Shown: positions 1-64,000 of the stretch, piece by piece
How positions within the stretch are numbered: the first letter of the stretch is position 1
Layout: every line of letters begins with the position of its first letter
Source of the DNA: Ulva prolifera
Taxonomy: Eukaryota > Chlorophyta > Ulvophyceae > Ulvales > Ulvaceae
Length of the DNA stretch: 64,000 nucleotides
Reading direction: 5' to 3'
Assembly (NCBI GenBank): GCA_023078555.1
Contig: JALAAN010000010.1
Span: forward strand, 1,426,001-1,490,000
Position numbers and translations under genes: made by a program
The notes under the pieces: generated by a model
Database searches by the model: none
The model's input: the letters and a program-made list of their open reading frames with translations, nothing else
What the model was told of the DNA's origin: nothing

Positions 1-1
1 T

Positions 2-3000
2 GACTACGAGGATCTAAACTGCGCTCCGCAGCCAAGCAGCTTCTGGACCGCGGAGCATGACGAAGGATACGATGCAGAATGGGTCGTGATGCCGCCAGAG
101 GAACGTAGGTGGGGGGAGGAGTTTGTGATCCGCAACAGCACCATGAGCGACTGCCTGTACCTGCTGACGCCAGAGAGTGAAGTGCTGCCAGGCTGCCCCA
201 GTGAATCAGCGGTGACCCGCCGGAAATTGATTGAAGGTATGAATTCAAGTGAAGATGAATTTGTCCCATTTTGCTCAGCAGTGGAGGACTTACATGCTTG
301 GCATGAACGGTCCACGGCTGCAAGTGACGATTGGCATGATATGGTACAGGTGTGTTATTGCTCCCCTGTGCCCTTGTCCACATCTACATGCTGGACTGGG
401 GTCGGTCAACTTTCCTTCTGGCATAATTTGCACTCTAACTGAAACTCCGCCCATCAGCTTTGAGCCTCAACGCTGGAGCATGTTTGCAGAAGTTGCCTGC
501 CCATCCGCAAGCTCCGCCGCCGGACTGGCCGCCTTTCGCAGTGCCGCCACCTAGCAGCCCCCGGAACCGGACGACCCTGGCGCCAGACAGAGCGGATAAG
601 CCGGGGAATCTGGTCCAGCCCATATGCCTCAGTCTCGCATGTGCTGAGTTGCCAGAGCTGCCACCCACACGTGCCCGTGGCGGAGCCCTGCCTACCGCGG
701 CCACTGCTGTCACGCTGGCTTCGCTGCTGCTGGTGTGCCTGGCAGCTGTGCTCTTGAGACTTCGGCGGCTGCACCGCCAAAGTCACGCATTGCCGCAAGG
801 CCACGGCGGGGCTTGTGCAGAAACTGACGGTGGTGATCGTGGCGGTCACGGCCCCCTGCAAGTGCGCGACTCCCCTTCTGCCACAGTGAATTTCACAGAG
901 AAATTGACGCCGCGCTGTCGTGTTTTGAGATCTGATTCACATGTCCGGCCGCGCCACTCTGCGGTGGTGGCCCCGGTTGTGTGCCAACCCTGCACTGCCG
1001 GTACGACGTTGATCCAGAGGCACTCATGCATCATGTGGACCACACATGCAACAGGCAGGCGGCTGCGCGCGCCGGACACTTCCTCCTGTGATGCAAGGAT
1101 CCACTCAGAGAGCAAAGCAGCACCGCAAGCAAGCAAACAGCGCAAATACGACCAAGACTATGCTAGCTCCGAACATCATCACCGCGGGCCTGCAAAAAAC
1201 GTCGATCAATCTTCCCGTGTGTGGCAACTACGCTGCGAGGTCTTGAACAAGCTTGGTGTGGGTGGGTGCAGGCTCATGCGGGCATCGCCGGTCCAATGCT
1301 CCGCACTGGGCACCGCTTCTCGCACGCGACGATGCGATGCGGCGACATGTGCACTGTCGGGGCCGCTGATGGCCCGTTTGCCGCGTATGCACGTCGCATG
1401 CATGCAAAGCGGGTCCTTGCGATGCGCAATGGCAGGCTTGTGCATTATGCAAGTTCTGCAACGCAGCCGCCCGATGAGGGGTCGGACGCTGAGTCGTGGT
1501 GGCTGCTGGGTGCGGGGGCGCATGGGCGCGCTCCTCAGAGCGCACTCGCCGTGTTCGCCCAGGCCGTGGACGCCGGAGAAACCCTGATGCCATCATTGTT
1601 CGAGCAGGCCAGCCGGCCCCAGGAGGTGCACCCTGGTAACAGCCCTGACGAGAGCCACACCGCTGCTACAAGCATCCTGAGCGGCAGCAGCGAAACGCAG
1701 CACACCCCTGGTGATGTGGGCGTAGAGGAGGCCGAGCTGCCGGTGGACTCATGCATCATGCATGACTCGGAGGCCATCGACAGCGGCGTCAGCAACCTGC
1801 TGCCTGCAAATGCCACGGCGCGACTCTGGCATGCGCAGCACGCCCAGCATGATGTCTTGAACAACGCCGCCCCCTCCACTCGAGTTGTTGTGGAAGCAGG
1901 TGCTGAGATGGTGGCCTCGGATGCCACCGACGTGTCTGCTCTGACACTCCTGACAGAACACGGCGCGTACGGCCGCAGCACGCAGCACACAGCAGGCACC
2001 ACGGAGTACTCGACGCTCGCGCCGGCGCCGGATGTCGGCCTGTCTGCGACGGACGCGTTGTTCACGGACCGCTCGGTGCGGCTGCTGCTGTGGCAGCTGA
2101 ACAGCTTCACCAGCGTGGACCGCTTCCTGGGGCGGTTTGAGATGCTCGGGGCTGAGGAGAGACGGCGTGGGGGTGCGCTCTGCGCTGCGCCGCGATGACA
2201 ACCCGCCGCGATGACGACCCGCCGCTGCAGCCCCTACTTTTCCCCTCTGCTGTTGTTCTATTTGTCTATGTCTCCGCGTGATTTGTGACCTGGTTCTCTG
2301 CGGTAATTTGCACGTGGTCGTGACTGCTCTACTGGGTCAAATTGCCTTGCCTGCTGCCACCATTGTGCATGATCACCATGCATCGGGAGACTCACACGGG
2401 CGGCCCCATGCATGCTGGCCACGCTGTGCAGGGCAGGCGGTCGTGCAGTTTGCAAGGTGTGCACAGGACGACTTCACGTACGCCGTGAAGTTCTTCCTCC
2501 ACCCTGATGCCTTTGTCGTCGAGGCCGCGCTGTACGCTGCGTGCTTCCCCGCCATCCGCAGCATGCTCTCCCCGACCGCGGCGCGCCTCGCGCACTCCGC
2601 CTCAACGGCGGTGTCCGGGGGGGAGGCCGTGGCGGCCGCGCAGATGTCGGCGGCGGTTGCGCGGTTCCTGCCAAAGGTGGAGGCGGTGAGCGACGGCGCC
2701 GTGGACGCGCGGGGGCGGCTGCTGCCGCCATGCATTGTGATGGAGAAGGGCGAGAGCCTGCACGACTGGAGCGACCGCGCCCAGCCGGACCTCTTTACGG
2801 CGCTCTCTGTGCGCCGCCCCCGCCCCAAAATACAGCTGTGCATATGCATGCTCTGCCTGACCCCACAACTGGGCTGGGATGCACGCGGCAGTGAGTGTGA
2901 AGGCTGCAGGCCACCTCACGCTGAGGACTTCGCTGTCCCAGGGCTATTCCGGCGGCGTTGTTGCTGCCAAGTCTTTGTGTTGTGTTTCCTGAAATGGGGA

Positions 3001-3943
3001 CCGCCGCAAAGAAGGAAGGTGATGTGCAGGTGCTGTCCAACATCTCCCTCCGCCTCGCCGACATGCATGACGTAGGACTTGTACACCGCGACCTCAAGCC
3101 CGCCAATGTGATGTGGCTGCCGCGCGAGAACCGCTGGACGTTGATCGATTTCGGCTGCGTCGCCCGCACCGGGGCAGAGTCGCCGCTGTGCTTCACGCTC
3201 GCGTACGCGGCGCCGGAGGTCGTCGCGGCGTTCCACAACGGCGAGCCGACCATCAAGGCCACGGCAGCCCTGGACGCGTGGTCGCTGGGGGTCATGGCGT
3301 ACGAGCTGCTGACGGGGGCCCCCCCCTTCCGGCTCCTCACCGACGGCCGCTGCCGGGTGCGGAACCACCATCCTTGCGTGCACCATCTCATGGCCACACG
3401 CTCCATGTGCATATATATATGCTGGGCACATCTTCAGACCACTGCTTTTGGCTGCGGTCATGTGTACGCGTTTGTGTTGTGGTGCTGTGCCGTGCTGTCG
3501 CCCAAGCTCTCTGTTCTCTGTCACCACGTTACGAGCTGGTCACTGAAGGTCCAGCCCACTCGGATCTTGCGGGTCCTTTCACATGGCATACGCAGAGGCA
3601 CTGCTCCTGCGTAGGCTTCCACATGGCATAGCATGCAAACAATGGCAGCCACTGATTGTGCTGCCACACGGCATGGTGCATGTGGTGGAGGGGCGCAGCG
3701 ATCTGGCACTGAGCAAGCTGTACCAAATCGGCAGCTGGGGTGCAGGTGGTGGCGCAGCTGACGGGGGAGCTGCCGCTGCCGTGGGAGGCCGGCCTCGACG
3801 CGGGCGTGCGGCGCCGCCTCGGAGCCTTCCAGGCGCCGGTGCTGCAGCTGCTGCAGCGCGACCCCGCGCGCCGCGTCGCCATGCGCCGCTTCCACGACAC
3901 CTGCACCCGCCTCTTCTCCAACCGCACCACCGTCGAGGCGTAG
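2..3943 (+). CDS. Single-pass transmembrane protein kinase, 5' end outside window
   Basis: Membrane-anchored protein kinase, probably Ser/Thr type; its ligand and substrate are not deducible. Exons modelled at 2-350, 490-861, 1272-2172, 2432-2808, 3030-3356 and 3746-3943 (stop TAG), with matching codon phase at every junction. The upstream part has an N-glycosylation-like NST. Exon 2 has one hydrophobic helix (around 693-755, VTLASLLLVCLAAVLL) followed by RLRRLHRQ, a typical stop-transfer segment, so the N-terminal part should be extracytoplasmic and the kinase cytosolic. A low-complexity linker of about 250 residues follows. Kinase landmarks are the AVKFF lysine motif, HRDLKPANVMW catalytic loop, DFG (IDFGCVA), AAPEVV and DAWSLGVMAYELLTG. 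The glycine loop is atypical (LGAEERRRGGQAVVQF). All catalytic residues I can find are present, so it is likely active. The ectodomain resembles nothing I recognise. Confidence 0.82.
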
Positions 3944-6900
3944 GCCATGTCACCGCGGGGCTGTCTGTGTGGCCTCTCACGCGGATGCATGCATGCGTGA
4001 TGAAACCGGTGTGAGCTTGTACGCCACGTCCGCCCGCGTGTGGGGACCGGGGGCAGGTCATTGGGGGGTTGTTGCTGCTAAAAATGCCTTATTTTTTAGG
4101 TCGGGGTGAGTGTGTGTGGGGCAGCAGCAGCACGTGCTTACAGGGGTTGTGTGCAGGAAGTTGCGATTTCTGCAGGAGGGGCCTTGAGACGGTTGATGGG
4201 ATTTGTAGAGGTGATGTACCTGAAGGAATGAGTCTTGGTGGGCAGTAGATGCTATTGCTCCGCTGCATGGGGGACTGCTGCTAGCAGTTGACAGCGTAGG
4301 ACCTGTCATGCATTGCCTGTCATGCATTGTCACGGCAGCAGCACTGCTGCCGCTGGCGCGTACACGATGTGCAATCATACAGGATGTAGTGTGTGATGTA
4401 CCTCCATTTCCGTGATGTTTGGCCTCAGCCTTTCATGAGGTACCACAGGTGACTCTTTGTATCATAAATATAGCCAAGACACTTTTGTCATTGGGTGTGG
4501 ACTGCTGTGTGCCCATGGCCTGCAGGGCCAGATGAGCGAATGCCGCCTTCTGTCTGGGGATGCAGATCTTTCTGGGGATGTAAAGCGTTCGAGTTGTTTC
4601 CGACGAAGCTCAGGCACAGGCTGAGTTCAAGGAGGCGGGTACCGAAGGGCACCAGACGGCGCTGTGGGCATGCACCCGCCCCATGCATGTACAAGAGGCT
4701 CTCGATCCTGGATCCAGTTCCGTCGTTGCAACACCAGCCACGTCACAAGGGGAGGTGCACATGCATGCTATCAGATTGTGAGATGTTGGCATGATGTGTG
4801 CTAACGGTCTCGGAGCGTCAGTTCACGAGGTCTCAGATCTGTCGAATGCCGTTGTGCACATGTGCGTAGATGCCGAGGTTGTGTTCTTGCATGCGCAGTC
4901 GGTTACTGAGACCGCGTGCAACTGTGCACAGTTCGGTTTCTGCGTGCGCTGGGTCAAATATTTTCGACAGGTCTTCAATCGCAAGCTGTCAACGCACGGC
5001 GTTGGCCGCAGCGGCTAGCCCTCACTGCGCGCTTCCTCCGCGCCCATTGGCTCTCGCAGCGCGCTTTGTGCACTCACAGCGATAAGACTGATGACATCGT
5101 AGTGGTCATTGCAACAAGGACCAGTTGCAGAGGAAGGTAGCTCTGGAGCAACCGCCATGGCGGCTTTTGTGATGCTGGTGCACCGTGCACTTCTTCGCAT
5201 CTATCAGCACAGCCTGCACGTGTGTGGGCATCGTGTGAGCAATACCGCAACCATTTCTAAGGCATCTCTGCGCTAGGCATAAATCGGTAGAAGAGGAAGT
5301 CTGTATGGTTGTCGTGGGCTCGAGGCTCCGCAGATGACACAAGCGCCACAGCATACAATTTTGAGCGGCCAAACATCCTGATCAATTAAAGAACATGCTA
5401 CGACTTCCTCTGTTCTATTCAAGGGGTCATCTCTACTGCACATTCCGGCTCCCCGATCGAGTGCGCAGTGCAGCATTCCCGACAAATGCTGGGAAAACGA
5501 CGTTAGCTGCCATCTTCCCGACAAGCCTGAGCTGTGTCCGCGTAAAGTTCCACAAGCGTGGGCTTCTTTCGCATGGCTGTATTAACGTCGTTTACCGCTG
5601 CTGGGATGTCATGGGGCATGATGCCAAGGCACCGTGACGATGCAATGGTACATGCCACAGGCTCATACAGAACAATCAAAGACGGAGAGCTAAATTGCTT
5701 CAGGTTTAAATTTCGCACGGGCTCGGGCCATAGCATACCAGGATCCAGTGATGCCATTGTCTGAAACATCAGCCATGACCTTCTGCCGTGGAGTACAGAT
5801 TGGGTGAGCCAGGTCCATGGCATTGCATGGCATTGCAGAGGTTACCAACACTGCTTGTAGCAACGGCAGCACACTACTCAATGCAGCGGCTACGCGTGGT
5901 CTGCTTCCGTCAGCACACAGTGCTTGCAAGCAATAGAATTGCTCTGACAACCCAAATATACAGATGCTGCTGCTGTACTGTCACCTGCAGACTCAGCATA
6001 GATGATATGTCTAATCGCTGGGCAGGTGACTCAGCAGAGCAGCTGGCGCCTAGCACGTTACACTTCTGAAGACGTGTCCACTACTGATGCCCAGCATGAT
6101 CTGCAAAAGCATGATTGCGGCACAGGCAGGCAGGCAGGAAACTGGATGCCCACACCTGTGGAACGGCACAATGCTCCCTATGCTCTGCCTCTCCATGTAT
6201 GCTGAACGAGGGGGGGGAGGCACGTGGAGAGCATTGAAACAATTTCGGGGGCACAAATGAAGAGCACACGATTTCTCCAGGCTGCTGGCTGAACTCTTGG
6301 GCCTCGGCTTCCATATGCAAGGTCGCATGCACCGGTGGTGTATACAGAGGCATGGGCAGCGGTGTGGCAGTCCTGTGCACCAGTGACAGCATCACAACTG
6401 TGTACAGACATGCTGCTAGGAGATTTTCACCTTCATTGTGCCATGTACACAAGGGGCATGGCACAAGGGGCATTCAGTGCTCCTAGCTGCGCTCCCAGCA
6501 CTGCTCGAGGCACGTGCCCCCTCGCACAGTACAAATGAGCTTTGGCGATGATCACCAGGAAAATCAAGCCAGGGCTGCATGGCCTCAGGAGAACGCGTTC
6601 GGCAGACCCGGCGTATTGTTTTGTCTGAATGCCAGCCTCAAGGAGTGTGTTTCTGGTGCTCCTCCAGCCTGGTGAGCTCCCAGCGGACTGCTCACCCGAG
6701 CCAGTCAGATGCTGCTGCATTGGCGACACGTACATGTCTGCAACTCATCTGATGCCACGCGTTGTGGCATCGATGTCAGTACCACCACTCCACCGTTGCT
6801 AGAGTGTGAATGGATGCCAGGCACACTGCCACGCATGATCTTCCCGGTGCATGTCTTCTCTTCAGTGCTTTAAAGTTGAAGGGCAGATCGCAGGACTGTC

Positions 6901-7853
6901 TCGGGGCCCTGGAGCACAGCGATAGGCCCGCCCGCCTCGCTTGTATTCACATGGTACAAGCAGGTATGAAAGGAGTGATACTGGCAAGCAGTTGCGTTGG
7001 CTTATGACCACAGAAGATAGAATGTTGGCACTTGCAACTGCGGTGGCGCAGATCAAGGTGAGGCTGGTGTACATAGATTCTGGGCTTCTGCTGTTGGGCG
7101 CCATACGCCACAATGATGGCACAAAGGGATACCCAATGGCATTGACTCGTGGTGGGGGGTGAGGTAGTAGCCTGCTGGGCGGACGTAGCCGAGGGCATGA
7201 ACGTAGATACGTCTCCCGGATGGATTGCAGGGTCGCCGAGGTGCTTGCATACTCGTCCATACGCATGATGGGAAACCAAGTTGCACATGGCATGCGTGGA
7301 CATAGGCAGGTGTGCAAGTGGATGGCATTGACTGGTCGCGAAACAGGGTAAGCTCCGTCCAGATAAATCGCACACTCTTGGTGCAAAACAATACAGCAAC
7401 AGCAGCTCTGAAATCAAGTACCACTCTCTTCTAATGACATAACTCTGCACTCTAAAAGGAAAACACATTGTAGGCAGGGCTGCAAAACGGCACTATGTTG
7501 CAAAAGCTGCGGTGCTCAATCTATCTACCGTGCAATGGCCATACGCAGCACAGCCCCCACCGACACCCAGCTGCGTGAAACGCATGCCACGGGCGTTCTC
7601 GGCACAACGCTCTATGCAGGCATCAGGCGGTGTGAACCATGGGGGGCTGGCACAGACAGCCTCCACTGCAGCGCCTTCGAGGCGGTTCTATCTCCGCGGC
7701 GGCCGCAGGCCCTCGCCGCTCTGCGACACTGGCCAGGCAAGCCAGTGCGCTAAAGCGCCTGCAGCGGCAGCGGCACCGGCCTGGTGAAGGCGGGCGAGCC
7801 AGGCGCATCATTGCTGCGCAGGAGGGCTCGGCTCCGCCGCCGCCGTGAGTGGC
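3944..7853. other. Convergent intergenic region without a supported gene
   Basis: About 3.9 kb between the stop codons of the kinase (+) and the BEACH gene (-), near 50-55 percent GC by eye. Open frames are short and overlap on both strands, with no recognisable protein. It holds G-runs soon after the kinase stop (4040-4066), a 14-base tandem repeat (4302-4329) and a small palindrome (4334-4351). I see no convincing tRNA or other RNA gene. Confidence 0.6.
4302..4351. repeat. 14-base tandem duplication followed by a palindrome
   Basis: CCTGTCATGCATTG occurs twice head to tail at 4302-4315 and 4316-4329. It is followed at 4334-4351 by GGCAGCAG-CA-CTGCTGCC, a perfect 8-base inverted repeat. No function is apparent. 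Confidence 0.6.
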
Positions 7854-9800
7854 CTAGGTGCCGTCGTGCTCGTTGACGGGGCAGACGGCGAGGTTGGGGG
7901 CGGGCGTGATGGTGCGGCGGATGTCGGGCGACAGCAGCACGACGGCACCGTGGGAGGTGCCGAGGGCGATGCAGCCCTCCGGCGACACCAGCGCCGCCGT
8001 CACGTCGCCCTCGTCCGGCAGCATCTGCATCTTGTACCGCATCACCCTCTGCACGCAGCCGCTGTGTCAGCAAGCAGCAGCCCTGGTCGGGAGGGGGCAC
8101 GGGAGCCGGTGGGGGCATGGCTCATGCATAAACTCGTTCTACATGTGGGGAGGTGGTGCTGTTGTGATCGGTTGTAAAACAAATGTGGTTGCACTGCTGC
8201 CTGTCTCGCTGACTTGATGGTTGTGGCACGTGCATGACATCCATGCACTGGTGTGCAGCTCAGTCAGACTGCACTGAGTGGTAGAAATAGCAATTTCCTC
8301 AGCAGGATGGAACCCTGGCATGAAGTGACATGCGCGCATGCAGCTGCCACCATGCTGCAAGTGACCACAACAGAACCAACAGCTCCATCCATCAATGCAG
8401 TGACAAACTCACTGGCACAAGGCAGGGCTGGGCTGGAGGCAAACCCGGAGACTGTGGAGCCACAGGAGCAGCGGCGCCGATGCCCGCCGCATCGGGCCGG
8501 CGAGTGCCGCGCCGCCGCCTCCGTCCACGCGGGCGCCGGCAACAACCAGCAGCCGCCCGCACGGCGACACCGCCAGCGCCGACGCCGCCTCAGCCACCTC
8601 CGCCGCCGCCATCTCTTGGCCCTGCACGTGCCACACGCGCAGCTGCCGCAGGCCGGCGCTGTACGCGACGACGGCCGGCACAAGGTCGCTCGTGGCCAGC
8701 AGCGTCGCGGGCTGCGGCAGGCGCGCAAGCACGCGCAGCAGGCGGCCGCTGGGGACGTGGTGGAGGAGCACGGCGCCGTTGGCGGCGGCGGAGGCGGCGG
8801 TGCGGAGCACGCCGGACGCGGAGACGGCGGTGACGGGGGCGTCGTGGCCGTAGAGGTAGCGGCAGGGGCCGCCCATGAGCGGCGGCGGGGCGCGGCCCTT
8901 GCTGGGGCCACGCACGGGCCACACCGACAGCAGCGCGTCCTCGGCGCCCGCGATGAGCACGTACTGCGTGCCCGCCCGCCCCTCCACTGCACAGCACAGC
9001 ACAGCGGTCAACACACTCTGTGCAGACACTCTGTGAACATAACTTCGCATGCACTGATTGTGATACAACATGCCGGTTTCGACAAACAGCAGACCACAAG
9101 GGCTTGCAGATGGTCGCACCATGAGTGTCTGACAGAGGAGATGCACAGCCAGCATTGCGTGCCCCGGCACTCAGCTCTGGCGGCAAAGAGCACTGTGGCC
9201 GGGCGAGCAGTTCACACACATTTCCAGAACAGTACAGGAGCTCGGGCCACTGCCACACATCTGGCCGGCAAGCTACCCATGCCGGCAGCGGCTGACAAGC
9301 GAAAGACAGCGTGGGGCTGGAGGGGGCCGGAGGGGGCGCACTGGTTGCGATGGACAGGCACGTGACCGGCGCGCGGTGGGCCGTGCCGGACTGGCGCAGC
9401 GCGCCGGTCTCAAAGTCAAAGACGCGCAGGCTGCAGTCCCAGTGGCCCGCGGTGATGATGTAGGGCGTGCGGGGGATGGCGGCGTAGGCGCCGGGGCCGC
9501 GCGGCACGCCGGGCCCCCCGATGAGGCGGCCGGCCACCGCGGGCTCCACGACCACGTCGCTCGGCAGCTGCGCCGCGAACGAGTACGGCATCACGTTGCT
9601 CGTGTGGTGCCACTTGTGCGCAAACACCTGCACGTGCCAACATGTTGGGGGGCGGGTGGGGGCGCACGATCACGTCTAAGGACACGGAGGCTGCCTCAGC
9701 AAGCTTTGCTGCTCATCAGGCTGCCCTCAAGCAGCTGTCGCCAGAAAAACCTCAACATGCGGGGAACAGCGAGCGCTCAGAGAGGCGGCCGCACCTGCTG
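7854..9800 (-). other. C-terminal WD40 propeller of the BEACH protein
   Basis: WD-like repeats across the last four exons: [83 protein letters not shown], and the final [20 protein letters not shown]. The protein ends at TAG (7854-7856) shortly after the last blade, so there is no C-terminal FYVE domain. Confidence 0.85.
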
Positions 9801-12800
9801 GTCCGCATTCACATGCACCAGCCGCGCGCCCTTGGCCGTCTCCACTAGCTCCAGCGCCACCACCGCCGCGGCGGACGCCGTCGCCGGTGGCGCGCTGCCC
9901 TGGCAGCGCTGCAGCACATCCGGCGCGTGCAGCAGCGGCGCCGCCGCCGGCGGCGGCGGCGTGCGCCGCGGGTGCTTCCGCCGGAATAGCTGCGCGGGCG
10001 TCTGCCCGAACTCGCGGATCTGGTCGAGCACGGCGCGCTGCATGCCGGCGTCGGGGAGGTCCGCGACGCAGACGGAGCCCTCGTAGGTGAGGGCATGGAA
10101 GACGTTGGCGGCGTCGACGGCGGCAGGGCCGCGCTGCTTGCAGCCGAAGATGAGGTCGATCCACTCGTGCAGGTGCGCCGAGACATAGTCGCTCTCCAGC
10201 GCCTCCCTGCACGCGGCAGCCGCCGGTTGTGTGCTCTGGGGTATGAGGCCCCACAGAGGAAGTGATGCAGAACAATGCAGTACTGACAGTTTTCTGGAGA
10301 AGGGTGTGGCTGAGGTGAGAGATCAAAGAAGAATGGGGTTGCCATGCAAAGGCGCCGCAGTTGGTCGGGCTCCGCGAGGGTGACAGTACAAAAACGCATG
10401 CCAATCGCAAACCCCCCGACATGCACCCTGGGCGCGCGGCCTCTCCCCGCACCCACTGCGCGCGGCCGCACAATCGCGCGTGCAGCTCCCACAACGCCGC
10501 ACGGCAGTCGCCGACACCGGCAGCAGATCGCCCACCCAACAACAGCGAGAGGCGGGGGCGCGCACCGGTGGATGCGGATGAACTCGTCGGGGCTGCCGGC
10601 GGCCCAGCGCGGGAGCTCGACGTCGTCGACGGCGGTGCCGGAGTGCGTGCGCCCGAGGTCGAGGCCCTCGGCGTTGCAGAGGAAGGCCGCGTTGTAGTAG
10701 AACTCCGGCACCATCTCCTTCACGTCGCTGCTGTTCTTGAGCACCTGCGTCCACGCGCGGGGCAGGCTCGTGAACAGCCGGTCCGCGTGGTCAAACCGCC
10801 CACCCTGCACCGCGATCGGCAGCCGTGATGCGGCAGGCTCTGTTGACCGGCAGAGTCGACGTACGGTAGGATTCACTAGCAATACCTTGTGCATGACCTT
10901 GGTAGTGGCCATGTGCCAGTAGCCACATGGACGAAAAAGGGGCGAACAACCGAAAACAAACCAATCCAGACAGCGGCGTGCTGTCAGTGGTGTCGGGCAG
11001 GTGTGTGCGGATGCGCGCGCACTTGCTCTACTGACCCTGCTGTGAAAGAAGCACAGCACTCAGTGCGACTCTGCTGGCATCGAGCTCACAGGTCGCCGAA
11101 GCAGAAAAACGTTGTAACTGTGACAGTGCTCAGGAAGCACACGCCAGAGATCAGCGTGCAACAGTGCAGCCAGAAACAGACACGCATGCCGGAAGAAGCG
11201 GCGCGTGACATTCGGAGCACGCTGAACAAGCACCTCAGCCTTGCGGGGAGAGGACGGGCTACAAGTGCTGCGGCCACTGCATGGCACAGCATCATCGCCA
11301 ACGACCAGGCGTTGCGATAAAGCACAGTGATCCAAACATCCACACAGCACGCACACGCAGGCAGCCAGCTCAGTGCTGCGTGGGGGCGGGGGCGCACCTG
11401 CAGCGAGCGCGCGAGCGCCGTGAAGGGCTCCATGCGCAGCAGGTACCACAGCACGATGCCCGCGGAGGAGTAGTGCGTGCCGTAGAAGAAGGGCGCGACG
11501 CTCTCGTCCTGCAGCAGGCTGTTGTAGCGCTCGTGGAAGCGCTCGAGGCGGTCCTCGTTGAGCGCGCCGATCGGCTTGCTCAGGTCGCGGAACGAGGCCG
11601 GGTCCGCGAGGTCGAGGCACTCTGAGTACCAGTCCTGCACGACCCAGGGGAAGACGGGGTACTGCGCGAGGTCGCAGTAGGAGCGGCCCGCGAGGGTGTT
11701 GAGTAACATGAGGTAATCGAAGTTGGACATGTCGCCGGAGGCCCAGCGCTTGGCGGCCGAGGCAGCGGCGGCGACGGTGCGGCGGCGGTCGAAGAAGGTG
11801 GCGTTGGGGACACCGGCGAAGACGGCGCCGCAGAGGACGTCGCGGTCGGCGGGGGTCGGCGCCGCGATGAGCGCCGGGGGGTGGCCGGAGAGGGGCAGGA
11901 AGTACAGGTGCAGGGCGCGCTGCTGCAGCAGGAAGCGCGCATGGTGCACCTCGGCCACATCTTCCAGTGACCTGCACGGACCGCTGGCTCACCGCTGTTG
12001 GCTTTCGGTGGGGCAGTGGCACGCACAGGATGACCACAGCCACCAGAGTCCTTGTGCAGCCACTGCAGTACAGGGCAGTGGCCACGCAGCACCATGGCAG
12101 CAATGCCTGCTTAACAAGAGCAAGCACGTACAGGCAGTAGGCCTGCACACATCCTGAAGCAAGGAGCGCAGCAGAGCCGGGCCTGCCAGCGGCGGATGCG
12201 CACCAGCTCCAGATGCGCGACCCCGCGGCAGCGTAAAACGCCAGCGTCGCCCCCCCCACCACCACCCGCCCGTCGATCTCCCCCCGCGGCGTGACCAGCA
12301 CGCAGCCATCGATCAGGACGCGCGCCGCGCCCCCGTGCGCCCCCCCAGCCACCGCCGGCTGCGTGTCGGACGGCGCCGCCAGCTCAAGTTCTACACGCGG
12401 CTCCCCCTTCGCGTCGACCGCAGCGTCGCCGCCGTCGGCCCCGTCCGCGGCGGCGCCCTCCTCCGCGTCCTCCTCCGGCACCTCGTCATCCGCCTCCTCC
12501 TGCAGCACCGTGTGCCGCGCCTGGCTGCCGAGTTTCTGCAACTCCTTCAGCGCATCGTCCTCCGTGCGCCGCACGCTGCTGCTTGGCTTGTCCTCGTCGT
12601 CGTACGGCCGGTGGTCGCGGTTGCGCTTCAGGTGCACCCGCCGCCGCAGCGCGTCCTCAATATTGGCCAGCTTCTCGTGCCGCTCCTCGTCGCCGCCCCG
12701 CCCGCCCTCAACATCCACCGGCGCCCATGCCTGCCGCTCCGCGGTCAGCCCGCGCAAAAGGTCGCGCAGCCGCCGCATCGCGGCGGCGTCCGTTGCGGCC

Positions 12801-15800
12801 GTGGCCGCCCCGCGCTCCGCGCGCCGCGTGGCGTCAGCGGCCGCAGCCGCGGCGAGCAGCGCCTCGGCACGCGCCGTCACCTCGCTGGCCCCTCCGGCCG
12901 GCTGCGCGATCGCCGCGATCGCCGCCGCATCCGCCGACTTGTCGGTCGCTTTGCGCCGCTCCAGGCTGTCGACGCGCCACAGCAGCTCCACCGCGGCGGC
13001 CGCCTGCGCGCGCATCGGCATGATGTTCGGCAGGATCGTGCCAACATCCTTTGGCTGGCGCAGCATGCTCGCGACCCGCATGCTGTCCCTCAAGCTATAC
13101 GCCACCGTCGCCTGGAACTGCACAATGAAGCTGTCCACGACGTACGACAGGTCCTTGCCGCCGTCTCGCCGCATCGTCGCACTCCGCCGCACCGTAGCCG
13201 AGGCATCTGTCACCGCCGCGGTCTCCTTGTCCGCCTCCAGCCGCGCGCGCTTCGCTTGGTGCAGCAGGAGGATGAAGAGGTGCACGTGGTTGAAATAGAG
13301 CGGGCCGAGGCGGTTGACCAGGGCGACAACGGCCGCGCCGCCGTCCTTGAACACCTTCTGCGCCGCCGGCAGCGGCTGCTCGAGCGCGCGCAGCAGCGCA
13401 AACATGCAGATGCGCAGCGGCAGGCTGCCCCGCCCCGCCGAGATCATTTCCCCCTCCATCTCCTTCGCGTCCCGCTGGAACGGCATCGCCGCCCCCGTCC
13501 CGCCGCCCACCTTCCACTCCCCGGGAGGCATGTCCGCCATGCTCACCCCGCCGCCGCCGTTGCCACCCGGGCTCTCAGGCGGCCGTGGCGGCGTCTGCGT
13601 GCCCGGCGCGCCGCCGCCGCCGACAGGGCCGCTACCGCCGCCGCCCTCGCCGGGCCGCGCGCCGCCGGTGACCGCGGCCACAAGCATCACGAACTTCCAC
13701 AGCGGCGGCAGCAGCAGCGACCACACCTCCGCTGGCAGCGGCGGCAGCACGAGCGGGCCCGCGGGGTCGTCCTCACCGCTGCCGCTGCTCGCCGGCGTCG
13801 CAGCCGCTGCCACCTCCTTCGGCGGCAGCACATGGAAGGTCGTCCACACCGCTGAGTGCAGGCACTCCCGCCGCTCCCCCGGCGTCGACTGCCCCATCGC
13901 CGTCGGCTCCGCCGTCATCCAGTGCTTGTGCGCCCATAGCAGCGCGTCCACGTTCGGCCGCACCTCCTCCACCGACACGAGCAGGCCCGGCAGGAAGAGC
14001 ACGCCTGCGAGGAACTCATGCATGACGGCCGCGGCGGCGACGATATTCGCCGCGCGGTGCTCCGGCAGCACCATGAGCCAGTCCTCGTCAGCGCGGTCGT
14101 CCGCCGCACCGGCCGGCTTGTGCGGCACAACAGCGCCGCCGTCGCGCATCGCGCGGCTCCACGCAGCCGGGTCACAGTTCACGAGCTCCTGCGCGATCTC
14201 AGACAGCAGCCACGCGAGCGCCGAGTCGCCCGCAAGCTCCCCCTCCGCATGCTTCCGGCGCAGCCCCGCCGTCACCGCGTTGACGTCGTTCGCGCCCTGC
14301 TCGCAGTGCAGCACGCTGTGCACGAGGAGCGACGAGAGGAGCGTGCGCGCGAGGGGATCGGCCTGCGGCAGCACGTGCCCCCCGGCCGTCGCCGCGCTGC
14401 GGCCGGTGGGAGGCGTCGCGGACGACGGCGTCGATGTCGACGAGGAGTAGCCGCCCCCGGCCTTCGGCAGCACCTCGAGTACCGGCAGGTACCACCCCGG
14501 CACCGACAGCATCGCCTTCTTGCTGTCGACGGACACCTCCACGAGTTTGCGGAAGCCCTCGAGCGCGGCCGTGCGGTGCTCCGTATCGCGGCACGCCGCG
14601 ATCAGCCGCAGCGTCGGCGCGATCAGCTCCTTGCAGCGCAGGCCCATTGGCTCCGAGACCGCGCACGCCGGGCCTGCACTCAGCAGGCCCAGCAGCGTGT
14701 CCCGCGTGTCGCCGTCGTGCAGCCGCCAGCACGACACGAGGCTGTTCGACACCTTGCGCCACATCGCCGTCTGCTCGGCGACAGACGGCGCGGCCGGCGC
14801 GAGCGGCACGATGAGCGCGAGAGCCGCGCAGCGCAGCGTGACGTCAGGGCGCGTCAGCAGCGGCAGGAACGGCAGCGCGCCGCCATGCGGCGCTGCGAGC
14901 GCGCGCAGCTGCTCCGCACGCTCCGGTGACGTGCAGGTCGTCTTGTGCACCTCCTGAATCATGTCCCGACCTTCCATCGTACTCGATCGTTGTGGTCTTG
15001 TTTTGCTCCAAGCATTCTGCTGTGTATGATAGTCAAACACAAGGCACAAAGCAGGACTCACACCGAGCTAGGCGTTCACATCTACAGATTCCAGTCACAC
15101 GGACACCAGCGTGCGCACAGGTGGCGAGGGCCGCACCTGCAGCAGCACCGCCAGCAGCCCGTCGTCCTCGCAGTCCGCGACCGCGGCCACCACGGCGCAG
15201 TAGTCCACGCCCGTCAGCCGCAGGAACCCGCCGGAGCGCATGCCCACCGCAGGCGTCAGCGCGAGCGTGCCGAGCAGTGCGATCGCGAGGTGCGCCGGCT
15301 GCGCCGGCCCGGCCGAGTCCGCACGCATGAGCGGCACGCTCACCGGCGCCGCCCCCAGCGCGTTCGTCGAGAACGCGTCCGGGCAGAGGAGGGTGCGGAG
15401 GCCGTCGAGGATCGCGGCAGGGGAGGTCGCGGCGTGAGCGGGAGACACGATGCCGGGGGCCGCCGCAACTGGCGCGCACGCCGCGTTGAGCAGCTGCCGC
15501 AGCGCGCGCAGCTCCTCCTCGGCCTTCGCGGCGTGCCACAGGCGCAGGTCCGCGAGGACGTGGCGCCAGATGGCGGCAGAGAGGTCGTGCGCTCCGGCGT
15601 TGGCGGCGGCCGTGGCGAGGCCGAAGAGCGCGCGCGTGCACCGCGAGTCGAGGTGCTCGAGGGCGACCATGCGTAGCAGTGCGCCAAACGCGGCGACAAG
15701 GGTGGCGCCGTCGCGCACCATCGCGTCGCGGTTGCTGCTGCACTCGAGTGCCCTCTACAGGCACGCTTACGTTGGTGTGGGCGGCCCTGCTGTGGAGCAG

Positions 15801-18800
15801 CCGGCACAGGCATGGGGGGCCTCAGCAAACCAGGCCAGCACTTGCATGATGCGACTCCAGACCAGGTCGAGTATGAAGCAGCCTCACAAACAGGAGGTCA
15901 TGGGGGATATCGGGTGCCAGATGACTGCCACATACACCGCCAGCATAAACGCACACACAGCCCGACACGGCACAGTTCGCCACCGCGCTTCCCAGACCTG
16001 CCCACACAGCCAGCCCGCAGCCCCCCAAGCCACAGTTACTCACAGGAGGTCACTCAGGCTGAGGAGAGCTACACGCACACTGGCGCGCCACTGCCCCATG
16101 TGTGGCACGAGCACACCTGCACCATCTCGAGAATCTCGAGGAGGCTGAACCCCGGGGCCACCCCGAACGAGGGCCCGCGGCCCGCGAGCACCTTGCACAG
16201 CTCCTGCAGCATCGCCTTCTCGTCGCGGTGCGGCGACTGCAGCACGGCCGTGGAGGCGCGCGGGCTGCTCGGGCCCTGCCGGTCCGCCGTGTCCCCGCGG
16301 TGCAGCTCCGACGACTCCATCAGCAGCGCCTCGTCCGCGGCCGACAGCGGCGGCTCGGCCGCGGGGGAGCCCTCCGCCGCCGGCGGCACCGTCAGCAGCA
16401 GCAGCAGCGGCAGCAGCGACGCGACGCCGCCGAGGGCGTGCAGGAGGTCGCGTGGCCGGATGACGCGGCAGACGGTCGTCCCTGGCATCACGTCCGCGAG
16501 GATCGGCCGCTGGGCGTCGGTCGGGTTCTCTGCACACGCGAGCGCAGCGTCTCCTTGCCTGGCAGAGTCGCAATGGCAATGCGTGGGTGGCGGGCACTGC
16601 CAGCAGCGCTCAAGCACGTATGCATCGGACGAACAGTGCTCGGGTCAGGGAGCCGGTGTGAGCCTGCGCAGCTGAAAAAGACAGCATACGTGTGCGTGCA
16701 GCAGACCATGGCTTCTACCGGAGCAGGGTAGATAGGCACGCCCAGGGCTCAGACGGGACCGCACCGGACTTGGAGTAGTCCACCAGCGCTGGGCCCTCAG
16801 TGGCGGAGGGGGCAAAGGCGGCGGCGAGGGAGGTGTTGAGGCCGCCGCGGCCGCCGAGCAGCGCGTGCGCCTCGGCGCCCAGCTGCGCGATGGCCGCCTC
16901 CTTCGCGGAGAAGGTGCCCAGGTAGTTGAAGCCGAGGCTGTGTAGCAGCCGAATCTGCACACCCGCACTACACTGTGATTCGACACACATGCCGAAGCGC
17001 AGCCGAACAGCCGAATCTGCACACCCGCACTGCGCTGTGCATGTGTGACTGGGCAAGGCCGGACGTGGGCAGGCGCGCAACACCGGAAGGTTATTGGCAC
17101 ATGCCACATTCATTTGAAACGGCAGGAGGAGTGCAGCAGCGTGGCAGCGTTGCGTTGGTACTTGACACCAGGAGCCGCAACAGAGCATCTCGAGCACACG
17201 CACAGCCTGATAGGTAGTGCGTGGCAAAGGTAGGCGAACGCAGGCAGTTCCATGGCCAGCAGCGTCAAAGCGGATGTCAGCCGGCGGCAGCAAGGGCTGC
17301 AGCTTGCACGGCGCTGTCGGGCCCCGCTCGACACGACAAGAGCGGTGGCGGCGCACCTTGACGATGGGCAGGGGCGCGTCGAAGAAGTGGACGGTGGCGA
17401 GCTGGCCGCGGATGGGCGGCAGGCGCATGAGGCCGCTGCCGCCGTTCGGCAGCTCGGCGGACGTGCAGACGCCGGCAAAGCGGACTTTGTCGACGCGCGG
17501 CACCCGCACCTCCCCAACCTCCACCCTCTGCCCGTCCACAAACACGCTCACCTGCAGACGCGGTCCATGCTGTCAGAGCTGTATGCATGGATGTGGCAAG
17601 AGCTGCTGCACTCCCGCAAACAGCCCCTGCGCGTGCGGGCGAATCAGCGATTGCATGAAACGATGCGGTCGGCAGAGAAATGTCTGGCATCTGCATGGAC
17701 ATCCAGCATGAGCCGGATCCGCGCAGATGGTGCGGAGCACCAAGCAAGGGTGTGTGGGGGTGTGCGCCGCCGCACCTGCGAGGTCGTGACGCCGACGTTG
17801 CCGGCAGTGCCAAAGGTGAGGCCCTCGAAGGTGACCGCGACGTGCGTCCACTTGCACGGCTGCAGCTTGGGCGAGCCGCCGAGCGAGATGACGTGCGAGC
17901 CGGCGGCGACGGACGCGACGACGACGTGGCCGTCGCGCACGAGCACTGCGATGCCCGCGGGCTCGGCGGCCGCGCGCTGCCGCTGCAGCGACGGGTCGTC
18001 GGACAGCATTGCCAGCAGGCACTGGCACGAGCGGTCCTGCACGGCGGGTGCGGCGGTCGCGGGCAGGGCGCGTGAGCTGCCGAGGCACGCACGATGTCGC
18101 ACGGGGCGGCCGGCGTGCCGGAGCGGAATATTGGGCTAAAGGATGCCATTGAGATCAGAATGCAGGGGCTGTTGCAGGCATGAGGGCATTGGGCAGGGAC
18201 ACGCAACACTGATGTCAATTGGTGCTTCCGTTGTGTGCGAGACGGACGCCTTTCAGCAAAGAGCTACACAGTTTGCATGCCAAACCAGAATGCAAGCAGA
18301 GAACATCTGCATTTCACCGGAAGCCTATTGCTGGTCAACCATGTCCGGTATGGCTGACAGTCATACACCACCACGGCGACGATAAAAGAACCACAGGGCC
18401 GAGGGGGGTGAACGTCGTGTGAGCACGAAATGCATGGCCCTGAACATTGGGACAGCGCAGCAGGCACGTGCAGCGCCCACAGACACTGGCGACAGCAGGC
18501 AACGCAGCATCACGGCCTAATAGAAGTGCATCAATGCTGCAGCAATCGCGGGGCACGGACCTGCGATGAGGGCGCCTCCTCCAGCCCGTTAAGCAGCGCC
18601 ACCGTGCGGTTCAGCCGCACCCACGCGCTGAAGGTGAACGATGGCAGCGCGACGGGGGGCGCCGGGTTGCACATGTACCCCCCGGAGTTCCCCGAAAACT
18701 CCTGCAGGTTCTGGGTGACGTGGAAGAACACCGACGGCGTGTCCTCCTGCGCCATGCGGTGCAGGATCTTCTGCACGATGACCGCGGTGCGTGGCAGCAC

Positions 18801-21800
18801 CGCGCCGGCGCCCGCCGGCTGCTCCCGCACCAGCAGCGCCTTCCACTGCGGCCACCGGCACGGCAGCAACGCGCCCGCGCCCTCCACCCGCACCGGCTGC
18901 AGCAGCTGGAACAGCTCGCGCAGGTCGGCCGCGGAGCAAGCGTGCGGCGCGAGCGCGCGCAGAAGCAGCGCGAGCCGCGCCTGCACGGCGGGGTGCGGCG
19001 CGCCGGGGGCGTCGTCGTGCGGCCCCGTGGCCGCGACGTCGCCGCGGAACCATGCAAGCAGCATCGGGAAGATCGTCGAGCGGGAGCAGGCCTGCGCGTT
19101 TGTCGCGTCGACGGTGACGAGCCGCAGCCAGACCGCGAGGCCCCACAGCGTGTCGCGCAGGGAGGCCTGCTGCAGCATCTTGAAGAACAGCGGCGCCGCG
19201 TCCGGGTTGACGATCTGCACAGCGGGCAAGCGCGGCTCATGAATGCATGGCAGCCATGCACGCGGCCCTTCCGAAAGGCGACCTAGACCTCACCCACAAT
19301 GGACAGTGCCATGCAGGAGGACAACGCTGGTGGATTGTGTACCAGCCTCACGTGCAAAAAGCATACCGGACAGTTTCCAGGTCATGAACGTCATGCAGCC
19401 GGGGAGCTTCACGTCCCCTGCGATGGCGTGGTGCACACCAGGTGGACAGACAGGCATGCCGGAAGCAAAATGTTTGTTGGGTTTACCAAATTGTGTTTAG
19501 CAAAGCCTTGCAGAGGGGCGCACCTGGGGCGGGGGCTTCGCGGAGTCGTACTTCGCCTCGAGCGCGATGCCGAGCACGACAGCGAGCACGTTGCGCTGCA
19601 CCTTCGCGGCTCCCATGCAGTCGTGCACGAGCTCGAGCACACTGGCGAGCTGGATGTCGCGGCGGAAGTGCGCGCGCATCGTGCCGTTGCCGCGCACGAG
19701 CGCCAGGATGCACTGCAGGCACTCCACCAGCACCGCCTCGCCGCCGGCGCTTGCGCCCCGCTCCTCCGCGGGCAGCAGCCGCCCGACGGTGAGGATCGTG
19801 TCCAGGGCGCGCAGCTTGCGCAGCGCGGCCAGCACGTGCTGCGCCTCCGCGGCGCGCCCGCGGCGCTGCTGCTGCACAGCATGCCACATCTCAGTGCATC
19901 TTGCGCGTGTGTGAGGACATGATGGCGGTGCGGGCGAGGGTGCTGCCACGGCAGTTGCCGGAGTCGACACACGCCATCTGACCAACGCATGTACACCAGG
20001 TATGTGTGCCGCAAACAATACGCCCGATAAAATACATTCCCTTTCAGCGCCTTGCGAGACAGTGGTCAACCTTGGGGGCCGTTTCCAGGCCATGTTCATC
20101 AGGAGTTTATGCATGCAGCAGCAGCAGGCAAAACCGTCGCGCACCTGCAGCCCGTACAGGAGCTCCTTCGTCAGGTCGAATCCCGCTGGCAGGGAGAGGC
20201 TGACACGCAGCAGGTCCAGGTACCGCGCCGCAAACTCTGCGAGCGCCGGGTGATTGCCCGCCGAAAACAGCAGCGCCGAGAGCACCGGCACCGCGACCTC
20301 GTGCCACCCCGCCTTCGCCAGCTGGAACAGACGCCCCACAGACCGCTCCGACGAGAGCAGCGCCGCCGCAGCGCTCGGCGTCGCGGCCAGCGCGCAGCAC
20401 AGCACCTGCCGCAGCTGCATCGCCACCGCGTCCGCGGCCGGCACGTCGGCGATGCCGGCGGCGACGGTCAGCGCCGCCGAGGCGGGTGGCGCCGCCGCGG
20501 CGGCATCGCCGTCGCGGCTGCTCTCCGCTTGTAGCCACGCGATGAGGTTTACGCTCGTCTGCAGGGCGCGGCAGCGCACGAGCGACGCGGCGCACGGCTC
20601 ACTGACCTGGTGCGTGAAGAGGCGATGGAGGAGGTCGAGCACGAGAGACGCGAGGGGCCGCGCAAACGGCATCGCGCGCCGCACACGCTCGTGCAGCGAC
20701 TGCATCAGCAGGTCCGCCGCGCCCGGCACCTCCGCGCTGATGCACTGGATCACCCACAGCTCGTACAGCTGCAGCGCCGTCTGGCGCAGCTCCGTCAGCA
20801 CCGGCAGTGGCAGCCGCACGCCTGGTGGCGGCGCCGGTATAAGCACCAGCGGCACCGCGTCCGTGCCGTCGAGCGCGTCCGGCAGCGCGCCGTCGAGCGA
20901 CCGGATCGCGAGCCGCGCCGCGGCAGCCCCCGGCGCCTCACCGAACGAGTCCCCGGCAAACACCACGCTCTGGCTCGTCGCCCCGGTGGAGCCCCCAGTG
21001 GCCGCACCGCTGCGGCCGGAGGCGCCGTTCCCGCCGCGGGGCCCGCCGAGGGGTCGGCTGTTGCTGGGGGTGGACGAGAATGAATTCGAATGGCCGGTGG
21101 AGGGAAAGTGGCCGCCGGCGGCACGGCTGGGAGTCGGGTGCGACAGGTACGCCTCCACGTCGCAGTACGATCCGCCTGTGATGCCGGACGGAGACAGCGC
21201 CGCGCCGTGGCCGACGCTGTGCGGCATGCTCACGCCGGTCGGCATCGTGACATCGAGAAAAGAGGACGGGTCCGGTGAGAGCGTGCCGAGTGCTTGCGAC
21301 GGCTGCACAGTGTTGATCGCGACCGGCCCGGCGGGCGGCGGTGTAACCGGCGGTATGGCGTCGGGGTCCCCAAACGGCGTGGACCTGGCGGTTGTGGAGG
21401 CGAGGCCGGGGGAGCGAGGGGGCGCAGAGGTTGGGTGGATCGCAATCGGCAGAGAGGACGGCAGAGAGGCCGGTGGCGCGATCGGCAGCGTGGGGAAAGA
21501 GCGGGCGGATGCGGGCGTGGTGGCCGGGGCGGCTGAGCCGCTGGCGGCCGAACCGACACCACCCGGGGAAGACGGCAGGGAGTGCGACAGCTTGTTGCCT
21601 GCAAACGGCTCTCACAAACTGAGTCTGATGGGCCTGTGACCGCTGAGCAGGTCGCTCATGACTCCTCCATGATGCGACACATGTCGAGCGGTGACGTCAG
21701 GTTCGTGGGGTGAAGCCAGGGGGGCCACTGCCCGTTACCAGAGGGGCTCCGCACCGTCAGACTGCATGTGGCTGAGGGACTCGCTGAGCTGCGACCGCGA

Positions 21801-24800
21801 CGGGACCTTCTGTGCCCGCAGCGGCCGCACGTCCCCCGGCAGCCCCGCCGCGTCCCCCGTGCCGCGCTTCACCGGCTCAAACCCGGTGTGCTGCTCCAGC
21901 GGCTGCGCAAACACGGCCGCGGCCGCGGCGTCGCTGCGCCGCCGGCCGCCGACGCTGTCCGCGCTCGCCTCCGCCGTCGGGCTCTGTGCAGGCTCGGCGC
22001 TCTCGAACGAACGTTCTTCCGGAATGTTCTTGAACACCGGCACCGCGGGGCCATCATCATCGGAGCCGAGCAGCAGCGCGCTGTCGCCGCCAGACTCCTC
22101 CCCGCCGTCCCGCGCCAGAAACGTCATCGAGCCGAAGAGGGACCGCGGCGCGCCGGAGCGCTGCTCCGCCATGCTGTGCTGGAAGAAGCAGGGGCCCAGC
22201 AGGACGGGCCCGAGGTGGAGCGTGTGCAGGTACGACGGGCACGCCGGCGCGGCGTCCAGCAGCACGGAGAAGAACGCAAACGCGACACGCTGCAGGTCGG
22301 CGGAGCCCTGCACCAGCGCCGCCGCCATCGCCCTGCATGCATCAGCGGCACTCGCAATGCAGCAGACGACAGGAGCGGATCGCAGAGCGTCATCAAGTGC
22401 AGCGCCCACAGCACGGGGGGCACTGCTGCGGAAGCACAAGCACACGCTGCAGTCCAATGCTCTGAGCATGCGGGAGTGCCTCGCACCTAGACGTGTAGCG
22501 GCGCTCGGCCAGAGGGTCACAGAAGCAGGCGAACACAACTAGAAGCACACCGGCCGTTGCACAGCAGAGCACCAGGGATTGGCAGAAGAAGTGCTTCAAA
22601 GCTCTGGACCCGGTGGAAGGCGGGGGTGCTGGTGGGAGGGGCAAGGGGACGCACATGTGGTCGTCGAGGAGGGCGGCGGGCTGCTCCAGGCGCATCGCCT
22701 TGGCGTCCCCCGCGAAGCAGTCGAGGACGGCGCTGCAGAGCGGCGTCAGCACGTCCGCGCTGCGGTCGCCGAGGTGGTGCACCACCAGCCACATCGCGAT
22801 CTCGCTCGCGAGTGCGTGCAGCGACGGCCCCCGCTGCAGCAGCGTCGGCGGCATCTTGGCCATGACGCTCCGGAACACCCTCACCTGCAGGGCCCCGCTG
22901 CTCACGCCCGCCCGCATCACCCTCCCCGGGGCACTCTGCACCGCGTTGCTGCCCATCGCGGTGTCAGCTTCATAGCGGTCCAGCACTGCTACTGGCACGA
23001 TAATCACAAGAGCAGCGTTGGAGAGACTGGTGGCACCGCCGGGGCAACGCACACGCACAGCAACGCCACCGTCGACAGCAGATGCCGGTTGTGTCACTGT
23101 GTGGCAGCTAGCATGTTGCACTGCGGAGAACGTATGTGTAGCACGCCTGGCCTGTTCTCCGGACGCCACGATCATCCAGAACAGCACAAGGCATCACACG
23201 CCCGGTGCCGCAGCGGCGAGCCCGCATCAGTGCTTCAACCACCACCACACACAGCAGTGCTGCAGTCCACATGCCGACATGCCTGCAGAGGCCCAGCAGC
23301 AGCAGCGCACCTGTGCGTCGCTGATGCAGCCGGCGTCCACGGCGGCCGCCTTGGCCATCGCCTCGTCCGAGCCCGCGTGCTCCGGCACGCTGCCCTCGTC
23401 CGTGTCCGCAATCGCCGCCGCCTGCACCAGCAGCCGGCACAGCGCCTGAAACGCGCCGTGCCGCAGCAGGTCGCTCGCGGCCGTGCGGCGGCCGTCCGAG
23501 GCGGCCGCGAGGTACCGCAGCGCGCGAAGCGCGCGCAGCACGTGCGGTAGTTGTGGCGGCAGCACGGCCGTGGCGTCAGGTGCAGGGGTGTCGCCCGGCG
23601 CCGGCGCGGCGGCTGGCGCCGCGATGGAGCAGGCGGTGAGCACAGCGCAGATGGGCGGCACGACGCCGGAGGAGAAGAGGCTGTCGGCGACGGTGCGGCT
23701 GCGGCTGGCGAGCACCTCGGCGAGCTGCATCGCCTGATTCTGCATACAGGGGGACGCCGTCGGCATCTCACACCCCGCTTTGTCGTGTCCTCGATGGAGC
23801 AATTGATGGCGCGCCGCGATTGGGGCGGTGCGCGCAGCGAGGCGGCGGCCGCGATTCGGTGCAGAACGCTGACCGCACACGCATGACTGGACAGCTGTGT
23901 GGCCGGCTGTAGGGTCCAGATCATCGGGACGAAGCAGCATCGTGACACGCAGGAGAAGCACTTCACATGCAAACGGCCGGTGGCGTCCGTCAGACCCATG
24001 CATACGACCCAAAGCACACTACAACGCATCGCTGCCACCCAATGGCCCGAGCTCGTCTGATTTGTGCCCGTCCATACCCACAAGGTTTCACCGGTGTTTG
24101 ATGGCGCTGCCAATAGTGGCCACAGGAGGCGCACAGATGAGCCTGCGGGGAGGCGTACCATGAACGAATGCCACACGCTGCTGCTCTCGCTCCACGACTC
24201 CCTCACCCCCTGCAGCGACCGGATCGCCTTGGCGCAGCTCACGGCAACTGGCGGCTGGGCCTCGACGGCTGTCGCGAAACGCGCAGCCGCTCCGATGGCG
24301 CCGAGGCACGGCGGACCCCCCGCCCCTCCGGACCCCGCCGCCGAGCGCTCCCCGGCGCCTCCGGCCGCGTCGCCGCCGGCGCCGGACTTGACAAACGCCT
24401 GGACGTCGTGCTGCTTTGCCTCGGTGGTGACGTACGCCGAGAGGATGTTGATGATGAGCTCCAGGAGCTTCGCGGGGGGGCTGCGCGGGCCGGGCACGTC
24501 GCCGTTGACACCTGTAGCCATGCTGTGATCGCGTCCAGAAGCACCATCCGGGGCTCGCAGCCCCTTCACTCAGGAAGCGACTGACTGTCCGCACCCGGCG
24601 AGACGAACAGCACGCATCAGCCTGGCTGCAGCCGGCACTCTGCCTCAGCCTGCCAGCGTGAGCAGCTGCTGTATGAGACCGTCACCGCATGCGCTCATAC
24701 GCCGGCCCTGCCCAGACGGACAGCTCCTGCGGGCCACCGCTGGCCGCCACATGCCGCCGCCCGACTGTGCCAGGCGCTGTGCGCAACAGTGACACGCCAG

Positions 24801-26781
24801 CTGCGGCGCATGGCAGGCTGGCACTGGCCCTCAGCACACGTGCATCACCCCCCCTCTGACCTCTGAGCACGCCTCTTCCCCACGCCACCCACACATTCAA
24901 CCGGTCTGGCTCACCTGACACGCTGCAGGGTCGACGCTGTCATGGAGCAGCCTATGCAGCGACTCAGATGTGCAGATCACTGCTTCTGGTTGCAACTCCT
25001 GGTAGTATGCCTTAGAGCTCTGCCATGCAGAGGCCCAATTCCTGGTGATATGCACATACTGCGTTGGAGTAGGTGTGGGTGCTCTGCCATGCATTGGCGC
25101 ATGCCCTTGTGATCTGACCCCCCCCTAAAACTGTTCCCTGTGCATGGTGGTCTCTGGTCAAGGGGTGCACCAGGCAGGGTGGGCACACGTGCGGCGGGGG
25201 TGGTGGGGGCGCACCGGGGGCGAGGCAGGCGGCGCAGCGCTGCAGGGAGGCCGAGAGGATGCTCAGGCCGGCGCAGCGGCGCATCGCGGCGCGGTTGTAC
25301 CAGCACCGCATCATCGTCACGAGCGCCCCGACGGCCGTCGACAGCAGGAGGTCGGACGGCTGCGCCTCCAGCATGCACAACGACACGCCGTCCTCGTCGC
25401 CCGCGACTGCACAGGCGCACGCACGCATGAGCGGGGGGGCCTGCGCCTGACGCTGGTGCGTATGCGGCGTGCGGCATGATGCTGAACCTGGAGACCTGCA
25501 TGGGCACTGTGGACGGCAGCGCCACAGCGAATGCCGGGAAGTAGAGCTGTAGGATGTAGCGCCCCGGTCTCAGGGATCAGAAGACTGTGTTTGCACAGGA
25601 GGTGATACACAAGTGCAGCGGCACGGACGCTGGGCAGAGCGTGTGACCAAGCATGCAGCGCTCAGATCAGGGAATGTACGCTGAGAAAATGCAGCACCGA
25701 CGCACTGGAATGAGCACATGCGAAGTAACAGCTGAGCATCGGGCGGCCGACACAGCAGTGTGGTGTGTCACTCTGTTCCGAGCACACAAAAACCGCCGGT
25801 AGACAAGGCCATGCGCGACTGCAGGTCGCATAGCAGGACTTCAGAATGCATCGTCTAGCACAATGCCTGAATCACACACGTATTGTTCCTGTCTTGTGCA
25901 CAATCATGCCATAAACGCCCGCCATAATATCATACGACCGGATTTGTAGAGGAGAAGCGGAAAAGCACGGAGCAGCACAACTGCTGCCTGCCGTCAAGGC
26001 TGCACAGCACAATAAGTACATGCAACATCTCTCTCAGACACTGATCGTACACCAGGCTGGTGCAATGGGAGCACACCCGTTGCGTGTAGTGCAGCATCCT
26101 GGATGATTTGAGTCAGGAAATGCGTGACCTCTGGTGGATGGCCGGCATCAATGCCGGCTACAGTCTTGCTGCCAGTAAGAGATGTAAACCAGGCTTGCTT
26201 CTGTCTCACTGCAAGTAGATAATGTGTTTGCAAGGGAGCTGCACATGTCCACCGGCTGCTATACACCAGCACACTGGCATGACAAAGCAGAAGTAATCAG
26301 CATGATCGCATGGCATACCTTCATCAGGTCGCGACTCAGAAGGTTTCCATGCTGACATACTCTCCATGAGCGCGTCACAGAAATTGCTGGCGTCATGGAG
26401 ACGGATCTGCAAGTCGTACTTTCTCTGAGCACCGCGCGCATACCACGAGCACCACATCATCAGGCGTTAAAATAAAGCGCAATGACACTGCATCACTCCG
26501 ATGAGTGCCATACCTTGACCGAAATGTCAGATGCTGGCTTGCATCTAGCCCACAGGCGAGCCAGCTCCGCTTCGACAGGAGTGTCACTACAGCAAATTGT
26601 CCGTCAGGCACATCAAACTTGGCATAAGACCATGCATAGTTGGACTACTTGATACGGACCTGAAGACAGCTTCGTATGGTAAATTGTCGTGACCATTTTG
26701 CTGCTTCTGATCGGAGCCAGGTTGCCGAACTGCTGATCCGGAAGTAGTCAACGCCTTCTTTACAACGTCGTAAAGCCCCAT
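7854..26781 (-). CDS. Giant BEACH/WD40 scaffold protein (LYST/SPIRRIG class)
   Basis: Very large cytosolic scaffold; relatives (LYST, SPIRRIG, WDFY3) act in membrane trafficking, lysosome-related organelles and autophagy. Order: helical/ARM-like N-terminal region, ConA-like domain, long helical region, acidic linker, PH-BEACH, BEACH, WD40. No FYVE finger is visible at the C-terminus. Modelled exons, 5' to 3': 26656-26781, 26514-26644, 26319-26422, 26053-26208, 25215-25406, 24207-24511, 23310-23739, 22655-22884, 21755-22332, 20145-21598, 19524-19871, 18561-19214, 17776-18036, 17357-17551, 16765-16954, 16117-16529, 15137-15754, 12204-14953, 11398-11971, 10566-10804, 9795-10206, 9342-9627, 8445-8986, 7854-8048. 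Nearly all junctions keep phase. About 3,750 residues, typical for the class. The start ([11 protein letters not shown] at 26781) and the exons above 26050 are tentative; everything from 25406 down is firm. Confidence 0.88.
9900..11760 (-). other. BEACH domain
   Basis: Diagnostic segments in order: [123 protein letters not shown] and [12 protein letters not shown]. It is split over exons 11398-11971, 10566-10804 and 9795-10206, with phase-matched joins. This is a complete, canonical BEACH fold. Confidence 0.97.
11800..12330 (-). other. PH-BEACH domain
   Basis: Begins near the end of the 2.7-kb exon ([30 protein letters not shown]) and continues across a phase-2 intron as [20 protein letters not shown], then LHLYFL. 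This is the weak PH fold that packs on the BEACH domain in all BEACH proteins. An acidic, disordered stretch ([15 protein letters not shown]) precedes it. Confidence 0.85.
16765..18660 (-). other. ConA-like (lectin/LamG fold) domain of the BEACH protein
   Basis: Spread over the end of exon 18561-19214 and exons 17776-18036, 17357-17551 and 16765-16954. Beta-strand pattern with [51 protein letters not shown] and [13 protein letters not shown]. This is the concanavalin-like module that large BEACH proteins carry upstream of PH-BEACH. No carbohydrate-binding role can be inferred from sequence alone. Confidence 0.75.
16946..17031 (-). repeat. Duplicated 3' splice-site region, 62-base spacing
   Basis: The 24-base stretch containing the acceptor GTGTGCAG and the first exon bases ATTCGGCTG occurs at 16946-16969 and again 62 bases upstream in the sense direction at 17008-17031, inside the intron between exons 17357-17551 and 16765-16954. 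Because 62 is not a multiple of three, splicing to the upstream copy would shift the reading frame. Confidence 0.85.
24024..25115 (+). repeat. Dispersed repeat copies 1 and 2 (two BEACH introns)
   Basis: Short interspersed element, core like CCATGCAATGGCCCGAG followed by TTGTGAT. One partial copy at 24024-24065. A longer copy at 24976-25052 (ACTGCTTCTGGTTGC, CTCCTGGTAGTATGCC, CTCTGCCATGCAGAGGCCC) is followed by a second half-copy at 25081-25115 (GCTCTGCCATGCATTGGCGC). All lie inside introns of the BEACH gene. Confidence 0.6.
26053..26781 (-). other. Tentative 5' exons of the BEACH gene
   Basis: Four low-GC segments that join in phase to the firm exon at 25215-25406: 26053-26208 ([17 protein letters not shown]), 26319-26422 ([20 protein letters not shown]), 26514-26644 ([18 protein letters not shown]) and a possible first exon 26656-26781. 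Their donors are GTATGC, GTATGG and GTGTAC rather than the GTGCG of the rest of the gene. The junction between the last two segments is unresolved: a TAG lies between two frame-compatible stretches, and an intron there would be only 15-40 bases. They could instead belong to a separate small gene. Confidence 0.45.
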
Positions 26782-29334
26782 CGACGTTTACATGCCGCTC
26801 ATTATTACTACGATCTGAGTACGGCGACAACAGGGGCGGCCACGGAGCGGCACAATCCAGGTCAGTGTGTCCCCGACTGTGGGCTTGGCACACAGAGGCA
26901 GCCTTAAGGAACTGAATTATTGAGATTTCTAATTTAAAAAATGATCCATTGATTTTAGCAGTTCTCTGACTGATTCCAGTTGTGTGAAGTGCTTGCGACT
27001 GAGCCAGTTCAAACACAGGTCAGAGCAGTGGCTATATCACGCAAACATGTTGCCACAGCGGTTCACTTCCGCCATCAGCATTCCTGCACGAATCAGGATG
27101 GCGTTCGGCCACCAGCCAACACAGTGGCACTGATGCGCCGCTTGCTTTGCAAGTCCGTGGTTGTTCCCGCACTCGCTCGGGACCCCGAGACTATCCCGGC
27201 GACCTCGCGCGGCATTGAGAATGTGTCGGCGCATGCACACTTCCTGAAGACTATGAATGGGGTTGTCTTTGTCACATGAAGCGACTGGAAGCGTTTCACA
27301 GGGCTGGTTCCAAGCTTGCGGGGTCCGCAAGCCGCATTACAAGAACGCGCGTGACACTCAACAAGCAGACACCACTAGAGACGTCGGAGTCTGCCCCGCG
27401 AGCATCCCACATGGAATTATATGCTCGTGTACAATTTTTCTGATTGCAAACCAAGGGAGTGTCACAATTGCCCTGCACAGACGTCCTGGGCACACTTGTG
27501 CGCTGATGGTTTGAACCTTGGCGGAGTGCTTGAGAGAGATCAGACGACGTATCGCAGACGCGAGACAGCTTTGACAATGATTTTCACTCCGTGCATCTTG
27601 ATGCGTGCGATAGTAGTCTTGGCAGTTTGCGTGGCCACGTCCTGGTTTTCGCCAGCTGTGGAATCGCATCTCTGGAACCTGACCGAAAATCGAAACTGCG
27701 GGTCTGCAGTAGCAAACTCGGGGCTTTTGAGGTACATGTATTCACTTCCTGCTTGTTCAAGGTGAATACTGCAGATCTGCAATGTGCACCTTGCACATGC
27801 AAAGTGGTTGGAATGCTACCCTGACTTTTCCTGGCTGCTCGCAATACACTACCCAGAGCACGGCATGGCAGACCACAAGGCGTGGTGCTTACGAATCTAT
27901 ACCACTGTGATGCCTGAGGTTGCCATGGCTGTGGCCCTGATCACTGCATGGCTCAGCACCCAACATGCTTCCCTGTTGGGAGTGACACCTGCACGATTGT
28001 ATCTTCCTGATCAGAGCCTTGACATAAATCACATCAGTTCCTTGATAATCGCTCTCGCAGACACCTGATACGCAAGGTCGAAGCTTGGTTCCGGTATCAG
28101 TGCGGGTAGTGCTTTCAGCAGCATCCCCATGAATAACCAGGGCGTGAAGACAATGGCGTCTCCTCCTGTTCTGAGACAGCCAGACACCAGCAATGCGTAC
28201 ATAATGCCATGGCAAAGCGTTCATGATTTTCTGTACAGGTCCATGCCTATCAGTGTGTGAACCTCTCTAGGACTGCGAATTGAGCAATGCAGGCTCCAAC
28301 ATATGTCAGGACGGATCTGCTTACCTGCTCACACCACATTGGGAACACAAGGGCACCTCTGGATGGACATCACAACGACAGCATTATCAACAGACCAATG
28401 AGCGCATTGATGCAACTCAGAACATTGTAACAATGACTAAATGGCACGGCCCATCAGAGGGAGATCCGGCACATGCTCGTTGTGCCAGTGTCCAGCTGTG
28501 CATTTACACGCTCCTACAGATGCACTCATCACCCAAGAGTCGCAGCGGCCGTGTAGCACCGCGGGGCGCATCCCCGCACCCCACAAATCCTGCCACCCGC
28601 GTTCCCTGTCACTCGCCCGCTTCACGCGCGGTTGCACCAAATACACAGATCAGTCCTACACACGCGCCGGCAGTCTGCACGTCCGGGCTCGGCAGCGCGG
28701 CTGTCAGTGATACTCCCTCCGCGCGGACGGTGGCCCGCCGTGCCCGCGCCTTCTTATCTGAACCCACACACGGAAGCTACAAACCCTGATCAAGCCGCAA
28801 ACTTGTACAGGCACACATGCTTGTCACTGCTGTGTGCGCTCTTATGCACGGCCGGTGCCGACCCGACCCCCGGCCCCCGGCCGCCCTGGCTGTGGAGCCT
28901 CCGCTCCCCCGACTGTACCACCTCGCCTGACAAAATTCAGCCTCGCACGCCCTGCATACCTACCGCAGCGATCAAGCGGCAGCGGCTGGGGGCCACGGCA
29001 GGCCGGCGCGGCCCCGAGGCCACCCCTGACGCCGTGACCTCCTCCCATGAACACCTCCAATGCGGCCCTCTATAACGCCGAGGGCCCGCCCACATTGCAC
29101 CCCGATTCTGAACACCCGCGCCGAGGCACCCCCATCCCAGCATGCCACACCCACGGTGCATGCATGCTGTTCACGCCAACAGCGCTCCGCACCTCCCTTC
29201 CCTGTGTCACCCTCCCCCCCTCCCCCTCGCATGCCGCCGGTTTGCGCAGGGCGCCCCGGTCGAGTGCGAGGTGATGGGAGGTCCGCATGCATGTGGAGCA
29301 TGCGCGCGTCAATGCGCCGCGAGGGCGGGCGCGC
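26782..29334. other. Intergenic region between the BEACH gene and the GT2-GH9 gene
   Basis: Contains no gene I can support. 26.8-28.3 kb is low-GC with short open stretches on both strands; a hydrophobic minus-strand stretch around 28080-28230 (GGDAIVFTPWLFMGMLLKAL) could be an exon but has no convincing partners. 28.5-29.3 kb is C-rich on the plus strand, hence G-rich in the sense of the GT2-GH9 transcript just downstream of its stop. The BEACH promoter should lie near 26.8-28.5 kb. Confidence 0.5.
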
Positions 29335-32300
29335 TCACACGGCGCCGGTGTCGATGATGGCGGACGTGCGGCGGCGGGAATCGCGGGGCTTGAAGCCGAT
29401 GCAGTCCTCGATGTCGAGCTCGCGGCTGCGCAGCGCGGAGATGAGCAGGGACAGCGGCGCGTTGTGCAGCACGCCGACGCCATTGTACTCCCTGCACGCA
29501 CACGCACGCCTCGTCAGCGACGGCTGCAGCGTGCGTAAATGCTCGTATGCTTTGTGCGTTTATGCGATCGCTTTTGTGCAGCGCGAGCCCGTGTTGCCAC
29601 GTAGCGGCGGCGCAGATGCCCCCCCCCGGCACGCACCTCAGACGGTAGGGCCTGTTGACGCAGCACATGTAGCTCTTGAGAGCATGCCCGAGATCACCCC
29701 CGGGACAATGGCAGCACGGCCGGGGAACATACGGAGGAGTGTTGCCGATGCACGCCGCGTGGGAGGAGGACGAGATATTTACACATGCAAGAGCCTTGGT
29801 TACGCGCATCTGAGGGTGGGGGGGCATTTGGGCAGGAGGGGGGAGCTTACGGCCGCTGGCGGCTATCCTGGTAGTTGCCCGCAGCGTCCGGGCCGTTGAC
29901 GAGGGCCCCCGTCAGCGTCTGGGCGTTCGCGCCGCCGCCGAAGCTCGACGGGCCGGCCTGCGGCCGCACGAGCGCCTGCCGCGGGAAACTGGCACCGTCG
30001 AAGTTCATCCCGACGATGAACGACTGCTGGTCGTCGTTCAGGCCGAGGATGTTCCTGCAGTTGTGCACGCCACCTCAGCACACCACGTCAGCGCCTTGCC
30101 GGCACGACACACAAGGACATCTGCAGTGACCCACACAGGGTCCTCGGCACTGCCGGCCATTGCACCGCGACGCCATCCTGGCCGGGGCCTCATGGCTGCA
30201 TCCATCCGGGGGCACCGTCATGCATTCTCCAAATCCACATGAACGCCAATTCCACAGCACGGCCCATGGATGGCCCGGCGTGTTCCTGATTGCGCAGGCC
30301 CGAAATCGCACGTATGCATGCACACCATGCATGCAGAGCACGCACCGCAGCTGGCCCTTGGCGAAGCACGAGGCGGCGCGATCCTCGGCGGACTCCTCGA
30401 GCTGTGTGGCCGCGTACACCATGACGTAGCTCATCGCGCGCACCGTCATCGGCAGCGGTCCGGGGGTGATGTAACCCGAGTCACCGCCGCTGGCCCACGT
30501 CGGGGGCGTGCTCGTCATGAGGTTGCCGCGCTCGCGGATCAGGTTCTCGTCGATGCCCTGGTGGTACTCGAACTCGCCGCGCCACGCGTCGACGAACCTC
30601 TGCACATGCCGGAGGGGGTGAGTCACACGTGGCACAGTGTCGGAGAGGCTGGTAGCACTGCAGGAACCAAGCACACACTAGCGGTGGTGTGTATGCATGT
30701 ATGCATGGCCACTTCATCGTATTCAGAGGGACATTGACAGCGTTCAGGGCAGCAGGGAGCGGGACTGGGAGTCGGCGTGTGACCATATACGCATGCATTA
30801 CATGCATGCAGTGCAGCCATGTCAAGCCGCTTCTCGCGCTCTTGACATGACACTCTGACAGCCAATCGAGCATTGTCCACAACCACAAACTCAACACAGC
30901 GCAGCCTGCGGCATGATGCAGGAGACAGGCGCTGAACTGCAGAGACGATGAACTACAAAGCGGGCACCGCAGCGGCGAGGCAGGGCGGGGCGTGCCTTGA
31001 GGTTGAGGCGGTAGCGGCTGTTGAGGGCATCGGCGTGGAAGAGCAGCACGTTGGCCATCCACCAGTGGTCGTCGACGGCGAGGCGGAAGTCCTCGAGCGC
31101 GCCGTAGCCGGTGCCGCCCTCGCGGGCGCGCTGAGCGCGTGCCTGCTGAGCGCGCGTGTAGTACCCGTTCACCGCGTTCCTGCACCAGCCCCGCACACTG
31201 ACTGCCTGCCGGCTCGCCTGATGGCGTATGCCCGTTGCCGCATGCGCACCCCCGTGCTGCGCCACAGCATTACCGACAACAGGAGCAGAGTTTAATCAAC
31301 CGTTTGACGGATGGAGCAGCTCGCCCCGACGGGGACTACACATCGCTCAAGTCAGAGCCCCCGACCACTAGATGCGGAGGGAAAAAAAAAGGGGGAGTGA
31401 GCGAAGATGGGGCTGCGGACAGGGGACACATCCCACGGTCTATTGCATGGGAGAGCGCCAGAAGAGACACCACGACACTGCAACCAGCACTGACAATTCG
31501 GACATCGACACACACGCACGCACACGCAGTGTCTCGTTGCCTGATTGCGGAAGGGGGCCAGCAGCAGGGCGCGCACTTGTAGCGGGCCTCCTTGCCGTCG
31601 CTGTACAGCATGAGCGCCGACGCGAGCAGCATGTCGTCAAAGAGCTCGGGCCCGCCCGCCGACGGCCAGAAGCTGCCGACGCTGAGGCTCGCGAGCGACT
31701 CCTCGTACGACATGATCGGCGCGCTCTCCATCAGCGTGAACGTCTGGTTCGCGCGCCGCCGCAGCTCGAAGACGAGGTCCTGCTCGCCGTACACGTTGAG
31801 CGACACCGTCAGCGCCGCGAAGGCCGCGGTGATCGCTGCAAACGTCTCCGTGCCAGGGTTCGTCTGGCTCAGCTTCTCAAACGCGGCGCCGCTGCGCTGC
31901 ACAGCACACAGCAACCGGCGTCACAGCACCGCGCGGCTCCGCTTGAGTGCTGATGTGCATGCGGACGGAGCGAGGCTAGCGTGGTAGCGGCTACAGCTAT
32001 GATTTCACAGGGGGATGCTCAATGTCAACACGCAGGGTGCTCTGCATCAAAGCTGCAACAGGGCAGCAGGCACACGTACGAGTGAAAAGAGCAATATCTG
32101 TGCAGTCCGCAAGAGCCGCCATTGGGATGTGGTGTTGCCACTCATGCAGTAGCACGGTGTGGGCAGAGGTGGCGGGGGCCGGCACCTGCTCGGGCGCAAT
32201 CCACTCGGCATTGGGGTTGGCGTTGAGGCCCTCCCTGGTGGCCACAACCGCGACGACGGTGTTTGCGACAGGGTCGTGGCAGTTGAGGAGGTACTGCGCG

Positions 32301-35300
32301 CCGTGAAGCAGCACGGCCTTGAGGTCGTCTGATGCTGAGGTGCCCCCCTGCAGGCCGGGCATCTTGCGCAGCTCCTCGTGGTGCGCGATCGCCGCGAACG
32401 ACAGGTCCACCATCATGATCGCCTGCACATTGCCAAACCGCGGCTGGCACGCACGGTCTTGACAGGATGCCACATACAGGGGGGCGGGGAGATGGGTGTG
32501 AAGGCTCACTGCAAGGAACAGAAAGAGACAGCAACAACAAGAGGCAGCAAGGCATGCATATAGAGCAGCGCAGCGCAGCGAGGACACAGACGTGGCCGTG
32601 GCGGTGCTTTCGTCTGCTTGCATGACACCATGCTCACTCAACAGGCACCGAACTCACACAGTCAGCGAGACACAAGCTACAAGGACTCGGGCCATCGCAT
32701 GGCGGAACACCAAGGCATGCTACCAGGCATCGCAACCAAAAGCAGCGATAGTGACAGCACGGCGGTGAGAGCACGAGCGAGGTGGAGGCCCCCGCAACCA
32801 AAAGCAGCGATAGTGACAGCACGGCGGTGAGAGCACGAGCGAGGTGGAGGCCCCCGCAGCCAAAAGCAGTGATCGTGACAGCACGGCGGTGAGAGCAGGA
32901 GCGAGGTGGAGGCCCCCGCACCTGGGGGTAGGTGAACTTAGACAGCCCCGGGCCGGTGTACCAGCCGCCCGCGAGCGAGCGCTCCCCATCAACCACGTCC
33001 ACGTCCGACGCCTCGCGCCACGGCACGGCGCCGTTGTCGTAGCGCTCGCCGGCCGCCATCGCGCTGAGGAAGGCCATGTGGCCGCGGTGCACCTCGTCGA
33101 GGTCGTACAGGCTGTTGCGGGTGTCGAGGACGGCGGTGGAGAGGAAGGGCAACGCGCCGACGAGGGCGACGATGAGGAGCGAGAGGAGGATGAGGACGGA
33201 TGCGACGGCGCGGTTCGCGAGCACGGCGGCGAAGCGGCCGATGTACGAGAGGTAGAGCAGCGCGGCGATGAGGATGTAGAGGCCGAGGAGGCCCGAAGAG
33301 AGGGTCCTGCAAGCAGCGCTTGTGACACGATGCATGCGGCCGCCGGTGGCAGCGCAGGTGGGATGATCGGACGGTGGGTTGCTGATGCTACGCGCCACCG
33401 GGGCTGTGATGTGGAGCAGCGGTGCACCGGCCCAGCTTGACCACTGGAGACGCAGCTGCGTCGAGGGCAGCAGAGATGACCGTGTGGGGGGACACGCGTG
33501 GGCGTGACGTGCGGGCCCTGCTGCGGTGGTGCCGGAGAGGCTGGCGTGGCCAGTGCAAGTTGGTCTGTGCTACGGGACCGCCTGGAGGTAGTGGTATGTT
33601 GTGGTGTCGCTGCTCCTTGTGCCGGTGTTGTCTATGGCAATGTGCTGTAATTTGTGCTGATGCTCTGCCACACAATGGCCCGAGATCGTGTACCTTGTTC
33701 AGGTAGTGTCAGGGCTGTAGGAGGAACAGTCAGTCACTGTCCCTGCCAGCAGATGAAGCCCTACCCTCATGCGGGAGGAGGGCCAGGGCGTTGTCTGCAG
33801 GCAGACGTAACAGTGTCCACAGCTGCCTGCGATTGAAGCTCAGCAGAGTGCGAGACGTCCAGAGTGCGACTCTGGTGTTCGATCGTGTATGGAAGATAGA
33901 CACTGGAGCGTGGGAATGGCATGTGCACTGCACTGTGTGCAAGGCCTGCCAGCTGTGGCTGTGCTGTCAGGCACCCGCATGCATGGCCCTCCAGCTGACA
34001 AACAAACAGCAGCTGACAAACAAACATGCACAACCACTGACACCATTCCGCCTCAGCAGACACCACCTGCCTGCTCGAAGCGGCACATTCACCTGCCCAC
34101 CACCATGATCCACATGCAACGAAAACGGTTGAGTGTGGGTCCCTTGCTGGGCCACCGCCTCGCTGAGCAGAGTTTCAAGGCTATGCAGGCTTCAACGCAT
34201 GCATGCATGGGTGCCAGCAAGCTTGACCACCGAGGCAGGGGCAGCGGCAGCAGCAGCATCATCCCGCAGTCAGACATGATGCCAGATGAAAACGAAGCTC
34301 ACCAGGACAGCAACCTACCACTGCCAGGACAACCCTGGAGATTGAGCATGTGTTGTGTGACAGGGACAGGAAGTCAGAGAGGCAGGTAGCACAGCATGCG
34401 CAGCATGAGCTGCCTGACATTGTCCTGCTGACAGCATTCTACCGCCAACACACGACCGCAAGCTTCAGGATGATCTCAGACAGTCGCCATGCTGATAGGC
34501 TTATCAGGAGTGTGCTACCTCGTGTGGCTGTGGTGGTGCACACTGTTGAATTTACACTTGCTTGCTGATACATGAGAGCACATCATGACCCACAACGGCA
34601 GAGCCAGGCGAGAGCCAGGCAACCAGGGGGCAGTGCATGGGGGCGCACCAGGAGCGTGCGGCGATGATCTCGAGCAGCGAATAGTTGTCCGGCGACTGCG
34701 AGCCAAACACCTTGTCAAAAGAGAGCCAGATGGAGAGCAGGGACACGAGGATGAGCATCACGACGACGGGCACGCTCGCGCCCTTGACGAAGGCGTGTGG
34801 CCGGTGGCGGTCGCCCTTGCCCGTGCGCTTGTTGGCCTTCGCCGCCGGCGCCTTGAATTTCGGCACCACCAGCTGCACACCACGGGCGGCTTGCCTTGAA
34901 GCAACACCTGGGGTACCCTCCAGAAATGAAGCCTAAATATTCAAAAACGACAGCAGGCCTCGACGATAGCACGGGTATCAGGCGGAGGGGCAGGCAGGCG
35001 GCGAACCTTCTCGGGCTTCGTGCGGGGCAGCAAGTTGCGCTTGTCACGCTTGATCTTGTCCTTGCCACCCTTCCCCTTCTCGGCGCTCGGCGAGCTGCGC
35101 GCACCGCCGGAGCCGTTCGGGCCGCCGCTCGCGAAGCTTGCGGCGTCAACCTCCGCGGGGGGCGTGTCCGAGGGCGACGCGGGGTCCTGCGGCGGCGGGG
35201 GCCGCTTCTTCGAGAACATGCCCTCGGCGACCGGGCCGCCCTGCTCCTCGCCTGCGCCCATCTCCGGCACCGAAACCTCACTGCACGCGTGACTCTTGTG

Positions 35301-38300
35301 TGACCTCGCCCGACGAAAATTGTCAACGGTTCGACGATCACACTGCCGGCGCATGCAGTTCCCAATGGAAGAGCGTGCATCTCTCGCAGAGAACAGCCGA
35401 GCCCGAATTGAACATGCAGATGTGAGGAGGCATGCGTCGAGTAGACAGGTTCAGCGACGCAACACCGGGCCGCCCGGGCAGGGGTGGTGCAGGGGGGCGG
35501 CCGCACATCTCGCTGTGGGTGCCGTAGGCCTCCATGATCGCCATGCCCGGGCCGCGGCGGGCGCGGCGCAGCTTCTCACGCTCCTTCGCCTGCCGCTCCG
35601 CCTCCTTCTTCTTCGTCTTGGCCTCTGCGGCCTCGAGCTTCTTGCGCTCGAGCTCGCGCTTCTTCAGCACCGACTCCTGCTGCTGCTTCAGCTTCTTCTC
35701 GGCCGCATCCGTCGCGGCCTTCTCCTTCGCCTCGCTCACCTTCAGCTTCTGCAGATCACCCCGGGGCGCCGGTCAACATGTGATGTGGCAGCCGCCGCGG
35801 CGCCTGGGCACGGCACTCCGCTGACCGCACATAGGCCCACGCGGCACACATACGGAAATCGACTCCGCTGCCCGCATGGCAACATGACAGAAGAGCCGGC
35901 CAATGGCGGCAGGTGGATAGCCCCTCAATGTCAATTAGAAATCATGCTGGCAGTTCTGCTACGTACAGGCAGGGACGAATGCACGCCGGTGTGCCACAGA
36001 TGCTGCGCAGGACCCCACGAGGGCGACACCACACAGCGCAACCTCCTGCAGACTCACAAACACAGGCAGCCTGGCCTCCCCCGCGGGCGCACCTGCTTCT
36101 GCATGACGTCCTCCTTCGCCTCGCGCTGCTTCTCCTTGTACGTCACCAGGTCGGCCGTCGTCGTCTCACCGACGGCGCGGAAGTGACCGCGCCGGTCGAC
36201 GCCGAAGCGTGAGAGGTTGAGGAAGTAGAGCCAGGCGTGCGCGGGCGCGAGCACGCGGTTGCGCATGACGTTGCCGATCAGCCCCGACGCGGCGGCCGAG
36301 TACGGCGTGACGAGGTGGAAGAAAATCATCGAGAGGTAGTGCACGAGGAAGGCTCCCGCGACGAGGCGGCTTTGCGTCGACCACGGCGCGATGTTGCCGA
36401 CCGTCGTGATGAGGATGACAGCGACGAGCGTGGCCTCGAAGAAGACGGTCGCGCGCGCGGCATCGTGCGGCGCGCGCATCGGGTTGTGCAGGTTCCACGA
36501 CAGGAAGGGCCGCTCGCGGTCGAAGATGAGCGCGACGTCGAAGCCCTCCGCCTGCCGGTCGAGCACCTACAGCGCAGCGGCTTCGAAATCAGAAAAAAAT
36601 GTTGCTACGTGCATGAGCGGCACGGGTGCTGGGAAAATGTACCGATGGGGACATGTGGCATGCCGTGCACAGGACTGATGGGGCGGCGTTCAGAGACACC
36701 CACGTGCGTCAGAGCGTCAGCGCAGGGGCAAGCGAGGGAGCGCCCTCCGGCCAAGGAGGCATGCGGTGAGTTCTGGCTATGTGTCTAGACGAAGACCCGC
36801 GGTGAACAGTTTTGCAGAGGGCCGCCGCAGCAGTGACGGCGGGGGGGGGGGACCTGGGAGAGCACGGTCGGGGGGTGTGTCGGAGCGAGGACGGAGGTGA
36901 TGGGCGCGTGCATCGTCATTGCGGCGAGCGACGCCTGCCGGCCCTCGATGTGCATCGCGTACGAGATCCAGCCGAGGTACGCCGTGTCGACGTTCTCCAT
37001 CTCCATGCGCCGCAGCACGCGCCACAGCGAGTACCCCCGCGACATGAACGCCGAGCTGTTGACGGCGTAGCGGCCGTCGGCGCCGATGGCCGAGAGGTGC
37101 ACGCGCTCGCGCGCAAAGTTCCCGACGTCGAGGAAGTCGGTCGAGGCCGGCTGGTTGCGGGTGTGCGTCGGCGTGGACACCGCCGCGAAGCCCGGCTGCT
37201 GTAGCTGTGCGACGGCAAAGGAGTAGTAGCTCTGCATACGGAGGCTGGGCCGGGTGAACGCATGACGGTGTCTGGCAGCTGCCGCCATGAGCGGGCCGGG
37301 GCCGGGGATGAGCGCCGGCGCGCACCGGCACCTGGACTCGAGCGACTGCATCGGCGATGCCGACGCGGGTGCATCTGCACATCGGCACAAGCAAAGCGCA
37401 CCGATACAGCGTGAAGTGTCCCGGGGAGGACGTCACCGCACTTCGCCGAGCCTGGCGCTCCCCGCCACCGGAGCGCCGTGCCCTCTTGGGCGGGCACAAT
37501 AAAGCGGGGCATGCGAGACGAGTTGACACGCGCACTGGCCATGCATGCATTAGGAGAGGAAAAGGTCCGCACCTCGGGGTCGACGACGGAGGAGGCTGGC
37601 ATGCACACGATGGCGGCATTGGAGATGGCGTGCGAGTACTGAAGGAAGAGGCGGTCGAGGGTGTAAAAGAGGACCTGCCCGAGGTACATGTTCTCCTCGA
37701 GCACGACGTTCAGCGCCGCCTGCACCTCCTCGTCCTGCACAGCACGCAGCATGGCCCCTCAGCCACTGCTCGCGGCACACCCCCAAACGCTGAGCTGCAC
37801 CGAATCGCTACAGTGTGAGCGTGCTCGCCGTGACCGCGTGCCGCTGCGAGCGCAGGAGAGAGGCCCGGTGGCATAAGCTTTCCGCACAAAAGGCATGCCG
37901 CACAAACGGCACGGCGGAACCCCTCAGTGACAGGCTAGCCGCCAGGGTCGCGTGCAAGCAGAGCGCCCCATCGCATGCCGCACCTGCGCATTCATGACGT
38001 ATTCCTGCCGCGCAAGCTCCTCCTTTGAGAACAGCAGCACATTGGGGAACTCCTGCGCGAGCGCGTCGTGCGCCTCCTTCGCCGGCCCACTCGCTGTGTC
38101 GCACACGAGCACGACGCGGAAGGGCAGGTCCGGCTTCGCGGCGCCGTAGTGGCTGCGCGCGCTCTCCACGATCGTCGCCACGGCCTCGTCGGTGACGATG
38201 AGGAGCGTGATGATGTCATCGGCGTGGAAGGGCGTGTCACGCTTCGAGCGCGGCATCGCCTCAAGGCGCTGGCGGCGCGTGCGCGACACGATCGACGAGC

Positions 38301-39868
38301 AGGAGGACACGCCGTACACAATCTCTGCGAGGATGATGACGATGCGGTAGAACGTCTGGCTCGAGTCGTTCTCCTGCACCGCGGCACGCCGTCTGGAGTA
38401 AGGCGGCAGCCGGGCGGTGGCGGGGCGCGGGTGTGATGCGTGCGTGTCACAACATGAGTATGCATGTAAACATGAGGCAAGGTAGAGACCACAATGAGAC
38501 TGGCACCTCGAGTGCGCCAGCGGTGCGATGCTCACATGAATAGATGAGGCGTAGCGCTGTAGCAGTGCGGGTTTCAGGGCAGTGTGCCTGGCTGTTCGGC
38601 ACCCCTGACCTGCGGCACTCACTCCGCCTAGCATCTGACGCCACCTCCGCGCTGACAGTCCGGACGCAGACACCCACACGCCAGTACTGTGCCTTTGCAT
38701 ACTGTGCTACGCACTCACAGAGAGGCAAGAAGCTCAGCAGCATGGGTGCGAGGCAGACGGCCGGCAGCCCGGGCGCGCACCTTCTGGTGGATGTTGACGA
38801 TGACGTCCCACATCCGCAGACCGGCGTACGCAAGCAGCGTGAGGGTTGCGATCAGGAGGTAGATCTTCACAGGCAGGCTCTCGGCGACCGGCAGCTGCAG
38901 GCCGGCCTCCGCACTGTCGTCGGGGTCCACCGGCCGCCGGTTGGCCTTCATCGCGGAGGAGGGGTCGCTGCCGCTCGTCGACTGCGGCTCTGGCGGCACA
39001 GGGGGGCTGCCGTATGCGGTCTCGAGGTCGCCGGCCTGGAAGGCATGCAGGCGGCCCAGCAGGTGCTTCACCGCCGACTCGTCCTCTTGGACCGGTGGGT
39101 CCGCTGCAAGGCGGGGGGTGTCATGCATGCGTTGGGCCAGGCGCGACTTCGGCGCGGTGCCGACTGTGGCGGGGAGGCCACAGGGATCGGGGAGTTCGCG
39201 TCGGGACTGGCGAAAATCGGCGCGGTGGAGCGTGCCACGTCGATTTGTTTCCAGCGGATCCGAGGCGCAAAGAACATAATGGTGCAGGTAACGCTGTTGG
39301 CAACTGTCAGTCATGCCAAAAGCCAGAGCAACGTGACGGCATCATAGTCATGTCAAATGTGCACATCACCACGTGTATATTATACTCTGGCCGTCGCAGG
39401 CCGAGGAGGGCTGCAGCAGGACGCGATGCAGCGCCGAATGCATGTATCCGCTGCAACCAGGTGTGGAACTAGATGGACCAAAACATACCAAAGTACATCT
39501 TGCCAACGGCTTCTGCTATTCCGTCTTCTTCAAAGATTGCGCCAAGTGCTGTGACACTCTCCGCGTCCGCTGTATCGTTCTTCAGGTAATCTCGAACTTG
39601 ATGGGCTTCGCGCAACGCTAGGGTCACATTCTCGGAGCTGAATATGGGTCCACTAGCCTATACACACAACAGATCAGCCTGGTACAACACGATCGGGTGC
39701 ATCCAGGTGGCCCTAGATGGGCGGTGCTGCAAGGCGCGCACGCACCTTGATCTCACTACCTAGCTGCTTCAGCGCATCTGGGCCACTATTTGCAACTCGC
39801 TGAATTGCATTTAGCAGCGAGGTTGCTGTGGGATTCATCGCAAACTGGCTCTGGCCAGCTGACGCCAT
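29335..39868 (-). CDS. Membrane fusion of a GT2-like glycosyltransferase domain and a GH9-like domain
   Basis: Predicted polytopic membrane protein of about 1,440 residues. Exons, 5' to 3': 39746-39868 (start MASAGQSQF), 38781-39105 (5' edge uncertain), 37984-38373, 37573-37734, 36854-37231, 36093-36566, 35507-35758, 35007-35280, 34649-34872, 32932-33306, 32186-32422, 31577-31896, 30996-31179, 30346-30599, 29851-30054, 29335-29491 (TGA). Codon phase matches at every junction except the first. Layout: two N-terminal helices, GT2-like domain, two helices, charged coiled linker, three helices, GH9-like domain, short tail. This fits a cytosolic glycosyltransferase-like half and an extracellular glucanase-like half, as in cellulose synthesis machines. 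Key catalytic motifs of both halves are altered, so activity is doubtful. Related families: GT2 (CesA/BcsA superfamily) and GH9. Confidence 0.8.
29380..32990 (-). other. GH9-like domain lacking the catalytic acids
   Basis: Recognisable GH9 landmarks in order: LAGGWYTGPGLSKFTYP (compare GGWYDAGDxxKF), QYLLNCHDPVANTVVAV and EWIAPEQV (DYLLKxH and W-PE region), FAAITAAFAALTVSL, GGPELFDDMLLASALMLYSD (the DELxWAAxWLY helix), GPLPMTVRAMSYVMVYA (WGxLRYAxNxAF region), QSFIVGMNFDGASFPRQ (SYxVGYGxNFPxxxHHR), GALVNGPDAAGNYQDSR (GGPDxxDxYxDxR), then NGVGVLHNA aligned without gaps to NEVAxDYNA. Both Asp of DAGD and the Glu of NEVA are therefore absent (Thr, Gly and Gly). The overall fold seems intact. Confidence 0.82.
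32674..33696. repeat. Dispersed repeat copies 3 and 4 (GT2-GH9 introns)
   Basis: Copy 3 at 32674-32755, minus orientation (GGACTCGGGCCATCGCATGG, CATGCTACCAGGCATCGCAA on plus). Copy 4 at 33655-33696, plus orientation (CTCTGCCACACAATGGCCCG). They share the CAATGGCCCGAG core and flanks with the copies at 24-25, 50 and 52-53 kb. Confidence 0.6.
32733..32918. repeat. Three tandem copies of a 62-base unit next to a 5' splice site
   Basis: Copies at 32733-32794, 32795-32856 and 32857-32918 (the first two are nearly identical; the third differs at a few bases). They lie in the intron between exons 32932-33306 and 32186-32422. The last copy ends about 14 bases from the donor (CAG|GTGCGGGGGCC in sense), and each unit reproduces the TGCGGGGGCC that follows that donor without the GT. 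The first unit abuts a copy of the dispersed repeat. Confidence 0.95.
33000..36460 (-). other. Coiled linker and second membrane bundle joining the GT2- and GH9-like halves
   Basis: After the second helix pair comes a long Lys/Glu/Ala segment (EKQREAKEDVMQKQ, EKKLKQQQESVLKKRELERK, RQAKEREKLRRARRG) likely to form a coiled coil, then a Pro/Gly/Lys-rich tail, then helix VPVVVMLILVSLLSIWL (exon 34649-34872) and helices GLYILIAALLYLSYIG and VLILLSLLIVALVGALPF (exon 32932-33306). An odd number of helices here would put the following GH9-like domain outside the cytosol. Confidence 0.65.
36460..38250 (-). other. GT2-like domain with altered catalytic motifs
   Basis: GT-A type pattern: DIITLLIVTDEAVATIVESA (compare the VTVLIPAYNEE start of GT2), FRVVLVCDTASG (first Asp region), NAAIVCMPASSVVDPE (where GT2 has a DAD-SVVDP motif; here PAS replaces DxD), QPGFAAVSTPTHTRNQ (the VQTPQ region), ENVDTAYLGWISYAM (the TEDxxLG region) and SQVLDRQAEGFDVAL (at the QxxRW position). 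Preceded by helices VKIYLLIATLTLLAYAGL and FYRIVIILAEIVYG, and followed by FFEATLVAVILITTVG and FLVHYLSMIFFHLV, as in BcsA/CesA-like synthases. The motif alignment is by eye. Confidence 0.65.
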
Positions 39869-42800
39869 GCTCACGTCTGTTGTGCCCACGCCTACAACCA
39901 CCTCACCTCCTTGCGGTCATTCCTCGCATCTGCAGGACAGTTGGAAAGATTTAATGCGGACGTATGTGCAGGTGCAATGCAGTTGAAAGCCTTTGCCAAT
40001 GGCGTTACAAGCTTGTCGCGGTGCCCGCCTACTCTGCGCAAACAGAGACATTGGGCTGCAACTACACACTTGTATACAAGAGGAAGGAAGATGATCTTGG
40101 TTTGGCGAGCTCGTTTCGAGGCATATGCTGTATGCCTGTACTCGGGACCTGCCGAACATGCTCTAGAGTTGACGCAGCCCTCGCGTCGCACTGCAGTCGA
40201 GCGGTGAGAAGCAACAGTGTACAAAAAGAAGGGAATGCAAAATTGCTCTGTGGTTTCACAGCATCTATGGCGTGGAAACAGCACTTCGCAGAACATAATC
40301 GGCGTAGCGCGCCCAGTGCCGCTCGCACCTGGCGATCCTGCAGCCTTCCCTTGTCTAGAGCGCCCTTGCTCACTTCATGGACAATATGGTGGTGAATATG
40401 CAGATGGGACTGGGATGGTGGTCTTCCAAGATCCCACCGACGCGGCAGTATTTACGCTTCCTGGCAGCCCCAATGAAACGGAAACATATGTAATGCAAGG
40501 AATTTGTCAGGCTTGACACTTGGGACGCAGCGTGTACTTGGTGGACACCTGCGGTGGCACCTCAAGCTGCCTGCTGTGCTGGAGCAGCAGGCAGAGGTAA
40601 GTATCACTGTGGGGTCATCGCCTTGGTATGCATGCGCAACCGACAGCGAAGATGCTTCGCGAACATTTGGCTGTTGACATCGCGTCACGACAGGTGCTGA
40701 CCTTGTCACTAACAAAACCCTTCTGGCCTGAAGTTTCGTGTAAACCCAGGCTTGATGCCAGGTGCTTCGACGTATGCTTCAGCTGAATGTCGTCACCATA
40801 TTTTAGTATACTGCTGAACACTATCGCACATGAATGGATCACGGCTGTCACGCACCTTCCTTCACTACATGCATTACCTGCGAACCTGGAGTCATGCGTT
40901 GAAAGCGAGACGCAAAATGTACCGCATGCGGTCGCATCGCGATGCATTGCGGCACACATACGAGAGACACATGTAGCACGCGGATGGTTGCTGTGGTTGC
41001 ACGGCGACAGACATGTTGGCCTTTTCACGTCAGTACTACCCTCGCACCGGCAGCCTGCGAGCTGCTGGGAAGTGTTCGTGGACCCGTCTTTACAAGCGCG
41101 CTGCAGCGGCGGTGCTCTGGCACTTTGCATGGATTTGCAGCGTGGCATAACTATCAGTGCTTTCCTTGCCCAGTATATTGACCATTATAGTATATCGCCT
41201 TACGTTGATGTACATGCGATGCTGTGGTAAGCGCAACTCTGGCAAGCGGTACCAGTGAGAGTGCGTTGAACAGTAACGTTGATGTACTGTCAGCGCCCAG
41301 GGCTTGATAAGACCGACATAACAATAGAAGATGCCAGCACGTAAGACTTGATTCCCAGAATCTGTACTTGTAGCTTGCTAATCGCGACAGCCGTTCCACA
41401 CGAACGCTGGCAGTGGCCGAAAACGGCACCGCACCAGCGCGCACGACTGCGGCACGCACTCTTACAGACGCCAGAAATAATCTTGATGAACTCTGCGTCA
41501 TAGTGGGGTCCTTACGCAGGGGCCTGAGGCGATGGCAGCCTGTCGCTGGAAGCCCAGATTCGAAGCCCAAAACGAGCGAAGCCCAGATTCAGACACACGA
41601 GCAAAGGCCATTTCATTGCACGAACTAGGTGGATCCAGAACGCACAGTTTGGCCATCACGCAACATGCACAGAGTTGCTGAGACTCTATGCTTTTGCACA
41701 GGCAGCGCAAACAGGCGCTGAGTCACCCAGCAAATCTACAGATCGGGGCACTGTCACAGTCACGCTGCTCGTTCAGGGCGTATGCCCTAGCCCTGTGTCA
41801 GAAGAAGCAGCGGGGAACTCAAATCACTCGACGGTCCTGCAAGTAGGACACTGCTGACAGCACAGACCTTTCTGTGGAGCAGCATGCAGTGATCTGTTCC
41901 ATCGAGTACCGGCTTGTTGGTCAGCACCACCACAGGCTGAACCAGTCACGGAGGTACAGACGATCGCACGACTGAGGATGAGAATGAAGAGCATCAGGAC
42001 GCGGCAACCTCAACCTCAAAACCCGTAACACACTGCATGGAGCACCTCCTGGAGGATAGCCAGCCTGCGTCACCACTACCCTCAAACAACCCGACTCAAT
42101 GGATGACCATGCCAAAGTGTCTGATCTATGCCAATGGGAATCATTGTTTGAGCTGGGCAATGCAGAGGGGTGACCATTCCTACTGCACATGCAGGCCTAT
42201 CTCATGCTTCATGCTCATCATGCTACCAGTACTTCGTTTCTATATGAGCCTTTGCACTCTGCCACACGCAGATGCTCAGCACCCACAGAGCATCCAGAAC
42301 TTCTGGTGGAGCCCCGCTCATTTCACTGCCTGATCTCACCGTTACATGCTGCCTACAGGCAGACAGCAGAGCGATCATCTGAGTGTGAATCGATACACAG
42401 GTTAGGTCAAACAGCAATCACTTCAGGAAACATCACACGCGACCATGGCAACAGCCCCCGCCCCCAGAGGCACACACAGAGCACGCTCGCACAGCCATAC
42501 CCCCTTCCCACACACTGCCATAATAACACGCTGAATCGTTCACCATCTCCCCGGGCCTCCTGCTGCCTGTGGAAGCTATGATGCCCCGGGGCTGTCTCCT
42601 CAGCATCGAGTCAGGCCACCGCGCGGAGAGGTGATGCAGCCGCTACCACCCGAGGTCGACCGCCCGGGGAGGAACCAGGGGCAAGAGCAGGCAGCAGACA
42701 CAGCGGCACACAGCAGCGGAGCCACCCCATCCCGCCCCACGGCAGAACCTGGTCCCAGATACCTACAGAGGCCAAGGCCCCCCAACGCTGCCACACCCCA

Positions 42801-43079
42801 GGCACTCAGGCCCTGCCCCCCCCAGGCACCCACACAAACAACTGCCAACATGGAGGCTCGCGCACATGTGCACACCACACCCTCCGCCGTCTCCCACAGG
42901 CATGAAACGCGCACGGCCGCGGATTCAGCGCACGCCACACAGCTCAGCCCCAGGCCACAGCCCCCCGCCGTCTGCGGCAGCACGGCAGCCTCCGCCACCG
43001 GACAGCCGCCATGCACCAGTTGAACCCTGTGCGGTTGCGCCGGGTGTGCGAGATCGCCCCCGGTGGCCCCAAGATCGCT
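39869..43079. other. Gap between the GT2-GH9 gene and the S1 gene
   Basis: Contains the 5' flank of the GT2-GH9 gene and the 3' flank of the S1 gene. 39.9-42.3 kb is low-GC (about 50 percent) with several medium open frames and no recognisable family. 42.4-43.05 kb is C-rich low-complexity sequence on the plus strand, i.e. G-rich downstream of the S1 stop codon. One stretch at 40278-40515 is listed separately as a candidate exon. Confidence 0.5.
40278..40515 (+). CDS. Candidate exon of an unknown protein
   Basis: After a possible acceptor (CTTCGCAG, ending at 40287) an open frame reads VARPVPLAPGDPAAFPCLER, GQYGGEYADGTGMVVFQDPT, AAVFTLPGSPNETETYVMQG and ends with TGA at 40515. The composition, with scattered Gly, Pro, Thr and two Cys, looks like a folded or secreted domain rather than a chance frame. 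I find no confident upstream exons and no family match. It would be divergent from the GT2-GH9 gene. Confidence 0.25.
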
Positions 43080-45701
43080 CTAGCCCTGGTTGCGGCCCTG
43101 GTCCGCCTCCCACTCCGCGACATGCTCAAGGAACCGCTGCACGCCGCGCTCCGCGTTGTCGTACACGCCCTGCGGGTCCCGCAGCATGTCACCCTCCTGC
43201 TCCTCGAGGTCCCGTGTGGACACGCTCAGCCGCGAGAAGCCGTCGTCCATGCCGATCACGACCGCGCGGATGCGGTCGCCCTCCTCAAACACCGTGTCGA
43301 TCGTCGGCACGCGGTGCCAGCTCACGTTCGTGATGTGCAGCAGCGCGCTCTCGAAGGTGCCCTCGATGGACACAAAGGCGCCGTAGTCCGTCATGCGGCG
43401 GACGGAACACCAGACGAGGCTGCCGATGCGGAGGCCGCGCAGCGTCCGGTCGCTCTCGGCGTTGATCATGGACGCCGTGAACGAGTACTTCTCGCGGTCG
43501 ACGACCATCAGGCTCACCTCGATCTCGCTGCCCACGAACTTCTGCAGCAGCGGGGTCGGGTCAGGCGTGGGGGGTGGGGTGTGAGTGGGGGCCGGGGTGT
43601 GGTGTGGGGAGCTGCAGCGTTGCGCCGCTGGTGGGAGCTGCGTGATGTGGCAGCTGTGCCGCTGCTAGGTGTTGAGCACACTGACGATGGGAGAGTCACA
43701 GTGCAAGGTGCGAAATCAGGGGAACGCCCCCTGTGTGGTTCATATCAATGATTGGCTCTGAAGAGCTCGATAGGCTTTGCCACAGGACGTTGCGGACGTG
43801 CTGATGAGGCATTGCATCTTGACACGACACGATTCGTGCAAGCATGCGTTGCTGGTGAGCGGTAGCAATCACATCAGCGTGCGCCTGAGAGGCCGTCGAG
43901 CAATGCGTTTCCACGCGTTGGCAGCTCCTCACGAAATCGCGGGGTCAGGTTTCTACTCTCTCTACAACCAGTGGTGACACGGTACGGTGTTGCGGTGTGT
44001 CCAAGTGAGACCGCGGTCTGTCAGCTATGCTACACAAACTTTTGCACAGGATGGTGATGCAAGACAGCACAGCTGCGTGCATCCAAAAAGAGGAAGACCG
44101 ATCATGAGCAGGCAATCGTGCCGCGAATGCCACAACTGCAGCAGCCACGTGCAGTGCAGAATGGCATCACGATGCATGTCGCATGGATTCCACCATTCCG
44201 GGTTGTTGAAACCACTGGCCGCTGTGGTCCTGATACGCAGGCACCCCCTCAACATGTGCACAGGACAGCCTAGGCTGGACATGACCATGCATTCCATGAG
44301 ATACAGGAGTGAGGACTTTCAAAAGTTCAATTTTTGGTCAGCCAGTTCAGGACAGGGCGAGGGAGGCAGGCACCTCGAGGTCAGACTTGGCCAGCCACTC
44401 TTGACCTTCTTCCTTCTTCACATGGCTGATGGGGACGAAGCCCCGGATGCCAAACAGTGTGATCAGTAGGCCACGCTCGACACAGCCGTGTACCTCCACT
44501 CGGATCGTCTCGCGCATACTCTTCGCCAGCTCCTCGATTGTGCCCAGGCGGCCCCACAGGATGTCGAGGTCTAGGTTGTTGCAAGCCAACAGCGGCCCCT
44601 TGCCACCCTTTGACATGCCTTCAGGCACGGCTACAATCTGCACGTGACGGAGATGCTCAGAACCAACGCTTGAGGCAGATGACGACAGAGAACATGCACA
44701 GATGTGCAGCGACGCAGAGCGGCTTACAGTGAATCTCCTGGTCAGTCCTTTGGGCACACATTGGTCCATTTCGAAGCCCCCGTCTACGTATGGGTTCTTG
44801 GCGCGAGCGCTTCGAATTGCATGGGGCCCACGATTCTTGGGAAGGTACCTGCATATACATACAGATCAATGCTTCGGCTTGCCTGGTGGCCTTGTAGGAA
44901 AGGCGCCGCTGGAGCGAAGCACATCGTGTATTGGGCCAAACATTGCAGCCGATCATCATGATAATACAGCATGAACAGCCTGAGCAGGTGTATTTTGTTC
45001 AGCACCGACTATGTTGAAGCGGGGGCCATGTTTGCAGGCTTCGATGACGTCGCCGATTCAAATAACAGACCGATGCAACGTTGTCGAGCGCAACGCTGGC
45101 GGACAGCCTGCGGCATTGCAATCTGAGGTGTTTGATCTCAAACAAGAACGTACCCCAGCACGTTTGCGCAGCCGTGGATCGCGACCCGAGCACCGCGTGC
45201 GTTGGCGAACACGACCCGGCCAGTAACCACATCGCCGACCTGATACGGAAAGTCTTCTGGGGAAATATATTCAACATCTCTGTCTTCGCGTGATGGATTT
45301 GATCTGCTCGCGGCGCCACCACCAGCAGTGTCCTCGACACTAGCCGTCTCAGCAGCCGACGGCGGGGTAGGGCTGCTTACAGCCTCAGTGTTCCCTTCAT
45401 CAGCTGATGCATCTTCCTTCGGTGAAGCACTTGCCTCTGTTGGTGGCACGGGAGCAGACAAGTCAGCTGCGTTGCTGTCAGCTGTCGGAGCGGCAGCGGC
45501 GTCTGCAGCCGCGGCCGGCGGAGAAGGAGGGGCAGGAGAAGATGCTGGAGCTGATACTTGCGCATCTATCTCAGGCTCTGCCCGTGCGAGGCCAGGCTCA
45601 AGAGCATTCACTGACACCTGCGCGCGGACCCTGGGGCCTGCCAAGCACAAGCGGGCGCGACCGAGCTTCGCGCCTCGCATGGAGGGATAAGGGCGTGTCA
45701 T
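43080..45701 (-). CDS. Plastid-type S1-domain RNA-binding protein
   Basis: About 464 residues with three S1/OB-like repeats, likely acting on plastid RNA or ribosomes. Exons: 45154-45701, 44728-44848, 44374-44637, 43080-43541 (TAG), all in phase. The N-terminus (MTRPYPSMRGAKLGRARLCL) is basic and lacks acidic residues, like a chloroplast transit peptide, and is followed by an Ala/Pro/Ser-rich acidic linker. S1 repeat 1: FPYQVGDVVTGRVVFANARG then NVLGYLPKNRGP. Repeat 2: TIRVEVHGCVERGLLITLFG then FVPISHVKK. Repeat 3, the most canonical: RIGSLVWCSVRRMTDYGAFV, ALLHITNVSW and FEEGDRIRAVVIGMDDG. It could be the plastid ribosomal protein S1 or one of the related S1 factors (SRRP1/PDE338 type); sequence reading alone does not decide. 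Donors are GTACGT, GTAAGC and GTGCCT. Confidence 0.8.
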
Positions 45702-46758
45702 AGTTTGCTGCCAGTGGGATGGTGCACTGCTGCTGAAAGGATGGCCTTTGCTGTCACGAGCGTCTCAGAATGATGCACGTCGACACGCCTCAGTTTGATA
45801 CGAACGGAAAGTGGTATGTTATGAGGACGTTTCAGCAACGAAACATATCTCAAGTGACTGTCGATGAGACACGCTTCGAATCGTGCTGGCGAAGTGCCGA
45901 ATCAGGCTGCGGCGGAATCAACCAGCGAAAGCGTTCGGCGTTAGCACCATCGCCACCCGTGAGCAAGGCCATCTATATTAACGCTCGACCCTTTGGATAG
46001 TAAGAGAAATCTCCACACTTGACTGAACATTTTCATGCTCTTCGATGATGTTTGTGGTATGGTACATGCACTGTGAAGTGCTGCTGGAATAGCTTGCAAG
46101 CGAATCGGCTGCCGCCTGGGGTGATGACGTGCGGCACACCTAGTCTACCGACGCAACTACTCTATGATTCGACGTGGCTGACACATAATGAGCTCTAAAC
46201 TCAGAATCGGCCGGGTAGATTGTATGTTCCAGCAGGTAGTGCAGGCCTAGGCAGTCCCTGCGCTTCGGCTACACGAACGCCAACATCCGTAATACCATTG
46301 CATCTAGACTACAAAAGCCAAACTTGAATCGCATCATTTGCTATGCGATGCCTGTCGTAAGCGTGTCAGTTTAACCGTGTGCAGAGGTCGGATCGGGACA
46401 ATGATGTCAGGTTTTGTGTGCTTGACCAGCAAAGCCATAACACATGCAGACGTCGAGTCATCCGAGTTGTGCAGGGCCACGTTGCCACAGTTTTCCGTAG
46501 GACAGCCCTGATGTCCTCATGATGAACTCATCGTGAACGCTAGCATGTCGGCAAGGCCAGCATACTGCCACTGTTTCTAGAAATCTGACCTTGCAACAGT
46601 TTCTGCAGAGCGGGCACGCTCCTGACCCACAGCCTGGCACAAATTTGTGTTATCAGCATCATTCTTACATTTCATCAGCACCATCCACGACCTCGTTGCA
46701 CCAACCACACGTCTCAACGTGACACACTGTGTGCGTTACACATGATCATCCACCAGCC
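45702..46758. other. Spacer upstream of the S1 gene
   Basis: About 1.06 kb between the S1 start and the LTV1 stop, both on the minus strand. Low-GC with no supported gene. It should contain the S1 promoter and the LTV1 3' flank. Confidence 0.6.
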
Positions 46759-49700
46759 TCAATTCAAGCACACCACAGTCGTGTTCACTTCCCGATTAGA
46801 CGCCATGTGACGCTGCATGTTCTTCCCGGCCTCAGTGAATGCACGCTTGTTCTCCTTCTTGCTCTGCCGCGCCGCCCGCCGCGCCTCCTTCACCGCCGCC
46901 TTCCTTGCCTTCTTCTCACCCCCACTCTCCCCCTTCCTCCTCCCCGCACCCAAGTTCACCCTCTCCCCATCATCACTCCCCTCGCTGTCCGATTCCCCCT
47001 CAACCACCTCCTCCACCGGCAGCCCCGTCTTTGCCGAAAGCACAACCGCCGCGGCGGCCGCCGGCGGCCGCCGCCGCCGCCCCTCCCCAATCCGCGCCGG
47101 GTGGTTGTACAGCGTCGAACGCATGCTCACGGCCGACTCGCAGTCCCAGCGCTCCTGCCGCGGCGGCAGGTCGCGCACGTCGCGCAGCAGCGGCGCCTCG
47201 TCGCCGTCGCCGCGGCGCGCAGCGGCGGCCTCGTCGGCGGCCTGGAAGCGGCGCGAAGCGGCGAGCGCCTGCACGCGGGCCGCCGTCTCGTCGTCGAGCT
47301 GCGCGAGCTGCTCCGCGGTGAGGCCCTCCATCTTGAAGTACAGCGGCAGGTCGGCCTGCACAGCGCGAGTCACAGCGGGTCAACCGACCTGGCATCGGTG
47401 GGTGCTCTGGCATGCAACGGCGCGGGCTCTTGTACGCCATTGTCTGGGTCAACAAACAGGCTGCCCGCTGGAGCCCGCGTGCCCAGTGCTGCACGTTATC
47501 AGCGACAGATTGTACAACACGCCTACTGGGCGCCACGTCTTGTCAACAAGGACGCCGTGCGCTTGAAGATCGCTATCACTGTTTGATCCGCTTCACTGCA
47601 TCAGCAACAGCATTGTCCGGCAAGCCAAGTGTTTCGCGGCTGCCTTGCTTCACAGAACCAGAAGCGGGCACACAGAGATGTGAATCCCCGAGGCATCTTC
47701 AGACGACGTAATGTCTGCGATCAGACGACGTAATACCTGCGATCAGACAACGTCATGCCTGCGTGGAAGAGGAGCCAAGCCGGATGGCACGAAGCATGAC
47801 CACGGCCTCGCAAGCAAGCCCTGCGGCACCACTCACAAGCACATGCCCTCTCCATGGGCTACACATCGCGCCAGAAGGCGGGTGCAGCATCAGCTGCAGG
47901 CTGCAGGCACGCACCACCTGCCGGCCGTCGCGGTGGTTCCGGCGGAACTCCTCCAGCGCCGCCTGCAGCCGCGCGTCGTCCGCGGCCCAGCCCTCCCGCG
48001 CCGCCGCCGCCGCCGCGTCACCGCCCTCCACCGGCTCGTCCTCGAGGCTGCCGATGTCGTCGTCACCGTACTCTACGTCCATGCGTGCGATCAGGCGCTC
48101 GTCGGCGACGGTCTGCGCGTCGGTGCGGTCCTCGCGCGCCGCGCGCCAGAACGAGTCGGCGATCGATGCCGTGCCCCGCTGCCCCTTGCCCGCCCTGCGC
48201 ACACACCTTTGTCTATTACTCAGTCTACCCTTGTGTCGAGGAGCGTGCACCACTGACAAACTGCCGGGAAGCCACGGGTAGTATGTGGAGTGGAGCAGGG
48301 TGCAATGTGCAAACCATGCAGACACGATGTTACCGGGCAGAGCCTGTGCGCACTGGTACACCGTGGAGGGTCTTGACAGTGACGGTAGTGTGGTGGAGGG
48401 TGTGGCTTTGGGGGTGGCTGTGCTGCGGCTGCATTATGGTGGCATCTGGCTGTCAGGGCATGCCAGGCACTGCCATGTGCCCCGGGGCAACAGCGCACAA
48501 CAAGGCACTGTGCGTTGCAGTGCAGCCGACGGGCAGCGCAGCCCGCGCAATCCCCGTCCGATGTACCTCGAGACATGCTGAGTGGCGGTGGGCGGGGAGG
48601 GCACACTGTTGCCGAGCCCGGAGCCACTCCTCCGGAGGCACCAGCTCCCCAGGACCTTCCCCATCAGACAACGCCTCGACGTCTGAGTCAAACTCCTCTT
48701 CGTCGCTGGAGGCGCCGTCGGCCGCCGCCGCCCGCGCCCCCGCCCGCCGTGCCGCCTCCAGCCGCGCTGCAGCTGCAGCCTGCTGCGGCGTCAGCACGGC
48801 CGCCTGGCCTGTCGCTGAGCCTTCTGCACCGTCTGTTGTGTCGTCTGGGCACTGTGCTGTCTCGATGAAGTCATCGAGGAGGTCTCCCTCCCCGAGGACC
48901 GCCTCGGGCTCCTGGCCCTCCTCAGCTGGCACGTCGTCTGTTGCCTCCATTGCGGAGATCATCTCTGCGAGCTCCTTGACAGCAGCGAGCTCTGCAACAC
49001 ATGCTCGCTGGTGGTGGAGGGCGCTGGGCTGGTGTGGCAGAGCAGCTGCTGCAGAACAGAGGAGGGAGGCACACGTGCGACTTTATCGGGATTGTGGACA
49101 TGCCTAGAGAAAGCTGAGACTGTGCGCTGGTGCTCCTCAGCGGCCTCCTGCACTCGGAAGCGTGGTGGTCGATAATGTTTAGGCACAGCAAAGTGACAGG
49201 ATGATGGTGGGGAGCACTGCAAGGCGCGCACCTCTTGTTCGCTGACCATAGGTGCAGGTACTGCTGAAGCATCAATGAAGGCAACGTCTTCTGGGGGTGG
49301 CACAAACTCTGGCACAGCTGCCTCTGCATTCGCGCACCGCTGTGAGGGCAAAGCTGATACATCGAACGTCAATTTCGGTTCACAAAGAGACACTAGACTC
49401 CTTGCATAAACGTCATATTGGACCAACCTTCTGGTCGTGGCTCTTCGGAGGGCTCGTCCTCAGGGATGGCGGTCGGAATGATGAGCATCTGCCTGCGTGT
49501 CCCTGCTGCGCGCATGTGCTGCAGGTAGTTGTAGCCGTCGTCCGGGAGACCCATGCCAATGATCTCTTGACGCTCTTCTTCTGAAGGTGGCGCATCGGAG
49601 GAGTCGCCGTACAGGCTGGCCAGCGGGTGCCGCGAGGCAGATGCCGACTCAGCCTCATCTGCGCGCTGGCGCATCTGATCGTGCGAGACGAATTCAAACG

Positions 49701-49785
49701 GATCATCACCATCTTCATGTTCTTTATACACAACGTGAAAGGTTGTAGAACGTTTCTTGTCTATAAACGCTTTCTTCCGACCCAT
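46759..49785 (-). CDS. LTV1: LTV1, 40S ribosomal subunit assembly factor
   Basis: Assembly factor that rides on late pre-40S particles and is released before export or maturation completes. Exons: 49428-49785, 49232-49353, 48607-48989, 47918-48194 (or ending 47915), 46759-47355; about 578 residues, somewhat longer than the human protein. The start MGRKKAFIDKKRSTTFHVVY is the family signature, followed by DDGYNYLQHMR, which matches the conserved YDYLQHLR-type motif. The middle is acidic (DEEEFDSDVEALSDGEG, MDVEYGDDDIGSLEDE), and the C-terminal part has LYFKMEGLTAEQLAQ, MRSTLYNHP and the basic tail KAAVKEARRAARQSKKENKR, all in the usual order. Exon 3 uses an acceptor ending CAGAG. Introns contain a 22-base tandem repeat. 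Confidence 0.93.
47700..47764. repeat. 22-base unit repeated three times in an LTV1 intron
   Basis: CAGACGACGTAATGTCTGCG and two diverged copies follow head to tail at 47700-47721, 47722-47743 and 47744-47764. The copies drift towards the 3' side (GACGACGTAAT, then GACAACGTCAT). The repeat sits in the intron between LTV1 exons 47918-48194 and 46759-47355. Confidence 0.9.
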
Positions 49786-50150
49786 AGTCGATTCGCTGGT
49801 CGGAAGTGCAGGAACACAGACTGTGTGGAAAGCCCGGGGTCTAGATCTGGAGAAAGTGTGCAGCCCAAACCATGCAAACGACCTGTTTCATCTTGCAACC
49901 GCGGGTGCGTCCACGCTACAGTACAGAGCACGACTCTGATAGCTGGACGGCGGCCTGGTTCGAGACCGCACGCAGATGCTCATGCACGCCTCCCACGCGT
50001 AGCCACGATGGTGATGCCTGGCACATGCTCTTGAATGTGCTTATCTCGTGCAGAGGAAACACGACCGTGCCAGAATCGACGTGCACTTGATTGACTTTCC
50101 CCCTAGGTTTGCTGCAGAGGGTGACGGACCTGGAGGTCCACAGGTGTTGA

Positions 50151-50225
50151 TGTCACATATCACAAGGACTTGTGCCATTGCATAGCAGATTATACTACCA
50201 GGCATCACAAATACGAGCAGTGATC
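50151..50225 (-). repeat. Dispersed repeat copy 5
   Basis: Minus-orientation copy with GGACTTGTGCCATTGCATAG and TACTACCAGGCATCACAAAT on the plus strand. It matches copy 2 at 24976-25052 over most of its length when reverse-complemented. Located between LTV1 and MOT2. Confidence 0.6.
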
Positions 50226-50641
50226 CGGAAACCATAACAATGCTACTCCGTGGTGTTGGAACGGGGCTCGCAGATGTATCCTGATCTCCATGGCCATAGG
50301 GCGTGCCACACCATGCATCATGGCCGCTGGCATATACTCCTTGGTCTCATGGCAATTCTGAGGTTTACCACTGCCCGCTGCATGGCCCAGCACTGCAAAC
50401 TCAAGATGATCATGGTTACACGGATTCTTAAAACCTGTGTGTTCATGGGTGCAAATGCAGCAGCGATCAGCCGCATTGCGAGGTCAGTGTTTTTACACCG
50501 AGCCGTACTACAGAATCCAACGTCAGAGGCTTTGTGCAACATCAAAGCACACAGCTGTGGACCAGCCCAGCCTCGAGTGTGGGCTGTGCTGTGCATACAG
50601 GCAGCCTCTTGTGCCTGCTGAGCCTGAAGTGCATGGCTGTT

Positions 50642-50674
50642 TCGTGCAAGTCAGGCTATCTCGTGCAAGTCAGG
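50642..50674. repeat. 19-base period duplication
   Basis: TCGTGCAAGTCAGG occurs at 50642-50655 and again at 50661-50674. No function is apparent. Confidence 0.7.
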
Positions 50675-51616
50675 GAGTGTGAAGGCAGGCACACTATATG
50701 CTATCGGACAGAGACTGATCTACACATGTATGTACACATGTCACTGTCGCCTAGGAGTCATTGTAGCACGGACAGTGCGGCCATCACCATTTCGCAGTCC
50801 CCGACTGCGGTCACCGCTACAGCAATCTAGCTGGTCCACGTGCCCAGACTGTGCTGTTGTCTCGCTGGATGTGGTTTTGTGTAGCCACATACACACACAC
50901 TCGCACACATAGCTGGCTGTGCCACAGCAGCGTGGCTGTAGCAGGGCTGCTCTCACAAATGGTTGGGTGAGCTGCACTCACTCCCTGCACCGAATGCCAG
51001 CCTCCACCCATACCCAGCTATTCCACAACCACCACACCTTGCCACCTCCAAGGTCCCTGTTGGCTGCCATGCGTGCAGCAAGCATCAGCATCGCCAGGGC
51101 TCTATGACATCTCAGCGCCGATGCCGAATAACAACACTCAGCCCGGACCACCCCTTATCCTCGGCCTCTGCTACGAACAGGGAGAATGTCCATCCATGGA
51201 CATCCCTAGCCGCTAGATTTTCATCCCCTCCCGGCCCAACCCTGCTGCGCAGGCGGTGGCCCCGCAGACTTCTGATAGCTCCGTGGCGGCCAGCACCCCC
51301 CCCCCCCCACCTGCACTGCCGCAGCACGGACCCCGCAACGAAGCCTACTCCATTCTCCACCACGCTCCGCATGCACAGCGTCACCGGTGCATGGAGGCAT
51401 GCCCGCGGCGCTCAGACCCTGCGGAGGCATGCGCCCCGCCCCCTTCTCCATCGCGCGGTTTTATACTGGCGGAGAGCTCCCGCAGCCGCCTGGGCATCGC
51501 GGCGCGCCCTCCCCGCACCCCGCATGCATGCACCGCCGCAAAGCTGCTGAGGGTCCGCGCCTGCCTCCGCACACCAGTGGTTGAGGCGCGCAGCCTACTC
51601 GCAGCCCCGCCACGGT

Positions 51617-54149
51617 TCACGCGGCCGCCGCGTCCAGGCTCTCCTCCTGGCCGGCCTTGCCGCCGGGGGAGGCGCGCTTCACGATCGCCTCGAACTGGGC
51701 GCACGCGACGTACGCGATGACCATGAAGGCCGCGCAGAGCATGAACATCACCGACAGCGGGTACGCGCTCACGTTGTACAGCACGATGCAGACGAAGAGG
51801 TTGAGGGGCACGCGGAAGCAGTTGATGAGGGTCGCACGCATCTCGTCGGGGAGGTAGTGCGCGCGCATGCGCATCATGCTCGGCCAGAACAGCCCGATGC
51901 ACACCTCAAACACGAAAAACGCGACGCACTGGATCATGCCGGCGGTCGTGATGTCGTCGAGCGGCGCGTCCGGGTCGGCCGCGTCGCCTGAGCGCGACTG
52001 GTGGAACGCGACGGGGACCGACATGCATGCGGCGGCGAGCAGGAAGACCCACTGCATGTAGCGCTCGGGGGCGAGGCCGACGGCAAGGAAGTGGCCGGCG
52101 ATGGCGGAGCCGGCCATCGAGGCGACCATGAAGGTCGCGAAGATGTAGCCGTGCTGGATGCGCTCACCATTCGGCGCGAGCGCCGGCGTCCACAGGAACA
52201 CAAACGTGTACATTGCGCCCTCAAACACCGCCTGCAGACATCCCCGCGTGCGCTTGGAGGCGGTCTCTGGAGGACGCTCCGGTGCTCGGCTATGCAATGG
52301 CCCGAGCTTGTGTAATCGATTGTTTGCGGCGGCGGCGCGGCGGGATACCGGTGCCGGAGCCTCACACATGGGCGAGGGCCCGCGGGTGGCCACCGGCGTG
52401 CAGTCTGGGCAGCTAGAGCATCTCTCACATCACGGCGCTGAAGCCTGTGAGGACGTAGTGGCCTGGTCTGAGGCAACCACGTCCCTGACCAGAAACGCGC
52501 GGCCACACAGCGGCAGCCACGGCTGACATATTTTGGCCTACCGGCTGCACAGCGGACAGTCCACGGCACATGGGAGGGGCAGACTGAGCACGCCGGCGCA
52601 GAACATCGGGCTAGGGCAGGGTCGCGCGGGCCATGGGCTGGGTCCAGTGTGCACAGAGAGATTGCCAGCGCATAGCTCACCATGGCAGGGGCAGGCGGGG
52701 GGGGGGGCGGGGGGGGGGGCAGGCAGGGGGGGGGGGGGAGGTGCACACCTGCATGAGGCCGAGGAGGAAGACCTTGCGGTCGCTGCGGATGCAGTCGAGG
52801 GCCTCGGAGAACTGCGCGACGAGGCTGTGGCTGCTCGCCGAGTTGCCGTAGTTCTCGCCCCAGCGAAGGTAGATGATGGCGCCGCCGATGGCGAGGATGA
52901 CGGCGGCGGCGTCGAAGGGTGCGACGGGGCCGAGCGCCAGCGGCTCGACGAGCGTGTTGGCGAGGAGGCCGGAGAGGATGGCGACGAGGCCGTTGCCGAG
53001 CATGACGGCGCGCGAGAAGGTGTCGCCGAGCCAGTCCTCGTCAAAGCCACGCTGCATGGAGGGGGGGGAGATAGAATCACAACAGCCCAGGCCATAGCAT
53101 GGCAGCGGACCGCAGCATGCCACCCAGCATCGCAATCATGGACGCAGCGGTGGTGGCAAAGGAATTCCAGCAGCTCAGGGGGTGTGATGGCGCTTGCAGA
53201 GGACTGTGATGAGCCATGCAGGTGTTGCGGGGCTTGTGCCTATGAAGCGCAGGACACGGACGTCTCTGTCGAGGCATGCACTCTGAGATAATGGTTGCTG
53301 TCGCAGCAGTACTGTCGACAACATCTCTGCATGAGGCCCAGGTAGTCGAAAGGCCAGGAGGGAGTGGAGATGGGGTCAGGTCATGCTGATGTTAAACCAG
53401 ATGCTCACCTGGTTGTGTTCTGAAACGAGCCAGGACTCGAAGGCAGAGAAGAGCAGAGAAGTCGCAATGCCGCCGAAGAATCGACCCAGCATCAGGATCC
53501 AGTAGTTCGGAGAGTGTTTGGTGAAACAGCTGGCCATGTAAAACAAGACGTACGCCAGACCAGCCAGCTTGCGGCCACTGCACATGATCATCCCATGTCA
53601 AGCCATAACCCAGCATGATCCTGACCATGGCAGGGACATCGCCGTGGTCACTCCATCGAGCACTGACATAGTGCTGTAGACAGATGGCCTGACGACAGAT
53701 GCCGGAACGCCAGTGCACCGTCGCGGTGTGCACCCATGGACAGGCAAGGCTCACTCCAGGAAGAGCGCACTGCTTGTCCGCCAATGTGCCTGCGATTGTA
53801 CCAAATATCATGCTTGATCCGAAACCAGCAATGAACAGCCTTCCGATGTCACCCACCTCGTATCCGTAGTGCTGGTACAAAGCGTAGACGTATGGGCCTT
53901 GGAGCCAGTCGCCGGCTGCAAAGCTGCAATATTTCAGGCAATTCCTCCTTGGAAAACAGCAGTTGACTTGCAGAGCGTTCCCAGAAGCGCACCCATCATG
54001 AGACTGTACACAAACAGGTAGTTGTCCCTGAAGGACAGGAAGGACTTGTTTCCCGCATACGGCTTGGGAGCTGAGGTGCTCTTGAACCATTCTAAGAAAG
54101 CTGTGCATGCTGCAAGCACGCAAAACGTAACTATGTAGAACGGATTCAT
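51617..54149 (-). CDS. MOT2: Molybdate-anion transporter of the MOT2/MFSD5 family
   Basis: Major-facilitator membrane protein for molybdate uptake, supplying molybdenum-cofactor enzymes such as nitrate reductase. Exons: 53993-54149, 53771-53915, 53409-53577, 52749-53051, 51617-52231 (TGA), phases consistent; 462 residues, the normal size. Start MNPFYIVTFCVLAACTAFLE (first helix). Family signatures: GDWLQGPYVYALYQHYGY, GRLFIAGFGSSMIFGTIAG, LADKHGRK, TKHSPNYWILMLGRFFGGIA, TSLLFSAFESWLVSEHNQ, then RGFDEDWLGDTFS, AVFEGAMYTFVFLWTPAL and GYIFATFMVASMAGSAIAGH, giving about twelve helices. The gene is intact. The first three exons are much less GC-rich than the last two. The fourth intron begins with a long C-run. 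Function is from family knowledge (Chlamydomonas MOT2, human MFSD5). Confidence 0.93.
52283..53150. repeat. Dispersed repeat copies 6 and 7 (MOT2 introns)
   Basis: Copy 6 at 52283-52318 (CGGCTATGCAATGGCCCGAG, CTTGTGTAAT), plus orientation, in the last intron. Copy 7 at 53088-53150, minus orientation and more diverged (in reverse complement GCTGCCATGCTATGGCC, TTGTGATTC), in the intron between exons 53409-53577 and 52749-53051. Confidence 0.5.
52694..52740. repeat. Long poly-G tracts on plus (C-runs in MOT2 sense)
   Basis: Three G-runs of roughly nine to thirteen bases separated by C or CAGGCA, immediately inside the intron whose donor is at 52748. In the MOT2 pre-mRNA this is a C-rich tract right after GTGTGC. 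The plus strand could form a G-quadruplex. Run lengths in assemblies of such tracts are unreliable. Confidence 0.8.
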
Positions 54150-56649
54150 TGCGACGATTCACGTCGAGTTGCCGTGCTACCAAGTTCCTTCGAGCATTCC
54201 TTGCCGCGGACACCCACCTACAACTACAAGAGTGAATATAGAGAGCACCTGTGAATGTGTGGCAATTGCATTAATCGGATATGATCAATTGACGACGTCC
54301 ACTCCGACAACCGGTACCGAACCACCTCCTGTCGCTTGTGCATGCATCCGTGGGCCGCGGCGCGCTGTGCACTTCGTACACAGCTCGGCCCTCAGCATGA
54401 TATCGTGATGACAGTCCCAGCTTTGGCGTCTGCGTCACACACTTCCGCATGATGAAATTCCGCAGCAGCGATTCCTGCTCGCGATTGCGTCAGTGTCCGT
54501 CTGGCGCAAGCGCGAGAGCAGACAAAATCCCGAGCAAACCAGCCACCGCAGGGTGTAGGGTACCTGGAGCCCGCGGGAACTCTCAAGATTAAGACGATGC
54601 TTGTGCCAAAGTTCCACCTTGATCCCATGTTAAATCTCGCTGCAGGTCTCGTTCGTCGCTTGCTGAGGCATTTCCAAGCTTCCGTGCGGAAACGCGTTTA
54701 TGCCATTGGTGGACGTATTTTACCCCGTTAACTCGTGGCCCGTTCGGCCTCGCACACGTGCAACGAACATGCAACGTCCGGACGCGTCCATCTCCTGGTC
54801 TGCAGCAAACTGTGTAAGTGCAGCTGCGTGCAGGCACCATCTTCAGCCTGTAGAGCCTCGTGAACATTCCTTGCCCATGTCGGGACGCATCGTCGTTACA
54901 GAGGCTCTGCAAAACGTTTTCTTGTGATGTGTCGCGGAACTGCTGCGCTCGAATGAGAAATCCCGCCGTCTCCAAACAGTCACTATAGACCATGGCCTTG
55001 TAGCTGTTCGTGAGAATCTAGATCACCGCGCACTGACGTCCCCTGCGAGGTGTTTTAGTGACACGACATAGTGCGTCCACCTCGGCTAGATCTACGCGAG
55101 TCCCGAACCTCTAGTCCTCCATGCAAATCTCCGAGAGACGGTGCGAGTAGGCATGTTTTTGCTGGTTAGCCGCATGGTCGATTTCAAACCTTCATGGACA
55201 TACTATTCTGGACCACATTTGTGTGCACATTCGCATGGATCCGCCCAGGGCTGCACCCGTCCTCGAGCCTTGCGATTGCATGTGCACAGTGCTTCGGTCT
55301 GAGCTCTGGTACCTCTTTCGAAGACCAAGTCGATTGCCTTGGCGTGATTTTCGCTTGCCAGTGTACACTCCCTTGACCTGTCGCGGCTCGGTGCTCTGCG
55401 AACAAGACCTGAAATTGTGGGTCTCGACGGAAATGGTGGGTGTACACAATCTTGTTGTGCACCTGTCGCAGCTATGGCCAAGTGGCGCCAGTTGTGCTGC
55501 TTGTCCAACTGTCTGTGTCCTCGTTGCCTAATGATCAGTTCTGGTCATGGTGCCTGAATTGCCTGCTCAGTTCTCTGCCATGGCTTAGACACAGCAGTGA
55601 CGTGTCCAGCTCACAGTGATGCTGTCATGTTCAAGAGGAGGCACTGATGCGCCTGCTGCACCAGCGCTGGTGCCCAGCAGCTTTCCAGTAAGCGGGATGG
55701 AACATTTACAACCTCTGCTGCGTGGCAAGGCAAAGCACTACACGTCTGCTGGATACATGGTGCATTGTCCTGGATGTCACACTTCTCAGCTCACAACAGG
55801 AACGTTTTGAAACAAACCAAAACACACGCTGCCAAACACAAAACCACAAAGCACCCAGCAAACCCGCCATCAACGTGGCTGCGCTGAGATGCCCCTTGAT
55901 GGTGTGTGCATATGCCCTGGATGCAGGCTCAGGTATCAGCTGAAATAACTGCCGCTGATGGGCAATGCCAGATGTCCGAGTGGCACGCAATCAAGCAAAG
56001 ATGGGCACCAACGCCAGCAGGTTGCCATGTCAAGGTCCAGCAATAGGCGCTGATACATTTGGTCCCGTCGAAAAGTGGTCCCGACCAAACCGTCTGAGGA
56101 CACATTCGCAGTGACCAAGCATCTGTGCAGTTGCATGCACCAGTGTTGTGAGTGGCACCGCCTGAGATGAGACTTGGCTCGAATCGGGCGACTGCACCAT
56201 CATCGATTACCCGGCGTTGATGATGTAGATGTACCAGTAGGCGACCAGGCGTACACTGCCTGGCCGTAGGCCGACAGAAAAGTCTCTTTTGACACAATGA
56301 ATCCACCACCCGTAGCCAGTTGCACCGCCCGAAAACGTGAGATCACTGCGGTGAGTCACTGGCTCATGCAGATCTTGGGGCCGAAACTCCAGACGAGTCC
56401 TCACAGCCCTCCTGAAACACAGCAGGTTCCACACCCACAGACCCGCGCGCCATACATCACAAGCACCGCTGCAGTCTTGCCAGTGTGAGTGGCTATAGCC
56501 CACGCGCAATCATCATCATGTCCAGCTGCCCAACCTGCTGTGCCAAGGGAGTGAGGCACCAGCCAGTGGATACACCGCTTGCCCACAGCTTCTGCAGAAA
56601 GTCGCTGAATGCCTGAAAGTAGCACGTCCTCTGTGTACCGTGTCCACGC
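54150..56649. other. Intergenic region between MOT2 and the CFAP99-like gene
   Basis: About 2.5 kb of roughly 50 percent GC, holding the MOT2 promoter side and the 3' flank of the CFAP99-like gene. A 134-codon minus frame (54589-54993) and three overlapping frames at 55190-55530 on both strands look like chance. Nothing here resembles a known family. Confidence 0.5.
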
Positions 56650-59600
56650 TCATGCGGCCTCCATCCCCGACGCCAGCTGCCGTAGCCGCTCCTGCATGTC
56701 CGTCCCTCTGCCTGGTTTGTACGACGCCTCTGCCCGCTTCGCCGACTGCGTGCCCTCGAACGCCCGCTGCTGTGCGACCAGGTCTTGTTTGTGCTGCGCC
56801 TCTTTCAGGCGCTCCTGCACGGGGTGACCATGCTGCCTCCGCGCGGGCCACCTCGTGGGCGATCATGCGTGCATGCTTTCCACTGTGAAGCCAAGCATCG
56901 CGATCGCAAGAAAGCCAAGAATGTCCTAGCTGTTCCAAGAGTGTCCATCTGCTCCGAGACCGCCCTGGCTGTCCTATTGCACGCATCATGATCTCCTCCG
57001 GCAAATAACAACGCACGGCTCCAGACTCACTGCGGGAGTCGCCTGCGGTGGCCTTGGCATGCTAGGTACACAAAAAGGCTCACCGCCAGCGCTGCAGGCT
57101 GTATGTCACACCCAGCGGCACTGCCCGGTTGTGGCGGCCGTGCCAGCGCTGACGCAGAGCACTCAGCGCCCCGTCCGCGATCACAACGATCAAATGGAAA
57201 CAGGTGAATTTGCAGTGAGTAAGAAATTCAGTGAGTCGAAAACCACGCTGCATCGCAACAGTCCCACAGGATTGCATGTGTAAAGGACAACCAAGGTCAA
57301 GGGCTCCAGCAGCCCAGAATGCTGTACATCCTGCAGCCGAGGCCTCGTGAGGCACATGGGTCAACTTGGGGACTGCCGCCACCGTGGGCGCGAGGGGGCG
57401 CGTGTGGCCGGCGCCGCACCTGCTCGTTCTCTTGCCGCAGCTTGCCAAGCCGCGCATCGTACTGCCGCACGAAGTCGCGTTTGTTGCGCAGCTTCTGCCG
57501 TGCGTGCTGCAGGTCGGCAGCGCGCGCGGCGCGCCGGGTGCGCTCGCGCGCAGTCGACTCCTCGAGGGCGCCCTGCTGCCGCGCCAGCGCCTCGCGCTGT
57601 GCACCCTCCCGGTGCGACAGGTAGCGCTTCCGCTCCATCTGCGTGCGGCCAACGGGGTCACGGCCGGGCGCAGCCGCCACACACAACGCTCGCACATCAC
57701 CTGCCACAGCACGTCCCTGCCAGCATCACATCAGCCACCCTGCGGCCACTCTCACAGGTTGTGACAGGCGTGCCTGCGAAGCCAGGGCCGTCTTGCAACG
57801 CTCAGGCCGCCGGCTTCCCAGCCACCTTGGACGCAATACTGCGCGATGAACTCGCCCACCCCAGACCTCCCACTGCTGCCAGGCTGACGGAATGCAGCCA
57901 CATATAAGTGCAACCGCAGGCCTGCGCTTGTGAGGCCAATGGCATCTCCAGGGATCCCGGGCTCACGTGCCGTGGTGAATGGGCCGTGCATCCGAGTGGC
58001 AGACAGGCCTCATGGCCACGATCCTGTGGGCACGGCAGTGCGGGCGCACCTCCGAGGCGCCGGTGGCCTGTTGCTGCTGCAGGAAAGCCACCCGCTTCGC
58101 CTCGGCTGCCGCCGCCGCGCGCTCTGCTGCCTGCGTCCGCCGCTTCTCCGCCAGCTTCCCCGCCGTCGCCACAATGCGGTCGTCACGCTCCTCTGCCGCC
58201 GCCTCCGCGGCCTCCGCCTCTGCGGCGGCTGCCGCCGCGCGCCGGGCCGCCGCCTGCGCGGCGGAGAGCTCCCGTACGTGGCGAAGGTTCGCGGCCTTGC
58301 GCGTAAGGGTCTCGACACGCTCCTGCTTCTTGCGCATGATGCTGGCGCGCGTCATCTCAACTTCTACCCTGCGCTTCTCCTCGACAAACTCAAGCCGCGC
58401 CTTCAGCTCCTGCACCAACACTGACCCTCGGCGCCACTCCCGGCCATTCGCAAGGGGTGCTATGCCCGTCACATGGGAGATGACGAGTCGTACACTGCAT
58501 GTATGTATGCAAGATGACATCGCCATGACCATGTGGACACTGCCAACTCTGGAATCCGGGATCGAGAGAAGTGTGCAAGCTACATGCCGCCGGATAAATT
58601 TATCTGACCGCAACAGTTTATTACATCTCAAAAGCGGCAGGCGTACAGGCTGCACTGCGGTCATGACCTCATAGCCGCAGTGAAGACGGCCGGGCGTCGA
58701 CGGGCCATCACGCTAGGCCGGGGAAGGACAGGTGCACCGGGGCCTCACCTGGATGCTCATCTCCTCCAGCAGCCCGTGCCCACCTGCCTCTGTCGGATTG
58801 AATGTCGTCATCTTTGGCATCGGCACGCGCTCCGCCGCCCGGATGCGCAGCACAAGGTCCTCCCGCATCTTGCGGTCTGCGACCGCCGCCTCCGCCGCGC
58901 GTGCGGCCGCCTTGCGCGCCGCCTCGCGCTGCTCCGCGGCCTGCGCCGCATTGCGCTGCGCGATGCGCGCCTGAGCGCACGCCGCCCGCGCACGCTCCTC
59001 TCGCACCTGCGCCGACTTGGCCGCGTTTGCCGCCGCGGCTGCGGCCGCCTCACGCGCTGCAGCGGCGGCCTCGGCGGCGGCGGTGGCACGGCGAGCCCGC
59101 GTCTTCTGCTGCCGCTCCGCCAGCTGCGCATCGGCTGCAGCCATCGCTGCGGCGCGGGACTGCTTGGCATCCTCCCGCTGCTCGTTCAGGCGGTCGAGCC
59201 TGCACACGTGGCCGCGCTCCACCGCCTGCTAACTGGAGTTGCTGCACCGTGCATCCATGACACGCCGCTGCATGGCCCTCAGGCCCCCCCCGGACTGCTG
59301 TGACTGCCAATCAGTCACTCTGCCACCCCTCAGAACAGCCATGCTGTACCCGTTGCTGCAGGAAAATCGCCTTGTGTACAGCAAATGTCTACGCGGATCC
59401 CTCCCCGTTCCAGATAGCTGCAGGGCATCGCATGGGTGATGGGCCAGCAGCAGCCCATCAGTGGATGCAGGCCCTCTGCCGCCCTCACCTGCGCGGCACC
59501 TGCAGCTCGTGTGACTCTACCGAAGCACCCCGCAACACTTCCGCCGTGCCGGTGTCCGCCTGACACAAGAAAAGCAAGATGAACACAAATGCGCCCTCTC

Positions 59601-61010
59601 CATGCGTGCGTGAGGACCTGCCCAGCAGAACATGGCGCACCTAGCACGCTCGTCCTCGGCCTTGACGCGCGCGCGCCACGCCGCATGCTCCGCCTCGTCA
59701 CGCAGCTCCGCCTCGTACCGCCGCATCATCGCCGCCTCCTCGCGCTGCCGCCGCCGCAGCACAGCATCCTCCCGCAGGATAGCCGCCGCGTTGATGCGCA
59801 CCTCAGCCGTCGGCGGCGGCGGCGCCGGCCGGGGCGCTGGCACGGGGGCGGCATCGGCTGCGGCGTCGCCGTCGGCCTGCGCACGCAGCGCCCCAGCCTT
59901 CTTCGTGCCAGGCCGCTGGTCGCTGCGCAGCATGGCCGGGCCCTTGCCGAGGTCAGGATACTTGCTGAGTACCGCAGCGCGATTCCGGGCCCTGCAAGGC
60001 CAACAGCACCTGTCATTGCTGAGCACTGCGATCGCACATGGGCCTGCATGCCTGAAGCCGCCTGCAGCATGTGAAACAGAATGTGTGTCATGCCAAAGCC
60101 GAGCCCACAACCAGCATGGCAGCCGGGTCAGAGCATGCGTGGCAGGTGAGCACCGCGGAATGGGTCATACTTTGCCTCTTCGATTGCGGCTTCCTCTTTC
60201 GTGGGGCCCCCCAATCGAGGCGGTGCAGGCTTGGCTTGGGGACATGGCGCAGGGGGAACCTCCTCTTCCGGCTCAGGCAGCGGCCGAGGCTTCTGTGGAG
60301 TCAAATTGAATGGCTCAGCCTTTGTGTGTCGTCCAGCCAGTGTCACAGTGAATCCGGGCCCATCCTTTGCAGCTTCTGCTGCCTTGTTGCTGAGGTAGAG
60401 CTGATGCTCCAGTGAGGCGAAGAGAGGCTGGAGCGCTTCACGATTGGAGAGCAGACGATCTGCAGACAGCAGAATGCTGCCAGGCGACGGTGTACATCAT
60501 GACTCTGCCCTTTTGCTGATCACATCCGCGCTTGTGCTGATTCATGTTGACCATATACACGTGTGAAGGGCACGGAGCAACACCTGCGCATTCGTTCACA
60601 AACTCTCGATCGTAAGTCTTCAGCCATTCTTCGCCTAGGTCCTCCTTAACATGCTCGGGATCAAACAAGAATTTGATGAATGGGAGCATCTTTTGGGCTG
60701 GCTGAGAGGTGACAAGCATGGCAAAGTTGTCGACGCCCAGGTCCACCAGCCGGATGACAGCCAGATATGTAAACAGAGCGTATGTCGTGCGGTCTTTCCG
60801 AAGAACAACACCTCCACAGAAGTGGTACAGTGCTGCCAAGGTAGCCTTGATGAGGGCATGGTACCTATCAGTGCCGTACACTGCCTGACGAAGGAATGTT
60901 GCATCGGAGACATCCACGATGTTGAGTTGGCTCAATGACGTATCGAGGTGAGCATCAAGCGTGACTTGGGCTTCATTAAATGTACTGCACAGCTCCTCTG
61001 CAACCTGCAT
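56650..61010 (-). CDS. CFAP99: CFAP99-like cilium/flagellum-associated coiled-coil protein
   Basis: About 780 residues, likely an axonemal (central-apparatus type) protein. Exons: 60584-61010, 60171-60457, 59641-59991, about 59484-59569, 58749-59199, 58050-58409, 57420-57638, 56650-56814 (TGA). The globular N-terminal part (TFLRQAVYGTDRYHALIKAT, FTYLAVIRLVDLGVDNFAML, KMLPFIKFLFDPEHV, EEWLKTYDREFVNE) and the following FNLTPQKPRPLPEPEEE match my memory of the CFAP99 layout. The rest is Arg/Glu/Ala-rich coiled coil (QKTRARRATAAAEAAAAARE, MERKRYLSHREGAQREALAR), ending MQERLRQLASGMEAA. The join between exons 59641-59991 and 59484-59569 is not resolved in phase. The family is recalled, not searched, so a related trichohyalin-like flagellar protein remains possible. 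Confidence 0.68.
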
Positions 61011-61656
61011 GTGCCCAAATCATGCGAGATAGGCAAGTGAAAGACCGCATGCCAAGGGAGTCGAACGGCTGGCGTTGATGATCAGTACACGACACCTCGA
61101 TGAGCCTCGCAGGTGACAAGCACGACGACGCATTGCTCGAGTCGGGCTGGTGCCCTTCGATGGCTACAGATGCAGGAGGGGCCCGCATAATGAAGACAAG
61201 CACACACGCTCGACCCAACTGTGGCTATCACTGTTGTCCTTTAATGCTGCGCGTCCTCCGCGAACCAGTGGCCCACCTAGCGCATGTGTGACCTTGGCAC
61301 CGCCTGCAAACAATAATTAACACACAAGTGCACATTGGCGGTGACACGACCGCTTTACGCGCAAGCGGGCACTCTATCGGCATTTCAACATTTCCAGCTT
61401 ATGTATGACACCTTGCATTTATTCGTGAGCGTTCCTGCTTGCGTCCGGATTCATGCCAGACACCAAGTGGCTGGCGGGGTTGTCTCAGGTAACAGGTACA
61501 TCGAACACTCCCGCAGGAGATGCTATCGTCACAACTCGTTGCATTTCATCCACCTCAGAGATCAGATAACTTAGCATTACGTCGACCGAGACGTGCTGTG
61601 GTGGTATTTGGAAATCATCAGCTCCGTCGCAGCCCTTGTCCATAGCTGTCCAGACC
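61011..61656. promoter_or_regulatory. Shared divergent promoter region of the CFAP99-like gene and TOM20
   Basis: The two start codons face away from each other across 646 bases of low-GC sequence, so both promoters must be here unless one gene has a distant 5' non-coding exon. An acceptor-like GCACATGCAG overlaps the CFAP99 start, so a 5' exon on that side is possible. No TATA box or other element can be called with confidence. Confidence 0.5.
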
Positions 61657-62435
61657 ATGGGCTCCGCTGCAACTGACGCAGAACGTAAACAGTTCTTTGA
61701 GCGAGCTCGTAGACAGGCTGAAGATGACTATAACCAAAACAGGCGAGACGCCTCCGCCTTGACACGCTGGGGCGGAGCGCTCCTGGAGCTGGCCAACTAC
61801 ATGCCAAGCGATGAAGCATCGCATTATGTTGATGATGCGGTAAACAAGTTTCAGGAGGCTTTGAGCATCGACCCGAAACGGGACGAAGCGTTATGGTGTC
61901 TCGGGAATGCATACACCAGCCAAGGCTTCTTGAGCCCGCAAAAAATGAAAGCGATGGAGCTTTTCGCTCGAGCAAAGGTGAGCTAACGAGATGCTGTGTC
62001 CTCGTTAGGAATGTGTGTGTGTGCAGTACGTTGTTTTATGTCCGGGCGTGTCCGGGCCGGCGCAGCTAGGCTGGACCGCTTGTTCGTCTTATTGACAGCG
62101 CATGATCAGACTGGAGATTCAGCTGTCACAATAAGGGGTAAAATTATGATGTACGAGTGCCAGGGCGTCTGTAGGACTGCTTCACCGGCGCACTCAAGGA
62201 GAAACCAGACAATCCTATCTACAAGAAAGGTCTGGAAATGACCGGCAAAGCCCCGGATCTGTATGATGAAATCCAGAAGCAGCTGACGCCACCACCACGT
62301 CCCAGCACCACTAACAGCTTCTGGTTCGATGTTCTGGGCTATGTCACTGTTATTGGGCTCGTGTTTGGTGTCTCGTATTGTGTCAGCTTGTTAAATCCAC
62401 AAGCTGGGGGGACAGCAGCTCCCAAGACAAAATAG
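61657..62435 (+). CDS. TOM20: Plant-type TOM20, mitochondrial import receptor
   Basis: Receptor of the outer-membrane translocase that binds presequences of mitochondrial precursors. Two exons, 61657-61977 and 62175-62435 (TAG), phase 0 join; 193 residues, as usual for plant TOM20. Start MGSAATDAERKQFFERARRQ. TPR region: RRDASALTRWGGALLELANY, VNKFQEALSIDPKRDEALWC, LGNAYTSQGFLS, then DCFTGALKEKPDNPIYKKGL and EMTGKAPDLYDEIQKQL. The C-terminal helix GYVTVIGLVFGVSYCVSLL followed by a short tail is the tail anchor that distinguishes the plant protein from N-anchored animal and fungal Tom20. Donor GTGAGC, acceptor TCTGTAG. Complete and normal; it is the best single marker that the organism belongs to the green lineage. 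Confidence 0.95.
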
Positions 62436-63896
62436 AGATCAAGACAACACGTCACAGTATGATACGCCTGTTGACCCAGCCGATGCACAGGCCGGTAGCC
62501 GCGTTCCTCCGCAGACAGATACCACCTCGAAGCACCTCGTCCATCAGCTGGGTCGAGTCTAGGGTATCAAATTCAAGGCAGACGTTTTAGGGCTTGCGTC
62601 TGAAGTTTCTGGGTTCGCACAACTCAGAGCTGCTTGGCTGGGATTGTCTGTCCAGTGAGACTGCTGTGGAGATGTCCCGTGTTGCATATTGTCGCCCCAG
62701 AGTTTTCGGTCATGTGGCACACCCCTTGACCAGCCATGGCAGCTGGCATGTCCACCTATGGCGTGCAGTGTGCTCACGTGAAGTGCCAGGGGACAACGTC
62801 ACATGTCACCGAGTCGTGACTGACATGATGTTGCTGTCCACTACAGGTGGGTCCAGTGTGATGTGACAGTATGTGTTTGCGCCGTGTACACCAGAGACCT
62901 TGTTGCGAGATGCTTGCAACATCATGCTGCAGTATTTGAGGCTGCTGTGTGTCATGGCCGTTTTATGGTGTTCTCGCTACTTGGATGCTTTGCTACAGAC
63001 TTTGTCTTTGTGCTGAAGCTCATCCGCACGCAGAGCATGCGATGGCAGTACATTGCACAGGCTTCAGAGATTATTCCGCACGACATTGAGCAGAATCATG
63101 CCACTTTGCCAATGAAGCATGTTCACCTGTGTCATGATGCAAGCGTGCTCATAATAATGATGTCTGGGCAAACATGCACGCTGCACAGTAGACTTTCTTC
63201 CTGCAACTGATTATTGAGACACGGTATCGTCACACCAAGCCGCTGTCATGAACATGTAATGTCTGAACAATATTGCGGAGGAGAGCTGACCACTCTGTGG
63301 TATGCGTTTGGCCTGATCACGAGTCGGCACACACATGAACAGAACAAGATGTGCGACTGCATGCATTGATCATTATTTACCTGCATCAGGGAACATTGCT
63401 GCCTGGGTGGCACATTGAGCTTTACCAATTCTGCTGCCTGGAGCAGCATTCAAGCAGTGTAGGGCAAGGCTGTATCACTGCACGCGGCCCAGCTTGCACA
63501 GACCTTCCACAGTAGGAACTCTTGGATAGTTGTGTCACCTACCCGCCTATCCTGATCCCGGAACTGCAGCGCTTGCTAGTTTGAAGCAGGTGCAGCAACT
63601 GGCAACAGTGAGCCCCTGCGCCACACATGCGTGAGGCGGACTGGCCTGCGCAAACAGTCGCGCCACAGCGCAGGATAGCGCGAACGACGTTGCCTACATA
63701 CAAGCATGAACTTTCCAAGGTCTTGGATCGGGATAGTGTCGTTCAATGATCATGCAGCTGTATACCGGTCGCGCAATATAGCGGTGTAGTACGCCCATGC
63801 CTCCCTGCGCCGAGTTTGCTGGAGCACATCGTTGATTGTATGCGCTGAAAAACAGTGAAATTTCACCTCAGCTTGTACACGCGAAACGTGCGCACC
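62436..63896. other. Intergenic region downstream of TOM20
   Basis: About 1.46 kb of low-GC sequence. Short open frames on both strands have no recognisable features. I see no RNA gene. Confidence 0.55.
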
Positions 63897-64000
63897 ATGT
63901 GCCCACGGCATGCCATGTCATCAGGCGCTCGTTCAGCCTTGCAACGCGTGCCAAGGGGGCTTCGCTGGACGGCCTGTCACGCTGGGGCGCGGTCACAGGC
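63897..64000 (+). CDS. Possible start of a new gene, cut by the window edge
   Basis: From ATG at 63897 the frame stays open to the end (34 codons): MCPRHAMSSGARSALQRVPR, then GLRWTACHAGARSQ. It is rich in Arg, Ser and Ala and lacks Asp and Glu, like an organelle transit peptide. GC rises in this stretch. Too short to be sure; it could be a chance frame. Confidence 0.25.
   Translation, partial: MCPRHAMSSGARSALQRVPRGLRWTACHAGARSQ

Follow-up and report, generated by a model that had tools for sequence, protein, structure and literature searches.

A minus-strand gene of the green alga Ulva prolifera is best read, with a probability of roughly 60%, as belonging, in a much altered form, to the seven-helix membrane proteins in which a BcsA-type GT2 glucan synthase is joined to an outer GH9 fold, and as encoding a partner, scaffold or glucan sensor without catalysis of its own. 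Both halves of the predicted protein seem to lack residues needed for catalysis, which, as far as sequence can tell, probably makes it a helper or a binding protein and not an enzyme. The gene belongs to a known but little studied kind; the novelty lies in the condition of the domains and in the doubly degenerate form, not in the kind of fusion itself. The DNA analysed (the window) is a stretch of 64,000 nucleotides, positions 1426001-1490000 of contig C10 in an assembly of 88.9 Mb and 44 contigs. An LHCII-type protein indicates a green-lineage plastid; a search for the RuBisCO large subunit gave no match.

Gene structure and splicing

The gene model, read from the window sequence, extends over multiple exons from an ATG at 39868 to a stop codon ending at 29335 (Table 1), the same outer coordinates and strand as in an earlier reading made from the letters alone (the sequence-only reading). 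The exon count of 16 given there has to be revised to 18 and the end of exon 11 from 32932 to 32922; the phase compatibility of the exons holds for all 17 introns. Donors are GT in 16 of these and GC in one, after 30996, and 11 of the GT donors start with gtgcg; acceptors are AG throughout (17 of 17), with gtgcag in nine. The spliced frame spans 1504 residues. By our own estimate, 1504 open codons lie far above chance at the GC content of the window, and the interval from 39868 to 29335 is a real gene. For exon 3, four open acceptors in the right phase continue exon 2 (39163, 39103, 39085 and 38989); the start was set at 39103, the one acceptor of the four with TTGCAG, and the alternative at 39163, in the same phase and with CACAG, would add 20 residues. 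At the start of intron 11 (window 32735-32921), a unit of about 62 bases can be seen by eye to recur in tandem about three times, and its first copy includes the splice donor.

Table 1. Exons of the putative GT2-GH9 gene and the positions of altered motifs (window coordinates)
Feature	Position	Strand	Content	Basis or remark
Exon 1	39746..39868	-	ATG at 39868; soluble N-terminal part	open frame, donor gtgcgt
Exon 2	39489..39657	-	soluble N-terminal part	phase 0 in, phase 1 out
Exon 3	38781..39103	-	end of N-terminal part; first membrane helix, residues 174-192	TTGCAG acceptor, hydropathy
Exon 4	37984..38373	-	second membrane helix, 216-234; first half of GT2-like alpha/beta domain	
CDTA replacing CDDG	38103-38092	-	in exon 4	profile alignment
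Exon 5	37573..37734	-	GT2-like domain	
PAS replacing DxD motif DAD	37599-37591	-	in exon 5	profile alignment
Exon 6	36854..37231	-	GT2-like domain; TED motif absent	profile alignment
Exon 7	36093..36566	-	end of GT2-like domain, without QxxRW; membrane helices 554-572, 583-601	
Exon 8	35507..35748	-	coiled linker, Lys/Glu-rich	
Exon 9	35007..35280	-	linker, low-complexity	
Exon 10	34649..34872	-	membrane helix 879-897	
Exon 11	32922..33306	-	membrane helices 931-949, 954-972, then start of GH9	
TGPG replacing DAGD	32957-32946	-	in exon 11	PDB GH9 alignments
Exon 12	32186..32422	-	GH9	
Exon 13	31577..31896	-	GH9	
Exon 14	30996..31179	-	GH9	GC donor
Exon 15	30346..30599	-	GH9	
Exon 16	29851..30054	-	GH9	
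Exon 17	29637..29651	-	15 nt	inferred from phase and GH9 C-terminal motif spacing only
Exon 18	29335..29491	-	end of GH9 and stop codon	

The product is most likely one chain. The junction that joins the two halves, from 34649 to 33306, is based on phase, splice consensus and homology. The locus could instead hold two adjacent genes, a ten-exon membrane protein upstream and, with a start of its own at an ATG at 33335, a GH9-like gene that carries two helices; this in-frame ATG lies closely upstream of exon 11, intron 10 is 1342 nt long, and the frame that continues past exon 10 meets its first in-frame stop within TGTAA (34556-34552), the usual poly(A) signal of green algae. We consider such a division decidedly improbable, because the donor after 34649 and a TTGCAG acceptor at 33306 are in phase, because it would split the helices into five plus two where the joined protein has the 2+2+3 order of five related fusions, and because the GH9 half is sister to fused GH9 domains in a rooted tree. 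The single gene could still yield more than one product: since the stop reached by reading on from exon 10 falls within TGTAA, a transcript that retains the intron could encode a shorter protein ending before GH9.

Elsewhere in the window, on the minus strand, an open frame at 9848-11059 carries a BEACH domain (PF02138, E=3.6e-27) and is adjoined by a 1335-residue open frame (11063-15067) with no Pfam match at E 1e-4; a further minus-strand frame at 53395-54270 matches an MFS_5 transporter (PF05631, E=3.7e-24).

Related fusions and free GH9 genes in the same genome

Profile searches of the genome of the alga gave 36 matches for GH9 and seven for Glyco_trans_2_3, three of which adjoin GH9 matches, on contigs C3, C4 and C8. 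With a spliced aligner, five further fusions were modelled, one on each of these contigs and two on C1 (C1b and C1c), and there may be fusion genes beyond the six. Compared with bacterial BcsA, the C8 model gives a match at 1.7e-21. In Pfam runs on C8, C3 and C1b, the first two exceed the thresholds of GT2 families as well as of GH9 within a single chain, and C1b exceeds that of GH9 alone. An uninterrupted, intron-free frame of C8 (L026:8965-9999) leads from the helices behind GT2 into the start of GH9, so that in this gene the join is free of any splicing assumption. The proposal of a single GT2-GH9 chain is thereby supported, the layout being common to five paralogues.

Five free-standing GH9 genes were modelled as well (C1a, C1d, C3a, C3b and C4b); GH9 matches on C5 and C7 gave poor models, which were excluded from the tree, and no Glyco_trans_2_3 match was found near them. 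On the minus strand of C5 (9568015-9642035), seven matches to the C-terminal part of the GH9 profile (about 377-444) lie within about 75 kb, which suggests a tandem array of GH9 genes. On C3 (5364000-5383999) and on C4 (868000-887999) alike, a fusion is followed by a free-standing GH9 gene in the same orientation, an arrangement that looks like joint duplication of the pair; the free copy beside the fusion reads DAGG and lacks the C-terminal Glu on C3, and has DAGD and the Glu on C4.

The GH9 half

The C-terminal half belongs to GH9, in line with the GH9-like domain of the sequence-only reading. In the Pfam search of the spliced protein, the match to Glyco_hydro_9 (PF00759) covers positions 7-426 of the 444 in the profile (E=7.3e-41, 141 bits, cut-off 27.7), and phmmer against PDB matched 12 distinct sequences, all of them named cellulases, glucanases or endoglucanases. 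The catalytic residues of GH9 include the Asp pair of DAGD and a C-terminal Glu. In the phmmer alignments with PDB GH9 chains, the window protein has GGWYTGPGLSKF under GGWYDAGDHVKF, and both Asp residues of DAGD are therefore missing. Gly occupies the column of the C-terminal Glu, with a Glu three columns off, in PPYRLRE, where the 15-nt exon makes the alignment uncertain, and the HR of the HHR motif is absent.

In a tree rooted with one bacterial GH9, this half is sister to the five fused GH9 domains (support 92/91); with the outgroup removed, it sits on a long branch between fused and free GH9. Identity to the fused domains is 18.9-22.2% and to the free ones 18.7-24.9%, hence no closer to the fused, and the insertions typical of the five fusions are missing.

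Is the N-terminal half a GT2 domain?

The GT2-like character claimed for the N-terminal half found no backing in Pfam, PDB sequence or five-member algal profile searches, but gained support from a deep profile and from the helix layout. The Pfam search detected no GT2 family in this half, its sole match among PDB sequences was an unrelated protein at E=0.46, a profile built on the GT parts of the five algal fusions did not match it, and Smith-Waterman comparison with shuffles revealed no GT2 similarity. tblastn of either half against the genome of the alga returned the window gene alone. ABC2_membrane, which appeared in Pfam at E 0.005 and 0.077, below the cut-off, is put down to helix composition. 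Prokaryote and viral contigs were compared with the GT2 alignment, two short peptide patterns being scanned each time, and no candidate among them was confirmed.

A deep GT2 profile was built from 14 sequences, namely C3, C4, C8 and 11 bacterial proteins drawn from the best 40 of 461 plasmid matches to the GT2 part of C3; four of the 11 are annotated as cellulose synthase. Aligned to this profile with hhalign, the GT part of the window protein scored 38.5 (P=5e-4, probability 31%) in a colinear alignment, a signal that came as a fifth attempt, after four negative GT2 tests. None of 297 controls reached that score, the highest being 28.8; they comprised 250 block-shuffled sequences and a single reversed one, five free GH9 proteins and the GH9 half of the window gene, and 40 open reading frames of at least 250 residues from the window outside the gene. 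A further 30 shuffles scored up to 24.9, and the degenerate paralogues C1b and C1c, run as positive controls, scored 406 and 226.

Hydropathy gives the window protein seven membrane helices in the order 2+2+3, with GH9 after the last, as in the five paralogues; left aside in this count were hydropathy windows within GH9 and, in the window protein, one at 259-277 within the alpha/beta domain. The two helix pairs are separated by 319 residues, compared with 309-320 in the five fusions, and helices four and five by 277, compared with 60-68.

Structure prediction bears on single exons. Folded alone and from a single sequence, exon 4 was modelled by AlphaFold2 as alternating strands and helices (pLDDT 61), and exon 6 gave an unusable model (pLDDT 43). 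With the mediocre exon 4 model, Foldseek returned nothing below E 0.15; among the best 50 of 804 matches, 18 are named glycosyltransferases or polysaccharide synthases, a figure that includes RmlT, which we take to be one of these. VIA-align with the same model placed other alpha/beta folds in the lead, with one glycosyltransferase (AvpGT) among 50.

The N-terminal half is thus tentatively tied to GT2, at the level of sequence, by one deep BcsA-type profile and by the helix layout, which together support the assignment. On a different view, a GH9-like domain joined a membrane protein other than GT2, independently of the other five fusions. The four negative GT2 tests speak for this, as do the missing insertions in GH9 and an identity no nearer to fused than to free domains; the deep-profile signal is nevertheless in register, the helix spacing is that of the five fusions, and GH9 takes the sister position to theirs, so that we hold an independent origin to be unlikely. 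Common descent with the five fusions remains the preferred reading.

Active-site residues across the six fusions

The motifs of GT2 are known as CDDG, DxD, TED and QxxRW. They are kept in three of the six fusions (C3, C4 and C8, with CDDG, DAD, TED and QQRSRW) and lost in the other three: C1b and C1c have altered motifs, and the window protein shows CDTA and PAS for the first two and no counterpart of the last two in the profile alignment. DAGD is absent from the aligned place in all six. The C-terminal GH9 Glu is absent from all five other fusions. Some features of GH9 persist: the Trp of WxxPE, which aligns with YWGAPE of the one bacterial GH9, is retained in six of six, and the HR of HHR in four of the five other fusions (C3 has HHG). 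Among the free GH9 genes, three of the five modelled (C1d, C3b and C4b) keep both DAGD and the Glu; C1a has EAGN and the Glu, and C3a has DAGG and no Glu.

With the GT2 motifs missing and TGPG in place of DAGD, the window gene is unlikely to encode a synthase or a cellulase, which takes away part of the function first suggested for it; a sensing or wall-remodelling role is possible if it is non-catalytic. An active enzyme with altered chemistry, such as a transglycosylase, a hydrolase whose base has moved or a synthase that binds metal at a non-canonical site, might be imagined from the Glu in PPYRLRE, three columns away from where the GH9 acid would be, from the Glu at the second Asp position of DAGD in C8, C1b and C1c and from the Asp adjoining the first in C3, C4 and C8. 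Against TGPG for DAGD, and with no intact counterpart of CDDG, DxD, TED or QxxRW, we regard activity of the window protein as very improbable.

Two pairs of fusions differ in how their halves have changed. C3 and C4 share 71.3% identity in GT and 53.7% in GH9, whereas C1b and C1c, both without GT2 motifs, share 47.1% in GT and 65.0% in GH9. The greater divergence of the GT half in C1b and C1c suggests that its constraint is relaxed, as if the GH9 half were what is kept after the GT half dies, and the contrast between the two pairs agrees with the GH9 fold having kept a role that is not catalytic.

Relation to known systems

In bacteria, BcsA works with separate BcsB and BcsZ subunits. The paralogues of the window gene have a BcsA-type GT2; the bacterial system differs from the window gene in its several chains instead of one and in using GH8 instead of GH9, and the window protein has no intact active site. 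KORRIGAN, the membrane GH9 found in the cellulose synthase complex of plants, is likewise a membrane-anchored GH9 tied to glucan synthesis, but is a separate, active enzyme, whereas the GH9 domain here is fused and without DAGD. It is also named in a passage of a paper on tunicates (PMC10334666).

Chains of this type, which the sequence-only reading took to be unfamiliar, have been in print since 2012. The relevant passage on the genome of Coccomyxa subellipsoidea C-169 (PMC3446292) reports that four of nine GH9 proteins have a cellulose-synthase-like domain attached, and also mentions variabilis and E. huxleyi; on the strength of that passage the fusion kind is not new. The Coccomyxa fusions resemble the present ones in occurring in several copies in a green alga, while the window gene differs from what is described there in having no intact GT2 motifs, no DAGD and a long charged linker. 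In the parts of the literature covered, mostly outside subscription journals, no statement was found on the catalytic residues of fused GH9 domains in algae.

A close parallel comes from tunicates. According to the pertinent passages of PMC10334666, tunicate CesA consists of GT2 and a GH6 domain that lacks a catalytic Asp and is likely functionless, the free GH6-1 keeps this Asp in many species, and CesA is needed for cellulose, from which it follows that the tunicate GT2 works. On that account, a synthase is followed in both cases by a cellulase-family domain that lacks a catalytic Asp, and separate free hydrolases keep it in part; the domain is GH6 in the one and GH9 in the other, and in the window gene the GT half is degenerate too.

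Proposed role of the fusion proteins

The predicted topology, with seven helices and a cytosolic N-terminus, would place the GH9 part outside. In the members with intact GT2, the synthase would hand the beta-glucan chain that it extrudes directly to the GH9 fold. Since ordinary cleavage by the fused GH9 is improbable, this fold may bind or guide the chain rather than cut it. Lacking both active sites, the window protein could then accompany the synthases with intact motifs as a partner, scaffold or glucan sensor without catalysis of its own, and its Lys/Glu-rich linker might offer an added contact surface of its own.

A broader scenario is put forward tentatively, and we would not yet favour it: in green algae as in tunicates, a bacterial-type cellulose synthase may have been fused to a cellulase fold that lost catalysis and became a chain-receiving outer part, and some members, including the window gene, may then have lost the synthase site and become pseudo-synthase subunits of mixed complexes.

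The interest lies in the pattern across six genes and in the tunicate parallel rather than in the fusion as such. Fusions of synthase and cellulase pose the question why glucan synthases would need a cellulase, and the alga holds a built-in comparison, with three fusions that have GT2 motifs, three that do not, and free GH9 genes that in part have DAGD and the Glu. If the fused GH9 is inactive throughout, as seems to be the case for the GH6 domain fused in tunicates, it would be the fold that counts, probably through chain binding, and not hydrolysis.
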